Shown piece by piece: positions 1 through 64,000 of a stretch of DNA of 64,000 nt. Origin of the DNA: Portibacter lacus. GTDB taxonomy: Bacteria; Bacteroidota; Bacteroidia; Chitinophagales; Saprospiraceae. The DNA lies in NCBI RefSeq assembly GCF_021533215.1, contig NZ_JAJNKA010000002.1:237001-301000 (forward strand). The letters run 5' to 3'. A program made the position numbers and the translations under genes. Below the pieces are notes generated by a model that was not told the origin of the DNA, did not search any database, and was given only the letters and a program-made list of their open reading frames with translations. Numbering within the stretch: position 1 is the stretch's first letter; each line of letters opens with the position of its first letter.

Positions 1-89
1 ACATATGGTATAATTTTAAATGTATTCATTCCAATTATCGATAATTCAAAAATATAGAAAGAAGCCAAATTTGAATAAAATTATAAATT

Positions 90-722
90 ATGAAAACCAG
101 ATACACTTTTGTTTTACCATTCATTCTTGTTCTCCATTTTCTAAGTGCCCAAGAATTCACAAATTTCACTTCGCTCTCAATACATGCAGGAGTACAAAAT
201 CCAATAGAATTAGGACACCTTGATTTATATAACGTCAGTTATGGAGATTATTTCGAACCTGGCAATCTATTCGGGATTTCAATCAATAAAGATTGGGGAA
301 AAGCTGCCATTTCCTTTCAAGGCGAATACCTTTACAACCCTATGAATATAGGGAAGTCCAATAAGAACCTCGATCTACATAGTATTAAAATAGATTATAA
401 ATTTTGGTACAATTTCTTGAATCCAGCATCAAGAATGAAACTCAAAGCTGGTACAGGCCTAGGAGTTTTGGGTTTTAAATATCCAGAAAGATCTTATCCT
501 CCAAGGTTTGGACCTGACATAATAGACAATTACCATGTTTACGAAGCATATATTGAATTTTCGTTAGCCTACACAACTGCCCTTAATTTCACCTACAGAA
601 TAAACCATATGATATCCCTTAGTACAACAATAGGAAATGACTTCGTTTATAATTATGGCGATGAGCAAACGGTTCTACTTACCTCTTTTTCAGCCAGTAT
701 AAATTATACCATTTCCAAATAA
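90..722 (+). CDS. Exported outer-membrane barrel-like protein, function unknown
   Basis: This is a 210-residue protein with a clear signal peptide: a basic start, a hydrophobic stretch over residues 6-19 and a likely cut before Gln21. The mature part alternates aromatic/hydrophobic and polar residues, with many Gly, Tyr and Asn, and ends in short amphipathic strands. That pattern suggests a small outer-membrane beta-barrel or a related beta-rich envelope protein. No enzymatic motif is visible. It converges on the malic enzyme gene with about 20 bases between stop codons, so it is probably transcribed alone. The family is not recognised; the barrel call rests on composition and length only. 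Confidence 0.6.
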   Translation: MKTRYTFVLPFILVLHFLSAQEFTNFTSLSIHAGVQNPIELGHLDLYNVSYGDYFEPGNLFGISINKDWGKAAISFQGEYLYNPMNIGKSNKNLDLHSIKIDYKFWYNFLNPASRMKLKAGTGLGVLGFKYPERSYPPRFGPDIIDNYHVYEAYIEFSLAYTTALNFTYRINHMISLSTTIGNDFVYNYGDEQTVLLTSFSASINYTISK

Positions 723-741
723 TATAAGGGAGCCTCCAGCT

Positions 742-1938
742 CTACTTCTTATTATAAGCTGTGCTATCTTCTTCCGCAGCTTTCTTAACTGCAGCCGCTA
801 CTTTGCTTGCAACATCAAAATTTAACGAAGGTGGAATAACCATTTTCGAAAATGGGTATTCGATGCAATCAGCAATAGCGAAGGCGGCTGCCAATTTCAT
901 TTTCGGAGTAATTCTAACTGCTCTTGCATCCAAAGCTCCTCGGAATATTCCAGGAAAACCTAATACATTATTGATTTGATTCGGCATATCGCTTCTTCCT
1001 GTTCCTACGACGACTGCGCCTGCTTCATAAGCATCGCCAGGCCAGATTTCTGGAGTAGGGTTTGCAAGTGCAAACACGATAGGACTCTCCGCCATATTTC
1101 TGATGTCTACTTGACTTAGTATTTCACCTACAGAAACACCGATAAAAACATCTGCATTATGCATCGCATCCTTTAATGAACCTTCTTCATTATTCGGATT
1201 CGTATATTGTATCATTTCTTTCTTCGCGTCGTTAAGATCTTCACGATTTTTGTGAATGATGCCTTTACTATCACACATGATCACTTCTTTCGCAGTTATT
1301 ACATCCTCTTCATCTACGTGATCTGCGCTCTTAAGCAACTTAGCAATTGCAATTCCCGCTGCTCCAGCGCCATTAACGATAATTCGCATTTCTCTTATCG
1401 GCTTCTTAACCACTTTAGAAGCATTAATCAATGCTGCTAAAACCACGATGGCCGTTCCGTGTTGATCATCATGAAAAACAGGAATTCCTAAATCTTGTAA
1501 TGCATTTTCAATAATAAAGCTTCTAGGAGCCGAGATATCTTCTAAGTTAACCCCACCAAAAACTGGAGCAATCATCTTAACTGTTTCGATAATTTTATCT
1601 GCATCTTGAGAATCTACACAAATAGGAAAAGCATCAATACCCGCGAATCGCTTGAATAACATGGCCTTTCCTTCCATCACCGGAATTGCTGCTAATGGTC
1701 CGATATTTCCAAGCCCTAAGACTGCAGATCCATCAGAAACAATAGCTACGGTGTTCCCTTTTATCGTTAGGTCGTAAACCGCTTCCGGGTTCTTCTCAAT
1801 TTCTAAACATGGCCCAGCGACACCTGGAGAATAGACCATCGACAAATCTTCCTTACTTCTTACTTCGATCTTAGGAGTGACTTGAATTTTTCCTTTGTGC
1901 TTCGCGTGAAGCTTAATTGACTCTAAATTGTAATCCAT
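742..1938 (-). CDS. NAD(P)-dependent malic enzyme, short form
   Basis: The enzyme oxidatively decarboxylates malate to pyruvate and CO2 with reduction of NAD(P)+, linking the TCA cycle to pyruvate and NAD(P)H supply in the cytosol. The N-terminal malic domain is visible with MVYSPGVAGPC at residues 34-44, a Lys in EGKAML near residue 91 and FHDDQHGTA at 155-163. The Rossmann nucleotide-binding loop GAGAAG follows at 190-195. At 398 residues it corresponds to the bacterial malic domain pair without the phosphotransacetylase-like domain of MaeB. It lies 9 bases downstream of the helicase-nuclease gene and is probably co-transcribed with it. Cofactor preference cannot be read from the sequence. 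Confidence 0.93.
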   Translation of the reverse strand: MDYNLESIKLHAKHKGKIQVTPKIEVRSKEDLSMVYSPGVAGPCLEIEKNPEAVYDLTIKGNTVAIVSDGSAVLGLGNIGPLAAIPVMEGKAMLFKRFAGIDAFPICVDSQDADKIIETVKMIAPVFGGVNLEDISAPRSFIIENALQDLGIPVFHDDQHGTAIVVLAALINASKVVKKPIREMRIIVNGAGAAGIAIAKLLKSADHVDEEDVITAKEVIMCDSKGIIHKNREDLNDAKKEMIQYTNPNNEEGSLKDAMHNADVFIGVSVGEILSQVDIRNMAESPIVFALANPTPEIWPGDAYEAGAVVVGTGRSDMPNQINNVLGFPGIFRGALDARAVRITPKMKLAAAFAIADCIEYPFSKMVIPPSLNFDVASKVAAAVKKAAEEDSTAYNKK

Positions 1939-1947
1939 TGATTTTTA

Positions 1948-4900
1948 TTATCGTTCCTCTTCCTCAAAATCCTCAAGAGTGGTCTCTAAGGCAAAATTAT
2001 TATTCACAAAGTTACACCATTTACAATCATCTTCGTTACATCCCTTAGAAAATTCCTTATTCTTAATCTTTTGGTAAACTGAAGAGAGTTGTTCTCCTAC
2101 AAATACAATTTCAAAATCACTGACTTCAAATTCCGCTCTTTTGAATTTGTCATCATCAGGCTCCAGATAGTCCATCGTTCCTTTCCTCATCGGCTTTTCC
2201 ATCTTAGGATCAGCATTGAGTAATATTTGATAAAATACGATCTGCCTCCAGTAATCCCCACCTAAATCTTCATCACCTAATGAAGGTTTTAACTTGGGTC
2301 TAGAATTTGCATACTTTCCTGTTTTATAATCAGTTACCTCTATGTGATTCTGATAGATATCCACTCTGTCTAAAACCCCTTTAATAGGAACTCCATTGAA
2401 TTCCGTCAAATCCACTTTGTACTCCACTTTATAATGATGAGGCTTCGACCATTCCCCCACATATTCTGTATAATATGCCTCAAGCGTCCTCTTTCCTAAT
2501 TCTAATAAGTCTGTATATTCTTTCAGTGTATAATGAGATCTAGTTCTATCCATTCCTTTTCCGAAAAAAGCCTGCATATCTTGAACAGGTGGTATTCGTC
2601 TTTCAGGATCTTCCTCTATCTTAATAAAAAATTGCTCAAGAGCAAAGTGCATTGCTTTCCCAAATCCCATATTAGCATTCCTAGCCAGTGGAACTCTTAG
2701 AACACTTTCGAAGTAAAAAGTCAGTGGACATTTCAGATATTTATTCAGATTGGTAACACTTAGACTAAAATTCTCTAAAATCCGATCGACCAAATTAGCA
2801 TCTATTAATTCAATAGGAGATTCTCTATATTTCATTAAATCTGCCTTATACTTAAGAATCTCTTCATTCCCTATATCACATTTCACAAAGTCATCAACGT
2901 GTTCTATTTCTGTTATAAATCTAGATGGCTCTAAGACTTTCCCTTCGTCTGATGCTTCAGCATAACTTATGGATAAATAATTCTTAGCTCTAGTCATCGC
3001 GACAAAAAACAATCTTCGATCATCTTGTACATCGTTCACGTTCGAATCAGGAACCCAATCTTCTGGCAATGTAAACCTGCTGTTGTTACCTCTTTTTGAC
3101 TCCCAGTTTTTACTTTCATTCCTAATCATATAAACCCGATCGAATTCCAATCCTTTCGATCCGTGGGCCGTTAGAAAATTCACACCTTTCTCATTTGAAA
3201 TGATCTTCTCAAAAGGCAATCTAATATCACTATCCTTCATGAGGTCAATGTATTCTAGCAAGTCGGTAAGATTGAGATCTGGTTTCTTGACACTTTCCGC
3301 TTTGAGGAAATCAAAAAATGTATTTACTAATTGTAGCCGCCATACTCGATCCTGAGAATTCATCACAGAATTAATAATATTCCCTTCCGTCAATATTCTT
3401 TCGAATAAAACCTGAAGCGTCATGTTTTTCGAGTAACCTATCCAAGCTTGCATCATTTCATAAACAGTATGCATCTTTTCAGGGTCAGAAACTCCTATTT
3501 TCTTAAGTGTTTCTAATGAGGTAAGAACGCCATCCCAGCTTCTATCATCTTCTTCATCATCTGTTCTTCTAGAACAATAAACAGCAACCTTCCCAACATC
3601 CCTCGCTCGAAGCCCAAAGTACTCATAATGCAAAATCTCGAAAAGCAAGTTATTCGCCGTGTCCAAGAAAGTACCTTCTTGCTCTATATAACTTAAAATA
3701 TTTAAAATCCGCTGAACTTCCGGCGTATCCAGAACATTCAATCTTCGCTTTATATTTAATGGGATTTCATGCAACTCTAGATACTTGACAATGTTTTCTG
3801 CAAAGATGTGCTTTGTATAAATGATTGCTACATCAGATAAATCTTCGCCATTTTGATGAAGTTTAATGATTTCATTTGCGACAAAGATTTCTTCTTGTGT
3901 ATGATTCGGAAAAACCTGAATATGAGGCTTAATCTGGATGTTTTTATCGTTTCGACTTTCTATTAACGCTTTCTTGATTTGCCCATCGAATTCATTGACC
4001 AATCTTTTCGAGTTGTATTCGATTAGCTTCGTAGCACTGTCTAATATGAGTTGGGATGATCGATAGTTGTTTTCAAGAACGACGACATTCGGGTTATACT
4101 TGCTTGCGAATTCTTTAATGTTATCCATATTCGCACCTTGGAAACGGTAGATAGACTGGTCATCATCACCTACCACGAATAAATTAGGATCCTCCCAGAA
4201 AGATGCTAGTAGATTTATTAATTTATTCTGAGATCCATTGGTGTCTTGGTATTCATCGACTAATATGTATTGAAATCTTTCTTGATATTCTAAAAGCAAT
4301 TCAGGTTTTTCTTCAAATTTCTGAATCACCCACAAGATCATATCATTGTAATCAAACCTTTCTTTAGCTGCTAGCAAACGCTCATACTTCTTAAACTCAT
4401 TTAACCCTGCAATCAGCTTTTTTAATTTACCTTCAGCTAGTCTAATTTTATTCCAATTTTGATCTCCTTTTGCATTTTTCCCACTTGCTCTTTTGTATTG
4501 AAAATCAATATTATCTGGATCATTGATTTTCTCGATTTCTCCCTCACAAAAATGGATTAATTCTTGCACGTCCCATCCTTCTTGCTTTATCGTAGAAAAC
4601 AAATCCAGTAATGGTTTTCGCTCATAATAGATATTTCCTTTGAACCGCTTTAGCACGTGATCAGGTGAAAAATCATCAATAATCTTCTTTAAAATTTCTA
4701 CTTGCTCTAACTCTGAAACCGCCTGCAAATCATAGAATCCTCCGAAAAATTCAATATTCTCCTGAATGATCTTAGAGCAGAAAGCATGGAAGGTATAGAT
4801 CGATACATTATAGGCTTCAGGTCCGATAAATTGAAGAAGTCTTTTCCTCATAGCCACTGCACCGGCATCTGTAAAGGTTAGTGCCAAAATATTAGCCGGA

Positions 4901-5100
4901 TTCGTATCCGTCTCTTGAAGAATATAGCCTATTCTCGCTGCTAGAAGTTGGGTTTTCCCAGTTCCTGGACCAGCGATAACCAATACCGCTCCATCAGTTT
5001 GCTGAACAGCTGCCCGCTGAGCATTATTCAATGTTGCAAGTGCCTTTTTGAAATTAGACTGATAGATTGACTTTGGGTCTTGTGAAGATGGTGTCGACAT
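1948..5100 (-). CDS. UvrD/PcrA-type ATP-dependent helicase fused to a RecB-like Fe-S nuclease
   Basis: This 1050-residue cytosolic protein should unwind and cut DNA during repair. Superfamily 1 helicase motifs are seen in order: Walker A GPGTGKT at 44-50, DEYQDT at 282-287, GDDDQSIYRFQGA near 312, NYRSS, LTAHGSKGLEFD and RRLFFVAMTRAKN. The C-terminal 240 residues carry a PD-(D/E)XK nuclease: GVLDRVD followed by EVTDYKTGK. A Cys in LKCPLTFYFE before the nuclease core and three Cys in GCNEDDCKWC after it match the four-Cys Fe-S staple known from AddB-type nucleases. The start is supported by the Walker A position. No AddB/RecC-like partner is next to it; the partner downstream is the malic enzyme. 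Role in repair is family knowledge, not seen here. Confidence 0.9.
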   Translation of the reverse strand: MSTPSSQDPKSIYQSNFKKALATLNNAQRAAVQQTDGAVLVIAGPGTGKTQLLAARIGYILQETDTNPANILALTFTDAGAVAMRKRLLQFIGPEAYNVSIYTFHAFCSKIIQENIEFFGGFYDLQAVSELEQVEILKKIIDDFSPDHVLKRFKGNIYYERKPLLDLFSTIKQEGWDVQELIHFCEGEIEKINDPDNIDFQYKRASGKNAKGDQNWNKIRLAEGKLKKLIAGLNEFKKYERLLAAKERFDYNDMILWVIQKFEEKPELLLEYQERFQYILVDEYQDTNGSQNKLINLLASFWEDPNLFVVGDDDQSIYRFQGANMDNIKEFASKYNPNVVVLENNYRSSQLILDSATKLIEYNSKRLVNEFDGQIKKALIESRNDKNIQIKPHIQVFPNHTQEEIFVANEIIKLHQNGEDLSDVAIIYTKHIFAENIVKYLELHEIPLNIKRRLNVLDTPEVQRILNILSYIEQEGTFLDTANNLLFEILHYEYFGLRARDVGKVAVYCSRRTDDEEDDRSWDGVLTSLETLKKIGVSDPEKMHTVYEMMQAWIGYSKNMTLQVLFERILTEGNIINSVMNSQDRVWRLQLVNTFFDFLKAESVKKPDLNLTDLLEYIDLMKDSDIRLPFEKIISNEKGVNFLTAHGSKGLEFDRVYMIRNESKNWESKRGNNSRFTLPEDWVPDSNVNDVQDDRRLFFVAMTRAKNYLSISYAEASDEGKVLEPSRFITEIEHVDDFVKCDIGNEEILKYKADLMKYRESPIELIDANLVDRILENFSLSVTNLNKYLKCPLTFYFESVLRVPLARNANMGFGKAMHFALEQFFIKIEEDPERRIPPVQDMQAFFGKGMDRTRSHYTLKEYTDLLELGKRTLEAYYTEYVGEWSKPHHYKVEYKVDLTEFNGVPIKGVLDRVDIYQNHIEVTDYKTGKYANSRPKLKPSLGDEDLGGDYWRQIVFYQILLNADPKMEKPMRKGTMDYLEPDDDKFKRAEFEVSDFEIVFVGEQLSSVYQKIKNKEFSKGCNEDDCKWCNFVNNNFALETTLEDFEEEER

Positions 5101-5313
5101 ATTCTAGTATAGTTTTAAAATATAAGTTGCAAGGTATAAAAAATGATAATGAATTTGCTTTCAGAAGGATTCTGGATTACAGTAATAAAACTTCAAACTA
5201 CTTTTTTACCTTTTACAGGTCACATTTCTCACTTTACTCGCTCCTTTGAATATAAACCTTTAACTTCATTAAACCAGATCAGCCATTGATCATAACCTTT
5301 TAAATAAACTAAT

Positions 5314-6036
5314 ATGACTTATTTAGCACTCTTTATAGGTTTAGTAATTGGATTTCTAATTGCGGCTTATTTATTTCAAAAATCAAAAACACCCAACCAT
5401 CTTATGAATAATGACTTGACTCCCGAAGAGATTGAGAAGATTATGAAAGGATTAACTGATGAAAATAGTGAATACTATATCTACAAACCTGGTACTAAGC
5501 TAAAAAGACGATTCGAAAGTATAATGGATTTTGTTTTATCAGACTTAAACAGTGAAACAAAAAAAATCATCCTCGACGATCCGATTAATTTTAATACAGC
5601 TATTGCATTAATCGCGATGGGTGAAACAGATAGGAATCCAGATTTCAAGCCTAGTCCAGAATGGATAGAAAAACAAAGATCTAGAATCCAAAAAGAAGAA
5701 AGTTATACTTTCCCAGAATTAGGTGCTAAAAAATGCCCTCCACCAGAAGGTGGTGGGCATGAAGCATTCGATATAGAAAGAATGGAAGCACCATGGTGGA
5801 CTTGGTTTTTAAACAAGTACATTAATGTCTTGCATAATTACGATACAGATATAATAGGAGAACTTAATAATAACAGATTAATTAAGCCATCTATTAAAAA
5901 TCGATTCTTCACCCAATTCGAAAAACCTTCAGATATCGGTGATGATGGAGCTCAATTTGCTTTAATAATCAAGCTAACCAACACAAAAACTAAAGAAGAA
6001 ATTCTGATTAAATACTATTTAGCTTTCAAGGATTAA
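5314..6036 (+). CDS. Membrane-anchored protein of unknown function upstream of CHAT gene
   Basis: The 240-residue product begins with one hydrophobic segment (about residues 3-20) followed by a hydrophilic body, so it is probably an N-terminally anchored membrane protein. The body contains a short CPPPEGGGHE stretch near residue 145 and a WWTWF aromatic cluster near 162. I recognise no family. The stop is 18 bases before the start of the TPR-CHAT gene on the same strand, so the two are probably one operon and may work together. A 12-bp-arm inverted repeat lies inside the gene at 5733-5760. Confidence 0.65.
   Translation: MTYLALFIGLVIGFLIAAYLFQKSKTPNHLMNNDLTPEEIEKIMKGLTDENSEYYIYKPGTKLKRRFESIMDFVLSDLNSETKKIILDDPINFNTAIALIAMGETDRNPDFKPSPEWIEKQRSRIQKEESYTFPELGAKKCPPPEGGGHEAFDIERMEAPWWTWFLNKYINVLHNYDTDIIGELNNNRLIKPSIKNRFFTQFEKPSDIGDDGAQFALIIKLTNTKTKEEILIKYYLAFKD
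5733..5760. repeat. GC-rich imperfect hairpin inside the 5314-6036 gene
   Basis: Two 12-base arms (5733-5744 and 5749-5760) are reverse complements apart from one T-T mismatch, with a 4-base AGAA loop. It is strikingly GC-rich for its surroundings and encodes a CPPPEGGGHE stretch. No T-run follows, so it is not a simple terminator. It may only be a by-product of the Pro/Gly codons. Confidence 0.5.
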
Positions 6037-6054
6037 TAGTATTTTAACCTTCAC

Positions 6055-8706
6055 ATGGTTAGATTGTCTTGTACATATTTTTTTATTCTACTTACCGTTT
6101 TACTTTCTGGTCAAGATTGTGGAGGTTATTGTAATAACATTGCCTTTGCTAAAAATTTTGAAATCGTAAATCCTGAACGCATTTTAGAATGTAATTGTAC
6201 TGACAACGTCGCTTTAAAACTTGATACATTCTTCAGTGTTGCTGTTCAAGAAGAAGATATAATTTCCCAGAAATTGATCCTTAATCAAATGGAAAATGTA
6301 TTAAGTTTTAATAGAGACAATCCGACCACAAGCACTAATTTTTCACAATATATATTCAATACTGGCTTATACAATAAGCACATCAACAACCTCGATCTTG
6401 CAGAGAAAAAATACAATGAAGTTGTTTCCAATTTGAAAAATTCCTATAAAAATGATCCTCAAAGAGCTGAGCTACTCAGTCTAGCATTACAGCAACTTGC
6501 AGAGATTTCAACATCAAGATCAAATTTTCAAAAATCAATTAATCATCTTGAATATTCAATTGACCTAGAAAAGAAAAGAGTAGAAGGGACAAGTCAAAGA
6601 CCGGTTACATACTCAATGTTAAGTAGAATAGGTGTTAACTACTCTATGATGGGAAAGGGAGAGGAAGCATTAAGATATTTTAGGCTTGGTACAGAACCAA
6701 TGAAAGAAGCGGTCTCCCATTTATCACCTGAAAGAATCAAAAGTTTAGCTTATATTTTCATCGGCTATTTCAATCTTGAATTAGAAGAAACGCTCAAATT
6801 AAAAAAGAACAAAGAATCATATGAGTTACTAAATATCATTTCTAAGATTCAACAACCTAATCATCCTAGAAACAAGGCTATTAATCTGCTTAAAGCTAAA
6901 TATTTCACTAACTCTAACAATCAAGACTCCGCTTCTTATTATTACAAACTTAGTAAAGACAGCATCTTCGCCTCCGAAAACAATACGACGGAGAAACTAA
7001 ATTACTACACCAATTATGCAATATTCTGCGAAACATTCAAGAGCCCCGAAGACGCACTTCTATCATTAGATACAGCTATTTTTTATGGTGACCACCTTCT
7101 AGCAACAAGTACGAAATGGTCAAGGAACATGATCCATGCTAAATCAGAGAAGATTCGGTTGTTGCACCAATTAGGCAGAAGCAATGAAGCATTAAATCTT
7201 ATTTCTCTATTTGCTAAAGAGATTAACCAACGACTCTCTGGGGCCGTAATTTTCGAAGATCATATTAATCACATTAATGAGTTCTACCCTATTTTTGAAA
7301 TTGGACTTAACATCATCGAAAAGGAGTTTCCTGAAAAGATACATCTCGCATTCGATATCATCGAATGTACTAAGTCATTAAGTCTATACAAATCTTCTCT
7401 GCTTACTCAAAATTCAAAGAACTCCAATCAAGATAGTTTAATCTTAAAATTCAAGACTCTTAATGCATTAGCTAGCCAATATTTACTGAATCAAGCTAGA
7501 GGAGATTCTACGATAGAGACCAGCAACAATCTTTATGATACTCATAAGATGATTGCAGAGATTAAAGGGAAACTATTAGAAGAAAGTCCTTTCCCAAAAC
7601 CATTATCTATTTCTGATTATCAAAGCAACATTGACCGAAATAAAACACATATTTTAAGTTTTTCAGGAGCAGATCATTACTACTTTCTGAGCATAGAATC
7701 TAATAAGACTAAACTAGTCAAAGTTGAAAATACAGAATTGGATAGTCTATTGAAAAAGTATATTACTGAAATTTCAACCTTCCAAAACAATCTGTTTCAA
7801 GAAAGCTCAGAGAAAATAGGTGTTTTGCTAAATAAGGTCTTAAGTGATACTAAGAAAGAAATCATCTTTTCTGGAGACGGCTACCTTGATTTAATTCCTA
7901 TCGAAAGTATCATCATGCCAGATGGAAATTTCTTATTAAACAAAAAGTGCATTTCTTATTCTCCATCGGCTAAAATCCAACATTTATTCAATACAGGATT
8001 GCCATCTGAAAAATTAAAAACGGCGATTTTCAGACCAAGTTTTAATGATGATGTCATGCCGCTAGAATATGCTGAAAAAGAATGTGCTGCCATATTGAAA
8101 TTAATGAATGGAGAGCTTTTCGAAAATGGTGCTGCATCCAAGGATTTATTTTTAACGGAAAGTGAGCAATTCGATATTCTACATCTTGCAACTCATGCGA
8201 AATCTATCAATGATGATCCTTCGAAATCGTATATCAATTTCACAGATTCTAAGCTGTATTTTAATGAGATAAGATCTATGATTCTAGGAACAGAGCTCGT
8301 TTGTCTTTCTGCGTGTGAAACAAATTCAGGACTTAACTTTAATGGGGAAGGTGTTCAGAGTTTAGCAAGAAATTTTATTGCCTCAGGAGCTAAGTCTGTC
8401 GTTTCTAGTCTTTGGCAGATTTCAGATCAAACAACATCGGAGATCACGATATCATTCTACAAATATCTAAGCAAAGGATATTCTAAAGCAGAAGCATTAC
8501 AAAAATCAAAAATTGATTTTCTAGAGCATCATCCCGACGATGGAATGCATCCCTATTATTGGGCGGGGTTGGTTCTTACAGGAAATTCAGACGCGATAAC
8601 TAGTAATAATAAGTGGAAATATTTACTGGGCGGTTCTGTTCTAATATTTTTTATAGGACTTACAGCTTTCAAGCAGTTCACTAAAATAAGTAAGAAAGCT
8701 TCTTAA
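6055..8706 (+). CDS. Exported TPR-CHAT domain peptidase-like protein
   Basis: The product is 883 residues: a signal peptide (1-19, before QDCGGYC), a helical repeat region rich in TPR-like pairs (about 80-430), then a C-terminal CHAT domain (about 540-845) and a single transmembrane segment near 857-875 with a short basic tail. CHAT is a caspase-like cysteine peptidase fold; the expected dyad is present, His714 in HLATHA and Cys754 in CLSACETNSG, followed by GEGVQSLARNF and the conserved HPYYWAGLVLTG ending. The layout predicts a protein in the periplasm anchored by its C-terminal helix. It follows the unknown membrane protein by 18 bases and converges on a sigma/anti-sigma-like pair. Its substrate is unknown. 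Confidence 0.88.
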   Translation: MVRLSCTYFFILLTVLLSGQDCGGYCNNIAFAKNFEIVNPERILECNCTDNVALKLDTFFSVAVQEEDIISQKLILNQMENVLSFNRDNPTTSTNFSQYIFNTGLYNKHINNLDLAEKKYNEVVSNLKNSYKNDPQRAELLSLALQQLAEISTSRSNFQKSINHLEYSIDLEKKRVEGTSQRPVTYSMLSRIGVNYSMMGKGEEALRYFRLGTEPMKEAVSHLSPERIKSLAYIFIGYFNLELEETLKLKKNKESYELLNIISKIQQPNHPRNKAINLLKAKYFTNSNNQDSASYYYKLSKDSIFASENNTTEKLNYYTNYAIFCETFKSPEDALLSLDTAIFYGDHLLATSTKWSRNMIHAKSEKIRLLHQLGRSNEALNLISLFAKEINQRLSGAVIFEDHINHINEFYPIFEIGLNIIEKEFPEKIHLAFDIIECTKSLSLYKSSLLTQNSKNSNQDSLILKFKTLNALASQYLLNQARGDSTIETSNNLYDTHKMIAEIKGKLLEESPFPKPLSISDYQSNIDRNKTHILSFSGADHYYFLSIESNKTKLVKVENTELDSLLKKYITEISTFQNNLFQESSEKIGVLLNKVLSDTKKEIIFSGDGYLDLIPIESIIMPDGNFLLNKKCISYSPSAKIQHLFNTGLPSEKLKTAIFRPSFNDDVMPLEYAEKECAAILKLMNGELFENGAASKDLFLTESEQFDILHLATHAKSINDDPSKSYINFTDSKLYFNEIRSMILGTELVCLSACETNSGLNFNGEGVQSLARNFIASGAKSVVSSLWQISDQTTSEITISFYKYLSKGYSKAEALQKSKIDFLEHHPDDGMHPYYWAGLVLTGNSDAITSNNKWKYLLGGSVLIFFIGLTAFKQFTKISKKAS

Positions 8707-8723
8707 TATTGAATGGTCACAAT

Positions 8724-9311
8724 TTATTCGGGCAATGCAATCCAAGTCTTAATCTTCTGAACTCGTTTATATTTTATATGGTCTTCTGATAGACTTGGCA
8801 GGTAGAAAAGCGCACTATCTCTTTCGCCTGCATTCAGGAACACCTCCGTTAACCAATAATTCCGGGTCGTTAAGTCTAAGGTATTTATGCTTTTTATTTG
8901 TGATGTCGCTTTATCAAGATCATCAGAATTTTTCCATTCTGCTATTGCTGAAGATAGAGAATCCATGCTTCCTCGCGTAATGGGCCAAATAGGCTCTGTG
9001 TATACTTCAGCGAAAAGCTCATTATTTCCTTGGCTACTTGCACTAAAAAAATAGATCGCTAAAGCACCCACGCCAAGTGCGACAATTAGCCAGATCCATT
9101 TCGATAATGAAAAGCTTCTTCGACTTTCATTTTCTAATGTTTCACGCATATCTATTTCCAATAAACCCTTAGATAGCTCTCGAGCTAGTAAGTAGTTATC
9201 GTAACGTTCTTTCAGCATTTTATTGGTAGCAAGTTCACTTTCGAATGCCACCAAACTATTACCGCTTAGCTCGCCATCTAAATATGCTTGTATTTTTTCG
9301 TCAGTTGTCAT
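8724..9311 (-). CDS. Anti-sigma-like single-pass membrane protein
   Basis: The 195-residue protein has a cytosolic N-terminal part (about 1-70) starting with DEKIQAYLDGELSG, which resembles the first helix of anti-sigma factors. One transmembrane helix (about 72-90, WIWLIVALGVGALAIYFF) and an extracytoplasmic helical domain of about 100 residues follow. The zinc-binding HxxxCxxC motif of classical ZAS anti-sigma factors is absent. It overlaps the preceding sigma-factor gene by 4 bases (ATGA type), which implies translational coupling and a partner role. It ends 18 bases from the stop of the convergent CHAT gene. The anti-sigma role is inferred from context and topology. Confidence 0.65.
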   Translation of the reverse strand: MTTDEKIQAYLDGELSGNSLVAFESELATNKMLKERYDNYLLARELSKGLLEIDMRETLENESRRSFSLSKWIWLIVALGVGALAIYFFSASSQGNNELFAEVYTEPIWPITRGSMDSLSSAIAEWKNSDDLDKATSQIKSINTLDLTTRNYWLTEVFLNAGERDSALFYLPSLSEDHIKYKRVQKIKTWIALPE

Positions 9312-9904
9312 TTTCTTTTTAATAGCGATTTTAAATGCGGCCTCTCAGAAACATAATCTACCAGCTCCTTTAGACACTGATATTTCTTTTTCCTTGCCAT
9401 CATATCACTTTTATAATTCATAGCATCTGCTATTTCTTTCATATTGTAGGAATTAGCCCATAAGCTTAAAACTTCCCTACAATTCTTCCCTAACTTATCT
9501 AATAACTCTTCGACTAGCTGCTTTTGTTCGAAATCAATCATGAGCTTTTCTGGAACTTCATAATCTATCCACATCTCTTGGTGCTCTTCTAATTCTACCG
9601 TACTCAACTTTCCTTTTCTCTCCTTAATGAAAGTATTCTTTCCTATCACTATGATGTAATTACGAAGATCAGAAGTCAATTCGAAATCAGGTCTCCTAAT
9701 CACAGTAGACGCAAAAAGGATGAGAGAGTTATTAAAGATAGAATCAAAATTAGATGCTTGCCAACCTTGATTTCTAATCATTTTCTTGAAGCTATTCCTC
9801 AATTTCTGATCATGATATAGGTATACTAATGCTTCATCTCTGCCAGCCTTGCCCGACCGAATAAGTTCTAATAAATTATCTTTATCAAGCGGGCGTCCAC
9901 TCAT
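9308..9904 (-). CDS. Sigma-70 family RNA polymerase sigma factor (ECF-like, divergent)
   Basis: The 198-residue protein has the two-part layout of ECF sigma factors: a region-2-like half (about 15-95, with RNYIIVIGKNTFIKERK) and a region-4 helix-turn-helix half (about 125-185, with LLDKLGKNCREVLSLWANSYNMKEIADAMNYKS). The sequence is divergent and region 2 is weakly conserved, as in many sigma factors tied to CHAT/TPR proteins in large Bacteroidota genomes. It overlaps the one-TM anti-sigma-like gene by 4 bases. The target promoters are not apparent from the window. Confidence 0.78.
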   Translation of the reverse strand: MSGRPLDKDNLLELIRSGKAGRDEALVYLYHDQKLRNSFKKMIRNQGWQASNFDSIFNNSLILFASTVIRRPDFELTSDLRNYIIVIGKNTFIKERKGKLSTVELEEHQEMWIDYEVPEKLMIDFEQKQLVEELLDKLGKNCREVLSLWANSYNMKEIADAMNYKSDMMARKKKYQCLKELVDYVSERPHLKSLLKRK

Positions 9905-9949
9905 TAGGATTCAATTTGGGTAGATTATATGACCTCTAAATTAAAAAAA

Positions 9950-11239
9950 CTACTTATAAACCATCTTAAACCTCGATAAATCAGGTATTTTATTCCTCGT
10001 TCTTCCCAACTCATACTCGTAAAACTTCCTTCCCAAGGCCGCTAAAAATGGAATTCCTACTTCATTGTACTCATACTGATCATCATTAAAGACCTGATTA
10101 GAATTGACATGAATCGTTGCTGCCAAGAAAAACTCAATGTTATTTTTAAAATCTACGATATATGCACAGTCTGTCAGATACCCATAGGCTCCACCTATTT
10201 TATTAAAGATCCGAATGTGTTCTGGAATACTTTCTTTTGTATCTCCAAACATAAAATACTTAACACTTGAGTCGAAAATTTGCTCCCCTTCATATATTGG
10301 CGCCAATGACTCTCCCGGATACATAGACATACTCTTATACAATAACTGATAATCCTCCGCCCGCAAATCAAGTTTCCCATCTTGCATAATCACAGAAATT
10401 AGGCTTTCTTGCAAATCTCTTAAAGCAATAAAATTTTTATTACTGAAATCAAATGGCTCACTAACTAGATCATTGTTTCCATTGATATAACCTCTCCCCT
10501 TCGAGGTATTTTTTAATTTCTCAAAACTCCACGCCTCCATATATTGAGCCGGCTGACTATAAACGGTACGTTCTCCATCGAAAAACCTAAATGAATTCGT
10601 ATGTCTATTTTCTTCTTCATTAAAGGCAGGAGCACTTAATCTATGGACAATCCTAGAATTTCGGAAAATACCTTTAGACCTCATTTCCTTATTAATTGCT
10701 TCAGGACCCACAAATTCATACAACCGGTTATAAGCATCATTATCACTTACTAAAAACAGTTTGTGTATATAATGACCGATACTTGCACGGAAATCTATCG
10801 ATGATGAATCATATAAAACCGCTGTCTGAGGTGGAACCCGCTCCGCATCTATTTCGAGTGCTGTATTAAAATCAACATCTATATTTTGCTTGTATAACTG
10901 ATTCAATTTCTCTAATGCGAGAAATGCAACGGGCATTTTTGCTGAGGACGCTGGATAGAAATATGCACTTGAGTCTACACGAAATTCATAAGGAACTAGT
11001 TCAGCAACGCCATCTTCATCTCGATTAATTTGAACATAGCGAATTTGAACCTCATATTTTTCTGCATGTTCGAATACTTCATTCAAAAGTGAGTCTCCCT
11101 CGATATTCAGAAAATCAATTTCCCCAAGATCATTTTTTTCAGAACAAGCGCCTAGTAAAACAAAAAATCCAACGCACCAAATGAACATCCACTTGACCAT
11201 CTGGTACGTCTTAGAATCTTTTATTTTGTTACATCTCAT
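9950..11239 (-). CDS. Serine hydrolase lipoprotein of the class A beta-lactamase fold
   Basis: The product resembles class A beta-lactamase-type serine hydrolases. The motifs are visible: SSAK with nucleophile Ser98 and Lys101, SDN at 165-167 and KIGG near 346 in place of KTG. A lipoprotein signal ending LLGAC (Cys32) predicts anchoring to a membrane outside the cytosol. The first Met at 11239 gives a long basic n-region; an internal ATG at 11200 would give a more usual lipoprotein signal. It starts 8 bases after the ThuA-dehydrogenase gene and is probably co-transcribed. The family includes penicillin-binding enzymes and esterases as well as beta-lactamases, so antibiotic resistance should not be assumed. 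Confidence 0.82.
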   Translation of the reverse strand: MRCNKIKDSKTYQMVKWMFIWCVGFFVLLGACSEKNDLGEIDFLNIEGDSLLNEVFEHAEKYEVQIRYVQINRDEDGVAELVPYEFRVDSSAYFYPASSAKMPVAFLALEKLNQLYKQNIDVDFNTALEIDAERVPPQTAVLYDSSSIDFRASIGHYIHKLFLVSDNDAYNRLYEFVGPEAINKEMRSKGIFRNSRIVHRLSAPAFNEEENRHTNSFRFFDGERTVYSQPAQYMEAWSFEKLKNTSKGRGYINGNNDLVSEPFDFSNKNFIALRDLQESLISVIMQDGKLDLRAEDYQLLYKSMSMYPGESLAPIYEGEQIFDSSVKYFMFGDTKESIPEHIRIFNKIGGAYGYLTDCAYIVDFKNNIEFFLAATIHVNSNQVFNDDQYEYNEVGIPFLAALGRKFYEYELGRTRNKIPDLSRFKMVYK

Positions 11240-11247
11240 TAAGCTGA

Positions 11248-14200
11248 TTATTTCTTAAATCTTAATTCCTGCAGTGCAAATGCTGGTTGATTAGGGTTAT
11301 TACTTTTAAAATGAACATACAAATCATGTACTCCTTTTGCACCACTGATTTTTAATACATCCGCATTAAAAGCCGTCTTTTCTCCTTTTTTAATTTCAAG
11401 TGAACCGATAGACTTTCCATTCACACCATCTAGCTTCAGGTCCAAAGATCCACCAGCCATTTTACCATGATCTAAAAAGGTCAATAACTCAATAGATTGT
11501 ATTTCCGTAAAATCCAATTTTTTATATAAAACATGGGACTGATCATCCGCCACTAATACGGAAACATCCTTCTTTAAATCTGAGTAATCTTTTGCTTTTA
11601 ATTGCTCTCTTTTCACATCCTCCTTCGCATCGTAATCCATCGCCGAAAGATTAGAGTTTCTAAAAACCAAGGTCTCTGTTGTAGAAATAGGATCTGTTTT
11701 CGGAGCGCCATTATCTACATAGGAAGCATTCATTATAAAAACTCCACCCTTCTTTTTACCTTCTGGAATTTCAAGTTCATAACTACCTGCTATAGGCATC
11801 GCATCGGTATCTGTTTTTTCTTTCAAGTCTAAGATGTACTCTACCATTGACAAAACTTCTGCTGAAGATAATTGTGGGTGAGCTGCCATGGCTTGTTCTC
11901 CCCAGACGCCACCACCACCTTCGATAATTCTCTGCGAAAGATAACCAGGCGCTTTTTTATCATCTCTATACTTATTAGCAACGTCCATGTAAGAAGGTCC
12001 TATAGATTTAGCATTATCTTTATGACAAGAGTAGCAATCTGAATTTTTCATCGCTTTCATTCCAGGGTGTGAAGCAATAGCACTCATGTGTCCCATTGCA
12101 ATTTCATTTCGATCATAGCCATTTTCTAAGTAATCAATATTTATCGCAACCGCTGAAGGATCTATTCCCTCGCCGATCTTTCCATCTTCTTTATCCGCTA
12201 CACTCACTTTATAGTTAATCGGCTCGTTTTCGAAGTAGAAACTCTTATTTCCTTTTATGTCAATGTTTACTTTCGGTTGATCATTGCCAACCATTAATGG
12301 AATTTCTTTAGAACTAATACTGCCTGCCTTATCCTTAACTTCCAGTTTCACAATGTAGTTTCCTGGCTCAGTAAACGTATGTTCTAATTTGGCATTTTTA
12401 CCGATCACTTCATCACCTACTTTCCATGTGTATGAAATTTTGTCCTTATCATAATCCAAACTCTTACCAGCGTCAAAACTAGCTGTCATCGGCGCAGCGC
12501 CTATCGTTTGGTCAATTTCAACTTCTGGAACTGGAGGTCTATTTCCACCATTAAACTTAAGATGCACTAATCGAGCATCAGCGTTCATAGAAAACCATGC
12601 AGTCCCATATTCTAATAGGTATATATTACCATCATTATTAATCACGATATCTGTCGGATTAGAAAATTTATGATTCGGGAGGAATCGCTCCATCGAAACA
12701 AAGTCTCCATCTTCATTCATCGTCGTTGCCATAAACCATCCTCTTATCCAATCATAAGTGAATAACTTACCATCATAGTACTTAGGAAGTTTGTGTTCCG
12801 ACTCTGGATAATCATCATAATGATAAACGAAACCAGCCATGGCATTTCTTCCTCCAGCACCGACAAGTGGGAATTCCTCAGATTCTCCGTAAGGATAATA
12901 GATAAATGCTTTATTCGCTTTCGGAAGGACTTTTTTCCCAGTGTTAAACTTTGAATTATTAATAGGTCTTTCAGGGTTAAATTCTTCTCCTGTGGTTTTA
13001 CGACCAAAATCGTACGCTCGATAAGGGATATTATCAGCGATGAATAATGGCCAGCCAAAGTATCCAGCTTCCCGTGCTTGATTCACTTCATCATATCCTC
13101 GAGGTCCTCTATTTTCATTGTCTTTACCTGCATCTGGACCTACATCTCCCCAGTATAAAAAATCAGTTTTAGGGTCAATGAAAAAACGGAATGGATTTCG
13201 GCAACCCATTACATATATTTCCGCCTTCGTACTGTCTGTAGCAGGAAACAAATTTCCCTCTGGGATAGTATATGTCCCATCATCTTGCGGCGTTATTCTT
13301 AAAATCCCTCCCCTGAAATCATTGGTACTTGAAGATGATCTTCTCGCATCAAAAGGAGCTCTACCTTCTCGATCATCGCTAGGCGAAAAGCCATTAGATT
13401 CGAAAGGATTCGTATCGTCACCCGCTGAAATGAACAAGTTCCCATGACTATCGAACTCTAAACCACCCGCAGAATGACAGCACTTCTCTCTTTGAACGGG
13501 GATCTTTATAATAATCTTCTCCGACGAGAGATCAATCTTTCCATCTTTAAATTCAAATCTAGAAACATACTGTGTCCACTCCTCGATTTTAGGACTATAA
13601 AATAGATAGACCCACTTGTTTTCTTCAAAATTTGGATCTAATGTTATTCCTAATAAACCGTCTTCGAATTCGGTGTGGACATCGATCTGATTAATTGTTT
13701 CTGTCGTTTTTTTTTTGCTATCGTAGTAACGAACCTCTCCTTTTCTCTGAATGTACATGATGTCATTATTCGGCATCATCACTAATTCCATCGGTTCGTC
13801 TAGATTCATTTCTAAGACCTCTTTTTGAAACCGGTTTGTCGCTGGAGCAACCGCCACACCATTATAGTTAGGTCGATTTTTACTTACCGACAGAATTCCA
13901 CCTAAGATGTGCTTTAGGAAATTTTCTTCTGAGAAACTGGCTTCCGTATGACCTAATCCAGTGTAGAACATATTATCTCTAGTCCAAGCAATTGGATGAT
14001 TTTCTCCATTTGTCCCTCCTTCATATGTTGTTTCATCAAGGTTAAGTAAAACCGTCATCTCAGGATTCAAGTTCTTAAAATTATAATATTCATCATCTCG
14101 ATTCCAGACATCAGGTAGATGTGCGCACGATAGGTGTGTATCATTTTTCTTCTGAATATCTGCATTTTTGATCCCTGGTGGGTGTCCATTAAAATATCCT

Positions 14201-14580
14201 CCCACTAATTCCCCATACCATGGCCATTTATACTCCGTATCTGTTGCAGCATGAATTCCTACGAATCCACCTCCAGCTTGATAGTATCTCATAAATTCAT
14301 ATTGCTGCTCATCGTTAAAAATATCCCCAGTCGTACTTAAGAAAATAACTGCATTGTACTGAGAAAGTGAATCTTCGTTTATGATATCTGAATCCTCGGA
14401 ATGATCCACTATGAATCCATTTTCCTTCCCTAACTTCCTTATTGCCTCCACTCCTGGCTCTATAGATTTATGGCGATAGCCTTCGGTTTTAGAAAATACT
14501 AAGACTCTAGTTTCTTTTTTCGCAGTATCACATGACACTAGAAAGAATAGGAGTCCAACAAGCAACAAAAAATTTTTCAT
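11248..14580 (-). CDS. Multidomain lipoprotein: ThuA, PQQ-type sugar dehydrogenase, PKD, cytochrome c, CBM-like
   Basis: The 1110-residue protein starts with a lipoprotein signal (Cys17 in FLVSCDTAKK). Domains follow in order. A ThuA-like amidotransferase fold is at about 25-235 (FSKTEGYRHKSI, GGGFVGIHAATDTEY). A glucose/sorbosone-dehydrogenase-type beta-propeller is at about 240-680 (DGLLGITLDPNF, CCHSAGGLEFD, GDVGPDAG). A PKD domain (TASFDAGKSLDYDKD) is at about 690-770. A c-type cytochrome with the haem motif CYSCH lies near 855, and a C-terminal carbohydrate-binding-like beta-sandwich occupies about 985-1110. It should oxidise a sugar or polyol in the periplasm and pass electrons to its own haem. 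This architecture is known in Bacteroidota; the substrate is not. Confidence 0.88.
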   Translation of the reverse strand: MKNFLLLVGLLFFLVSCDTAKKETRVLVFSKTEGYRHKSIEPGVEAIRKLGKENGFIVDHSEDSDIINEDSLSQYNAVIFLSTTGDIFNDEQQYEFMRYYQAGGGFVGIHAATDTEYKWPWYGELVGGYFNGHPPGIKNADIQKKNDTHLSCAHLPDVWNRDDEYYNFKNLNPEMTVLLNLDETTYEGGTNGENHPIAWTRDNMFYTGLGHTEASFSEENFLKHILGGILSVSKNRPNYNGVAVAPATNRFQKEVLEMNLDEPMELVMMPNNDIMYIQRKGEVRYYDSKKKTTETINQIDVHTEFEDGLLGITLDPNFEENKWVYLFYSPKIEEWTQYVSRFEFKDGKIDLSSEKIIIKIPVQREKCCHSAGGLEFDSHGNLFISAGDDTNPFESNGFSPSDDREGRAPFDARRSSSSTNDFRGGILRITPQDDGTYTIPEGNLFPATDSTKAEIYVMGCRNPFRFFIDPKTDFLYWGDVGPDAGKDNENRGPRGYDEVNQAREAGYFGWPLFIADNIPYRAYDFGRKTTGEEFNPERPINNSKFNTGKKVLPKANKAFIYYPYGESEEFPLVGAGGRNAMAGFVYHYDDYPESEHKLPKYYDGKLFTYDWIRGWFMATTMNEDGDFVSMERFLPNHKFSNPTDIVINNDGNIYLLEYGTAWFSMNADARLVHLKFNGGNRPPVPEVEIDQTIGAAPMTASFDAGKSLDYDKDKISYTWKVGDEVIGKNAKLEHTFTEPGNYIVKLEVKDKAGSISSKEIPLMVGNDQPKVNIDIKGNKSFYFENEPINYKVSVADKEDGKIGEGIDPSAVAINIDYLENGYDRNEIAMGHMSAIASHPGMKAMKNSDCYSCHKDNAKSIGPSYMDVANKYRDDKKAPGYLSQRIIEGGGGVWGEQAMAAHPQLSSAEVLSMVEYILDLKEKTDTDAMPIAGSYELEIPEGKKKGGVFIMNASYVDNGAPKTDPISTTETLVFRNSNLSAMDYDAKEDVKREQLKAKDYSDLKKDVSVLVADDQSHVLYKKLDFTEIQSIELLTFLDHGKMAGGSLDLKLDGVNGKSIGSLEIKKGEKTAFNADVLKISGAKGVHDLYVHFKSNNPNQPAFALQELRFKK

Positions 14581-14674
14581 TAAAGGTTTATTTGCGAAAG
14601 TTTATTAAACAAGTGAATATATAAAAAAGACGCCATTCATATAGTTTAATGCATCTATTCATTAAAGCAATCTT

Positions 14675-15448
14675 ATGAAAAAGGTAATTTTTGATCTTAG
14701 ATATCACCTCCTTACATTTTGTGCAGTGGCATTCTGCCTTTTTAGAACAACTCAGCCGCATAAATTCAAACCAGTAGTTAATCCATATAGTGAAATCGAA
14801 ATCATTGATACGTTTACAAAATATTTAGAAAAAGATCTGTCCAGCGATTTTCATATGGCAAGTTTCCCAATAGGATACATTGGTCCGAAAGTCAAGCAAA
14901 TCAATAATTACAATTCCATCAATTTTCGGGACTATGATCGTCCATTAAAGAAGAGCTTCAGAAATGCGAATCCAACAGATCTAAACATTTACGTAGATAC
15001 CACTCGAATGATTGGTCGGACCAAGACCTTCTTCTCTTCGCCTCCACCATTAGAGACCTTAAAAAACAAAAAACTCAGCAAATCCTACATAAGATATCAA
15101 AAAACAAGCCTGATGTCACACCCCGTTTTTATTGAAAACTTAAGCAACGACACTTTACTATTAATGGGAGCTTTTCATTTGCATTTGGTAACGGAAGCAA
15201 TTGATCTCTGTGGAGACTGGCAACCGATCCAGTCACCAATCAGATATAGTTGCGGAAATGGATTACCTCATCTATTCATACCCAATGGAGGAATTGCGTT
15301 ATCATCTGCAATTATTACACATGGTGATTTCAAGACTAAATTAAGATTGAGATACGGTTATAACAACTTTATATATTCTAATGAATTCCAAGGTCATATT
15401 GATTACTCTCAATTTACGAAGATCAAATATCCACGAAGGTTTTATTAA
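14675..15448 (+). CDS. Hypothetical exported protein
   Basis: The 257-residue product has a hydrophobic segment near residues 10-24 that may be a signal peptide or anchor. A polar, beta-rich body follows with no motif that I recognise. Phrases such as NDTLLLMGAFHLHLVTEAIDL and PLPHLFIPNGGIA-like strands suggest an immunoglobulin-like or jelly-roll fold, which is weak evidence. The gene stands alone between the ThuA lipoprotein (divergent) and the pterin dehydratase gene. No regulator or partner is apparent. Confidence 0.55.
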   Translation: MKKVIFDLRYHLLTFCAVAFCLFRTTQPHKFKPVVNPYSEIEIIDTFTKYLEKDLSSDFHMASFPIGYIGPKVKQINNYNSINFRDYDRPLKKSFRNANPTDLNIYVDTTRMIGRTKTFFSSPPPLETLKNKKLSKSYIRYQKTSLMSHPVFIENLSNDTLLLMGAFHLHLVTEAIDLCGDWQPIQSPIRYSCGNGLPHLFIPNGGIALSSAIITHGDFKTKLRLRYGYNNFIYSNEFQGHIDYSQFTKIKYPRRFY

Positions 15449-15544
15449 ATGTACCACGAGCGCAATATATAGGTATTAGTCGTTCCTTCATAAAGCTAAA
15501 TTAAGTACATTTAACCAGAAATCGTAAGAGCATCAATGGAGAAA

Positions 15545-15563
15545 GACTAATGAACAATTAGTC
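15545..15563. promoter_or_regulatory. Perfect 7-bp inverted repeat upstream of pterin dehydratase
   Basis: GACTAAT and ATTAGTC arms (15545-15551 and 15557-15563) are separated by 5 bases. The repeat is 28 bases before the start of the downstream gene, where an operator or 5' UTR hairpin could act. No supporting protein is known. Confidence 0.3.
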
Positions 15564-15591
15564 AACTTTAGACCTTAGTAAAAGAAAAATC

Positions 15592-15834
15592 ATGTGGAAA
15601 GAAGTAAATAATACCTTAACAACAGACTTAAAATTTAAGGATTTCAAAGAAGCCTTCGGATTTATGACAGAAGTAGCCCTTCATGTAGAATCCATGAATC
15701 ATCACCCAGAATGGGAAAATGTCTACAATAAAGTAAAGATCACATTAACAACTCACGACGAAGGAAACACTGTCACTGAGAAAGATCGAAAATTGGCCAA
15801 TAAAATAGAAGCAGCCTATCAGAAGTATAAGTAA
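15592..15834 (+). CDS. 4a-hydroxytetrahydrobiopterin dehydratase (pterin-4a-carbinolamine dehydratase)
   Basis: This short 80-residue protein matches the PCD/PhhB fold. It has [20 protein letters not shown] at residues 37-56, holding the conserved His-His-Pro-x-Trp active-site segment, and then the [20 protein letters not shown] helix. The enzyme dehydrates the 4a-hydroxy-pterin made by aromatic amino-acid hydroxylases so that the pterin cofactor can be recycled. It is shorter than the usual 95-105 residues because the N-terminal strand is reduced. No hydroxylase gene is in the window. Its stop lies 9 bases from the stop of the convergent ornithine-cyclodeaminase-like gene. Confidence 0.9.
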
Positions 15835-15843
15835 ACTACTATT

Positions 15844-16707
15844 TCACGCTACTTCATAAAAATAAATGGCAGCTGTCAGATCCTCGATTGCATGCCCTAC
15901 AGACTTAAATAATGTCGGTTGCATGCTAGGTGAAACTTGGATCCTATTTCTGCATAATTCGAAAAGATTGCCTTTAATATCGTCTTCGGTTATTGTGCCT
16001 TCCTTTAATGGAATGGCAAGATCGCCACATTCCTTCATAGCCGGCGCATCATCAATGTAAATTTGACATTTCGAAATCAAGTCATCATCTGCTTCTCGCA
16101 TATTCGGCTTGTACGATCCGACGAGATCAACATGTAGCGAACGAGTTACCCATTGACCTTTAAGAATAGGTTCGTAAGCATGTGTGGCACAAGAAACGAT
16201 GTCAGCATCAGAAATTTCTTTCTCTAGGTCAATGTTTTCTTCATTGGCACGATTCCATATCACTACTTCGTCTAAGTTATAGTAGGCTTGATAAGCTTCC
16301 TTAAGGTGCATCGCGACCACTCCTTTACCAAGGATGACTAGCTTCTTAGGATTACTAACAAAATAAGTAGAAGCCAATACAGAAGTTACGGCAGTTCGAA
16401 CCGCGGTGAGTTTCTTCGCATCGATAGAGGCCAAGTGATTACCATTGTTTACATCAAACAAATCAAACTTACCCTGAATGGTAGGAAGATTCTTCTGAGG
16501 ATTATGCGGACATGCAATAATCTGCTTTAATCCATAATATCTATCATTCCATGCAGGCATAACTAAGCTGATATTATCATTAGGAAGGTCCAAGTGCAAT
16601 CTCTTCGGCACGCTCACCTGCTCATCTGCAAATCCTGATTTCAACTGCGCAACCAGATCCTTATACCTTATCAATCTGCTGATGTCTTTTTCCGAAATTA
16701 TCTTCAT
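15844..16707 (-). CDS. Ornithine cyclodeaminase / mu-crystallin family NAD(P)-dependent enzyme
   Basis: The protein shows the ornithine-cyclodeaminase/mu-crystallin layout: an N-terminal dimerisation/substrate part, the LTAVRTAVTSVLAS helix typical of the family, a Rossmann domain with KKLVILGKGVVA near residue 120, and DLVGSYKPNMREAD close to the family's conserved Asp. Members deaminate or reduce amino or imino acids, for example ornithine to proline or ketimine reduction. The exact substrate cannot be read here. I chose the internal ATG at 16707 (KIISEKDISRLI), which fits family N-termini; an in-frame ATG at 16740 would add 11 residues. The family's glycine loop is changed to GKGVVA, which may affect the cofactor. 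Confidence 0.82.
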   Translation of the reverse strand: MKIISEKDISRLIRYKDLVAQLKSGFADEQVSVPKRLHLDLPNDNISLVMPAWNDRYYGLKQIIACPHNPQKNLPTIQGKFDLFDVNNGNHLASIDAKKLTAVRTAVTSVLASTYFVSNPKKLVILGKGVVAMHLKEAYQAYYNLDEVVIWNRANEENIDLEKEISDADIVSCATHAYEPILKGQWVTRSLHVDLVGSYKPNMREADDDLISKCQIYIDDAPAMKECGDLAIPLKEGTITEDDIKGNLFELCRNRIQVSPSMQPTLFKSVGHAIEDLTAAIYFYEVA

Positions 16708-16851
16708 AAACTTTATAATCACTTTATTAAATGTAGCCAATTACACTTCGAAAGCTAAATGAAATGAATATTAATATTTCGCATGACATATCCGTAGATT
16801 TTCTTCGGTAGATTACCATGAGCATGTAACTTGGATACAAATTAGAAATGA

Positions 16852-19353
16852 ATGAGGTTTGCAATTACAGTTATGGTTATGTTTCTAGGTCAATTTTTAA
16901 GCGGTCAGGATTGTGGCTGCACGATTAATCAAGTAGAAACTAATCAGGTTGAATCTTGTGATCTGGTGATCGGAGAAATTGTAAATGTTTCTACCGTTTC
17001 TGAATTTAGAGCTGCGATATACGAAGCGAATCAGACTGGCGGAAATAAAACAATTCTCATTGCAGATGGAACTTATGCTGTCGCATCGACCGCTTCCTAT
17101 CCCTATATTACTGCCTCTAATATGGTGATTAGAAGTGCTTCTGGAAATCGAGATGCTGTAATTCTAACTGGCCAAGGAATGAAAGCTGTGAATGGAACAG
17201 AGATTGGGCTTTCCCTGCAAGGTGACAATATTACGGTGGCAGACCTAACTATTAAAGAAGTGGGCAATCATGGTATATCTTTGAATTCTAATAATAATCT
17301 GATTCACAATGTTAGAATTCAGAACACGTTCGAGCAAATGATTAAAGGGACCAGTCAAGATGGAGGCTCAGACGATTGTATTGTTCAGTGTTCTTTATTT
17401 GAATACACCGCTGGGATCGGTCCTCAGTTTTACATCGGAGGGCTAGACATTCATGATGGAGACAACTGGATCGTTCGTGATAATATATTTAAGAGTATAG
17501 CAAGTCCATCTGGATCGCAAGCGGAACATGCCGTTCATTTCTGGAATAACTCTTCTAATAATATTGTGGAGCGCAATCTAATGTATAATTGTGACAGGGG
17601 CGTCGGATTCGGTTTAGGACAGAATAGTGCTAATGAAGGTGGAATCATTAGGAACAACATGATCACAAATGATGGCGCCGGACCATTTAATGATGTGGGA
17701 ATCGGTCTGGAAAGCTCGCCGAACACCAAGGTTTATAACAATACCATTTTCATCTCCTACCAAAATTCAATAGAGTATCGATTTTCATCTACAACCAATG
17801 TAGATATCCAAAACAATCTTACCAATAAAAGGATTTGGCTTAGAAATAATGGAAGTGGAAATGTAGAGAATAATGTAACCAATGCAGTAGAGGATTGGTT
17901 TGTGAGTACATCTACTGGAAATCTTCGGCTTGCATCCGCACGTGCTAACATTATAGATCAAGGTGCCGATCTAGCAGAAGTAACGGATGATATTGATCAA
18001 AGAAGTCGACCACTTGACAGCGGGATTGATCTAGGAGCACATGAGTTTTTTGTTGGAGGAGCAGTGGATGCTGACAATGATGGTTTCAATTCTGATATCG
18101 ATTGTGATGATAACAACGCAAGTGTAAATCCTGACGCAACTGAAATTCCCAATAATGACATAGACGAAGATTGCGATGGTGTTTCACTGATCATTGATGA
18201 GGACAACGATGGGTTTAATTCTGATCAAGATTGCGACGACACAAATGCTGCTATCAATCCGGATGCTATGGAAATTCCGAATAATAACATTGACGAAAAT
18301 TGTGATGGAATCCTAAGCGTTACGGATGCTGACAATGATGGATTCAATTCCGATATCGATTGTGATGATAACAACGCAAGTGTAAATCCTGACGCAACGG
18401 AAATTCCCAATAATGACGTAGACGAAGATTGCGATGGTGTTGCGCTGATCATTGATGAGGACAACGATGGGTTCAATTCTGATCAAGATTGCGACGACAC
18501 AAATGCTGCTATCAATCCGGATGCTATGGAAATTCCCAACAATAACATTGACGAAAATTGTGATGGAATCCTAAGCGTTACAGATGCTGACAATGACGGT
18601 TTCAACTCTGATGTCGATTGCGATGATAACAACGCAAGTGTAAATCCTGACGCAACGGAAATTCCCAATAATGACATAGACGAAGATTGCGATGGTGTTG
18701 CGCTGATCATTGATGAGGACAACGATGGGTTCAATTCTGATCAAGATTGCGACGACACAAATGCTGCCATCAATCCGGATGCTATGGAAATTCCCAATAA
18801 TAACATTGACGAAAATTGTGATGGAATCTTAAGCGTTACGGATGCTGACAATGATGGTTTCAACTCTGATGTCGATTGTGATGATAACAACGCAAGTGTA
18901 AATCCTGACGCAACTGAAATTCCCAATAATGAAATAGACGAGGACTGCGATGGTGTTACGCTGATCATTGATGAGGACAACGATGGGTTCAATTCTGATC
19001 AAGATTGCGACGACACAAATGCTGCTATCAATCCGGATGCTATGGAAATTCCCAACAATAACATTGACGAAAATTGTGATGGGGAAGATTTAACCACTGG
19101 AATAGAAGAATGGCAGCTTGGAAATGTGGCCATCTATCCAAATCCCGTTTCTGACCAATTAGTTATCGATCATATAAAAGGTGCTTATTCAGCGACAATA
19201 CTAAGCATGGATGGCAGGAAAGTTTATTTCAGGTCAAATTTATTAGGCGAAACACATCTAGAATTAAACAGTCTGCATAAAGGTGTATACTTTTTAAAAC
19301 TGAAAGTGGAAAAGAATAATGAAGAGAAAGTTTTCAGACTAATTAAAATCTAA
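16852..19353 (+). CDS. Secreted beta-helix protein with eight MopE-type repeats and T9SS sorting domain
   Basis: The 833-residue protein has a signal peptide (about 1-19, then QDCGC) and a right-handed parallel beta-helix (about 35-400). The helix begins VSTVSEFRAAIYEANQTGG and carries many N-rich turns, similar to polysaccharide-lyase family 6 / chondroitinase-B-like proteins. Eight 43-residue repeats occupy residues 406-749, with the pattern DxDNDGFNSDxDCDD then NP, EIPNN, and DEDCDG. A T9SS type A sorting domain (VAIYPNPVSDQLVID to the C-terminal LIKI) ends the protein. It is predicted to be exported and attached to the cell surface. Catalytic residues of lyases could not be confirmed, so it may be a carbohydrate-binding or adhesive protein. 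The repeats resemble the Cu-binding MopE motif and probably bind metal ions. Confidence 0.88.
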   Translation: MRFAITVMVMFLGQFLSGQDCGCTINQVETNQVESCDLVIGEIVNVSTVSEFRAAIYEANQTGGNKTILIADGTYAVASTASYPYITASNMVIRSASGNRDAVILTGQGMKAVNGTEIGLSLQGDNITVADLTIKEVGNHGISLNSNNNLIHNVRIQNTFEQMIKGTSQDGGSDDCIVQCSLFEYTAGIGPQFYIGGLDIHDGDNWIVRDNIFKSIASPSGSQAEHAVHFWNNSSNNIVERNLMYNCDRGVGFGLGQNSANEGGIIRNNMITNDGAGPFNDVGIGLESSPNTKVYNNTIFISYQNSIEYRFSSTTNVDIQNNLTNKRIWLRNNGSGNVENNVTNAVEDWFVSTSTGNLRLASARANIIDQGADLAEVTDDIDQRSRPLDSGIDLGAHEFFVGGAVDADNDGFNSDIDCDDNNASVNPDATEIPNNDIDEDCDGVSLIIDEDNDGFNSDQDCDDTNAAINPDAMEIPNNNIDENCDGILSVTDADNDGFNSDIDCDDNNASVNPDATEIPNNDVDEDCDGVALIIDEDNDGFNSDQDCDDTNAAINPDAMEIPNNNIDENCDGILSVTDADNDGFNSDVDCDDNNASVNPDATEIPNNDIDEDCDGVALIIDEDNDGFNSDQDCDDTNAAINPDAMEIPNNNIDENCDGILSVTDADNDGFNSDVDCDDNNASVNPDATEIPNNEIDEDCDGVTLIIDEDNDGFNSDQDCDDTNAAINPDAMEIPNNNIDENCDGEDLTTGIEEWQLGNVAIYPNPVSDQLVIDHIKGAYSATILSMDGRKVYFRSNLLGETHLELNSLHKGVYFLKLKVEKNNEEKVFRLIKI
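18067..19098 (+). repeat. Tandem coding repeats, 129-bp units in 258-bp pairs
   Basis: Eight 129-base units alternate between two types (NNASVNPDATEIPNN and TNAAINPDAMEIPNN), giving four copies of a 258-base higher-order unit. Copies differ at only a few positions at DNA level, so the array looks recently amplified or homogenised by recombination. Three long minus-strand open frames in the array at 258-base spacing are mirror artefacts of it. Confidence 0.95.
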
Positions 19354-19428
19354 TAAAACTCTAAGACAACCTAAATAACACTATTCAGGCACGCATTAAA
19401 TTATTCAAAGCAAAATCTTTCTGCTTAC

Positions 19429-20337
19429 TTACAATTGCACTACTTTATATAAGGTCTTCTTATATTCTGAAGGGCTCTTTCCAGTAATCCGCTTAAATGA
19501 TTTCGTAAAATGTGAGAAATTATTGAACCCGCTTGAAAAGCAGATTTCCGTAATAGACATCTGATCTTCTGCTAGAAGCTTAGAGGCATGGACAATTCTA
19601 AATTCCATCAAGAACTCAGAAAACGTCTTCCCTGCCATCTTCTTGAAATACCTACTAAACGAGGGAATAGACATCGAGACTGCTTCTGCTATTTCTTCGA
19701 GGTAGATTTTCTCCTCGAAGTGACCTCTAATGAAATCATAGATTAGATCCATTCGGTCATTATCCTGTGGATTCATGACTAGGGCTAGTCCATCATTCGC
19801 ATTTAGTAATTCATACTCTTGAGAAAGTGCTAAGTTCTGAAGGATTCTAAGGAGTTGTAATAATTGATCAAACTTTATCTTTACCCAATTAAAATCTTTT
19901 AGTAAGATCCCAACTTCATCCTTAGTCCTTCCGTAGAAAGAAATTCCTGATTTGGCTCTTTCTAATAAAGACTTTATATCTCTCATTTCTGTACGATCAA
20001 AAAATTCCGCACCCATAAAATCCAACTTAAACTGAACAACGACTTCAGATTCATCTCCAGTTAATCGATCACCGAAACCTACATGGGGCAGATTCGGACC
20101 GATTAATACCAAGTCTCCGTCATTATAATAGGATAGATGGTTCCCAATATGCCTTTTCCCAGAACTCTTCTCAACATAAACCAACTCTATTTCAGGATGA
20201 TAGTGCCAGAAAGGTTGATTACTTGCACTCTTTTCAGCGAATAATTTATAGGTGAAGGAATTACCAAAATTAGGCTCAACCATCTCTAAAATTGGGGAAT
20301 TATATTCCTTTGAAATATTCTTACTAGACTCGCTCAT
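19429..20337 (-). CDS. AraC-family transcriptional regulator
   Basis: The 302-residue protein has an N-terminal cupin-like sensor (about 20-115, including FWHYHPEIELVYVEKSSGKR) and a C-terminal pair of helix-turn-helix motifs (about 200-300). The DNA-binding segment reads IYLEEIAEAVSMSIPSFSRY, then FSEFLMEFRIVHASKLL, then ITEICFSSGFNNFSHFTKSF, as in AraC/XylS members. The sensor suggests control of a carbohydrate or small-molecule response. It is divergent from the first secreted paralogue (starts 185 bases apart), with a palindrome at 20426-20437 between them. Its target and effector are unknown. Confidence 0.9.
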   Translation of the reverse strand: MSESSKNISKEYNSPILEMVEPNFGNSFTYKLFAEKSASNQPFWHYHPEIELVYVEKSSGKRHIGNHLSYYNDGDLVLIGPNLPHVGFGDRLTGDESEVVVQFKLDFMGAEFFDRTEMRDIKSLLERAKSGISFYGRTKDEVGILLKDFNWVKIKFDQLLQLLRILQNLALSQEYELLNANDGLALVMNPQDNDRMDLIYDFIRGHFEEKIYLEEIAEAVSMSIPSFSRYFKKMAGKTFSEFLMEFRIVHASKLLAEDQMSITEICFSSGFNNFSHFTKSFKRITGKSPSEYKKTLYKVVQL

Positions 20338-20425
20338 AATTACAAATTATATTTTGCCTTTTAATTACTATATGCACTTTTATCATATTGTTAAATATAA
20401 ATATAATAATATTTTGACAAAATAC

Positions 20426-20437
20426 CACATATATGTG
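20426..20437. promoter_or_regulatory. Perfect 12-bp palindrome between AraC gene and secreted paralogue
   Basis: CACATATATGTG reads the same on both strands and lies in the shared intergenic space, upstream of a TACTTTTG element at 20473. It is a possible regulator site but no binding protein is demonstrated; the low-complexity AT core makes chance plausible. Confidence 0.3.
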
Positions 20438-20472
20438 ATATGATAAGCACAATTTTAAGCTAATGTTGTTCG

Positions 20473-20480
20473 TACTTTTG
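20473..20480 (+). promoter_or_regulatory. Bacteroidota -7 promoter element
   Basis: TACTTTTG fits the TAnnTTTG -7 consensus of Bacteroidota housekeeping promoters. It is 42 bases before the start codon at 20523. No clear -33 TTG at the usual spacing was found. Confidence 0.6.
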
Positions 20481-20522
20481 CGCCCGCTTAAAAATTTTCT
20501 TTAAGCCACAAATAATAATGGA

Positions 20523-21107
20523 ATGAGAATAACAATGGAAAAATTAGTAGTATTAGTAGTTGTGATTTTATCAGCAACTTCAATTTATGCAGGAAATTAC
20601 GCAAATGTAATTTTCGAGAAGGACAAAACTTTTGTTCTTGATTTGAATGATAAGGAAAATCCTTACGTTGAAATCGAAATTAGAGATCTTAATGGAAAAG
20701 TACTTCATTCAGAAAACTATCAAACGCTAAGTATAGCTTCTAAAAAGTATAACTTAAAGAACTTGCCTAACGGTACTTATGAAATGGTTATACAAAGTAA
20801 AATGGGAAAAACAATCTACCCAATGACGGTAACTTTTGATGGTGTAAAAATGTCACCAGTAAGTAATCACGTTAACTTTAAGCCAATTATCACTTACGAA
20901 AACGACTTAATTGAGTTTAGTCAGTTAACATTAGGAAGAGATGTAACTTTTACACTATCTGACAAGGAAGGAATATTTTATACTAAGAACTATAAAAATG
21001 AAGCAAGTATAAACGCCAACTTTAGTGCTTCGAAATTACCTGCAGGTGACTATACGGTTACGATTACAAGTAATGATCAAGACCATACTTACAGCTTTAA
21101 AAAATAA
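20523..21107 (+). CDS. Secreted two-domain beta-sandwich protein, first of two tandem paralogues
   Basis: The 194-residue protein has a signal peptide (an ATG at 20535 is a plausible alternative start, giving MEKLVVLVVVILSATSIYAG). Two successive Ig-like segments are visible: one with IRDLNGKVLHSE and YNLKNLPNGTYEMVI, and a second with LPAGDYTVTI. These resemble the LPxGxY strand pattern of T9SS sorting or Por-type beta-sandwich domains, but there is no separate cargo domain. It has a promoter element at 20473 and a terminator at 21132. The paralogue 21601-22185 has the same length and architecture. Function unknown. Confidence 0.75.
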   Translation: MRITMEKLVVLVVVILSATSIYAGNYANVIFEKDKTFVLDLNDKENPYVEIEIRDLNGKVLHSENYQTLSIASKKYNLKNLPNGTYEMVIQSKMGKTIYPMTVTFDGVKMSPVSNHVNFKPIITYENDLIEFSQLTLGRDVTFTLSDKEGIFYTKNYKNEASINANFSASKLPAGDYTVTITSNDQDHTYSFKK

Positions 21108-21131
21108 TATCAATCCCAATGGATATAAAGG

Positions 21132-21161
21132 CCTGTTCTTTCATTAGAGCAGGTTTTTTTT
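21132..21161 (+). terminator. Rho-independent terminator after first secreted paralogue
   Basis: An 8-base stem (21132-21139 with 21146-21153, one G-U pair) is followed by a run of eight T. It starts 25 bases after the stop codon. Confidence 0.85.
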
Positions 21162-21548
21162 ATTTATACCAAAAAGAAAGATGCGCGACATCCAGTTTCA
21201 TCAATTACGCATCTTACCAAATACCAATAATTCAAAATATTCTTAAAACAATTCATATTCACCTTTTTCACTTGACCACCCCACCTTTATCAAAATCACT
21301 CGACGATGACTATATTCAATATACACAAAGAAGAATCAGCACTATTTAGCCCAACTTTTAATATGATTGGTAATTACCATCCTTTGTAAATATTGTTTTT
21401 ACACTTCTTAAGAGTGGCGAAATTAAATACCGCCCAATATTAACATAGTGTGCTTTTATTGTAAACATAATATTAATAACTAACCGAGATTGATATAATA
21501 ACACACATTTATGTAAAAATAAGCAAAGTCTTAAGTAAAGCATGCCCT
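21162..21548. other. AT-rich intergenic region between the two secreted paralogues
   Basis: The 493 bases between the two paralogous genes contain the terminator at 21132-21161 and the promoter element at 21549. The remainder is AT-rich, carries no convincing gene on either strand, and has no repeat of the paralogues' coding sequence. Confidence 0.6.
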
Positions 21549-21556
21549 TATATTTG
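21549..21556 (+). promoter_or_regulatory. Bacteroidota -7 promoter element
   Basis: TATATTTG matches TAnnTTTG and sits 44 bases before the start at 21601. It supports an independent transcript for the second paralogue. Confidence 0.6.
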
Positions 21557-21600
21557 TATCAGATTTAAATATTATTTTTTAATCAAGTAAATAATAAGAC

Positions 21601-22185
21601 ATGAAACTATTAATGAGAAATTTAATCGTATTAACAATTTTAATCCTTTCAGCTAGTTCTACATTTGCAGAAAAATATCCGAAAGTTAATTTTGACGAAA
21701 ACAAAACTTTGTTCGTTAACTTGAATGATTGGGCTGGACTAAACATCGATATTGAAATCCGTGATTTAAAAGGAGAAGTATTACACGAAAGTCAAGTACA
21801 GAAAGGAGCAACATTGACAAAAAAATATAATCTTAAAAACCTTCCTGTAGGGCAATATGAATTAATTCTTCATAGCGATATGAAAAAAGCAATCTACCCA
21901 ATAGAGGTGACTGAAAATGCAGTTAAAATGTTACCTGTAGAGAATCCAGTTGTTTTCAAACCTATGGTTGCATACAAAAACAACAATATTGAATTCAATC
22001 AATTAGCACTGGGAAGAACTGTAACCTTTACTATTACTGATAGAACAGGGACATTTTTCACAAAGACGTTTCAGAATGAAGCAAGCATCAACACAAAATT
22101 TGATGTAGCGAAATTACCTGTTGGTAATTATACAGTTGCAGTTATTGGTAAGAACCAATATGATACTTACTTCTTCCAGAAATAA
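21601..22185 (+). CDS. Secreted two-domain beta-sandwich protein, second tandem paralogue
   Basis: The 194-residue product is a paralogue of the gene at 20523 and shares YNLKNLP, IYP and the EASINxxF segment. It has a signal peptide (RNLIVLTILILSASSTFA) and no domain beyond the paired beta-sandwich. It has its own -7 promoter element and a strong terminator, so both copies seem to be separate monocistronic units. A structural role in the envelope, or binding to other secreted parts, is possible but not shown. Confidence 0.75.
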   Translation: MKLLMRNLIVLTILILSASSTFAEKYPKVNFDENKTLFVNLNDWAGLNIDIEIRDLKGEVLHESQVQKGATLTKKYNLKNLPVGQYELILHSDMKKAIYPIEVTENAVKMLPVENPVVFKPMVAYKNNNIEFNQLALGRTVTFTITDRTGTFFTKTFQNEASINTKFDVAKLPVGNYTVAVIGKNQYDTYFFQK

Positions 22186-22213
22186 ATAAATAAATAAAGC
22201 ACATACCATTTAA

Positions 22214-22245
22214 AAGGCTTGTTCATTACGAACAAGCCTTTTTTT
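22214..22245 (+). terminator. Rho-independent terminator after second secreted paralogue
   Basis: A perfect 11-base stem (AAGGCTTGTTC with its complement, 22214-22224 and 22230-22240), a 5-base loop and a T-run. It excludes starts of the next gene upstream of about 22246. Confidence 0.95.
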
Positions 22246-22283
22246 ATGCGCCTTCTTTTAAAGGACCCAATATTCTTTTTTTG

Positions 22284-22291
22284 TATCTTTA
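22284..22291 (+). promoter_or_regulatory. -7 promoter element immediately before PcrB start
   Basis: TATCTTTA (one mismatch to TAnnTTTG) ends 5 bases before the ATG at 22297. Transcription from here would begin at or near the start codon, implying a leaderless or very short leader mRNA. Confidence 0.5.
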
Positions 22292-22296
22292 CCCTG

Positions 22297-23043
22297 ATGA
22301 TCTACAATAATCTAATAGAAGCAAAAAAGAATGGGCAGAAAAAGCTCGCTGTGCTTATCGATCCTGATAAACTCAGATTGAATTCTATGGACCACATCAT
22401 AAGGAACTCTGTCGATCACAATATCGACTACTTCTTTATCGGTGGCAGCCTTATTGTAAACGATCAGCTCGATGAAGTCTTAGGTAAATTAAAGGAAGCC
22501 TGTGATATACCCCTTATATTATTCCCAGGAAATTCAATGCAATTAAGCTATAAAGCAGATGCGATTCTTTTCCTTTCATTGATTTCAGGAAGAAATCCAG
22601 AGTTACTTATCGGCACTCATGTCATCTCCGCTCCTTATCTTAAGTTAAGTCCTTTAGAAGTTATTTCTACTGGGTATATGAATATAGATGGTGGTGTAAG
22701 TACTACAGTAAGTTACATGAGTAACACTAATCCAATCCCGAAAGATAAAAATGACATTGCAGTATGCACTGCTATAGCAGGAGAAATGCTCGGAATGAAA
22801 ACCATTTATCTTGATTCAGGATCTGGAGCTAAGTTCCCCGTTTCCAAAGAAATGATAGAATCTGTTCACGGAGCAGTAGACATTCCCATTATTACAGGAG
22901 GAGGAATTAGAAATCCTGAAAAAGCATTTGAAAATATTTCAGCGGGAGCTGATGTCATTGTAATCGGGAATGCAATAGAAAATGATCCAGGCTTAGTTGC
23001 AGAAATGGCAGCAGCAGTCCATTCTAAAAACTTAAAAGTCTAA
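22297..23043 (+). CDS. Geranylgeranylglyceryl phosphate synthase family protein (PcrB-like)
   Basis: This TIM-barrel prenyltransferase should transfer an isoprenoid from a prenyl diphosphate to sn-glycerol-1-phosphate. Family landmarks are seen: KKLAVLIDPDK near the start, FIGGSLIV, LFPGNSMQLSYKADAILFLSLISGRNP, YLDSGSGAKFPV and the phosphate-binding IITGGGIRNPEKA and ADVIVIGNAIE. I set the start at ATG 22297 (MIYNNLIEAKKNG, 248 residues); the longer frame from 22219 would start inside the upstream terminator. Group II enzymes with this layout are known in Bacteroidota and archaea. The prenyl donor length and the physiological product are not established here. RsgA starts 1 base after its stop. 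Confidence 0.88.
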   Translation: MIYNNLIEAKKNGQKKLAVLIDPDKLRLNSMDHIIRNSVDHNIDYFFIGGSLIVNDQLDEVLGKLKEACDIPLILFPGNSMQLSYKADAILFLSLISGRNPELLIGTHVISAPYLKLSPLEVISTGYMNIDGGVSTTVSYMSNTNPIPKDKNDIAVCTAIAGEMLGMKTIYLDSGSGAKFPVSKEMIESVHGAVDIPIITGGGIRNPEKAFENISAGADVIVIGNAIENDPGLVAEMAAAVHSKNLKV

Positions 23044-23044
23044 T

Positions 23045-24001
23045 TTGAAAAAAGAAGGAATAGTCTTTAGATCTACCGGCAGCTGGTATGATGTTAAAAC
23101 TGAAGATGGAGAATCTATTCAGTGCAGAATAGTAGGTAAGTTTAGATTAGGTAATTTAAAAATAACTAATCCTGTTGCCGTAGGCGATGTTGTTATTGTA
23201 ACAATCGAAGAAGGAGATGACGAAGGGATAGGCAGTATCATAGAAATAAAAAACAGGACAAACTATGTTATCCGGCAAAGTCCACGAAAAAAACACCAAC
23301 TACACCTTCTCGCTTCTAATGTAGACCAGTCTATATGCGTCATGACAATTGCACAACCGAAGTTAAAACAAGGATTTATCGATCGGTATTTATTAATGAC
23401 CGAGCCTTATAATATACCTACAAGAGTAATATTTAATAAAGCAGATATCTACTCAGAAGGCGATCTGAATGTATATCTATATCTAAAGGATATTTACGAG
23501 AAAATCGGCCATCCATGTCACCTTGTTTCAGCCATTACAGGGGAAGGGATCGCGGAATTACGAGCTGCACTTCAAGATAAAACAACACTTATCGGTGGCC
23601 AATCTGGTGTAGGAAAGTCAACCTTAATCAATGCAATAGAACCACACCTAGCGTTAAGAACTGATGATATTTCAGAATATACTGGAAAAGGACAGCATAC
23701 TACCACTTTTGCAGAAATGTTCGAATTAACGGGCGGTGGCAGGATCATCGATACTCCTGGTATCAAAACGCTCGCTTTTTCACATTTTGAGCCGTTAGAT
23801 GTTGCCCACAATTTTAAAGAAATATTCAAATTTTCAGAAAATTGCAAGTTTTCTAATTGTATGCACAGAGACGAACCGAGCTGTGCTGTAAAGGCTGCCG
23901 TAGAAGATGGCGAAATTAGTGAACTGAGATATATGAACTATCTGCAGATTTTAGAAGAAATAGAAGATCAAAATTACTGGGAAAGACACTCAGATATGTA
24001 A
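23045..24001 (+). CDS. rsgA: Ribosome small-subunit-dependent GTPase A
   Basis: RsgA is a GTPase that helps late 30S subunit maturation. It has an N-terminal OB-fold (about 1-75), then a circularly permuted GTPase domain with ASNVDQ, NKAD, GGQSGVGKSTLIN near 178-190 and DTPGIKTL. A C-terminal zinc-binding motif follows, Cys-x4-Cys-x-His-x5-Cys in CKFSNCMHRDEPSC. At 318 residues it is the usual length. The start is TTG, 1 base after the PcrB stop, so the genes are transcribed and probably translated together. Confidence 0.96.
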   Translation: MKKEGIVFRSTGSWYDVKTEDGESIQCRIVGKFRLGNLKITNPVAVGDVVIVTIEEGDDEGIGSIIEIKNRTNYVIRQSPRKKHQLHLLASNVDQSICVMTIAQPKLKQGFIDRYLLMTEPYNIPTRVIFNKADIYSEGDLNVYLYLKDIYEKIGHPCHLVSAITGEGIAELRAALQDKTTLIGGQSGVGKSTLINAIEPHLALRTDDISEYTGKGQHTTTFAEMFELTGGGRIIDTPGIKTLAFSHFEPLDVAHNFKEIFKFSENCKFSNCMHRDEPSCAVKAAVEDGEISELRYMNYLQILEEIEDQNYWERHSDM

Positions 24002-24007
24002 GTTTTA

Positions 24008-24015
24008 TATCTTTG
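24008..24015 (+). promoter_or_regulatory. -7 promoter element for the 54-aa protein gene
   Basis: TATCTTTG matches TAnnTTTG exactly and ends 4 bases before ATG 24020. The expected transcription start is at or next to that ATG, giving a leaderless transcript. Confidence 0.55.
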
Positions 24016-24019
24016 CACT

Positions 24020-24184
24020 ATGCCGTATGTATCCAGAAAGAAATATAAGAGTAGAAGAGAGAAAAGATTAACTTCTACAAGAATAATAAAAATTATTCTA
24101 GTCACTGCTGTGCTCCTAATAACGGTACTTCTAATTATGAATTGGACATATATTAAAGATTATATCATCACATCATTCTATTAG
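24020..24184 (+). CDS. Small single-pass membrane protein, 54 residues
   Basis: This open frame gives a 54-residue protein. It begins MPYVSRKKYKSRREKRLTST, a strongly basic N-terminus with ten Arg/Lys, and then one hydrophobic helix (about residues 22-40). It ends in a short YIKDYIITSFY tail. A perfect TATCTTTG promoter element lies just upstream, which is the main support. The frame is short and its family unknown. The basic N-terminus with one helix fits an inner-membrane protein with its N-terminus inside. It lies between rsgA and an ECF sigma-factor gene. Confidence 0.5.
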   Translation: MPYVSRKKYKSRREKRLTSTRIIKIILVTAVLLITVLLIMNWTYIKDYIITSFY

Positions 24185-24271
24185 CGTGTTACTTTTTGCA
24201 GACTTCCCGTCTAAATATAGAATATTACAAAGAATCATCTTATTTTCGAGTTTCAAGAGAATAGATAACGC

Positions 24272-24871
24272 GTGATATTATTATTAAATCCCTTATTGTC
24301 AAATATTTCAGATGCTTCTACGGATGAAGTTCTGGTAGAGAAATATTTGAACACACAAAGAGGGGCATATTTTGACATATTATATAAAAGGTATTCCGCA
24401 AAGGTTTATGCTAGAAGTATTTCAATGTTGAAAGACGCAGAATTAGCTCAAGATGCTGTTCAGGAAATTTTTATTAAAGTCCTAACAAGCATCTCTAAAT
24501 TTCAGGGCAAGTCTAAGTTTTCATCTTGGTTATACTCTATTACATATAACTATTGTATTGATTTAATTCGAAAGAATAAGAAAATTAAAACAGTAGCTAT
24601 GGATAAGCTTGGCGAAATAGAAGATATGCATGGAGATATAGATGACAAAGAATTAATGGAAACTAAATTCGAACAGTTAAAAGTCGTCTTAAATGAAATG
24701 CCCGCGCAAGACAAAACTATTTTGCTCATGAAATACCAAGATAATATGTCCATTAGAGAAATAGGCGAATTAAATGGTAAATCAGAAAGTGCAACTAAAA
24801 TGCAAATTAAAAGAGCGAAGCAAAAGTTTATGGTTTTAAGAACCGATTTGTTTCCTGCAGAGATATATTAA
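24272..24871 (+). CDS. ECF sigma factor
   Basis: The 199-residue protein is a standard two-domain sigma factor. Region 2 shows YFDILYKRYSAKVYARSISM, ELAQDAVQEIFIKV and KFSSWLYSITYNYCIDLIRK. Region 4 shows VLNEMPAQDKTILLMKYQD, then MSIREIGELNGKSESATK. The start is GTG at 24272; no ATG fits better. Its stop is immediately followed by the ATG of a 62-residue gene and then an MscS-type channel gene. The set suggests a sigma factor tied to membrane tension or osmotic stress, which is inference. Confidence 0.93.
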   Translation: MILLLNPLLSNISDASTDEVLVEKYLNTQRGAYFDILYKRYSAKVYARSISMLKDAELAQDAVQEIFIKVLTSISKFQGKSKFSSWLYSITYNYCIDLIRKNKKIKTVAMDKLGEIEDMHGDIDDKELMETKFEQLKVVLNEMPAQDKTILLMKYQDNMSIREIGELNGKSESATKMQIKRAKQKFMVLRTDLFPAEIY

Positions 24872-25060
24872 ATGAAAAATAATTTTTTAAAATTAGAAGA
24901 AGATCTAATCGTTCAGCACGGTACACCGCCGGACGAAGTAAAAGAGAAGATAGACAACTCTTTTAGTCTAATTAGATTTCTAGCTGATATATTAGAATTA
25001 TTTGTTCCGAAATTAATTCAAGCAATCGTTAGTTTATCTGGCGGCAAAAAAGAGGATTAA
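24872..25060 (+). CDS. 62-residue protein between sigma factor and MscS gene
   Basis: It starts directly after the sigma-factor stop (TAA then ATG) and ends 2 bases before the MscS start, so the three genes are translationally tight. The protein has an acidic N-terminal half (LEEDLIVQHGTPPDEVKEKI) and an amphipathic hydrophobic half (SLIRFLADILELFVPKLIQAIVSL) with a GGKKED tail. It has no CxxC or HxxxC motif. It may be an anti-sigma-like peptide or a helper of the channel. I do not recognise the family. Confidence 0.75.
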   Translation: MKNNFLKLEEDLIVQHGTPPDEVKEKIDNSFSLIRFLADILELFVPKLIQAIVSLSGGKKED

Positions 25061-25062
25061 CT

Positions 25063-25866
25063 ATGAATATGACAGGCGCACTTACTGACTTATTAAAAGG
25101 ATTTATTGACTTTGTACCGAACCTAATGGGAGCTCTTATGGTCCTCCTTGTCGGATTCATCATCGCACGTGTACTTAGAAAAATAATAAGAATTGCATTA
25201 GAAAAAGCAAAAGTGGATGTGCTTGGTGAAAAGTTAAATGATATTGATATCATTGAGAAGTCAAAGGTTAAAATTAAATTAAGTGCTATTTTTTCAAAGC
25301 TGATTTATTTTATACTGATGCTTTTCGTTTGGGTTGCAGCAACAGATGTACTAGGTATGGAAGCCATTTCTAATCTGGTAACTGATATTTTCACTTTCAT
25401 CCCGAATCTGTTAGTAGCCTTTATCATTTTAATCATTGGGTTATTACTCGGTGATATAATCAGAAAAGCAGTTGTAACTGCTTGTGAATCTTTAGGAATA
25501 CCATCCGCTAAGTTGATCGCAAGTTTAGTTTTCTATTTCATATTTATAAATATTATCATTAGCGCGCTTTCGCAAGCTAAAATCAATGTAGAATTTTTAT
25601 CACAGAATATATCGCTAGTCATCGGAGGTGCAGTACTTGCATTTTCTATTGGGTATGGCTTAGCCGCGAAAGAAATTTTGGCCAACTTCTTAGCATCCTT
25701 CTATGGAAAAAATTTATTCAAATTAGGAGATCAAGTAAAAATAGATGGTGTAGAAGGCGAAGTTATTGCCATCGAAAGATCTAGTGTTACATTATTATCT
25801 GAAGGAAAACAAATTATTATTCCTTTCAGTAGAGCAATTAATAACAAAATTGAAAAAACTATTTAA
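25063..25866 (+). CDS. MscS-family mechanosensitive ion channel
   Basis: The 267-residue protein has several hydrophobic helices (about 12-37, 80-98, 105-130 and 145-165) and a final helix-loop with SIGYGLAAKEILANFLASFYG. A beta domain follows with GDQVKIDGVEGEVIAIERSSVTLLSEGKQIIIPFS, as in MscS channels. The first hydrophobic part matches the conserved TM_helix repeats of small bacterial channels. It should open under membrane tension to release solutes. It is 2 bases after the 62-aa gene in an apparent sigma/62-aa/channel operon that continues into a DUF3078 gene 10 bases later. Confidence 0.9.
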   Translation: MNMTGALTDLLKGFIDFVPNLMGALMVLLVGFIIARVLRKIIRIALEKAKVDVLGEKLNDIDIIEKSKVKIKLSAIFSKLIYFILMLFVWVAATDVLGMEAISNLVTDIFTFIPNLLVAFIILIIGLLLGDIIRKAVVTACESLGIPSAKLIASLVFYFIFINIIISALSQAKINVEFLSQNISLVIGGAVLAFSIGYGLAAKEILANFLASFYGKNLFKLGDQVKIDGVEGEVIAIERSSVTLLSEGKQIIIPFSRAINNKIEKTI

Positions 25867-25876
25867 ATTATATTTT

Positions 25877-26812
25877 ATGAGAAATGTACTGACAATTATT
25901 ATGTTTTTTGCCTGTATAGGCATCGTGTCAAATATCCAAGCGCAAACAGAAGCTGAAGTTGCTCAAATGGTTATAGACAAGACCGCCAAAGAAGCTGAAG
26001 CTGCAAAAATTAAAGGAGAATTAGATGCTGTTATGGCAGAAATTGCTGGCTTAAAAGCAGCTATCGATAAAACTATCAAATGGAGATTTGGGTCAGGAGG
26101 ACTACTTGGCTTAGATATCAATAATTTTAATAACTGGGCGCCTAAGCCAGATTTAAATTCTTCTGCACAATCTATTTCTTTTTCTTACAATGGATTTGCT
26201 AACTTAATTGAAGATAAATACTTCTGGAGAAATAATGGTGGACTTAACCTTGGATGGTTAAAATATGATGAGGACTCACAAACAACAGGTGATGATGATG
26301 GCTTCGATCAAGTAGCGGATATCTTCAATGTTCAGTCCTTATTTGGTTACAACCTTACTAAAAACTTAGCGCTATCTGCTTTAGGTGAATACAGAACAAC
26401 TTTATTGAGCAACTTCAACAATCCTGGATTTTTAGATATGGGAGTTGGTTTCACTTACACTCCGATACCTAACTTCGTATTAGTTGTTCACCCACTTAAC
26501 TATAACTTTATATTTGCAAAAGAAGCAACAGATTTCACATCTTCTTTAGGTGCAAAAGTGGTAGCTGACTACAATACTAAAATTGCAGACATTGTTACTT
26601 GGAGATCTAACTTATCTGGATTCTTAAGTTATGAAGGTACTGACTTATCTAATTATACTTGGATCAATGGTTTCAACTTTGCAGCATACAAAGGAATTGG
26701 TATTGGATTCGAATTAGGACTTAGATGGTACCCACAAGAGACAGAAGCTAGAAGTTTAGAATCTGCATTCCAGAATTATTACCAGGTTGGAATTTCTTAC
26801 ACGATACAATAA
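25877..26812 (+). CDS. DUF3078 outer-membrane barrel protein
   Basis: The mature start is set to ATG 25877 because a signal peptide follows at once (MRNVLTIIMFFACIGIVSNIQAQ). An upstream in-frame start would overlap the MscS gene by about 100 bases. The 311-residue product has a short Glu/Lys/Ala-rich helix (about 25-65), then the DUF3078 pattern KWRFGSGGLLGLDINNFNNW, and a series of beta strands with aromatic ends. It is predicted to be an outer-membrane barrel of unknown function. It is the last gene before the terminator at 26838, and likely in the operon that begins with the sigma factor. Confidence 0.85.
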   Translation: MRNVLTIIMFFACIGIVSNIQAQTEAEVAQMVIDKTAKEAEAAKIKGELDAVMAEIAGLKAAIDKTIKWRFGSGGLLGLDINNFNNWAPKPDLNSSAQSISFSYNGFANLIEDKYFWRNNGGLNLGWLKYDEDSQTTGDDDGFDQVADIFNVQSLFGYNLTKNLALSALGEYRTTLLSNFNNPGFLDMGVGFTYTPIPNFVLVVHPLNYNFIFAKEATDFTSSLGAKVVADYNTKIADIVTWRSNLSGFLSYEGTDLSNYTWINGFNFAAYKGIGIGFELGLRWYPQETEARSLESAFQNYYQVGISYTIQ

Positions 26813-26837
26813 AGAACAACTTTTAAGAAAAGATATA

Positions 26838-26868
26838 AAGAGCCTCCATGTGAGGCTCTTTTTTTTTA
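26838..26868 (+). terminator. Rho-independent terminator after DUF3078 gene
   Basis: Stem AGAGCCTC with its complement (26839-26846 and 26852-26859) and a run of nine T. A possible polA -7 element, TACTTTAG, overlaps its end at 26867. Confidence 0.9.
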
Positions 26869-26892
26869 CTTTAGCTATTCTAAACCAATAAA

Positions 26893-29673
26893 ATGAGTGA
26901 GAAAAAATTGTTCCTCCTTGACGGACATGCTTTAGTTTATAGAGCACACTATGCATTTATTAATCGACCTTTAATCAACTCTAAAGGCATTAATACTTCG
27001 GCTATTACTGGGTTCGTGAGAACACTTTGGGACTTACTCAAAACACAAAAACCAACACATATTGCGGTAGCTTTCGATCCAAGTGGTCCTACTTTCAGAA
27101 ATGAACAGTATGCGGAATACAAGGCTAATCGAGAAGAACAGCCGAAGGATATTACAACTGCCTTTCCTTATATCAAATCTATAGTAGAAGGATTCAACAT
27201 TCCTATTATTACAGTAGATGGATTCGAAGCAGATGATACCATAGGAACCATTGCTAAGCAAGCTGAAAAAGAAGGATATACCGTTTATATGGTTACTCCA
27301 GACAAAGACTATGCTCAATTGGTTTCAGAAAACATTTTTATGTATAAACCTTCTCGCCAAGGGAATGGCGTCGAGATCATAGGTGTTCCCGAAGTTCTGG
27401 AGAAATGGGATATCGAAAATGTATTACAAGTAATAGATGTCCTCGGTCTCCAAGGTGATAGTGTCGATAATATTCCTGGAATTCCTGGAATTGGCGCGAA
27501 AACAGCCTCAAAATTACTCAAGCAATTCGGGTCAGTAGAAAACTTGATCGAAAATGTTGATCAGCTCAAAGGAAAGCAAAAAGAAAATGTGATTAATTTT
27601 GCGGAGCAAGGCTTAATGTCTAAATCCCTAGCAACTATTAAATTAGATGTACCTATCCAATTTAATGCTAAGTCATATACACACGATCCTATCAATAAAG
27701 AAGTTCTTGCCGAACTGTTCAAAGAATTAGAGTTCAGGACGCTAGCAGATGCAATCTTAGGTTCAAATACAAAAGCACCTGTGCAGCAATCTCTTTTCGG
27801 TAATTCAGAAGCACCGAAGCCTGAAGATAAAGTAGCTGCAAACTATCAAGTTGCTGACAAGAACATCACTGATGTTAAGCACAATTACATCTTAGTAAAT
27901 GATGAAACTTCTCGAAAAGATCTCGTTAAGTTGCTATCCAGTCAAGAAGAAATCAGTTTCGATACGGAAACGACAGGCCTAGACGTCCACCAGGCGGAAT
28001 TAGTAGGTCTTGCATTTGCGATTAATCCTAATGAAGCTTACTACGTTCCAGTGCCAGAAGATCGTGAAAAGACCATGGAAATTGTTAATCTTTTCAAGCC
28101 GATTCTAGAGAATCCTGACATTAAAAAAATAGGACAAAATATCAAGTATGATATCTTAATGATGAAGTGGTATGGAGTAGAGTTGAAAGGGAAATACTTT
28201 GATACGATGATTGCCCATTATCTAAGTGAACCAGACAAGCGTCACAAGTTGGATTATCTATCAGAAGCTTATCTTAATTATAAGATGGTTCCGATAGAAG
28301 CATTGATCGGGAAGAAAGGTAAGAATCAGCTTAATATGAGAGACATTGACCTAGAAAAAGTGTCTGAATATGCTGGGGAAGATGCAGATGTTACCTTACA
28401 ATTAAGAGATCCACTTAAGGATTTATTAAAGGAGAACGAATTGCTTGACTTATATGAAGAACTAGAATATCCGTTGATCGATGTTTTAGCAGGAATGGAA
28501 TTCGAAGGTGTAAGAATAAATCCTGAATTCCTAGCTAACTACTCTACCGTTCTAGGTGATTTAATTGTCAATAAAGAAAAAGAAATCTATGAAAAAGCTG
28601 GCGTGAAGTTCAATATTGCATCGCCGAGTCAAGTAGGAGCTGTGCTTTTCGAAAAATTAGAAATACCGTATCGGTGGAGAAAAACTTCATCTGGAAAATA
28701 TAGCACTGACGTGGACAAGTTAACAGAACTTGCCGTGGAGCACGAAATAGTGAGTGACATCTTAGAATTCAGGAAGTACAGTAAATTAAAATCTACTTAT
28801 GTAGATGCGCTTCCTCAATTAATTAATCCAAAAACAGGAAGAGTTCACAGTAGTTTTAATCAAGCAAGAGCTGCAACAGGACGGTTGAGTTCTGAGAATC
28901 CAAATTTGCAAAATATTCCGATAAAAGATGCCGCTGGGCGAGAAATCAGAAAGGCATTCGAACCAAGAGATAAAGATCACCTTTTATTTGCAGCAGATTA
29001 TTCCCAAATAGAGTTGAGGTTGATTGCAGAAATCAGTAAAGACGAAGGAATGATGGAGGCTTTCATCAATGGTCTTGACTTCCACACCGCAACAGCAGCC
29101 AAGATTTTCGAAGTTCCTTTAGAAGAGGTAACAAGTGATCAACGAAGAACAGCAAAAACGGTTAATTTCAGTATTACTTATGGTGCTGGTGCGACGAATT
29201 TGTCTCGTCAATTAGGCATCAAGAGAACAGAAGCTTCAGAAATTATCACCCAATATTTTAAGCAGTTTCCAGGTCTACAAAACTATATGGTAGAAACCGT
29301 AGAGGATGCAAAGAAGACAGGCTTTGTTTCAACTTTAATGGGACGAAGAAGATACCTTAGAGATATCAATTCTAATAGTGGGCTTGCTAGAAGTAACGCA
29401 GAAAGAATGGCGGTAAACACTCCTATTCAAGGAACAGCAGCGGATATGATAAAAGTGGCGATGATTCAGATACACCATGCTCTGAAGGACGCCGGTCTTC
29501 GATCGAAAATGATCTTGCAAGTTCATGATGAATTGGTTTTCGATGTGTATAAGCCGGAATTTGATCAGGTTAAAGAGATTGTAGAGGAGAAAATGAAGAA
29601 TGCATTGCCAGGGTTAAAGGTGCCAATATTAGTGGGAATGGGAAGTGGGGAGAATTGGTTGGAAGCGCATTAG
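26893..29673 (+). CDS. polA: DNA polymerase I
   Basis: The 926-residue repair polymerase has an N-terminal 5'-nuclease domain (LFLLDGHALVYRAHYAF, VAFDPSGPTFR and VMVTPDKDYAQLV-like segments, about 1-285). An intact 3'-5' exonuclease domain follows (about 335-520, with SFDTETTGLD and KIGQNIKYD). The C-terminal family A polymerase has GRLSSENPNLQNIPI, FAADYSQIELRLIAEIS, RRTAKTVNFSITYGAGA and QVHDELVFDV. It removes RNA primers and fills gaps. No truncation is seen. An intergenic heptamer array follows its stop. Confidence 0.98.
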   Translation: MSEKKLFLLDGHALVYRAHYAFINRPLINSKGINTSAITGFVRTLWDLLKTQKPTHIAVAFDPSGPTFRNEQYAEYKANREEQPKDITTAFPYIKSIVEGFNIPIITVDGFEADDTIGTIAKQAEKEGYTVYMVTPDKDYAQLVSENIFMYKPSRQGNGVEIIGVPEVLEKWDIENVLQVIDVLGLQGDSVDNIPGIPGIGAKTASKLLKQFGSVENLIENVDQLKGKQKENVINFAEQGLMSKSLATIKLDVPIQFNAKSYTHDPINKEVLAELFKELEFRTLADAILGSNTKAPVQQSLFGNSEAPKPEDKVAANYQVADKNITDVKHNYILVNDETSRKDLVKLLSSQEEISFDTETTGLDVHQAELVGLAFAINPNEAYYVPVPEDREKTMEIVNLFKPILENPDIKKIGQNIKYDILMMKWYGVELKGKYFDTMIAHYLSEPDKRHKLDYLSEAYLNYKMVPIEALIGKKGKNQLNMRDIDLEKVSEYAGEDADVTLQLRDPLKDLLKENELLDLYEELEYPLIDVLAGMEFEGVRINPEFLANYSTVLGDLIVNKEKEIYEKAGVKFNIASPSQVGAVLFEKLEIPYRWRKTSSGKYSTDVDKLTELAVEHEIVSDILEFRKYSKLKSTYVDALPQLINPKTGRVHSSFNQARAATGRLSSENPNLQNIPIKDAAGREIRKAFEPRDKDHLLFAADYSQIELRLIAEISKDEGMMEAFINGLDFHTATAAKIFEVPLEEVTSDQRRTAKTVNFSITYGAGATNLSRQLGIKRTEASEIITQYFKQFPGLQNYMVETVEDAKKTGFVSTLMGRRRYLRDINSNSGLARSNAERMAVNTPIQGTAADMIKVAMIQIHHALKDAGLRSKMILQVHDELVFDVYKPEFDQVKEIVEEKMKNALPGLKVPILVGMGSGENWLEAH

Positions 29674-29677
29674 GGAA

Positions 29678-29733
29678 GGAGTCTTGAGTCGTGAGTCTTA
29701 AGTCCTGAGTCGTAGGTCGTGGATCGTGAGCAT
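29678..29733 (+). repeat. Degenerate heptamer array A (about 8 x 7 bp)
   Basis: Eight 7-base units with the pattern TGAGTCK (for example TGAGTCG, TGAGTCT, TAAGTCC, TAGGTCG) begin 4 bases after the polA stop. The phase stays constant through point changes, so this is a true tandem array and not random. Confidence 0.85.
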
Positions 29734-29776
29734 CACTTGGTAGTCTGACCTTCAGTCATCCTATTAATGTGAAGAG

Positions 29777-29832
29777 TGAGCGGTGAGGCATGAGCAATAA
29801 GCAATAAGCATTGAGCATTGAGCATTGAGCAA
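29777..29832 (+). repeat. Degenerate heptamer array B (8 x 7 bp)
   Basis: A second eight-unit array of TGAGCAT, TGAGCAA and TAAGCAA-like heptamers lies 43 bases after the first. It keeps the TnAG core but ends differently, so the two arrays seem to have expanded separately from related units. Confidence 0.85.
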
Positions 29833-30054
29833 GAAAATAAGAATTAGTGAGGTAAGTAAAATTGACCATCATTAAATGAAATTACATAAATCTGTTGTTT
29901 AGCATCTGGACTTTATCATTCTGTTCTAAAGAAAAAACAGGAACTTCATTTAATGAAGATATAAATGAAACGTTCAATGCTGAGATCCTAGAATAACTTT
30001 ATTTTTATAAAAATTATCTGTCGTACTTTTTAAATTATAAACCCATATTCATTT
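29833..30054. other. Intergenic region between heptamer arrays and methyltransferase gene
   Basis: The 381 bases between polA and the methyltransferase hold the two heptamer arrays (29678-29832) and then about 220 AT-rich bases. I see no gene, hairpin with T-run or clear promoter in the remainder. Confidence 0.6.
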
Positions 30055-30765
30055 ATGAACCCAGGAACGTTACATCTTTTCCCTTGCCCCATAATTGATG
30101 GTGAAACGGACACAATACCAGAGTCTGTCATTGCAGCCATTAGAAAAGTTGATTTTTTCATCGCAGAAAGAGCTAAAACAACACGTAGGTTTCTTAAGCA
30201 AATTAATCACCCACTCACCTTTGATGAAATAGAAATTTTCGAATTAGATAAGAAAAATCCCCTACAAGACAAGGATGTGTGGTTAATGGAATTAATGGCT
30301 GGGAAGGAAATCGGGTTGTTTTCAGAAGCAGGGACGCCTTGCATAGCTGATCCTGGTGAAAAGATAGCTTCATTTGCTCATCAAGTTGGCGCAAAAGTAA
30401 AACCATATGTTGGACCGAATTCCATCTTGCTTGCGCTAATCGCTTCAGGACTTAATGGAGAACAATTCCATTTCCATACCTACCTTCCGATTCAACAAAA
30501 TGACATTACGCGAACGTTAAAAAACATTGGAACTGATATTCAGAAAAATGGGACGTCTCACATCTTTATTGAGACGCCCTATCGAAATCTAAAAACCTTC
30601 GAAACTATTATGAAGACTTTACCTTCTAATATCTTTCTCTGTCTTGCTACTGATATTACAGGAGCTTCTGAGCAAATATTGACCAAATCAATAAAAAATT
30701 GGAAAGGAAGCAAACCTGACTTACATAAGAGACCTACGGTATTTATATTGGGATTGATGCAGTAA
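30055..30765 (+). CDS. RsmI-like SAM-dependent methyltransferase (tetrapyrrole-methylase fold)
   Basis: The 236-residue protein belongs to the tetrapyrrole-methylase fold used by RsmI, the 16S rRNA 2'-O-methyltransferase. Visible segments are FFIAERAKTTRRFLKQ, GLFSEAGTPCIADPGEKIA, VGPNSILLALIASGLNG and FIETPYRN. The first part is shorter than the typical RsmI GxGDxxxLT region, so this may be the divergent Bacteroidota paralogue with another RNA target. No partner is close by. The region 30766-30887 that follows has a three-unit remnant of a TTTAGT heptamer. Confidence 0.85.
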   Translation: MNPGTLHLFPCPIIDGETDTIPESVIAAIRKVDFFIAERAKTTRRFLKQINHPLTFDEIEIFELDKKNPLQDKDVWLMELMAGKEIGLFSEAGTPCIADPGEKIASFAHQVGAKVKPYVGPNSILLALIASGLNGEQFHFHTYLPIQQNDITRTLKNIGTDIQKNGTSHIFIETPYRNLKTFETIMKTLPSNIFLCLATDITGASEQILTKSIKNWKGSKPDLHKRPTVFILGLMQ

Positions 30766-30776
30766 CGAAAAATAGA

Positions 30777-30797
30777 TTTTAGTCTTTAGTTTCTAGT
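30777..30797 (+). repeat. Three-unit heptamer remnant
   Basis: Three 7-base units ending TAGT (TTTTAGT, CTTTAGT, TTCTAGT) lie in the 122-base gap after the methyltransferase. They resemble the larger arrays in period and position. Confidence 0.5.
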
Positions 30798-30887
30798 TTT
30801 TTGGGTAAAAGAGTAACGGATCGGCAAGCTCGAGGTTTAAGTTTTGATGAATATCCAGTGTTCTAGACTAAAGCTAAGAATACATTT

Positions 30888-31469
30888 TTATTCCTTTTCA
30901 TAGAAACCAGAAATAGAAACGGCATCTATTTCATTCCAACCCTTAATAACCTTACTCGCGATATTTATTTTCACTGCATCTACTAGAAAAGTAGTCGTCG
31001 GAAAATCTATCTGCATAATTCTAGATTCAGCTTTTAGATTTAATTCATATCCATCACTGTAAACGGGCACCCAACTACCATTTTCCTTATTTCGTACCGA
31101 AACTGCCGAAACCGCACCTGGATTATAAGTCTCGTAAATTGAAATATTGTTTACATATTGAGCAGTGTCGAAAGCAATTGCAATCATTTCATCTGCATCA
31201 TCTTTTGTTTTAGATGCCCAAGCGGTAACCTCATCACCATAATCGGGATAGGTGTCTGGTTCACCGAGTATCACAAAAGAGGACCAGGGACCTGGAGCTG
31301 GTCTATATTCAGAACTAAATTCTATAATGCCATCACCGAATTGAGATAGAGGAATTTCATTTTCCGAATTGAGCAATGGAACTTTAGAACAAGAAAGTAT
31401 GAGTAAGCAGAAGCCGAGCATTAAAATTGTTTGTATGGTTTTCATTTTATTTTTATTTAACATTGGCAA
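30888..31469 (-). CDS. Lipoprotein with a discoidin/galactose-binding-like domain
   Basis: The 193-residue protein has a lipoprotein signal (LLILSCSKV, Cys27). The mature part contains EFSSEYRPAPGPWSSFVILG, GDEVTAWASK, IAIAFDTAQYVNNISIYETY and NPGAVSAVSV. This pattern of strand pairs and the IYETYNPGAV phrase are like F5/8 type C or other galactose-binding beta-sandwich domains. The molecule it binds is unknown. An ATG at 31445 (MKTIQTILML) is an alternative, shorter start. It is divergent from the FKBP lipoprotein gene. Confidence 0.65.
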   Translation of the reverse strand: MPMLNKNKMKTIQTILMLGFCLLILSCSKVPLLNSENEIPLSQFGDGIIEFSSEYRPAPGPWSSFVILGEPDTYPDYGDEVTAWASKTKDDADEMIAIAFDTAQYVNNISIYETYNPGAVSAVSVRNKENGSWVPVYSDGYELNLKAESRIMQIDFPTTTFLVDAVKINIASKVIKGWNEIDAVSISGFYEKE

Positions 31470-31530
31470 TTAAAATCAGGACTATATATCTCAATAATTA
31501 AGAAGGTTACCTTCCTGAAAAAATATTGTT

Positions 31531-31538
31531 ACTTTTGC
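31531..31538 (+). promoter_or_regulatory. Bacteroidota -7 promoter element for FKBP gene
   Basis: TACTTTTG followed by CGCG matches the -7 consensus and the sequence context at 20473. It lies 43 bases before the FKBP start. Confidence 0.6.
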
Positions 31539-31581
31539 GCGAAATACATGGTCGGTTCGTTCATGTTAAAAGAAATATTTT

Positions 31582-32031
31582 ATGAAGATTTATTTGCCGT
31601 TTTTATTATTAGGTTTATTTCTATTAACTTCTTGTAGTAAAGACAAAAGATCAGAAGACGAAATCATAGCAGCTTTCATCGATGACAATAATTTGGAAGG
31701 AGAATTTATGCAAGACGGGATTTTTGTTAGCATAGAGAATCCTACGAATGGCGACCATCCTACAGCAGCGAGTACCGTAGAAGTTTATTATGAAGGTCGA
31801 TATGCTTCAGATGGAGAGAAATTCGATGGCAATCTAAATTCCGGCAGCACAGCTACTTTTCCATTAAGTGGAGTAATTCCTGGCTGGACTAAAGGCATTC
31901 CCTATTTCGGAGTAGGTGATAAAGGTTGGTTAATCCTTCCATCTTCTCAAGCTTACGGAAGCTTTCCTCCTGGCAACATCAGAAGCAACGCAGCAATGGC
32001 ATTTTATGTAGAATTAGTGAGTATCAAATAG
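31582..32031 (+). CDS. FKBP-type peptidyl-prolyl isomerase lipoprotein
   Basis: The 149-residue protein has a lipoprotein signal (LLTSCSKDK, Cys18) and a small FKBP domain. Family segments are VEVYYEGRYASDGEKFDGN, FPLSGVIPGWTKGIPYFGVG and LILPSSQAYG. The domain should catalyse proline isomerisation of exported proteins in the periplasm or at the outer membrane. The next gene starts at GTG overlapping the stop, so the two form an operon. Confidence 0.93.
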   Translation: MKIYLPFLLLGLFLLTSCSKDKRSEDEIIAAFIDDNNLEGEFMQDGIFVSIENPTNGDHPTAASTVEVYYEGRYASDGEKFDGNLNSGSTATFPLSGVIPGWTKGIPYFGVGDKGWLILPSSQAYGSFPPGNIRSNAAMAFYVELVSIK

Positions 32032-32828
32032 TGTTAAAAAAGTTTAATTTTAGGGATATTTTACCACAGTGCATTTCTAGCATTAGCATCATTCGTGAAA
32101 CGATTCCTTTTATTAAAAAACACAAGCTCTGGTTAGGTATATTTGATTACAAGTGGATCGCGGTATTGAGCATTATCATATCTCTTGCCTTCACTTACTT
32201 TGTTTACGAAAATCTAGCATCGAATTACCTCCAAGGCTTCTATGTAGAAGATATTCAGAATGTTGACCAAAACATGAATGATGCCGTTGGTGAAGTGAGG
32301 TCTGAAGGGAAAAGAGGTGCAATCACCAGTGGGACGAAATACTTGCTGGTTATCCTTCTCGAAATCGTTATCTTCTACTTCTCAGTAAAGACGCTTTCCA
32401 TATTGACCGATAAAGAAAGAAGACCGACGATTGCCGAATTTATCAAGGCTGAAACTCGGATGCTAAAGTTAATGGTCCTGAATTTTGTCAAAGGGATAAT
32501 TGTTCTTGTGATCGTCAGCGCAATTCTATTTCTCCTAGGTGTCAGTTTTCTCAGTCCATTTGTAATGTTCTTAGTTTATGGCTACTTCATGGGATACGCT
32601 TTCATAGACAACTATAACGAGCAACATGGGAACACAATAAAAAAATCAGGTCAGATTATTCAGCAACATTTGGGAGCTGCATTGACCATCGGAACCGTGG
32701 TAAGCCTTCTGATCTACATACCTCTAGTAGGACCTTTGTGTGGACCAATTTTCGGTTCTGTAGCTGCTGCGTTATATGGTGAACGCCACAAAATAGAGCA
32801 CACGTTGTTACCTATTGAAGACTTGTAA
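32031..32828 (+). CDS. EI24/CysZ-like membrane protein
   Basis: The 265-residue protein has about four to five hydrophobic helices. Its C-terminal phrase YFMGYAFIDNYNEQHGNT, SGQIIQQHLGAALTIGTVVS and LVGPLCGPIFGSVAAALYGE matches the EI24 family, which includes the sulfate transporter CysZ. I chose GTG at 32031, which overlaps the FKBP stop by one base (TAGTG); the longer open frame would lie over the FKBP gene. The transported solute is unknown and no cysteine pathway genes are nearby. Confidence 0.75.
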   Translation: MLKKFNFRDILPQCISSISIIRETIPFIKKHKLWLGIFDYKWIAVLSIIISLAFTYFVYENLASNYLQGFYVEDIQNVDQNMNDAVGEVRSEGKRGAITSGTKYLLVILLEIVIFYFSVKTLSILTDKERRPTIAEFIKAETRMLKLMVLNFVKGIIVLVIVSAILFLLGVSFLSPFVMFLVYGYFMGYAFIDNYNEQHGNTIKKSGQIIQQHLGAALTIGTVVSLLIYIPLVGPLCGPIFGSVAAALYGERHKIEHTLLPIEDL

Positions 32829-33047
32829 TTCCAATTTCTAAATGTGAAAGAGCCATTCCCTTAAAAAGGGTTAATTGCTTAAGAAGATGTATTTCCATTT
32901 CATCCATTCTCTTATCATTCTGGCCTTAGCCACCATCACTTAAGCAACGATACATAAATTAAGAAAGATCATTTTAATCTTCCTGCTAATAACTTTCTAA
33001 AATTTAATATCTTAGTCTCAAATTGAATATAATAAAAACGAAAGATA

Positions 33048-34712
33048 ATGGCTGAAGAAAGACCTTGGATCAAGAATTACCCAAGTGGAGTTCCCGCGAA
33101 TATAGACCCTAACCAATATAATACAATTAATGAGTTTGCCGCTGATTGCTTTAAGAAGTATAAAAACCAGAAAGCTTTCGAGTGCATGGGTAAAGCCATT
33201 ACTTACGGTGAACTAGATAAAATGTCTACTAATTTCGGTGCTTACCTTCATTCTAGAGGCCTTGAGCCAGGAGATAAGATTGCATTGATGATGCCGAATC
33301 TACTTCAGTTTCCGATCGCTTTTTTCGGTGCTTTAAAAGCAGGGCTGATTGTTGTGAATACGAATCCGTTATATACCGCACGGGAAATGAAGCATCAATT
33401 TACAGATTCAAAGGTTTCTGCCATTGTAATTGTTGAAAATTTCGCCTCTAATCTGGAAAAGATCATTGGCGACACAAATATAAAAACCATCATTACGACT
33501 ACGATCGGAGAGATGTTAGGTATGAAAGGACACATAGTCAATTTCGTAGTGAAAAGTGTCAAGAAAATGGTGCCTAAATTTGAATTGCAGAATACGGTAA
33601 AATTCAAAGATGCTCTTTCTCAAGGAAAGAAATTTGTTATCAAAGATTTCAATAGTGACCATGATACGGTAATCCTTCATCAGTACACTGGTGGGACGAC
33701 TGGAGTTTCGAAGGGAGCTATGTTGACCAATAAAAATATGATTGCGAACATGCTACAGATTAAAGCATGGTTAGGAGAACATGTTCCAGAAGGAGCTGTT
33801 TCCTTATCTCCTCTGCCTTTGTACCATATCTTCGCATGTACAGTGAATTGCTTATCCATGATGGCGTGCGGAGCGCATAACGTTCTTGTTACCAATGCAA
33901 GGGACTTACCATCAGTGATTAAAGAATTTAAGAATCATGATGTTGCGTTATTTACTGGACTAAATACATTATTCAATGCTTTATTGAATCACAAAGACTT
34001 TGCGTCAGCTGGATTCGAACACTTAAAAATCACAGTTGGTGGAGGAATGGCAGTTCAGACAGCCGTAGCGGAAAAATGGGAAAAAGTAACTGGATGTAGA
34101 TTAAGTGAAGGTTATGGAATGACGGAATCTTCTCCAGTAGTAACGATTAATCCGATAGATGGAACTGCAAGGTTAGGAACAATAGGAATGCCTGTTTCTA
34201 GCACTGACGTCCGTATTTTAGGAGAAGATGGTACTGTTCAACCAGTAGGAGGTATTGGTGAAATCCAAGTTCAAGGACCTCAGGTAATGAAAGGTTATTA
34301 TAACAGACCAGACGAAACGGTCAAAACAATCGTAGACGGTTGGTTGTGTACTGGAGATATCGGAAGCATGGATGAAGATGGATTTTTCAGAATTGTAGAT
34401 CGGAAAAAAGATATGATTCTGGTTTCAGGGTTCAATGTGTATCCGAATGAAATAGAAGGAATACTAGCAGCACATCCGAAAATACTAGAATCTGCGGCAA
34501 TAGGAATTCCAGACGAGAAATCAGGTGAGGTAGTTAAGATATTTGTTGTGAAAAAAGATAAATCATTGACAGAAGATGAAATCAAAGCATATTGCAGAGA
34601 AAACATGACAGGTTACAAAATTCCTAAGGTAATAGAATTCAGAGATGAACTTCCAAAGTCGAATGTAGGAAAGATATTGAGACGAGAATTGAGAGATGAG
34701 AAGAAGAGTTAA
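33048..34712 (+). CDS. fadD: Long-chain fatty acid-CoA ligase (AMP-binding)
   Basis: The 554-residue enzyme activates fatty acids with ATP and CoA for beta-oxidation or lipid synthesis. Adenylate-forming motifs are seen: HQYTGGTTGVSKGAML near 208-223, EGYGMTESSPV near 354, GWLCTGDIG and a C-terminal KSNVGKILRREL with the catalytic Lys. The N-terminus PWIKNYPSGVPANIDPNQY is like FadD. A TATCTTAG promoter-like element lies at 33009. A heptamer repeat array separates it from the convergent gene. Confidence 0.93.
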   Translation: MAEERPWIKNYPSGVPANIDPNQYNTINEFAADCFKKYKNQKAFECMGKAITYGELDKMSTNFGAYLHSRGLEPGDKIALMMPNLLQFPIAFFGALKAGLIVVNTNPLYTAREMKHQFTDSKVSAIVIVENFASNLEKIIGDTNIKTIITTTIGEMLGMKGHIVNFVVKSVKKMVPKFELQNTVKFKDALSQGKKFVIKDFNSDHDTVILHQYTGGTTGVSKGAMLTNKNMIANMLQIKAWLGEHVPEGAVSLSPLPLYHIFACTVNCLSMMACGAHNVLVTNARDLPSVIKEFKNHDVALFTGLNTLFNALLNHKDFASAGFEHLKITVGGGMAVQTAVAEKWEKVTGCRLSEGYGMTESSPVVTINPIDGTARLGTIGMPVSSTDVRILGEDGTVQPVGGIGEIQVQGPQVMKGYYNRPDETVKTIVDGWLCTGDIGSMDEDGFFRIVDRKKDMILVSGFNVYPNEIEGILAAHPKILESAAIGIPDEKSGEVVKIFVVKKDKSLTEDEIKAYCRENMTGYKIPKVIEFRDELPKSNVGKILRRELRDEKKS

Positions 34713-34777
34713 TGGGAGGCTGATTTCTAATTTTCCAAAACTTGAAATCACTCACCGTCCCTGTTAAGTCTTATGAA

Positions 34778-34868
34778 TCAAGTCTAAAGTCTGAAGTCTT
34801 AAGTCCTATACGTTAAGTATTGGGACTTAGGACTCAAGACTCAAGGCTCACGACTCACGACTCACAGC
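34778..34868. repeat. Heptamer array C with inverted halves
   Basis: About thirteen 7-base units keep a fixed phase. The left half consists of AAGTC-containing heptamers (TCAAGTC, TAAAGTC, TGAAGTC, TTAAGTC) and the right half of GAC/TCA-containing ones (TTAGGAC, TCAAGAC, TCACGAC). The halves are mutually complementary, so the array can fold into a hairpin. The last unit touches the stop of the minus-strand gene. Both flanking genes converge here, so it may act as a two-way transcription end. Confidence 0.85.
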
Positions 34869-35518
34869 TACTTCGCTCCCGGTAAATACTTACACTTCAT
34901 ACTGATGTGCAAGTGATCAGCAGTACCGACATGGCGTAAAACATTGAATCCCATGGCTCCAAAGTAAATTGCTAACGCTTGATTCCTCCATTCAGAGCGA
35001 TCATTCGTTCTGAGGTCGATCGCATAAGTAAATCCATCCTCCTGCTTATAGTGCAATGATTGTTTTTTAGACTTAAGACCCATTTTTTCATAGTCTTCTT
35101 TGACCCTTTGCCCATCAGTCACCACTAATTTACTATCGATCTTAAGAATGGTACCAATTCCTAGCCTTAGAAATGGATGTAATTCTGAGTATTCTTCTTT
35201 GATTTCTGGCTTCTTGATGTTATCGTTAGAAATAAATATTATCGCATGCAAGGCGAATCCTGCCACAATTAAGAACGCAAATATCAATCGCCTTTGCAGA
35301 TTATCTTTATCGCCAACTTTACCGGTAAATTTACCATAGATAAAAGTCATATAAATAAATAATAGAAGTGTAGTGATTACTACTCCGCCCGCTAATGATG
35401 GCCATATCGCCCACTCCATACTTGTATTAAAGTATACTGCTCCTCTGATTAGAACAATGAATGGTAGTACAATCAAAAAGACGGCACGAAAAATAAAAAA
35501 CAAGACTTTTCCGATCAA
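34868..35518 (-). CDS. Membrane protein with possible M15-like C-terminal domain
   Basis: The 216-residue protein has three hydrophobic helices (about 5-25, 35-58 and 75-97) and a C-terminal soluble domain. The domain reads LVVTDGQRVKEDYEKMGLKSKK, SLHYKQEDGFTYAIDLRTND, then GTADHLHISM. The His/Asp/His-x-His spacing resembles the zinc centre of D-Ala-D-Ala carboxypeptidase/VanX-type M15 peptidases, but the spacing between first His and Asp is longer than usual. A role in cell-wall peptide trimming is possible but unproven. The mscL gene is upstream on the same strand with a terminator between. Confidence 0.6.
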   Translation of the reverse strand: MIGKVLFFIFRAVFLIVLPFIVLIRGAVYFNTSMEWAIWPSLAGGVVITTLLLFIYMTFIYGKFTGKVGDKDNLQRRLIFAFLIVAGFALHAIIFISNDNIKKPEIKEEYSELHPFLRLGIGTILKIDSKLVVTDGQRVKEDYEKMGLKSKKQSLHYKQEDGFTYAIDLRTNDRSEWRNQALAIYFGAMGFNVLRHVGTADHLHISMKCKYLPGAK

Positions 35519-35555
35519 TTTACTTAAGGTTTATGATTTAAAAGTACAAACAAAA

Positions 35556-35584
35556 AAGCCGCAATTCAAATGAACTGCGGCTTG
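35556..35584 (-). terminator. Minus-strand terminator after mscL
   Basis: AAGCCGCA and TGCGGCTT arms (35556-35563 and 35576-35583) form a stem, and on the minus strand the arm is followed by a T-run at 35550-35555. It separates mscL from the downstream membrane-protein gene. Confidence 0.75.
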
Positions 35585-35599
35585 TATTTTTATTCTTTC

Positions 35600-35998
35600 T
35601 TATTTTTTTAAAGAATCCCGAATCTCGATAAGTAAATCGATTTCGCTAGGACCTGCTGGTGCCGGTGCTGGTTTTGGTTTTATTTTGTTGTAAGATCTTA
35701 CCATTAAGAACATAATGAATCCAACAATTAATAAATTAATGATTGTGTTAATCCAAGCTCCCCATCTAATCGCATTTTCCGGTGTCACAACTGCTCCCGT
35801 TGCATCTTTAACCTCTGGAGATAATACTACTTTAAGATCAGCGAAATCAACACCTCCTGCAAAATGTCCAACGACTGGCATGATAATATCATTTACGAAT
35901 CCATTAATTACTAGTCCTATGGCTCCAGCCATGATTACTGCAACTGCAAACTCTATTACATTCCCAGTCATTATAAAGTCTTTAAATTCTTTAAGCAT
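35600..35998 (-). CDS. mscL: Large-conductance mechanosensitive channel
   Basis: The 132-residue protein matches MscL throughout: FKDFIMTGNVIEFAVAVIMAGAIGLVINGFVNDIIMP in the first helix region, a loop of about 35 residues with VDFADLKVVLS, and a second helix with NTIINLLIVGFIMFLMVRSYNK. A KPAPAPAGPSEIDLLIEIRDSL helix ends it. It opens at extreme membrane tension. With the MscS gene at 25 kb this organism has two classes of tension-gated channel in this window. Confidence 0.97.
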   Translation of the reverse strand: MLKEFKDFIMTGNVIEFAVAVIMAGAIGLVINGFVNDIIMPVVGHFAGGVDFADLKVVLSPEVKDATGAVVTPENAIRWGAWINTIINLLIVGFIMFLMVRSYNKIKPKPAPAPAGPSEIDLLIEIRDSLKK

Positions 35999-36150
35999 AA
36001 TTCTATTTTTTAAATTAGTTAGTTATTCATCATGAAGATAGTGAAAATGAATATACGTTTGAAAAATTTAACGTTATCGCTGCAAGTTCATAGAAGAATT
36101 ATGACATAAATACAACAAAAGATGGGATTGTGGGACATTTAAAAAAGAAA

Positions 36151-36187
36151 GTTCTGCCATCAACACTTTACAGGCAAATGGCAGAAC
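36151..36187 (-). terminator. Minus-strand terminator after aconitase
   Basis: A 10-base stem (GTTCTGCCAT, 36151-36160, with ATGGCAGAAC, 36178-36187) ends in a T-rich minus-strand tail at 36131-36150. It begins about 14 bases after the aconitase stop. Confidence 0.85.
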
Positions 36188-36200
36188 AATATGTTATTTA

Positions 36201-38468
36201 TTAAAAACCGAAGTCTTTTCTAATTTTATTCAAAGCAGAACCTTGATTTACCCATTCGATCTGAGCATTATTATAAGTATGAGCAACCTTAATTTCATCA
36301 CTCGTTCCATCTGCATGAGCCAGAACTAAAGTAAGCGGTTTTCCTGGCGCAAACTCAGCGAAATCCTTAATGGTTATTTTGTCATCTTGTCTTACTTTAT
36401 CATAATCTTTAGGCTCTATAAAAGTAAGTGCAAGCATACCTTGCTTCTTAAGGTTTGTTTCATGAATTCTCGCAAAAGATTTCACAACTACCGCCTTCAC
36501 ACCTAAGAATCTTGGTTCCATGGCAGCATGCTCTCTAGAAGAACCTTCTCCATAGTTTTCTTCACCGAATACAATCGTACCGATTCCGTCTTTCTGATAA
36601 GCTCTTGCAGAATCAGGCACAGCCATATATTCTCCAGTTTGGTAATTTAATACCTGATTAGCTTTATCGTTAAAATAGTTGATCGCTCCTATAAAACAGT
36701 TATTAGATATATTTTCTAAGTGTCCTCTGTATTTCAACCAAGGTCCAGCCATAGAAATGTGATCTGTTGTACATTTTCCTTTCGCTTTAATAAGTACTCG
36801 CATATCAGATACTTGATCTGTATTAAGTGGCTTAAATGGCTCTAGTAATTGTAATCTATCTGAAGTAGGTGCAACTTTCACCTCTATATTGCTACCATCT
36901 TCTGCTGGTGCATTATATCCTGCATCTTCTACTGCGAATCCTTTAGGAGGTAATTCATCTCCGAAAGGTGGATCTAACATGACTTGCGTTCCATCAGCTG
37001 CTGTTAATGTATCTGTCATCGGATTAAATCCTAAGTTTCCAGATAATGCAATTGCCGTAACGATCTCTGGTGATGCTACAAACGCATGTGTATTAGGGTT
37101 TCCATCTGCTCTTTTAGAGAAGTTTCTGTTAAAAGAGTGAAGGATACTATTTTTTTCTTTCTTGTCAGCACCTGCTCTATCCCATTGACCGATACAAGGT
37201 CCACAAGCATTAGCAAAAACTAAAGCACCCATCTTATCGAAGGTATCGATAAATCCATCTCTTTCTATGGTAAATCTTACTTGCTCTGATCCAGGAGTAA
37301 TCGTTAATTGAGAACCAACTTTAATTCCTTTATCCACTGCTTGCTTAGCAATAGACGCTGATCTAGAAATATCTTCATATGATGAATTCGTACATGATCC
37401 AATCAAGCAATACTCTAAATCTGTAGGCCAACCATTCTTCTCAGCTGTTTCTTTCATCTTAGAAACTGGTGTCGCTAAGTCTGGAGTAAAAGGTCCATTG
37501 ATTAAAGGCTCCAATTCTGACAAATTAATCTCGATCACTTGATCGAAGTATTTTTCTGGCTCAGCGTAACATTCAGGATCACCTGTTAATGCTGCTCTAT
37601 TCTGGTCAGCTAAGTCAGCGATCTCTGCTCTATCCGTAGCTCTCAAGTATCTACTCATAGAATCATCATATCCGAAAGTAGAAGTCGTTGCTCCTATTTC
37701 CGCTCCCATATTACAGATCGTTCCTTTTCCAGTACACGATAAGCTTTCAGCTCCTTCTCCGAAATATTCTACGATTGCACCTGTTCCACCTTTAGCGGTA
37801 AGAATTCCTGCAACTTTAAGAATAACATCTTTTGCAGAAGTCCATCCATTTAACTTTCCTGTTAATTTAATTCCGATAAGCTTAGGCATTTTCAGCTCCC
37901 ATGACATTCCTGCCATAACGTCTACTGCATCTGCTCCACCTACACCGATCGCTACCATTCCTAATCCACCTGCATTCGGAGTGTGCGAATCTGTTCCGAT
38001 CATCATTCCACCTGGGAAAGCATAATTCTCTAATACAACTTGGTGGATAATTCCTGCTCCTGGCTTCCAGAAACCTAAACCATATTTATCACTTACGGAT
38101 TCTAAGAAGCTATATACTTCCGAGTTAATATCCATCGCACCTTTCAAATCCACATCCGCTTCGATCTTCGCTTGGATTAAGTGATCACAGTGAACTGTAG
38201 ATGGTACGGCTACTGAATCTCTACCTGACATCATGAATTGAAGTAAAGCCATCTGCGCTGTTGCATCTTGCATAGCGACTCTATCTGGAGCAAAGAAAAC
38301 ATAGTCTTTCCCTCTACCTTGTTCCTTTAGTGGAGTATCTTCATGAAGGTGATTGTATAGGATTTTTTCTGCCAATGTTAATGGCCTTCCGATCACTTCT
38401 TTAATTTTTTCAATGTTCCCTGCAAGATCAGCATAGTGCTTGCGTATCATTTCAATGTCAAATATCAT
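36201..38468 (-). CDS. acn: Aconitate hydratase
   Basis: The 755-residue TCA-cycle enzyme isomerises citrate and isocitrate with a [4Fe-4S] cluster. The cluster Cys are visible in [14 protein letters not shown] and in [12 protein letters not shown] (CxxC). Other family segments are [40 protein letters not shown], and [20 protein letters not shown] near the substrate pocket. The length matches mitochondrial-type aconitase. A TATTTTCG-like promoter element is at 38505-38512 on the minus strand. Confidence 0.97.
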
Positions 38469-38517
38469 ATTTTATTACTTTTCTTATTTAAATTAACAGC
38501 AGCGCGAAAATAAAGTT

Positions 38518-40437
38518 TTAGCCTATTCTATCCAATAAACTAGAACTAATTCTCAAAAAATCCATTTCTGTTACAATTCCAACCAAATCAGACTTGCTAA
38601 CAACTGGCAAGCAACCGATCTTATGTTTCTTCATAAGTTCCATCGCTTCCTTGATAGAAGTTTCTGGACTAACACAAACTGGATTCTTCAACATTATATC
38701 TTCTACCACCATGTTTTTCTCATCGGAACTGTCCTTCAAATTTACATAATAGTCTAAAAGTCTTCTTGTAGAAACTAGACCTATAACTAAACCCTTTTTA
38801 TCTTCTACAGGAGTATACCTTAGCTTTTTCCACTGCATCATTTGTGCCACTAAATCGATGATGTCGTCTTTCTGAACGGTCACTAAGTCCGTAGACATAA
38901 ATTCTGAAACACTGATATCTGCTGGATGATAGTGTGGCAAGTCCTTTAGTTCACCAAGCTTCCAGTTATGTACAGGAATGTCAGATTTTTGTTTTTCTAA
39001 TATAGAAGCCGTGATCGCAGATAAAGCTTCATCATTCGTGCTTTGCTCTTTTAATTTCGTAAAAGATCTCAGCAACCATCTAGCCCCATTCGTATGAAGC
39101 TTAGCTCGCCCCTCGATAATCCCTAAATATAGATCAATATCGTCTGGATCTATTTTTCTCTTTTTCAAGCCTTTTCTAGCAATCGGAATCAACTCTTTCA
39201 AAATTAAATCGCATGCCGAAATTTTCTTATCACCATACCATGTAAATGTTGAATCTATTCCATATCGCACTGCTTTCTCAAAATTATCATGCACATCCGC
39301 ATAATCCATTTTCTTTCTAATATCATCTACTTCATCTGCCATTCCAACCATCAATCCTAGCCAAAAACAGGCATTGGCCATTTCATCTTTCACAGTAGGG
39401 CCTGAAGGTAGAATACGATTTTCTATTCGAAGGTGCGGCTTGCCATTTGGACTTATTCCATAACAAGGTCTATTCCATCTATATACCGTTGAGTTGTGAA
39501 CTTGAAGGCTTTTCAACTTAGGTACTTCTCCATTTTTCACCATTGCCAATGAATCTACCGTAGTATCGCCAGCTAATAGCACTCTAAACTTAGTAATATC
39601 ATCTTTATAGATGTCCGTTATACATTCATCTAACCACTTTGTTCCGAAATTAACTCTCGGAGAATAATCTCTATGGTAGTCATGCGAAGTTCTTGTGTCG
39701 ATAGACTGCTGGAACATTGCAATTCTAGATTCATGCCAAAGGCGCTTTCCGAAAACCAGCGGCGAATTCGCTGCAATGGCCATTACAGGTGCAGAAATTG
39801 CTTGAGCAATATTATACATCTTCACGAATTCATTAGCAGAAACTTGAAGGTGAACTTGAAAACTAGTGTTACTAGCTTCTAATAATGGAGAGTCATGTTT
39901 TAATCTTAATTCATCTATCCCGTGAATTCTTAACTCATAAGATCCACCAATAAGTTGCTCATTTATAGCTTCCATTAATGCCTTATACCTCGGCTTAGGC
40001 GTAAGGTTGTTCATATTAAGGTCAAACTTCCTTAATGTGGGCAGAATTCCAGTTAGTAAAATCTCTGTATCAAACTCCGCGATATTGGTGTTGATTTCAT
40101 TTAAATACGTTTTTATTTCCCCTTCTAAAAGCTTGAAACAATCTTTCTTAAATTCTCTGGGATTCAAATTAATCTCAAGGTTAAACTTAGCTAGTTCAGT
40201 ATCTAACCAAGGCTTGTCTCCCATCTTTTCTATGGCTTGCATGGCAATAGGTGACACTTTAAGTGTTTTCTTATTAACAAGTACCATTTCTTGTTCAGCG
40301 CCGATTCTTGTAATGTCGTTTTCGAACCAATCATGCTCAAGCATATATTCCATCGCTTGGACATCCTTCAGCAACAATTTCATAAAATGTTGCATTTGCG
40401 CCTTATCATTTACCTTATTTACGTTCTGGTCACCCAT
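38518..40437 (-). CDS. GCS2-family glutamate-cysteine ligase-like protein fused to two CBS domains
   Basis: The N-terminal part (about 1-490) matches the GCS2/carboxylate-amine ligase fold: GAEQEMVLVN, FNLEINLNPREF, LEASNTSFQVHLQV, AIAANSPLVFGKRL, and LRIENRILPSGPT. A pair of CBS domains follows at about 508-639 (SEFMSTDLVTVQKDD, LVIGLVSTRRLL, EDIMLKNPVCVSPETSIKEA, LVGIVTEMDFLR). It may make gamma-glutamylcysteine or another amide and be controlled by adenine nucleotides through the CBS pair; the substrate and effector are inferred. It reads minus, just downstream of aconitase by minus-strand order reversed; the neighbour at 40.5 kb is divergent. Confidence 0.83.
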   Translation of the reverse strand: MGDQNVNKVNDKAQMQHFMKLLLKDVQAMEYMLEHDWFENDITRIGAEQEMVLVNKKTLKVSPIAMQAIEKMGDKPWLDTELAKFNLEINLNPREFKKDCFKLLEGEIKTYLNEINTNIAEFDTEILLTGILPTLRKFDLNMNNLTPKPRYKALMEAINEQLIGGSYELRIHGIDELRLKHDSPLLEASNTSFQVHLQVSANEFVKMYNIAQAISAPVMAIAANSPLVFGKRLWHESRIAMFQQSIDTRTSHDYHRDYSPRVNFGTKWLDECITDIYKDDITKFRVLLAGDTTVDSLAMVKNGEVPKLKSLQVHNSTVYRWNRPCYGISPNGKPHLRIENRILPSGPTVKDEMANACFWLGLMVGMADEVDDIRKKMDYADVHDNFEKAVRYGIDSTFTWYGDKKISACDLILKELIPIARKGLKKRKIDPDDIDLYLGIIEGRAKLHTNGARWLLRSFTKLKEQSTNDEALSAITASILEKQKSDIPVHNWKLGELKDLPHYHPADISVSEFMSTDLVTVQKDDIIDLVAQMMQWKKLRYTPVEDKKGLVIGLVSTRRLLDYYVNLKDSSDEKNMVVEDIMLKNPVCVSPETSIKEAMELMKKHKIGCLPVVSKSDLVGIVTEMDFLRISSSLLDRIG

Positions 40438-40527
40438 TTTTTCTAGTTGAATAGTTAGAAAGATATAAACTATTTACATTCCGCCGTCGTTAATTTGATA
40501 ATTCAATTTGATATTCATTGTAATTAT

Positions 40528-41046
40528 ATGAAGAAATTTTTAGTTTATTTTTTATTAGTCCTAGGATTATCCTCATGCAACAAGGATATCGAACCTTTAT
40601 TTAATATGCCACTAGAAGTTGATTTCGAAATCCCACCAGGTCTTTCAGGGATATTAACACATTCTTTTGTCATTCAGGATATTAAAAATCCAATCAATGG
40701 ATTTTTGTCAACTTTTAATGTCGATACAAGCCAGATAAAAACTATTCAAGCAGGAAGAGGCGAGTTAAATGCTAGATTCGGGGAAACGAATTATCAATTC
40801 ATCGATCGCGTTTCTATTCTCCTCGTTGATTCTGATAATCCCGAAATTCAAAGGGAAATTTACTACCTAGATTTTAATTCCGACACCAATAACGATACGA
40901 CTTTACCGCTACTGAGTGCCCTTTCTAATGTGAATGATTTAATGAAAAAAGAAACATTTGATCTTGAAATAAAACTGACTTTTCGTAGCTTTTCTCCTAG
41001 ATTAATAGAGAATAGGCTTATCTTTAATCTACAAGCTTTTGAGTAA
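40528..41046 (+). CDS. Hypothetical lipoprotein
   Basis: The 172-residue protein starts at ATG 40528 with a lipoprotein signal (FLLVLGLSSCNKD, Cys17); the longer open frame starting at 40495 has no signal. The mature part is beta-rich, with LEVDFEIPPGLSGILTHSF and DRVSILLVDSD. No family is recognised. Its stop abuts the next gene's ATG at 41047, so the genes form an operon with the 100-aa and DUF1835 genes. Confidence 0.72.
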   Translation: MKKFLVYFLLVLGLSSCNKDIEPLFNMPLEVDFEIPPGLSGILTHSFVIQDIKNPINGFLSTFNVDTSQIKTIQAGRGELNARFGETNYQFIDRVSILLVDSDNPEIQREIYYLDFNSDTNNDTTLPLLSALSNVNDLMKKETFDLEIKLTFRSFSPRLIENRLIFNLQAFE

Positions 41047-41349
41047 ATGGAGGACAACAGACAATATATGGTGGAATTTGATGTCTATTATCAAATAGAT
41101 GGAGAGTTCGAGTCTAAAATCCCAAGTCAACGAGATGCAATCAGTCGACTTTTCGCTCAAGGCAAATTATTATCCTACTCTCTTTCGAAGGAAAGAACGA
41201 AGCTTTGGGGAGTATTTCTAGTTAGTTCTGAAAGTGAACTGATCCAATTAATAGAAAAGCTACCTTTAACTCGCTTCATGGATTATGATTATAATGAACT
41301 TTTGTTTCACAATGGATTAAGTCTAATACCTACGATGTCTTTAAATTGA
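41047..41349 (+). CDS. Muconolactone-isomerase-like small protein
   Basis: The 100-residue protein starts at the base after the upstream stop. It has QYMVEFDVYYQIDGEFESKI, a middle helix (DAISRLFAQGKLLSYSLS), LWGVFLVSSESELIQLIEKL and DYDYNELLFH. This resembles the ferredoxin-like fold of muconolactone delta-isomerase or YCII-like domains. Catechol-pathway genes are absent, so the enzymatic role is doubtful; it may be a regulatory or dimerising protein. Confidence 0.6.
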   Translation: MEDNRQYMVEFDVYYQIDGEFESKIPSQRDAISRLFAQGKLLSYSLSKERTKLWGVFLVSSESELIQLIEKLPLTRFMDYDYNELLFHNGLSLIPTMSLN

Positions 41350-42113
41350 GCAGCTCGACTTTACATATTTTGAATGGAGATTCCACGAAGGAAAAATTTG
41401 CCATGACAGGCATCTCTGGCAATATTATGGTATGGAGAGAAGCTCTTGTACAAGGTCCGCTATTCTACCAGTTAGACAGTGAATTGTTCTGGGAAATGAG
41501 GTCTCAATTTATGGAAGAAGCTTTCGGTTCGAAATTGGTAGAATACAAACGAAAAGTCATTAATGAGTTCCTGAAGCTAAAAAGATTCCAAGGAAGAGAA
41601 ATCGTTCTTTGGTTCGAGCACGATCTATTCTGCCAAATCAACATGATTGCCATGTTATCTTATCTCCTAAGGAATAAGAAAAAGGTGAAAATCTCACTTG
41701 TCTGTGTAGGTGATTATCCTAATAGCGAAAGAAGATTAGGTCTTGGAGAAATTTCTTCAGATGACTATCCTAAGTTATTTCACAAAAGAACTATCTTAGA
41801 AAAGTCAGACCTATTGCTTGCTGATCGGGCGTGGATGTATTTTTGTGGTAAAGAAATACATAAATTCGAGAGTATTCAGTCGACTACTTTTGAATATTTA
41901 GGAGAAGCGCTTAAGAATGCTCTTCAAATATTCGTCATCAATGGTGAGCATTCTGAACTCGAAAAAGAAATCATTCTGGCTTTAAATGAAGAAGGAATGG
42001 ATAAAAGGAAACTCATAAGTAAGCTTCTAAGGGAACACAATCACTTAGGTTTCGGGGATCTTCAGTATGAATATATCATTAGAAATATTGAGAAATCTAG
42101 CTTAACACGTTAA
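41346..42113 (+). CDS. DUF1835 domain protein
   Basis: The 255-residue protein starts at TTG 41346, overlapping the previous stop (TTGA). The N-terminal part LHILNGDSTKEKFAMTGISG, MVWREALVQGPL and IVLWFEHDLFCQINMIAMLSYLL is typical of DUF1835, a Rossmann-like domain of unknown function. A C-terminal helical part has RKLISKLLREHNHLGFGDLQYEYI, similar to helix-turn-helix segments. It is the last gene of the 40.5-42.1 kb operon. Confidence 0.8.
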   Translation: MSSSTLHILNGDSTKEKFAMTGISGNIMVWREALVQGPLFYQLDSELFWEMRSQFMEEAFGSKLVEYKRKVINEFLKLKRFQGREIVLWFEHDLFCQINMIAMLSYLLRNKKKVKISLVCVGDYPNSERRLGLGEISSDDYPKLFHKRTILEKSDLLLADRAWMYFCGKEIHKFESIQSTTFEYLGEALKNALQIFVINGEHSELEKEIILALNEEGMDKRKLISKLLREHNHLGFGDLQYEYIIRNIEKSSLTR

Positions 42114-42156
42114 TAATTAAAATTGAAATATATTAAATAGGTAATTATAAAGCACA

Positions 42157-42648
42157 ATGAAGAAAATCATTTTAAGTCTAGCATTTATTTTAGTTTCCCT
42201 TTCACAATCCTCACTTCTAGCAACTAACCCTATTTCTGTAGAAGCATTTACTGAAATGCAGTTAGCGAAAGATGATATCCATGGTGAAAGATTATGGGTG
42301 AAAGCTAAAACTTGGCTTGTTAAGAAATGGTTGAAAATAGGAAAGAAGGATTCTGCGAATGGCTTATCGAATCTCTCAGTAATATTGGGACTTGCTTCTT
42401 TAGCCGCACTGATCACCTTTTTCGCTGGTGGCACCGCTTTAGAACTCCTTTTGACATTTGCTACTTTAGCAGCACTTATAGGCATTATCATGTCAATCAT
42501 TGTTTTACAGAAAACGAAAAAAGACAAGTCATCCTATAAAAAAGAAAGAAGAAAAGCATGGTGGGGATTGGTTCTAAGTTCAGTAACAATCCTTTCACTT
42601 TTAGTGGTTTTCGCACTAATAATACTCGTCTTACTAGCCTTTTTCTAG
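42157..42648 (+). CDS. Small membrane protein with signal peptide, paralogue A
   Basis: The 163-residue product has a signal peptide (ILSLAFILVSLSQSSLLA), then LATNPISVEAF, a basic stretch (KAKTWLVKKWLK) and three hydrophobic helices ending VLLAFF. The basic pair near the second and third helix, KKERRKAWWGLVLS, is shared with the next gene. A role in envelope structure or as a small transporter subunit is possible. It is followed by its paralogue 62 bases later. Confidence 0.7.
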   Translation: MKKIILSLAFILVSLSQSSLLATNPISVEAFTEMQLAKDDIHGERLWVKAKTWLVKKWLKIGKKDSANGLSNLSVILGLASLAALITFFAGGTALELLLTFATLAALIGIIMSIIVLQKTKKDKSSYKKERRKAWWGLVLSSVTILSLLVVFALIILVLLAFF

Positions 42649-42710
42649 TGAGTCTTCATGTGTAATATGTTGAAATAATTCGATAATGTTACTGATCAAA
42701 AAATCTGATT

Positions 42711-43196
42711 ATGAAAAAATCATATCTACTTATTGCATTTATTTCTTTAACGGTTTCATTTCAGTCGTCATTACTTGCTACCAACCCAATTTCGGTGGAA
42801 GTATATAATCAATTAAGCACAACATCTCAGGAAAGGTCGATAAAGAATCATTGGCAAAAGGCAAAAACTTGGCTTGTAAAGAAGTGGTTCAAAACTGGAG
42901 CTGGAATTTCGATAGAAAAACTTGCTAATGCAGCTATAATCATAGGCTCATTATCCTTAGTTGTCTTAATCGTATCCATTTTTGCAGGTCTACCCTACTT
43001 AATTCTTGTCGGATTCGGAATGGCACTTATTGGCGACATCCTTGCCATTATGCTATTACAAAAGACCAAGCATAAAAAAGATGATTTCAGAAAAGAAAGA
43101 AGAAAGGCATGGTTCGGACTAGTCTTTAGTTTACTCACCGGACTATTACCACTTGCACTCCTAGGAATAGTGCTAGCGCTTTTGTCTATTGGATAA
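42711..43196 (+). CDS. Small membrane protein with signal peptide, paralogue B
   Basis: The 161-residue product shares with paralogue A the signal region, LATNPISVE, KAKTWLVKKWFK and KERRKAWFGLVFS and the three-helix layout. The helices and N-terminal sequence after the shared segments have diverged, so the duplication is not very recent. The function is unknown. Confidence 0.7.
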   Translation: MKKSYLLIAFISLTVSFQSSLLATNPISVEVYNQLSTTSQERSIKNHWQKAKTWLVKKWFKTGAGISIEKLANAAIIIGSLSLVVLIVSIFAGLPYLILVGFGMALIGDILAIMLLQKTKHKKDDFRKERRKAWFGLVFSLLTGLLPLALLGIVLALLSIG

Positions 43197-43231
43197 ATCT
43201 TGAAATTGAATAAAGCATTTAACTTTACAAC

Positions 43232-43567
43232 ATGGACTATAATATATTCAAAAATATCGCAGACATAAAGGACTTCAAAGTCATCGACGGCATCGTAGGG
43301 AAGATTATTCACACAGATAAGATGAGTATGTCATTTTTTAATATTAGTAAAGGCGCTGTGCTCCCAGAGCATCATCATATTCATGAGCAAACGAGCTTTA
43401 TTCAAGAAGGTGAATTCCAATTTACAGTGAATGGTGAAACAAGAATAGTAACTGCTGGAAATTATATTAATATAGCAGCAGATGTCCCACATTCTGCTGT
43501 GGCCTTAACGGATTGCAAAGTGATCGATGTATTTGTACCTTGTAGGGAGGATTATAAAAGCAAATAG
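43232..43567 (+). CDS. Cupin domain protein
   Basis: The 111-residue protein is a single cupin: GAVLPEHHHIHEQTSFIQEG then TVNGETRIVTAGNYINIAADVPHS, with three His in HHHIH and another in VPHS that could bind a metal. Small cupins are isomerases, dioxygenases or sensors; this one has no other domain, so its substrate cannot be assigned. It stands alone and converges on the pseudouridine synthase gene. Confidence 0.85.
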   Translation: MDYNIFKNIADIKDFKVIDGIVGKIIHTDKMSMSFFNISKGAVLPEHHHIHEQTSFIQEGEFQFTVNGETRIVTAGNYINIAADVPHSAVALTDCKVIDVFVPCREDYKSK

Positions 43568-43607
43568 AAAAGGGCTTTAAAATTGACCTAAAAGAAAAAC
43601 GTGTGGC

Positions 43608-44318
43608 TTACTTTATAAAGTGCTTAAGCATGATCACCTCTTTTTCCTTCAGGTGTCTCCACCATCCACGCTTCAGATCCTTTTTCGTTAATCCAGCATA
43701 ATATTCTCTATCTAGTCGCTCGACTTTATAACCCAAGTGCTCGAAGATTCTTCGAATGATTCTATTTCTTCCTGAATGCAATTCTATTCCTACAACCATG
43801 CTTTCTCCGCCTTTTACAAAGTCTACACCATCTACTTTAATAAAACCATCTTCCAGTGTAACTCCATTTCTAATCTTCTCTACATCTTCATCTGAAATTT
43901 TCTTATCCAATACAGCACGATAGAATTTTTTCACTTCTCCCGATGGATGCGCTAATTTCGTGGCAAGGTCTCCGTCATTGGTTAACAATAAAAGCCCGGT
44001 CGTCATACGATCTAAGCGGCCCACAGGATAGATACGCTCTTTTACTTTATCACCTATGATGTCTCTCACCGTCATTCTACCATTCTCGTCACTTAGCGTC
44101 GTTACCGTATTCTTAGGCTTATTCATTAAAATATAAACCTTATTTTCTTCTAACTTCAGTGATTTCCCATCGTAAACTACTTCGTCCGTATCGGTAACCA
44201 TGTAGGAAGGGTTGATTTCTAGTTGCCCATTAACATAAACCTTTCCAGCTTTCACTAAATCACCCGCTTTTCTACGAGAACAAATTCCTGAATGTGCGAT
44301 GTATTTATTGAGACGCAT
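43608..44318 (-). CDS. RluB/RsuA-family pseudouridine synthase
   Basis: The 236-residue protein has an N-terminal S4 RNA-binding domain (LNKYIAHSGICSRRKAGDLVKAGKVYVNG) and a pseudouridine-synthase catalytic domain with the Asp motif in PVGRLDRMTTGLLLLTNDG. The C-terminal part includes LHSGRNRIIRRIFEHLGYKV and ends in a basic helix. It should convert a specific uridine in 23S or 16S rRNA; which base is unknown. Confidence 0.93.
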   Translation of the reverse strand: MRLNKYIAHSGICSRRKAGDLVKAGKVYVNGQLEINPSYMVTDTDEVVYDGKSLKLEENKVYILMNKPKNTVTTLSDENGRMTVRDIIGDKVKERIYPVGRLDRMTTGLLLLTNDGDLATKLAHPSGEVKKFYRAVLDKKISDEDVEKIRNGVTLEDGFIKVDGVDFVKGGESMVVGIELHSGRNRIIRRIFEHLGYKVERLDREYYAGLTKKDLKRGWWRHLKEKEVIMLKHFIK

Positions 44319-44459
44319 GATATTATATTTATAAATCGGAAATCCTCCGCTATATACGATCTTTAAAAAGAAGATGAATGCAATAAATAAAATGTTACAT
44401 CTCCGCTAATGATCGAAATTAGTTATTAATTCTATGAATTAGAAACGCATGTTAGCCTT

Positions 44460-45983
44460 TTAAAATGGAATGTTAGGGATATCTGAAGAGTCATCATTCA
44501 TCTTCGATGGTCTAGTTACAATTCCTGTACTAAACGGATCTCCCATTGCTGGTAATTCACCAAATCCCATATTATCTGGCTCCGCAAATTTAACAAATTG
44601 AGGAATAAATTTCAAGAACACAGAACCTAACGAACCATTCCTGTGCTTAGAAATAATAATTTCTGCCGCATCTCTTGGAACACTTGGATCTTCTGGTTCT
44701 AGATCGTAATATGCAGGTCGATAAATAAAGGTTACCATATCCGCATCCTGCTCGATCGCTCCAGATTCCCGGAGATCGGAAAGTTGTGGTCGCTTATTCC
44801 CTCCCCTTGTTTCCACTGCCCTACTCAGCTGCGAAAGTGCAAGTACTGGAACACTTAATTCCTTTGCTAACCCTTTCAGAGCTCTCGATATAGTAGAAAT
44901 CTCTTGCTCTCTATTTCCTCCTCCACCATTAGGTGCACCGGTCATCAACTGAAGATAATCGATGATGATCATCTCTATATTATGATTCTGTTTTAGTCTT
45001 CTACATTTCGCCCGCAATTCGAAAATATTGATACCTGGTGTATCATCTATATAAATAGGTAATTCTGAAAGTCGCTCTACCGCTGCATGCAGTCTATCCC
45101 ACTCTTCCGTACTTAAGTCACCGTTTCTTAAAGATCTAGAATCCACTTCAGCTTCCATGGCAATCAAACGATTGACGAGCTGAAGGTTGGCCATCTCCAG
45201 AGAGAATATCGCTACACCTTTACCAAATTTGGAAGCATTGTGAGCAAGTGAAAGCGTATAAGCGGTCTTACCCATACCTGGACGAGCTGCGACAATCACC
45301 AAATCCGATTTCTGCCATCCAGAAGTCATCTTATCTAATTCTTCGAAACCAGTAGGAACTCCTGTCAGACCATCCGACTTCGCACTTACAGTTTCTATTT
45401 CGTTTCTAGCTTTTACCGCTAATGCTTTCAGAGATTCGAAACCGGTACTTAAGTTTTGCTCTGTGATTTCATAAAGGTTCCGCTCTGCAGCATCTAGTAA
45501 TTCAAATACATCTGTCGTATCTTCGAAGGAATCTTTAATCGTTTCTGTTGATACCCTAATCAGTTCACGCTGAATAAATTTCTGCGCTACGATTCTTGCA
45601 TGATATTCAATATTAGCAGCTGATGCCACTCGATGTGTAAGATCCATCAGGTAGTTCACTCCACCTGTAGATTCTAGATGTCCACTTTTCTTAAGAGATT
45701 CATGAACTGTTAATAAGTCAATAGGCTGTGATTTCTCGAACAACTCCAACATCACTTCATAGATGTACTTATGTTCTTCTTTATAGAAACTTTCCTTCCG
45801 TAAAATATCGATAACAGAAGTTAGTCCATCTTTGTCCACCATAATTGCACCTAATACTGCTTCTTCAAGTGGAATTGCCTGAGGCAATACCCTTCCATAA
45901 CCTAATGCAGAAGGATCTGATTCAGTCTTAACAGCTTTTAATCTATTATTCGTAGATTTTAGTGATTTTGGTTGATCTGCCAT
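44460..45983 (-). CDS. dnaB: Replicative DNA helicase
   Basis: The 507-residue protein has the DnaB N-terminal domain (PQAIPLEEAVLGAIMVDKDG to about 165). The RecA-like ATPase domain follows with Walker A ARPGMGKTAYTLS near 232 and EMIIIDYLQLMT, then SRALKGLAKELSVPVLALSQ and EQDADMVTFIYRPAYY. It unwinds DNA at the replication fork. A minus-strand TAGCTTTG promoter element at 46007-46014 and a DnaA box at 46067 lie upstream. The C-terminal tail with SKMNDDSSDIPNIPF is acidic and likely contacts primase or DnaA. Confidence 0.97.
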   Translation of the reverse strand: MADQPKSLKSTNNRLKAVKTESDPSALGYGRVLPQAIPLEEAVLGAIMVDKDGLTSVIDILRKESFYKEEHKYIYEVMLELFEKSQPIDLLTVHESLKKSGHLESTGGVNYLMDLTHRVASAANIEYHARIVAQKFIQRELIRVSTETIKDSFEDTTDVFELLDAAERNLYEITEQNLSTGFESLKALAVKARNEIETVSAKSDGLTGVPTGFEELDKMTSGWQKSDLVIVAARPGMGKTAYTLSLAHNASKFGKGVAIFSLEMANLQLVNRLIAMEAEVDSRSLRNGDLSTEEWDRLHAAVERLSELPIYIDDTPGINIFELRAKCRRLKQNHNIEMIIIDYLQLMTGAPNGGGGNREQEISTISRALKGLAKELSVPVLALSQLSRAVETRGGNKRPQLSDLRESGAIEQDADMVTFIYRPAYYDLEPEDPSVPRDAAEIIISKHRNGSLGSVFLKFIPQFVKFAEPDNMGFGELPAMGDPFSTGIVTRPSKMNDDSSDIPNIPF

Positions 45984-46006
45984 TTACTCATTTCGTTTTA
46001 ACTCGA

Positions 46007-46014
46007 CAAAGCTA
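46007..46014 (-). promoter_or_regulatory. -7 promoter element for dnaB
   Basis: The minus strand reads TAGCTTTG, a TAnnTTTG match, ending 23 bases upstream of the dnaB start codon. Confidence 0.55.
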
Positions 46015-46049
46015 AAATAAATTAGCTAGACGAATTTTTAGTGGAACAA

Positions 46050-46092
46050 AACAGAGGTTAGTTATTTGTGGATAACCTCCATTTTCTGTTTA
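46050..46092. promoter_or_regulatory. DnaA box inside an inverted repeat upstream of dnaB
   Basis: TGTGGATAA at 46067-46075 is the exact complement of the TTATCCACA DnaA box. It is enclosed by GAGGTTA and TAACCTC arms (46054-46060 and 46073-46079) and near AACAG/CTGTT ends. The single box could allow DnaA control of dnaB; no cluster of boxes that would mark an origin is visible. Confidence 0.5.
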
Positions 46093-46287
46093 TAACTTTT
46101 TCCTTGTCTAACATTAGAACAACTTATAATAAATAAAAAATCCATTGACATATTTATATTTATTAAAATATATGCCAATGGATTTGTATACAGCTAATTT
46201 TCAATACTTTAGCTGAAATAATATTTTTTCAATTTAATTCATTTCACAAAAAAACAAATTTTCAGAAAAATATCAGAATGTTAGAAA
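46093..46287. other. Intergenic region upstream of dnaB
   Basis: The 304 bases between dnaB and the coiled-coil gene contain the promoter element, the DnaA box and the hairpin at 46141-46182. The remainder is AT-rich and holds no gene that I can support. Confidence 0.6.
46141..46182 (-). terminator. Minus-strand terminator after coiled-coil gene
   Basis: Arms TCCATTGACATAT and ATATGCCAATGGA (46141-46153 and 46170-46182) pair with one mismatch, and the minus strand then runs into a T-rich tail at 46130-46140. It ends the transcript of the upstream minus gene before dnaB. Confidence 0.7.
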
Positions 46288-46974
46288 TTACATTTTCAAC
46301 TTCTTATTCTTCCCTACATTATTCAGTCTTTCTCTAATTTCTTCTAGCGCTTCTTGGTGAATCTTTAATTCCGCAGATTTATCATCCTGAGCTTTTTCGT
46401 TGTCGATAATCGCTTCCTCCATTTCTTGAATCTTCTGTCTAGCATCTTCTATCGCCTTCTTGTACTTTTCATTGTCTTTTTCCAGTTGCTTAGCATCTCG
46501 CTCCATCTTTCCAAGATTCTTTTCTGCTTCTTTTAATTCATCCTCTACTAAAGACTTTTCAACGAAAATACTGAAGTCAACAAGCATTTCAGCCGCTGCA
46601 TCATATTCCTTTTCAAAATCTTCAGAGTTAACAAATCCATCTCCATTATCTATCCATACCAGTAATCTAGATGCCTTGTTAAGTTCTTCCACCTTAGCAT
46701 AAAGGTTAACTTTCTCAGAAGATACAGGCTTCAACTTTGCTTCATTCATATAATATTCAGAAGCTTTTCTATTGTATTTCACCTTCCCCCATTCTTTAAA
46801 GTACTCCTTAAAGTAACTTTCAAGCTGTTTTGTATCAACATTCTGGACATCGATGATTAATGCATTCTTATTCCCAAGGCTCATAGAATTTTCTTGCTCG
46901 TCTACTTGAGCCATCACAGAAGAAGACACAAATGCAACCAACAAAAGTAAAGTAGTAAAAATTGAATTTTTCAT
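46288..46974 (-). CDS. Secreted coiled-coil protein
   Basis: The 228-residue protein has a signal peptide (TTLLLLVAFVSSSVMA, cut before QVDEQ). An alpha/beta part of about 100 residues follows with NALIIDVQNVDTKQLESYFK, and then a long charged coiled coil (about 135-225, LEKDNEKYKKAIEDARQKIQ). It may be a periplasmic scaffolding protein. No family is recognised. Confidence 0.72.
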   Translation of the reverse strand: MKNSIFTTLLLLVAFVSSSVMAQVDEQENSMSLGNKNALIIDVQNVDTKQLESYFKEYFKEWGKVKYNRKASEYYMNEAKLKPVSSEKVNLYAKVEELNKASRLLVWIDNGDGFVNSEDFEKEYDAAAEMLVDFSIFVEKSLVEDELKEAEKNLGKMERDAKQLEKDNEKYKKAIEDARQKIQEMEEAIIDNEKAQDDKSAELKIHQEALEEIRERLNNVGKNKKLKM

Positions 46975-47074
46975 TATATAAATTTTTATTAAACTTATTT
47001 ACACGCCTGAAACCAACAGGCATTACATTCGGGTTAATCGAAAAAACGTTGATTAAGTTCCGAAATTCTATATT

Positions 47075-48193
47075 TTATTCAATTGTTAACTTTTCGAACT
47101 TATTCAAAAACTTTTCATCAAAGGTCGCTCCGATCCCTGGTGTTTCATCCACTGTAACTTGCCAGTCCTTCTGATAAACCAATCCTCCTTGAATAGGATC
47201 CTGTGACTGCATTAACGGCGAATCCATATCGTAATATATAATGTTGTCCCACGCCATAGAAAAATGAGCCAATGCTGATATTCCTAAACGAGTTTCAGAA
47301 AAAGATCCAACTTGACAATACACTCCAGCTGCCTGAGCAATTCCTGCAATTTTCATAGCATGAAGTATTCCTCCTGATTTTCCTAATTTGATATTGATCA
47401 AATCCACTGCACCTTCTACCAAATTCAAGTAAGCATCATGATGGTTAAATATGGCCTCGTCTCCCATAATTGGAATTGGACTTGTATCTACCAATCTTCT
47501 TCTATCTCTAATATTACCCGCAGGCACTGGCGCTTCACAATGTTCTATATTCATATCCTGAATCCCTTCTAACACTCTTATCGATTCTAGATAATTCCAA
47601 CCTTGATTCGCATCAATTCTCAAAGGAATTTCTTGTCCGATCGCTATTCGAATGCCAGCAATTCTTTCTATATCTTTATGCGCAGGACGATCCCCTAACT
47701 TTACTTTTAATACAGGAAATCCATCAGAAGCATATTTCACAGCCTTTTCAGCCATTTTTTCTTTATCTAATAGACTTATCGTCATATCCGTATACATCTT
47801 CTTGTTCGCATCACCCTGTAGATACCTAAACAACGGAAGATTTACGGCTTTAGCATTTAAATCATATAATGCCATATCTATCGCACACTTAATAGATGCA
47901 TTCCCAGCCAGTGCTTTATCTATCTTCCCTACGATTTTATGAATCTCGCGAGCGTCCTCCCCAATCAATAATTCTGCTAACTCTTTTCCGGCTGCAACAG
48001 TCCCTTTTTGCGTCTCACCATGAATGGATCTGAATGGACAACACTCACCTGTTCCGAATATTCCATCTTTAGTGTGAATAATTACAACCGTATTTCTTGC
48101 ATGTGTTAACGGTCCTTTAGAAATAACAAAGGGCTCGTTAAGTTTTATCTTTATCGGAATAATTTCGATTCTTGTAATTTTCAGTGTGCTCAT
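47075..48193 (-). CDS. L-Ala-D/L-Glu epimerase-like dipeptide epimerase
   Basis: The 372-residue enzyme belongs to the enolase superfamily. The catalytic pair KVKLG near residue 160, the metal ligands in DANQGW near 192 and HCEAPV and MGDEAIF, and the second Lys in INIKLGKSGGI all match dipeptide epimerases. It would epimerise peptidoglycan-derived L-Ala-D-Glu for recycling. The substrate is inferred by family. No other muropeptide-recycling gene is in the window. Confidence 0.87.
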   Translation of the reverse strand: MSTLKITRIEIIPIKIKLNEPFVISKGPLTHARNTVVIIHTKDGIFGTGECCPFRSIHGETQKGTVAAGKELAELLIGEDAREIHKIVGKIDKALAGNASIKCAIDMALYDLNAKAVNLPLFRYLQGDANKKMYTDMTISLLDKEKMAEKAVKYASDGFPVLKVKLGDRPAHKDIERIAGIRIAIGQEIPLRIDANQGWNYLESIRVLEGIQDMNIEHCEAPVPAGNIRDRRRLVDTSPIPIMGDEAIFNHHDAYLNLVEGAVDLINIKLGKSGGILHAMKIAGIAQAAGVYCQVGSFSETRLGISALAHFSMAWDNIIYYDMDSPLMQSQDPIQGGLVYQKDWQVTVDETPGIGATFDEKFLNKFEKLTIE

Positions 48194-48415
48194 TAAATTT
48201 ATGTTTAATTTTCAAAGGCTGAATATATTAAAATATTCGTTTAAATGACAAAGTGAGGAGTTTGAAACTAAAGTTAACGCATAGGTTTTTCTCTAGGTCA
48301 ATGTTACCTCTTCCTAAGTTCAATAAGCAATCTGGAAGAAGTTATTTTTATAATAAATAGTTATTTTTTTCTCTAAGATAAAACATGCTCTATTAAGAGC
48401 TGTATTAAAGTATTC

Positions 48416-48829
48416 CTATAAATAATGTGCTCCAAGAGTTTGCAACGGATCATTTTCAGGTGTAGAAATATCTATTACTCTTACTACTTCCGTACCAAGA
48501 GAATCTAATTCAACTTTTATTTCTGACTGGGTAGGCAAAGTCTTGACACAAGCATAACATTTTATTTCTGCACTAACTTCTGAACAACTTGAATTTAATT
48601 TACTTACTAAGGTTTTCAAGTTTTGATGGTGTCCTAATTCATCACTTTCTATAGGAACTGGAAGTAAGTCTTCTGTCAATTTATCCATTTCTGCAACCAA
48701 TAAATCTGAATCAAAACTGAGTAAAGCTGTTTTATAATTCGCGCAATTTACTACTCGATCTTCTCTTTTACTACACGAAAGAAGAAACAATGTCAAAAGG
48801 AAAAGTACAATAGCGTTTTTCATAACCAT
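48416..48829 (-). CDS. Hypothetical small lipoprotein
   Basis: The 137-residue protein has a lipoprotein signal (FLLTLFLLSCSKRED). The mature part contains four Cys (VNCANYKT, SSCSEV, IKCYACVK), possibly in disulfides. I do not recognise a family. The flanking gaps of about 222 and 204 bases carry no gene that I can support. Confidence 0.6.
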   Translation of the reverse strand: MVMKNAIVLFLLTLFLLSCSKREDRVVNCANYKTALLSFDSDLLVAEMDKLTEDLLPVPIESDELGHHQNLKTLVSKLNSSCSEVSAEIKCYACVKTLPTQSEIKVELDSLGTEVVRVIDISTPENDPLQTLGAHYL

Positions 48830-49117
48830 AAGCTTTTTGATTAATTAAATAACGTTCATCAAGCGAATTTTGTACGGAGTGTATAATTTATCTGTGTAGC
48901 TAATATGTTTTTTTATAGTTGTCAATTTTTTCCAGTGGACGAATCGCAAAGTTTGGGAATCAATAAAGCGTGTGTCATATCTACCAATTTATTAGAAGAT
49001 TTCTGATTTATTAGTAAGTGTTTTATCGCTTTAATGCTTAGAATTGCTTTTCCTCTTAGTGGTTCCTTTATAAACCCTTGTCTTCTAATTAGATCTCATA
49101 AAAATCAACTTATCAGT

Positions 49118-50812
49118 ATGAAATTATTCTACTTAATTATCCTTGTATCATGCACTGTAAATTCTATTGCAACAGCCCAACCGATCTCCGATGAATTTCG
49201 GGACGAAGTGATCTTAACTTATCGAACCGACACTATTTCTTGCGACAGAAATGCCGTTATTGAAAATTACAAGCAAGGTTATATTGCAACGGAAGTTTCC
49301 TATGATGAATTAGGCTGGAATGGTGATGTAGATAATTGTGATGAAGGTAGTATTTCAGATATAGCAATGGAAAAGACATTGCAAAGAATAAATTATTTCA
49401 GAAAATTGGTGGGAGTCGATCAAGAGGTAGTTTTTAATGACACCAAAAGCCAGAAATGCCAGAAAGCAATTCTGATGATGGATGCAGAGAATAAACTGGA
49501 TCATTATCCCACTACTGACTGGAAATGTAGCAGTCCTGAAGGGATAGAAGCAGCAGGAAAGTCTAATATAAGTTATGGACGTCACTCATCAGGTAGTGTA
49601 CCACAATACATTCAAGATGCAGGTTCAGGAAATGGAGCCGTCGGTCATAGAAGATGGATCCTTTACCCGAAATCTCATGAGTTTGGCTTTGGGTCTACCA
49701 ACTGGGGAACAGCCATGTGGGTAATAGGAGGAAATCAAAATCCTGAATTCTATCCAGAATTTGTGGCTTATCCGAGCCCAGGATATTTTCCAAAAAACTT
49801 AATATACCCAAGATGGTCATTTTCGAAAAAGGGTGCCAACTACGATCTTGCGAAAATTAAAATGTACAATGAAGCAGGCGAAAATATTTCGTATACCGTA
49901 GAAGAAGTAGTCAATGGTTATGGTGACCATACACTGGTCTGGATACCTGAGATCGAGCTTTATGATGAAAGCCGCGGAACAGATGCTTATTTCAAAGTTG
50001 AGATAGACAGTATAAAAAGTGGTGGAGAATACATCAGTTATGAATATGAAGTGTTAGGGATTATTCCTGAATACTCAAGTGAACCAGCTAGCATCGTATA
50101 TCCAACATGCAGTAGCTCAAATGGAAGCATATCCATTGATAATACCACTGGTTATCAAAGCATATCCTGGAATAATGGAGAACAAAATACAACTAGTATA
50201 TCTGCACTTTCTGCAGGAGATTATAGTGTCAGCATTACGGATAAACTTGGTTGTGAAAAGGTTATGGAATTCACATTATCAAGCACCAACGAACCCAAAG
50301 TGCTTACTGAAATCAGCGGAAATATGACTTCATTCTCTAACACGAATGAAATCTATAGTACTGATCAGTTCGTAGATGGAAATTACACTTGGACCATCAC
50401 CAATGGTCAGATACTCGATCAGACTTCTAATTACGAAATAGAAGTAGTCTGGGATGAAGGGGTGAGTATTGGAATTCTATGTGTTCAGTTTAGCGATTTC
50501 GAATCTTGCAAGAGTAACGAAGTTTGCGTAGATGTAGAATTATCGACAAGTAGCACTGAAAAGATAGCTGTTACAAACTTTCAATTAACACCTAATCCAG
50601 CCAAAGACCATTTATTAATCCAATGGGATCGTCAATCCAATTTGAAGATGATCAGCATTTACAATTCAGCAGGTGCGAAGGTGAATTCTCTAAAAACTAA
50701 TTCTTCTGAAGCCCAAATAAAATTAGATGTTTCATCATATGAGCCTGGACTGTATTTCACTCAGTTTCAATACGATGATCAGGTGGTCGTTAAAAAGTTC
50801 TTGAAGATATAG
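49118..50812 (+). CDS. CAP-domain protein with T9SS sorting domain
   Basis: ATG 49118 gives a clean signal peptide (FYLIILVSCTVNSIATAQ); the open frame from 49034 would add 28 residues without one. The CAP/SCP-like domain spans about 75-310 with LQRINYFRKLVGVDQEVVFN, KCQKAILMM and GNGAVGHRRWILYPKSHEFG, as in YkwD-type proteins. Immunoglobulin-like strands follow (SSNGSISIDNTTGYQSISW). The end is a T9SS type A domain (FQLTPNPAKDHLLIQW, ending FLKI). It is an exported, cell-surface or secreted protein of unknown target. Confidence 0.85.
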   Translation: MKLFYLIILVSCTVNSIATAQPISDEFRDEVILTYRTDTISCDRNAVIENYKQGYIATEVSYDELGWNGDVDNCDEGSISDIAMEKTLQRINYFRKLVGVDQEVVFNDTKSQKCQKAILMMDAENKLDHYPTTDWKCSSPEGIEAAGKSNISYGRHSSGSVPQYIQDAGSGNGAVGHRRWILYPKSHEFGFGSTNWGTAMWVIGGNQNPEFYPEFVAYPSPGYFPKNLIYPRWSFSKKGANYDLAKIKMYNEAGENISYTVEEVVNGYGDHTLVWIPEIELYDESRGTDAYFKVEIDSIKSGGEYISYEYEVLGIIPEYSSEPASIVYPTCSSSNGSISIDNTTGYQSISWNNGEQNTTSISALSAGDYSVSITDKLGCEKVMEFTLSSTNEPKVLTEISGNMTSFSNTNEIYSTDQFVDGNYTWTITNGQILDQTSNYEIEVVWDEGVSIGILCVQFSDFESCKSNEVCVDVELSTSSTEKIAVTNFQLTPNPAKDHLLIQWDRQSNLKMISIYNSAGAKVNSLKTNSSEAQIKLDVSSYEPGLYFTQFQYDDQVVVKKFLKI

Positions 50813-50902
50813 AGTGAAAGGGATTTTAGCAGGGAGTGATGTACCTATGTCCAGATCGATTACCAGGAGAAATATAAGCTCAAGGCTTACCATGTATTAA
50901 TG

Positions 50903-51769
50903 CTAATTCTTGACAATTATTTCGGTAATATTTCTGTCCTTGATTCTAAAATTGACAAAATACAGACCGCTTTCTAATGCTGTCAAATCCCATTTTGTGT
51001 TTGTGTGTGGTATGAATTGCTGACTTATAAGTTGGCCTGTAATATTATATATTTTTAAATCTTCAACTGGATGATCAGATTTGATTTCAATGAAGTCTGA
51101 AGTTGGATTTGGAAATATTTGAAAATGGACTTGATCTAAATTTTTAGTTGAAACTGGAACTAAATCATAGCAATTTTCAAATTCACTATAGACGAAATAG
51201 CCGTTTTTTCTTACCGTTCTTAAAATAAATCCATAATTGTGAAAATCCACATCTTCTATCTGATATAAGAAGAATCCAGTAGGGCCGATTCCTTCTATGA
51301 ATTTTAGCGTTCTGTAAATTATGGTATCCGTAGGAGTAGCATATACTTCAGGATAGATATAATCTAACTCCACAGTTTTTCTTGTGCCTATCGTGTCTAT
51401 GCTAGTCACTTTACTGTATCGTCTTCCATACTTATCACAATCAATAAAAATGGAGTCCCCGACGGTTAGATTTAGATCCATTATTAGCTTTTCAGCTCCA
51501 TTTACTTCTTTAAACCAAGCTTTAGCATTTGATGAATCCTGGCGAAAAAATCCTTCTATATCATTAGTTTTTATTTTAAAATAGGTAAGATCATTGATCA
51601 GTGTATCTCCCGAAATTTCATATGTTTCTTCTAAGGTCCCATCAAATATTGGGTGACAGACTTCAAATTGAATGTTTTGAGAATCGTTAACAATTGGAAG
51701 ATAGTTTTGAGTGAAAACAAAGTGACTTAAGAGTAAGAACGTAACTGAAAAGGCTATTTTTGATTTCAT
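50903..51769 (-). CDS. T9SS-exported beta-rich protein
   Basis: The 288-residue protein has a signal peptide (FSVTFLLLSHFVFTQ). A unique beta-rich domain spans about 20-205. A T9SS sorting domain ends it (FQIFPNPTSDFIEIKSDHPV, LESGLYFVNF, IIVKN). It shares no visible motif with known enzymes. It lies 55 bases after the PA-domain protein gene and probably completes a three-gene operon of surface proteins. Confidence 0.75.
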   Translation of the reverse strand: MKSKIAFSVTFLLLSHFVFTQNYLPIVNDSQNIQFEVCHPIFDGTLEETYEISGDTLINDLTYFKIKTNDIEGFFRQDSSNAKAWFKEVNGAEKLIMDLNLTVGDSIFIDCDKYGRRYSKVTSIDTIGTRKTVELDYIYPEVYATPTDTIIYRTLKFIEGIGPTGFFLYQIEDVDFHNYGFILRTVRKNGYFVYSEFENCYDLVPVSTKNLDQVHFQIFPNPTSDFIEIKSDHPVEDLKIYNITGQLISQQFIPHTNTKWDLTALESGLYFVNFRIKDRNITEIIVKN

Positions 51770-51824
51770 CGTTAAATTTATGCTATGGTGTATAAGCTCT
51801 CACAAATTTAATAATATTAATGCA

Positions 51825-54800
51825 TCAAATCTTCACAACCCTGAAAACCTTAGATTCCCCAGCAGATTCCATACTTAATTTTAACAAGTACATTCCTTCT
51901 GGAAGTGTCGACAAATCCAGACTAGAATTATTGCTTAATGAAGTTCGAAGCAAAACCCTTCTACCATCCATTCGTAATAGCTCAGCGGAAAAAGAACCAT
52001 CTACATGATCGATTATTAATCGGTCTGAAACAGGATTAGGATATAGGTCAATGTTTTCATTGCCCAACTCCCCAATACCACTTGTCAAGATCTCACCATC
52101 ACAATTCTCATCTACATCGTTACCCGGAATCTCTTCCGCTTCTGGATTAATTGCTGCATTATTATCATCACAATCCTCATCTGAATTAAAGCCATCTTGG
52201 TCTTCATCAATGATTAATGCAATTCCATCACAATTCTCATCAATCTCATTGTTAGGAATCTCTTCCGCATCAGGATTAATAGCTGCATTATTATCATCGC
52301 AGTCTACATCTTCCCCAAAACCATCTGCATCCATATCTACTATTGCAGATTCCTCACTAGAAATACAGATATCAGAAATGTAAGCACATTGATTAGATCC
52401 CCATCCTATTCCATAAAAATCACTTGCGTCCATATAGAACGGCACTTTCAGTGTGTCACCCATCGGGCACAGCAAGCGTAGTTCATCACCTATAAAATCT
52501 AGTTGCAAGGTATAATTCACAAAATCATTAGGAATGATATGGCAGCTCGGAAAAGTATCTCCTTGGATATAATAAGCTTGGTTAAAGCTCTCACTATCGT
52601 AAGATGTTATCACTAAATCAGCAAATGTTGAAAATGCCGAATCCTCGTAAAACTCAAGGGAAACAATTCCACATTCGTTGTAATAATTGAAAGAGATCTC
52701 TATTATTTCCGGCTCTTCTAAAGATAACGTTTGCACTATTTGCGCATCGTATTGATTAGAACTCTGATTGAAATTAGAGCCGATATCTAGCACATTGAAC
52801 GCGCCCCAATTAGATATGCTTCCATTCTGGCTTTCAACATTTCTAAACATCCAGTTCTCAGCTCCTGATTGCCCTACAAAAACCCCTTCTTCAAAACTAT
52901 TAAAATCTTCGAAAACAACATTGCATTCTTCTGCTGTAAACACCTCAATCACTCCATCGCAATTTTCATCGACATCATTATTCGGGATCTCTGGATTTCC
53001 TGGATTCACATTGAACTTTGTATCATCACATTCTTCCCAGAAAAAATATCCATCCGTATCTGCATCTAATTCATCGACTATAGTCGACTGTGTGGTATTC
53101 GTAACAATCGGATCGTTAAAATCGAAGTAGATATATGCTGTATTTTCAATTATCGTAAAATCTTCGACACCTTCCTTCAGCCCAATTTCAAACTCAAAAA
53201 AGCCATGACTTTCTGCCTCATTCGTTGTACTATCCACCAAGTAAATATTTTCGAACGCCATCGTCAGCACACCATCATCCACCGAAAACACGCCCGTATG
53301 ACTCGTCGCCGTAAATGCAATCGTACTTAGGTCGAAATACTCCGATAAAGTATCTTTCACCGCGACGGTATATGCCGTATCTGAACCCGTATTCTGAAAT
53401 CTTATTTTATAGGTCAATTTTTCACTGTTCAACGTATAATTATTCGGGTAATCTCGGGACGGTGAGACTTGCTTATCATTAGGATCTATTGCACATCGAA
53501 TGGCAGATTTAAAATGAATCGTGTCTCCTTGAAAGACTGCGCTCATTCGAATCGTGTCTCCTTCGAAATTTTCATCAGCAATCATTCCTTGGAAATGTAA
53601 AGTCTGAATACCAGAAGCACTTAGACTATCCAAGTTTCCCATCAAGACTGAATCCATGACAAGAAAATCACCTTCCGTAGATTGCAAATTAGAAACCAAT
53701 GAATCTGTAAAAACAGTCACCGGACCAGTCAAGTAAGCACATTCTGTATTCTCTATGGTGACCCAAAAATTGACCAATGTATTACACCTTGTAGGCGCTG
53801 CATTTATTCTTATTGTAAAATCCTCATCTTCGTTCCCAGTTCTCACCAATCCAATATCCATACACTGTTCTGTCCCTTCGCTTGAATTATAGTACACATC
53901 TGTAGAATCACTTATTCTCCAGCACGTTTCTTCTGGACTTAATCCAAATGTATCAAGCCCTACAACAGAATGAGTCAAGAATGCTCCGTTTTCATCTGAG
54001 TAGAAAATCCTTCCACTTTTAGAATGCTGAAATTTGATGTTTGAAAGTGTTGCTTCGAGGCTGTCTTTCACGCCATTGTTGTTCTCATCGTGGAAGGCAC
54101 TTCCTTTAATAGAGTAGTCACAATCAGCATTTTTAATATGAACAAATATATTAGAATGCAAATTCTTACCATCAGTACCTATTAGGCAGTAGTATTCTGT
54201 CTCACTCTTAAGCCCACTTACCAAATGAATCGAATCTCCATACAAGCAAATAATTTGATCACTTAGAAGGCTACAGGCACTTCCTTCATACAACTCCAGA
54301 AATGGACTTCCTCTATAACCACTTAATTGAATTTCAATATTGGTCATCCCAACTCCTGTCGTGAACTTATACCATTTAGACCCATATTCATTAGAATAAC
54401 AGCCTGTAGGTTGTGGATTATCATTGCATAATGTAGATACTCCAGCTTCTGCTGCATTAGTATATCCAAACGGACAATCCAAGATTACACCCAGATCGAA
54501 AGCATTCACACAACTATCTATTTCCGCAAACATTTCGTCCGAACAATCCAAAATATATTCATAGATCCAATTAATTCTGGTATCTGCATCTAGTTTTAGC
54601 TTAAATTGATCGCAATCACCTTGCGACATCATTCCTGCAGGAATAAATGGAGGTCCCATATTCCCGAGAGTCACTAGTTCACTATTATCCGAATTGCATA
54701 AAATAAATCCTATCGCTCCCGCTTCTGCTACATGATCATACTTATCGGAAATTAAGCAAACCCCTCTATCTACTAAAGCAATTTTGCTAGAAAGATCTGC

Positions 54801-55034
54801 TGCCACTGAATCGCAAACTAAGTAAGAGCCATTCATATCTGAGACCCATTCGACTTCTACGTTCTGAAGGTTATAATCGGGAACATTACTAGTATTTCCC
54901 TGCCGAAATGAGAAGGTATCGAGACTGCCGTCTCCATAAGTGACTTGAAATTCTTGCACAAGCTGCCCACTTAAGGACCACATTGACATAAAATAAAATC
55001 CTAGGCAAATTCCAAGTCTCAATATGTTTCTCAA
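51825..55034 (-). CDS. PA-domain, MopE-repeat T9SS surface protein
   Basis: The 1069-residue protein has a signal peptide (about 1-23) and a protease-associated (PA) domain at about 30-145 (DRGVCLISDKYDHVAEAGAIG). An SdrD-like region follows (FHDENNNGVKDSLEATLSN near 315), then repeat domains with SEKLTYKIRFQNTGSDTAY. MopE-type repeats follow: one at about 657-699 (DADTDGYFFWEECDD) and two at 900-985 (DVDCDDNNAAINPDAEEIPNN). A T9SS domain (IDLYPNPVSDRLIIDHVDG, ending VVKI) closes it. It is probably a surface protein that binds metal ions. It is 5 bases after the metalloprotease gene. Confidence 0.83.
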   Translation of the reverse strand: MRNILRLGICLGFYFMSMWSLSGQLVQEFQVTYGDGSLDTFSFRQGNTSNVPDYNLQNVEVEWVSDMNGSYLVCDSVAADLSSKIALVDRGVCLISDKYDHVAEAGAIGFILCNSDNSELVTLGNMGPPFIPAGMMSQGDCDQFKLKLDADTRINWIYEYILDCSDEMFAEIDSCVNAFDLGVILDCPFGYTNAAEAGVSTLCNDNPQPTGCYSNEYGSKWYKFTTGVGMTNIEIQLSGYRGSPFLELYEGSACSLLSDQIICLYGDSIHLVSGLKSETEYYCLIGTDGKNLHSNIFVHIKNADCDYSIKGSAFHDENNNGVKDSLEATLSNIKFQHSKSGRIFYSDENGAFLTHSVVGLDTFGLSPEETCWRISDSTDVYYNSSEGTEQCMDIGLVRTGNEDEDFTIRINAAPTRCNTLVNFWVTIENTECAYLTGPVTVFTDSLVSNLQSTEGDFLVMDSVLMGNLDSLSASGIQTLHFQGMIADENFEGDTIRMSAVFQGDTIHFKSAIRCAIDPNDKQVSPSRDYPNNYTLNSEKLTYKIRFQNTGSDTAYTVAVKDTLSEYFDLSTIAFTATSHTGVFSVDDGVLTMAFENIYLVDSTTNEAESHGFFEFEIGLKEGVEDFTIIENTAYIYFDFNDPIVTNTTQSTIVDELDADTDGYFFWEECDDTKFNVNPGNPEIPNNDVDENCDGVIEVFTAEECNVVFEDFNSFEEGVFVGQSGAENWMFRNVESQNGSISNWGAFNVLDIGSNFNQSSNQYDAQIVQTLSLEEPEIIEISFNYYNECGIVSLEFYEDSAFSTFADLVITSYDSESFNQAYYIQGDTFPSCHIIPNDFVNYTLQLDFIGDELRLLCPMGDTLKVPFYMDASDFYGIGWGSNQCAYISDICISSEESAIVDMDADGFGEDVDCDDNNAAINPDAEEIPNNEIDENCDGIALIIDEDQDGFNSDEDCDDNNAAINPEAEEIPGNDVDENCDGEILTSGIGELGNENIDLYPNPVSDRLIIDHVDGSFSAELLRMDGRRVLLRTSLSNNSSLDLSTLPEGMYLLKLSMESAGESKVFRVVKI
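52080..53066 (-). repeat. MopE-type repeats in the PA-domain protein
   Basis: Three copies of the 43-residue Asp/Cys repeat are present: a first diverged one at 52938-53066 and two adjacent ones at 52080-52337. The adjacent pair has ELINP-like NP and EIPNN, as in the other two proteins. Confidence 0.85.
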
Positions 55035-55039
55035 AATAT

Positions 55040-58000
55040 TTACATTTTAATCAATTTGAAAAATTTCACTCGCTCTCCATTATTCATATATAATTTTACA
55101 AAATATACACCTCTTGGATTATTAGACAAATCTACATGATTCTTCCCTGAGTGAAGAGCCTGATTATAGACAATCTGACCATTATAAGTCATTATTTCAA
55201 TGTTGGTGACATCTTCAGCTATTTCAATTACAAACCTGTCATTCATCGGATTCGGGTACACCTTTACCTCACTTAGCCATTCTTCATCCACACTACTTGT
55301 TAGGTCCTCTCCATCGCAATCTTCATCGATACCATTGTTTGGAATTTCTGGAGCACCTGGATATATAAGCGAATCTTGATCATTACAATCTACAGAACCT
55401 AGATAACCATCCATATCTTCATCGGTAAAACTAAGCTCACCATTGCAATTTTCATCGACATTATTATTAGGAATTTCCACTGCATCAGGATTAATTGCTG
55501 GATCGGTATCATCACAATCTTCATCTGAATTAAAGCCATCATTATCTTCATCGATAACTTGAGCCATTCCATCACAATCTTCATCCACATCATTATTAGG
55601 GATTTCTGATGCACCTGGATTGATTGCAGCATTCGTATCGTCACAATCCACATCTGAATTAAAGCCATCCATATCTTCATCAATTAAAATGACCGCTCCA
55701 TCACAGTTCTCATCGATGTCATTATTTGGGATTTCTTCAGCATCTGGGTTAATCAATGGATCATTGTCGTCACAATCTACATCGGAATTAAAGCCATCGT
55801 TATCCTCATCAATGATTAATAATTCACCATCACAATTTTCATCGATATCGTTGTTCGCAATTTCTACAGCATCTGGATTAATCGAAGCATCTGAATCATC
55901 ACAGTCATCTTCTGAATTAAAACCATCCATATCTGCATCAAAATTTAATACAATCCCATCACAATTTTCATCTATACTATTACCTGGTACCTCCTCAACA
56001 TCTGGATTGATTGCTGCATTCGTATCATCACAATCCACGTCAGAATTGAATCCATCCATGTCTTCATCAATAATCAGGACTACACCGTCACAATCCTCAT
56101 CCACATCATTATTCGGAATCTCTACAGCTCCAGGATATGCAGTCGCATCTTTATCATCACAATCCTCATCAGAGTTATAACCATCCATATCTTCATCGAT
56201 GATCTGAGCTACTCCATCACAATCTTCATCTACCTCATTGTTCACAATTTCCGTGGCATCAGGATTAATCGCTGCATTGGTATCGTCACAATCCACATCT
56301 GAATTAAAGCCATCATTATCCTCATCGATAATCAGAGCTACACCATCACAGTCCTCATCCACATCATTATTAGGAATCTCTATAGCGTCAGGATTGATTG
56401 CAGCATTCGTATCATCACAATCAAAACCTGCATTAAACCCATCGTTATCTGTGTCCACACCTTCTATGAGGCCATCACAATTTTCATCTACCGTATTATT
56501 AGGAATTTCTGTTGCGTCTGGGTTAATTAATGGATCATTATCATCACAATCTTCATCTGTATGGAAACCATCATTATCTACATCTGGCAAAGGATTGATT
56601 ACTGTCACATCTGCAGTATTCACACTTCGATCTACGCATACACCATCTAGACTTAGGTCAAGTAATTCTTTACCAATAAAATCGGCAGGATTAAATGTTT
56701 CCGCGTCTAATTTTATAGTATAAATGTTTTTTACGCCTTGCTTCAATTCTCTAAAATCTGATTCTGGAAGAATCGCTTCTATAAGTCCGTCCTCATCTTC
56801 TACCACATAGAAAAAGCTTCCATCTAATTCGTTGTTATTTTCAATGCTAATTAAGGATTCTCCGGAGATTCTTACTTTAAATGTTTTATCATCATCGAAA
56901 GAAGTTATCCCTAGTTTATAACTCACGCATGCTTCTAACTCTACATCTATCCAATTCGAAAATGAAGTAGTCGTCGTCCCAGGAAATGTAGAGGATTCTA
57001 TTAGATTCATATCTATAACCGAACTACACAGGTCTGCTTCATCGAAATTACTGTCAAATAAAACTAACCCAGCAAATTCTCCTACATTAAATATTCGATA
57101 TGATCCACTTTTTGCAACTTGAAAATTTACAAATTCAAAATTCGTTCGAACAGGATTCCCACTAGGAAATAAAACCTTTTCACATACTCCATCTAATGTA
57201 TATCTAATGAACCCTAACTCTTCATCGGCATTATCTATCAAGAAATCTGCTTCATAAGTTCCTACACCTGTGTATGCTTGCGCTGTAAAATTAAGTTCTT
57301 CAGCTCCTATATTCGCTGTAACATCCTCTAACCCACAAGTGTAATATAACTCTGGCGCAGGACAATTGGTTGTAGAGTAAAACGGTCTTGAATAATTGTA
57401 AAATGAGAAACACTCTGAAACATGGCATTCTACTTTAAAATGAAAATTACCGTCTATGCTAAATCCAGGAGCGACAAAATAGGAAACACCTAGATCACCG
57501 TAATCTACATTCTGCGCAATCGGAATAATGACCGTCGGATCATTTAAGGAAATTAAATTGACATCCACCTTATCGCATATTCCGGAAATTCCATCATCAT
57601 TCCATGTCAGATTTATCGTTTCACCTCCTACTATCGTATCGATCAATGAATCAATCTCTATGGTTAATGGCCCGATATCCAAAACAGATACCGTAACTTC
57701 ATCACTTGTGAAAATACCGCCTTCAGAATCGTTATCTCGAATAGTACATCGAAGTGTTAGATCTCTAGGAACCTTCGGAAGTGACTCGAATGGATCCTGA
57801 AGAAAGTAATTGAAAAATCTTGGAAAGCTTCTTTCAGCATTTGAGTTCGGCGCATAACCTCTGAACAAAGGGCCCCTTGCACTCATCGCTGCTTGATCCC
57901 CTAAGAAACCAGCATTAGGACTTCCACTTCCATCTTCATCGAATTGCTCCCATACATAAGTAAGATTATCTGAATCTGCATCACTGCCCTCCGCTTTTAT

Positions 58001-59242
58001 CCTAAATGGAGTATTCAGCGGAATCTGAAACGAAGACATTCCACAAGGATTTATGGTCAAGTCTGGAGGCGTATTATCCGTTAATAAAGTCTGTTGGCAA
58101 CTTAATGAATTCACATATTGCGACATTAAGTACAAACTGGAAAAATGGAAATAATTATTGATCGTTTCATCTGGTAGTACATAGTCATCATTGTCTCCAC
58201 ATTTGCCACCATAAGACATAAGCGTACTTCCACTACCTATTTCATAGGCATTATCTGGAGATAACGCATCCATACAAATATCAGAATCTGAATTCATCGT
58301 ATGCCTTGCTCCGAAAGCATGACCTATTTCATGAGAAACCAATGCTGTAAATCCATTGTCTGCAAGTCCTACAGAAGCTGCCCATATTCTAGCCTTATTA
58401 GGACCGCTTCCTGTAGTTCCAGGATTACATGCTGCTTCGATAACTGCTACCCCACCACCTGGCCATCCATCAGAATACGAATTAAAAGTTATTCCTAAAT
58501 CGTATTCATCAAATGTGAAATCGTTCACAAAAGCATTCGCTGACTGAATGGTTCTGTTGCCACCTCCGTTCAGACTAGGTGTAAATGGATCTGTTTCTTT
58601 ATCACTGTAGAGTTTCACTCTGCCTTGCAAGGTAAAATTTAACGAAAAATCACGCTCGAAAATTCTATTAACACCTGAAATGGTCTTAATAATGTCTGCC
58701 ATCACGAGTTCGTCAGTATTACCGTGTTGCTCATAAAACTCACCTGTCGCAATGATGGCCAACTTAAAGCTCTGCAGGTCATCACCATAGCTATACTTCC
58801 CTATATTAGACCTCACCGAACTAGGAAGTTGTCCCTTTAGTTCTTCTGCTGCACACTCCCAATATTGCTTGGTTGTTTCTTCTAGAACATACTCACCTGT
58901 CTGGTGATTCGGAAAAAAGCTTTGAGTGCCTTTATTTTCTATGTCAATGTTATAGTAAATATGTGTTGATGACGTGATTAAACTTCCAACAATTATATCT
59001 TTCTGGTTATAAAGATCATAGCTTTTGATTTTTGGGAATCGCTTCGCTAAATTTTCATCAACAAGGTCATTCTCCTTCGCAATAAATGTACTCGACTGCC
59101 CTGGAAGCGAAAGAATCTGTCTAGTACTTGCCTTTTCTGTGATTTCTAAATAGGTTCCTCTCTCTAAATTCATAGTCCTATTCTGACCAAAAATCAATAC
59201 AAAAGAGCTAAGAAATGTAATAAGTGTAATTAGGTATTTCAT
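55040..59242 (-). CDS. Reprolysin-like metalloprotease with ten MopE repeats and T9SS sorting domain
   Basis: The 1400-residue protein has a signal peptide (FLSSFVLIFGQ) and a prodomain. A metzincin zinc protease follows with HEIGHAFGARH near residue 304 (HExxHxxGxxH) and a Met-turn in STLMSYGG near 343. The residues 380-880 carry beta-rich domains, with several Cys pairs. Ten 43-residue repeats fill residues 887-1316 with DxDNDGFNSDxDCDD, INP, EIPNN and DEDCDG. A T9SS domain (VKVYPNPMNDRFVIE, ending LIKM) closes it. It should be a secreted or surface protease. It heads the operon with the PA-domain gene. Confidence 0.88.
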   Translation of the reverse strand: MKYLITLITFLSSFVLIFGQNRTMNLERGTYLEITEKASTRQILSLPGQSSTFIAKENDLVDENLAKRFPKIKSYDLYNQKDIIVGSLITSSTHIYYNIDIENKGTQSFFPNHQTGEYVLEETTKQYWECAAEELKGQLPSSVRSNIGKYSYGDDLQSFKLAIIATGEFYEQHGNTDELVMADIIKTISGVNRIFERDFSLNFTLQGRVKLYSDKETDPFTPSLNGGGNRTIQSANAFVNDFTFDEYDLGITFNSYSDGWPGGGVAVIEAACNPGTTGSGPNKARIWAASVGLADNGFTALVSHEIGHAFGARHTMNSDSDICMDALSPDNAYEIGSGSTLMSYGGKCGDNDDYVLPDETINNYFHFSSLYLMSQYVNSLSCQQTLLTDNTPPDLTINPCGMSSFQIPLNTPFRIKAEGSDADSDNLTYVWEQFDEDGSGSPNAGFLGDQAAMSARGPLFRGYAPNSNAERSFPRFFNYFLQDPFESLPKVPRDLTLRCTIRDNDSEGGIFTSDEVTVSVLDIGPLTIEIDSLIDTIVGGETINLTWNDDGISGICDKVDVNLISLNDPTVIIPIAQNVDYGDLGVSYFVAPGFSIDGNFHFKVECHVSECFSFYNYSRPFYSTTNCPAPELYYTCGLEDVTANIGAEELNFTAQAYTGVGTYEADFLIDNADEELGFIRYTLDGVCEKVLFPSGNPVRTNFEFVNFQVAKSGSYRIFNVGEFAGLVLFDSNFDEADLCSSVIDMNLIESSTFPGTTTTSFSNWIDVELEACVSYKLGITSFDDDKTFKVRISGESLISIENNNELDGSFFYVVEDEDGLIEAILPESDFRELKQGVKNIYTIKLDAETFNPADFIGKELLDLSLDGVCVDRSVNTADVTVINPLPDVDNDGFHTDEDCDDNDPLINPDATEIPNNTVDENCDGLIEGVDTDNDGFNAGFDCDDTNAAINPDAIEIPNNDVDEDCDGVALIIDEDNDGFNSDVDCDDTNAAINPDATEIVNNEVDEDCDGVAQIIDEDMDGYNSDEDCDDKDATAYPGAVEIPNNDVDEDCDGVVLIIDEDMDGFNSDVDCDDTNAAINPDVEEVPGNSIDENCDGIVLNFDADMDGFNSEDDCDDSDASINPDAVEIANNDIDENCDGELLIIDEDNDGFNSDVDCDDNDPLINPDAEEIPNNDIDENCDGAVILIDEDMDGFNSDVDCDDTNAAINPGASEIPNNDVDEDCDGMAQVIDEDNDGFNSDEDCDDTDPAINPDAVEIPNNNVDENCNGELSFTDEDMDGYLGSVDCNDQDSLIYPGAPEIPNNGIDEDCDGEDLTSSVDEEWLSEVKVYPNPMNDRFVIEIAEDVTNIEIMTYNGQIVYNQALHSGKNHVDLSNNPRGVYFVKLYMNNGERVKFFKLIKM
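55295..56584 (-). repeat. Ten diverged MopE-type repeats
   Basis: The ten 129-base coding units keep length and Asp/Cys spacing but differ clearly from each other at both DNA and protein level. Long plus-strand open frames in this stretch (55620-56180, 56238-56723) are mirror artefacts. Confidence 0.9.
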
Positions 59243-59431
59243 TATTTTTCATTGCTATTATGAGTGCCAAGATACAAGAATATCAATTACTTAGCGCTTC
59301 CAATGATATGCATTTTCACTTCACAAATACTTGAATGTATAAGTGTTTATGGTTAGATGAATTAAGTATTACGAATTAATTAATATTGATGAGTTCGCTA
59401 TTCTTAGCTTCACAAATAAGATAAAATAGCT

Positions 59432-59439
59432 TAGATTTG
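59432..59439 (+). promoter_or_regulatory. -7 promoter element before histidine-kinase gene
   Basis: TAGATTTG matches TAnnTTTG and ends 6 bases before ATG 59446, again suggesting a leaderless transcript. Confidence 0.5.
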
Positions 59440-59445
59440 TAGACC

Positions 59446-61299
59446 ATGATCTCCCAAAAAAAATATCACCATATTATTATACTATTTTTTCTCAGTATAA
59501 CTTCCATTCTAGGTCAATCTGGAAACAATCTGTCTATTAATGAGAATTTAGACCTAGCGGATGATTGGGAAAATAAAAATTTAGACTCTTCACTACATTA
59601 TTCACTTATTGCCTTAGAAAAGAGTCGAGCAGCAGAAGATCAAGTTAGTGAAATAAAGAGTTTGAACAATGTAGGTTATTCTTTGGGGCAGTTAAGTAAG
59701 TATTCTGAGGCTTATGAAATGCATCAGGAAGCTTTAACTGTGTCGAAAGCGATAAAAGACACAAGTCAGATTGCTAAGACGCTTAACTTTATTGGTGTTT
59801 TCTATAATGAACTAAGTGATTATGATGAAGCACAAAAGTATTTCACTCAATCTTACGAGCTTCGGTATAACTTAAAAGATACTGTTGGAACTGCTATTGT
59901 TGCTGGAAACATTGGCCTAAATTATTACCGATTAAAGCAATATGACCTAGCAGAAAAATACATGAATCAGACCTATCAGATCGATAGTATGCTGAATGAT
60001 AGTTTATATATTATCGGTGATCTCATTAACCTTGGCTTAGTCTACAAATTTACAGATCGCTTAGATCTATCGGAGAAAGTTACTAAGGAAGCTTTAGATA
60101 TTGCAACAAAGTTAGGTAGTTCATCAGATATTGCGCTTATACTCGGTAACCTTGGAATGATCTACTTACAAGCTAAAGATTATCAAAAATGTGAGGACTA
60201 TTTAAATGAATCCATTAAGCTTAGACGAATAAGTGGTAACCCGCGTTCTTTAGTTAGAACCCACGCTAATTTTTTAAGCTTGTATAAAGACTGGGGCAAA
60301 TACGATAAAGCACTAATCTATGCGGATAGTGCTTCTTACTATAACAATATCGTAAAAAACAAGAGACAAGAAGAGAAGATTCTTCGAAACAAAGCGGAGG
60401 TTTTTGAAAAAATGGGTAATTACAAAGAAGCCCTTAGAAATAGAGATTTACTTTCTTCAGTTAGAGATTCTATGACCAACTCTGAGCGGCTACAACGTCT
60501 TGCATCAGCTGAAAGTAGGCTTAATCTACTTGCTAAAGAAAATGAAATTATAAAGCAAGAGAATGACATTGTACAATTAACGTCTCGAAATCAACGTCTA
60601 ATTTTCGGAGGTACAGGATTGATGTTATTAATGGCAATAGGATATTTACTTCGGTCGAGATCTTATAGCAAACGCAATGCGGAGTTACAGAAACAATTTG
60701 CTCAGGATTTAATAAAAAGTACTGAACAAGAACGAAAAAGAATCTCGAGTGAATTGCATGACAGTATTGGCCAAAGCCTGCTCCTAATTAAAAACAAAAT
60801 CCTGCTGAACCCGCAAGAAGTACGACAAGATATCGACATTGTAGATAATGCAATTAGTGAAGTAAGATCTATATCTCAAGCCTTACATCCTTACCAATTT
60901 GAGAAATTAGGATTGATTAAGTCCTTAGAATATTTAATAGATCAATTTCAAAATAACTCTAACATATTTTACTCGCACGAAATAGAGGTTGAAAATCTTT
61001 CTTTGCCTGATAGCCAAGGAATCTATGTTTATAGAATTATACAAGAATGTATTAATAATGTAGAAAAGCATTCTAACGCCAAGGCATGTAATTTGCTCGT
61101 TGAAAAAAATACAGATCATATACTTTTTCAGATTCGCGACAATGGAAAAGGATTTGACTTAACAGAAAATAGTCAGTTGTTAAATAGCTTAGGAATGAAA
61201 ACCCTAAGAGAACGAGCGCAAATTATCGGTGCACAATTAATCATTGATTCTACAGCAGGCAAGGGAACCATTGTTAAATTAAAAGTTCCTTACTCATGA
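59446..61299 (+). CDS. TPR sensor histidine kinase (HisKA_3)
   Basis: The 617-residue protein has a signal or anchor helix (about 8-22) and a TPR region (about 45-330, with ALTVSKAIKDTSQIAKTLNF and YDEAQKYFTQSYELR). A transmembrane helix at about 383-400 (RLIFGGTGLMLLMAIGYLL) follows. A HisKA_3 dimerisation box (RKRISSELHDSIGQSLLLI, His at about 432) and a HATPase domain (IIQECINNVEKHSNAKA, FQIRDNGKGFDL, GAQLIIDSTAGKGTIVKL) end it. The TPRs are predicted to be periplasmic and to sense a ligand or protein. It overlaps the response regulator by 4 bases. Confidence 0.93.
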   Translation: MISQKKYHHIIILFFLSITSILGQSGNNLSINENLDLADDWENKNLDSSLHYSLIALEKSRAAEDQVSEIKSLNNVGYSLGQLSKYSEAYEMHQEALTVSKAIKDTSQIAKTLNFIGVFYNELSDYDEAQKYFTQSYELRYNLKDTVGTAIVAGNIGLNYYRLKQYDLAEKYMNQTYQIDSMLNDSLYIIGDLINLGLVYKFTDRLDLSEKVTKEALDIATKLGSSSDIALILGNLGMIYLQAKDYQKCEDYLNESIKLRRISGNPRSLVRTHANFLSLYKDWGKYDKALIYADSASYYNNIVKNKRQEEKILRNKAEVFEKMGNYKEALRNRDLLSSVRDSMTNSERLQRLASAESRLNLLAKENEIIKQENDIVQLTSRNQRLIFGGTGLMLLMAIGYLLRSRSYSKRNAELQKQFAQDLIKSTEQERKRISSELHDSIGQSLLLIKNKILLNPQEVRQDIDIVDNAISEVRSISQALHPYQFEKLGLIKSLEYLIDQFQNNSNIFYSHEIEVENLSLPDSQGIYVYRIIQECINNVEKHSNAKACNLLVEKNTDHILFQIRDNGKGFDLTENSQLLNSLGMKTLRERAQIIGAQLIIDSTAGKGTIVKLKVPYS

Positions 61300-61919
61300 A
61301 GCCAACCTTAATATTAGCTGATGATCATCCTCTATTAATGCAAGGTGCTGTCCAACATTTAAATCAGCATGGCTATCAAATTCTTCACACCTCTGACAAT
61401 GGGAATGATGCATATCTTTCCATATTAGAACATTCCCCTGACATTGCCATACTAGACATGGACATGCCTATTCTTACCGGCCTAGAAGTTGCGAAAAAGG
61501 TCAAAGTAAATAATGTCAAAACAAAGATTGTGATCCTGACGCTTTATAAGCAAGAAGCAATCCTTGTAGAAGTGGGTCAAAGTATAGAAGGGTACGTTAC
61601 CAAAGATTCTGCATTAGAAGAACTAGATAACTGCCTTCAGAAAGTTCATATAGGAGAACTATACATTTCTCCTAAATTAAAAGGGAATATCATTTTCGAT
61701 AATAAAATTCCTAATCTGGAATTACTGACTCCTACTGAAATTAAGATTTTGAAGATGTTAAAGCAAAACCTGACAAGTGCAGATGTTGCTGATCAGCTGT
61801 TTGTATCGAAAAGAACGGTGGAAAAGCATCGAAGTAACATCATCCAAAAGCTAGACCTCGGCTCAAGTCACAATGCGCTTTTTATGTGGCTGAACAAACA
61901 TGGCGACAAGCTTAATTAA
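61296..61919 (+). CDS. NarL/LuxR-family response regulator
   Basis: The 207-residue protein has a receiver domain (LILADDHPLLMQGAVQHLNQ, phospho-Asp in IAILDMDMPILTGLEVAKK, Lys in YVTKDSALEEL) and a LuxR-type HTH (LLTPTEIKILKMLKQNLTSA, then FVSKRTVEKHRSNIIQKL). It starts within the kinase stop (ATGA) and so is the cognate partner. It may bind a site near the tandem TACGTATATC copies at 61970, but this is a guess. Confidence 0.95.
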   Translation: MKPTLILADDHPLLMQGAVQHLNQHGYQILHTSDNGNDAYLSILEHSPDIAILDMDMPILTGLEVAKKVKVNNVKTKIVILTLYKQEAILVEVGQSIEGYVTKDSALEELDNCLQKVHIGELYISPKLKGNIIFDNKIPNLELLTPTEIKILKMLKQNLTSADVADQLFVSKRTVEKHRSNIIQKLDLGSSHNALFMWLNKHGDKLN

Positions 61920-61969
61920 GCGCTAATTTTCTTCGAAATAACATAGAAATTTAACCAAAAGCAGCAGAT

Positions 61970-61989
61970 TACGTATATCTACGTATATC
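61970..61989. repeat. Tandem 10-bp direct repeat TACGTATATC
   Basis: Two exact copies of TACGTATATC lie 50 bases after the response regulator stop. Each contains the palindromic core TACGTA, a shape seen in some LuxR-type regulator sites. Confidence 0.45.
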
Positions 61990-62008
61990 ATTTTCCTTTA
62001 TCTCAACG

Positions 62009-62150
62009 TAACTTAGTGGCATAATTAACCGCTTAAAACCTAGCCAAACCCTTTAAGACCAAACCTAAATAAGTCTTAAAACCAAACCAGATCGACGTTA
62101 ACCTCAATCGATCGCAAACCGGGGCATTTTTATAGATGCTCCGGTTTTTT
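62009..62150 (+). ncRNA. Candidate small RNA or structured 3' region
   Basis: After a promoter-like TAACTTAG at 62009, the region has a perfect 8-base inverted repeat (TTTAAGAC at 62052, GTCTTAAA at 62073), three copies of CCAAACC (62044, 62059, 62082) and a strong terminator. No open frame is convincing. It may be an independent sRNA of about 125 bases or the structured tail of the kinase/regulator transcript. Confidence 0.35.
62117..62150 (+). terminator. Rho-independent terminator
   Basis: An 11-base stem (AACCGGGGCAT with ATGCTCCGGTT, 62117-62127 and 62136-62146, one G-U pair) is followed by a T-run. It ends the plus-strand transcript before the convergent lpd gene. Confidence 0.9.
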
Positions 62151-62163
62151 TATTTTCAGTTTC

Positions 62164-63570
62164 TTATACGTGTAAAGCTCTGTTATCAGTTGCCGCTAAT
62201 GCTGCTTCTTTCACAGCCTCTGTAAATGTAGGATGTGGATGACAAAGTCTCGCCATATCTTCAGCAGAAGCTCTGAACTCCATTAATGCAACGGCTTCCA
62301 TGATTAAATCAGCACAACGAGGACCAACCATGTGAACTCCAAGAATTTCATCAGTTTCTTTATCTGCAAGCACTTTCACCATTCCTTCCGTGTCCATACT
62401 TGCTCGCGCTCGACCTAAAGCTTTGAACGGGAATTTCCCAACTTTATAAGCAACACCTTTTTCTTTAAGCATTTCTTCCGTCGCGCCTACAGCAGCAACC
62501 TCTGGCCAAGTATAAACAACACCTGGAATTAAGTTATAATCGATGTGTGGCTTCTGTCCCGCTAATAATTCAGCAAGAAAGACTCCTTCTTCTTCCGCCT
62601 TGTGCGCAAGCATCGCTCCAGGAATTACATCTCCTATAGCATATACACCAGGCTCTCCAGTTTGAAGATGCTCATCTACTTTAACTCTTCCTTTTTCATC
62701 CAGTTCTACTTTCGTATTTTCTAGACCAAGTCCCTCTGTATATGGCTTTCTTCCTATCGCAATTAAACAGTAGTCCGCTTTCAGATCAAATTTCTCCTCT
62801 GAATCTCGCTTCTGAACAGAAACTGTAACAGCTGTTTTCGTTCCTTTCACTCCAGTAACCATATGTTTCAAATGGAAATTGATGCCCAATTTCTTAAGAG
62901 ATCTTCTAAGTTCTTTACCACAATCCACATCCATTCCACCGATTATAGAATCCATGTATTCTACAACATCTACTTGAGTTCCTAATCTAGCAAAAACAGA
63001 ACCTAATTCGAGTCCAATTACACCAGCACCGATGACTACCATTTTCTTCGGTAGCTTTTCTATATTCAATGCTTCTGTAGAAGTGATCACTCTATTTTTA
63101 TCATAATTAAATGATTCCGGAGTAACAGGTTTCGAACCGGTAGCAATAATAATATTAGTTCCTTCGATTTCTTGCGTCGAGCCATCATTAGCTGTAACGG
63201 TTATCACCTTCGCTGACTTAAAAGAACCAACTCCAGTAAAGACTTCGATTTTATTCTTTTTCATCAAAAACTCCACACCTTTGCAAGTCTGATCTACAAC
63301 ATCTTGTTTCCGCTTAACCATTTGCTTAAGATCTACTCCTAAGTTGGAAATTTTGATACCGTGTGTTTCGAAAGATTTATCAGCATTGTGATAATGTTCT
63401 GAAGAGTCTAGCAAGGCTTTAGAAGGAATACATCCTACATTCAGACAAGTTCCTCCTAAAGTAGGATACTTTTCAATAATCGCTACTTTCTGTCCCAATT
63501 GGGCTGCTCTAATTGCCCCAACATATCCGCCAGGACCACTTCCGATGATAATTAAATCGTATTTATTCAT
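62164..63570 (-). CDS. lpdA: Dihydrolipoyl dehydrogenase
   Basis: The 468-residue flavoprotein is the E3 part of 2-oxoacid dehydrogenase complexes and the glycine cleavage system. It has the FAD motif IIGSGPGGYVGAIRAAQLG, the redox disulfide in GGTCLNVGCIPSKALL (Cys42 and Cys47 region), NAD-binding VVIGAGVIGLELGSVFARLG, GVYAIGDVIPGAMLAHKAEE and the C-terminal catalytic HPHPTFTEA. The length is normal. It follows the partial RicT-like gene by 3 bases on the minus strand. Confidence 0.97.
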   Translation of the reverse strand: MNKYDLIIIGSGPGGYVGAIRAAQLGQKVAIIEKYPTLGGTCLNVGCIPSKALLDSSEHYHNADKSFETHGIKISNLGVDLKQMVKRKQDVVDQTCKGVEFLMKKNKIEVFTGVGSFKSAKVITVTANDGSTQEIEGTNIIIATGSKPVTPESFNYDKNRVITSTEALNIEKLPKKMVVIGAGVIGLELGSVFARLGTQVDVVEYMDSIIGGMDVDCGKELRRSLKKLGINFHLKHMVTGVKGTKTAVTVSVQKRDSEEKFDLKADYCLIAIGRKPYTEGLGLENTKVELDEKGRVKVDEHLQTGEPGVYAIGDVIPGAMLAHKAEEEGVFLAELLAGQKPHIDYNLIPGVVYTWPEVAAVGATEEMLKEKGVAYKVGKFPFKALGRARASMDTEGMVKVLADKETDEILGVHMVGPRCADLIMEAVALMEFRASAEDMARLCHPHPTFTEAVKEAALAATDNRALHV

Positions 63571-63573
63571 TTC

Positions 63574-64000
63574 TTACTTTTTATCAGTGGGTTTATCACT
63601 GCTATTATTCTTATTATTCCGAGGTTGTTGTTTCCCTCGTGGTTTTCTATTTCGCGAATTCCTAGAATTTCTCGGCTTTCTCTCTCCAGAAGGTGCATCT
63701 GACTTAGGCGAAGCTGATTTCGTTGTAGTTGATTTTTCGCCTGAGTTACTATTGCTTTTCTGAGCTGGTCTAGGTCTATTTCCTTGACTCTTCCCTCTTC
63801 TCTTATTTCTTCGCTTTTTCTTTACATCGGGAAGTTCTACGACACCATCTACTTGGCCGTAACCCATATCTTCATCTTCAGGAGCAACTTCTTTCACTAC
63901 TTGCATACTCATCAGATCATCAGGAAACTCTCCTCTCTTATTCATTTCTAAGATCTTCTTCACTTGCTCTTTATCAAGTGTAACTACTGGACCTCTTCTT
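63574..64000 (-). CDS. C-terminal part of a probable RicT/PSP1-family protein (cut by window edge)
   Basis: Only the last part of the protein is in the window; the reading frame is still open at base 64000. The visible end begins RRGPVVTLDKEQVKKILEMN, continues NKRGEFPDDLMSMQVV and DEDMGYGQVDGVVELPD, and ends in a long basic Lys/Arg/Asn/Ser-rich tail. The EMNKRGE-type segment followed by a basic tail is like the C-terminus of Bacteroidota RicT (PSP1 domain) proteins, but the diagnostic PSP1 domain lies outside the window. The GTG at 63963 is internal. It is upstream of lpdA in the same direction with a 3-base gap. Confidence 0.5.
   Translation of the reverse strand, partial: RRGPVVTLDKEQVKKILEMNKRGEFPDDLMSMQVVKEVAPEDEDMGYGQVDGVVELPDVKKKRRNKRRGKSQGNRPRPAQKSNSNSGEKSTTTKSASPKSDAPSGERKPRNSRNSRNRKPRGKQQPRNNKNNSSDKPTDKK

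Follow-up and report, generated by a model that had tools for sequence, protein, structure and literature searches.

Four open reading frames lie at positions 5314-9904 of the window, by which is meant the whole 64,000-nucleotide stretch of Portibacter lacus DNA that was analysed, and all four were confirmed in the ORF list of the source genome (6.3 Mb in 43 contigs). Two forward-strand genes, for an accessory protein and a TPR-CHAT protease, face an ECF sigma gene and an anti-sigma-like gene on the reverse strand (Table 1). The first-pass annotation had read them as a convergent CHAT/sigma/anti-sigma module, and the module is real; the ORFs, an intact catalytic dyad and the topology signals were all found. 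The 4-base overlap it gave for the sigma and anti-sigma genes was borne out (9308-9311), and the gap between the facing stops, given as 18 bases, is 17 bases long (8707-8723).

Table 1. Genes and sites at the locus, in window coordinates
Feature	Position	Strand	Basis
GGTCAC, possible -35-like element before accessory/CHAT operon	5218..5223	+	L096 operon has it too
Accessory protein of 240 aa with a single TM helix at the N-terminus	5314..6036	+	ORF; nothing in Pfam above cut-off
TPR-CHAT protease of 883 aa, with a hydrophobic N-terminus, TPR helices, the CHAT domain and a membrane anchor at the C-terminus	6055..8706	+	ORF, Pfam, topology, fold
CHAT domain as aligned	7627..8601	+	alignment; Pfam CHAT residues 599-844
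Glu676 codon, proposed S1-pocket residue	8080..8082	+	column most associated with partner's linker residue
His714 codon, catalytic dyad	8194..8196	+	invariant
Ser752 codon, two residues before Cys754; proposed S1-pocket residue	8308..8310	+	second best column
Cys754 codon, catalytic dyad	8314..8316	+	invariant
Asp791 codon, proposed S1-pocket residue	8425..8427	+	third best column
C-terminal membrane helix, residues 853-882	8611..8700	+	topology analysis
Anti-sigma-like protein of 195 aa, with N-terminal helices, a TM helix (70-91), a linker (about 92-115) and an outer TPR-like domain (116-192)	8724..9311	-	ORF, Pfam, model
Codon of Arg113, the proposed P1 residue, with the proposed cut just before Gly114	8973..8975	-	Arg in 53/58 relatives, low-confidence linker, covariation
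Divergent ECF sigma factor, 198 aa	9308..9904	-	ORF, TIGR02937 match, paralog alignment
GGTCAT, possible -35-like element before sigma operon	9929..9934	-	same offset (-30) in L096

By its domain score and dyad, the 883-aa protein is assigned to the CHAT peptidase family. The Pfam CHAT model (PF12770) matches it with an E-value of 4.3e-48 and 164.7 bits, against a cut-off of 24, and the TPR matches ahead of this domain are weak. The dyad residues His714 and Cys754, described earlier as intact, are invariant in the genome's 7/7 CHATs and in 99/99 linked CHATs. The hydrophobic N-terminus is joined by a C-terminal membrane helix that was absent from the first-pass annotation, followed by a Lys-rich tail. 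In fold searches, the predicted CHAT model (pLDDT 81) matched Csx29 (8eey_B) at Z 34.5, separase at Z 28.5 over 298 residues at 2.6 A, and DdvA at Z 22.9.

The anti-sigma gene follows and overlaps the sigma gene and encodes one TM helix, as in RseA-like one-TM anti-sigma factors. The RseA_N match of the 195-aa protein is weak (E 0.0032, 18.4 bits against a cut-off of 24), and in its model helices 3-64 precede the membrane helix and a linker of pLDDT 51-69 separates the latter from the TPR-like helices. With this model as query, Foldseek returned weak TPR-like matches, none of them at E 0.001. A zinc-type anti-sigma was considered and rejected, as zf-HC2 matched at 0.01 in only 2 of 49 members. 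The predicted topology of both proteins upholds the earlier placement of the CHAT domain and the anti-sigma outer domain on the same side of the membrane. The 198-aa sigma matches TIGR02937 at E 1.5e-6, with 28 bits against a model cut-off of 42.9, and aligns with its paralogs, three of which score 49.6-55 bits. A second ECF-type sigma ORF is present in the window (24272-24871, +). At L092 (4267-5628), close to CHAT genes, a single 453-aa ORF joins a sigma to an anti-sigma and has TTRS in its linker. Positive residues follow the membrane helix of the accessory protein (5314-6036), whose main part may face the cytoplasm, unlike the exported-looking accessories found elsewhere. Anti-phage defence was rejected as a role, with no PADLOC family among the four proteins, and no cas gene was seen by eye among the neighbours (window 1-14580).

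Conservation, linkage and promoter elements

The same-genus locus L096 retains all four genes, with identities of 53% for the sigma, 37% for CHAT, 35% for the anti-sigma and 27% (partial) for the accessory protein; three large flanking proteins reach 61-72% in the same comparison, above the four module proteins. The question of whether the four genes stay together in relatives, raised by the first-pass annotation, has a divided answer: L096 keeps all four and the sigma/anti-sigma/CHAT core recurs, whereas orientation and the accessory gene vary. A convergent layout as an essential property was rejected, as the 57 pairs with a called CHAT, which take in the source genome's own loci, comprise 18 convergent pairs with no gene between, 34 divergent pairs and 5 on one strand. 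The accessory gene was likewise rejected as a fixed fourth part, the 240-aa protein matching only its L096 counterpart and other CHAT-upstream genes being unrelated. A gene lies close upstream of CHAT in 64/101 pairs and in some is the anti-sigma gene itself. The gene preceding CHAT encodes a subtilase in L031 (5645-7354) and L216 (11740-14259), the latter with a T9SS sorting tail, and beta-helix or PKD proteins are encoded before CHAT at other loci.

Within the source genome, 5/7 CHAT genes adjoin an ECF sigma gene and then a one-TM TPR anti-sigma gene, and 2/7 do not. Since the whole 6.3-Mb genome holds only 54 sigma-type matches, this adjacency is more than chance would give. Among the 80 named Bacteroidota loci in the matches listed for the five linked CHAT domains as queries, a set biased by the query, 53 hold a sigma/anti-sigma pair, including L045 (CHAT frame uncalled by the profile) and L025 (6.7 kb away). 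In 60 regions from relatives that were picked on the CHAT match alone and cover part of the CHAT matches (8 for the 45 in G035, partial matches skipped), a sigma/anti-sigma pair lies within 6 kb of 25/62 CHAT genes. Where a hydropathy rule called a membrane segment at the C-terminus of CHAT, linkage was seen in 19/28 cases, compared to 6/34 for CHATs without one (Fisher p 8e-5, lineage effects not removed). At L066 (7123-18033), four CHAT genes stand in tandem beside one sigma/anti-sigma pair.

The TPR anti-sigma family is common, not universal, among genomes of the class (38/149 at 1e-18), and its members number 24 in G191 and 16 in G189 at 1e-30. Independent occurrence of the genes in relatives, which the first-pass annotation had held to count against a functional link, was found in part: the core recurs, yet 22/40 class-sample anti-sigma loci are without a linked CHAT (19 after three masked genes were found), and 18/40 have one (21/40 counting the masked genes). 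In L223-L225, the anti-sigma gene is hidden under a longer overlapping ORF in the ORF list and was revealed by protein search alone. The association of CHAT with sigma/anti-sigma pairs is widespread in Bacteroidota.

In a first look for paired promoter boxes nothing rose above shuffles, and single hexamers did exceed them. GGTAAC precedes 18/85 CHAT operons, compared to 2.0 in shuffles, and 10/99 sigma genes, compared to 1.5. This hexamer stands before both operons in L012, from the source genome, and in L098, from a same-genus genome; the present locus and L096 carry a GGTCA form. The longer element GGTAAC-N15-19-GATAT was found before 8/88 CHAT operons, with a maximum of 0 in 40 shuffles, and before only 2/99 sigma genes. 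These GGTAAC-type elements indicate that CHAT is probably in the sigma's regulon, and they suggest that the sigma may drive both its own and the CHAT operon in a positive loop. A scan of the genome for C5-type promoters gave 2 places, compared to 1 in a reversed control, and therefore no regulon was read from it.

Covariation of the linker residue and CHAT positions

In the column of Arg113, 53/58 anti-sigmas carry Arg, in a count made without two matches (a fragment in L090 and the fused ORF of L092); some members of the family carry Met or Leu, mostly followed by Gly or Ser. In the predicted structure, this residue falls between the membrane helix and the TPR domain, in a low-confidence stretch. 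According to PMC9729208, separase cuts after EXXR, and Csx29 has Lys in place of separase's Arg-binding Asp. Because the CHAT fold matches both of these proteins, Arg113 is a possible P1 residue. If CHAT cuts at the linker, its S1 pocket should follow the linker residue, and this expectation was tested by covariation.

Among the CHAT columns, 676, 752, 798 and 791 ranked highest in the initial 75 pairs. The full set of 115 pairs was made up of 92 of 101 retained pairs and 23 added ones; the linker site could not be read in pairs of L048, L125, L127, L132 (two), L144 and L153, which were dropped together with L049 (Arg-Gly upstream of a Gln in the column) and the more distant of the L141 pairs, and L056 and L097, which are the same contig, were counted twice. 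E676 is present in 93/95 pairs with an Arg or Lys site and in 1/20 with Met, Leu or Gln, S752 in 94/95 and 3/20, and D791 in 94/95 and 5/20, respectively. These are the top three of 322 CHAT columns (p 1.7e-18 for 676, 2e-16 for 752 and 1e-13 for 791), followed by the next column at 2e-7. Only three of the 115 pairs break the rule at 676 (L246, L259 and L143).

In addition, two new samples were fetched by anti-sigma search and not by CHAT, each of 40 regions covering part of the matches. The first had E676 in 13/13 Arg pairs and 0/5 Met/Leu pairs. The second had it in 11/11 and 0/7 under strict column calls, and in 12/13 and 1/10 with the addition of five sites read by eye (L246, L256, L259, L265 and L266), which the strict counts exclude; for L223-L225, the CHAT residues were known before the linker site was read. 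CHATs without a linked pair carry ESD at 676/752/791 in 59/80 cases, and as E676 is thus also the usual state of unlinked CHATs, only departures from it are informative. We take three places to belong to S1 in caspase-fold proteases, namely Cys minus 2 (752), the beginning of helix one (676) and the turn that follows the Cys helix (791), and on this homology with caspases, rather than on coordinates, we propose that the three positions may line the S1 pocket. A structure-sequence search with a full-length profile was headed by TPR proteins and did not show the Csx29 residue at 676.

Anti-sigmas away from CHAT were also read at this site. Of ten genomes in which all fetched anti-sigma loci were unlinked, seven carry Arg (six) or Met (one) there by eye, and all seven hold CHAT genes elsewhere. 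The other three (G095, G111 and G128) gave no CHAT match and had neither Arg nor Met at the site by eye, and they make a weak control because the Leu-Ser of G128 is like some CHAT-linked sites and G111 has Lys-His. The source genome holds three unlinked anti-sigmas with Arg (two) or Lys (one), which could be cut in trans, and a fourth match, in L187, of another build. In contig C12 of the source genome, L186 holds a sigma/anti-sigma pair (6330-7563) whose site is Lys-Gly. The CHAT gene of L013 lies about 9 kb from this pair; that CHAT is without a membrane tail, and the L186 sigma resembles the 198-aa sigma.

The first-pass annotation had left two routes open, in which CHAT cuts the outer domain of the anti-sigma or its output is sensed by that domain. 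Gene linkage, same-side topology and the covariation of the linker residue with 676, 752 and 791 favour direct cutting, and the cut itself is a prediction. CHAT might instead be an output, with the sigma freed by another protease acting on the anti-sigma and then turning on a CHAT that acts on some other envelope protein. Such an arrangement would fit the GGTAAC-type elements before CHAT operons, would fit the linkage taken alone, and agrees with the many anti-sigmas of the family that are not beside CHAT. It offers no reason, however, for a linker residue that tracks the top three of 322 CHAT columns, nor for linked CHATs being the membrane-tailed ones, and we regard it as unlikely.

The covariation could also reflect shared ancestry, if a few old module lineages differ in both proteins without any contact between residue and pocket. 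Within five genomes, 29/31 modules match the rule, and shuffling partners inside genomes gives p 8.5e-5; inheritance of modules as wholes remains as a shared cause of this match. On a CHAT-domain tree built without the three columns, there are 6 site-class changes and 6 independent pairs on the best tree, including the isolated switch of L079, but well-supported branches force only 2 changes and leave 2 independent pairs, with which a sign test is without power and cannot reach 0.05. A search for Met-type genomes near G001 and G004 yielded no further CHAT genome. Against shared ancestry, all other CHAT columns have the same ancestry, and the three that lead, far ahead of the fourth, are Cys minus 2 together with two positions attributed to S1. 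We regard this explanation as somewhat less probable than a CHAT acting as output. Least probable, at a very small chance, is contact between the TPR domains of CHAT and anti-sigma, by which CHAT would regulate release through binding, the linker residue being structural; both proteins do carry TPR-type domains on the same membrane side, and DdvA joins TPR/CHAT and anti-sigma in one protein, but the dyad is intact in every linked CHAT and the conserved residue sits in a low-confidence linker and may be Arg, Lys, Met or Leu.

Related systems and a proposed envelope switch

RseA is a one-TM anti-sigma factor, and outer-membrane proteins are sensed by DegS, a serine protease with a PDZ domain. 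The proposed module resembles RseA/DegS/RseP in that a first cut of the anti-sigma would be followed by further proteolysis, and differs in its TPR cysteine protease and in the TPR outer domain of its anti-sigma. In the sigma-E response, the anti-sigma is cut first by one protease and then by RseP and ClpXP, according to PMC10028731. The same source describes Csx29, a TPR-CHAT protein, as cutting a sigma inhibitor, with a proposed role in relieving an ECF sigma in CASP. The CASP/Craspase system (Csx29, Csx30 and CASP-sigma) shares with the locus a TPR-CHAT protease, matched in fold at Z 34.5, and, on the reading proposed here, an inhibitor of an ECF sigma. In contrast, CASP is RNA-activated through Cas7-11 and serves CRISPR defence. 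Its protease is soluble and works with Cas7-11 in a CRISPR locus, whereas here protease and putative inhibitor both carry membrane segments, the protease having a hydrophobic N-terminus and a C-terminal membrane helix, and no cas gene was seen next to them.

DdvA of Myxococcus xanthus (sigma DdvS) is like the present CHAT by fold and sequence; its deposited entry gives it as a transmembrane anti-sigma factor, and the sequence file calls it a CHAT-domain protein. It is one chain joining TPR/CHAT and anti-sigma, whereas the locus has two separate genes. Its inactivating signal was described in 2015 as not known (PMC4374960), and the literature search found no paper on its structure. CHAT, subtilase and carboxypeptidase genes have been noted beside ECF54 sigmas (PMC8999054), where the role is proposed for sigmas without an anti-sigma, unlike the present module, which is defined by its TPR anti-sigma. 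HetF, a namesake of CHAT, can cut PatU3 (PMC12288457). Separase has the same protease fold as CHAT, and neither separase nor HetF has a sigma partner, both acting elsewhere in the cell. PMC8195603 mentions a caspase/EACC2 neighbourhood that includes a TPR protein and an ECF sigma, and this appears to be of another build. A search of open-access papers, with bioRxiv and most subscription journals outside its scope, brought up none whose entry describes a module of CHAT, ECF sigma and TPR anti-sigma; CASP and the ECF54 remark came nearest.

Taking together the gene linkage, the topology signals, the intact dyad, the fold, the conserved linker residue and its co-change with three CHAT positions, we think it likely that the locus encodes a cell-envelope switch in which a protease gates the sigma factor. 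The best reading of the sequences has CHAT as the putative site-1 protease and Arg113 as P1, in an RseA/DegS-like switch with a separase/Csx29-like enzyme. The course of events that we infer, from sigma binding and signal through the cut and a second proteolysis step to the promoters, would begin with the cytoplasmic N-terminal helices of the 195-aa protein holding the ECF sigma at the inner membrane. The TPR-CHAT protein would be exported, held by its C-terminal anchor at the outer face of this membrane, and would remain inactive until a signal reaches its TPR part. Active CHAT would then cut the anti-sigma linker after Arg113, between membrane helix and TPR domain, with Glu676, Ser752 and Asp791 among the residues of the pocket that takes up Arg113. 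General proteases would clear away the stub, and the freed sigma would transcribe its own operon and the CHAT operon. An M50/RseP-type site-2 protease is encoded in the genome (444-aa frame, E 5.7e-54), and as M50 is present in 14/14 control genomes it gives weak support for regulated intramembrane proteolysis.

Beyond this locus, we lean towards the view that Bacteroidota hold widespread, insulated caspase-sigma circuits, built of matched CHAT/anti-sigma pairs (one site and three pocket residues), with many per genome and an input protein for each; the number per genome is based on the 24 TPR-family anti-sigmas (E 1e-30) in G191. CHAT peptidases are common and, to our knowledge, mostly without a known substrate. 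Here sequence comparison predicts the substrate, the cut position and the pocket residues, and both later samples bore out the pairing rule. If this reading is true, a large share of Bacteroidota CHAT peptidases would gain a natural role with a specificity readable from sequence, and a separase/caspase-fold protease would join the enzymes that start the destruction of anti-sigma factors. The CASP design, known from CRISPR, would then have a counterpart outside CRISPR that is widespread and works in the cell envelope, with naturally matched protease/substrate pairs that could serve separate signalling channels.
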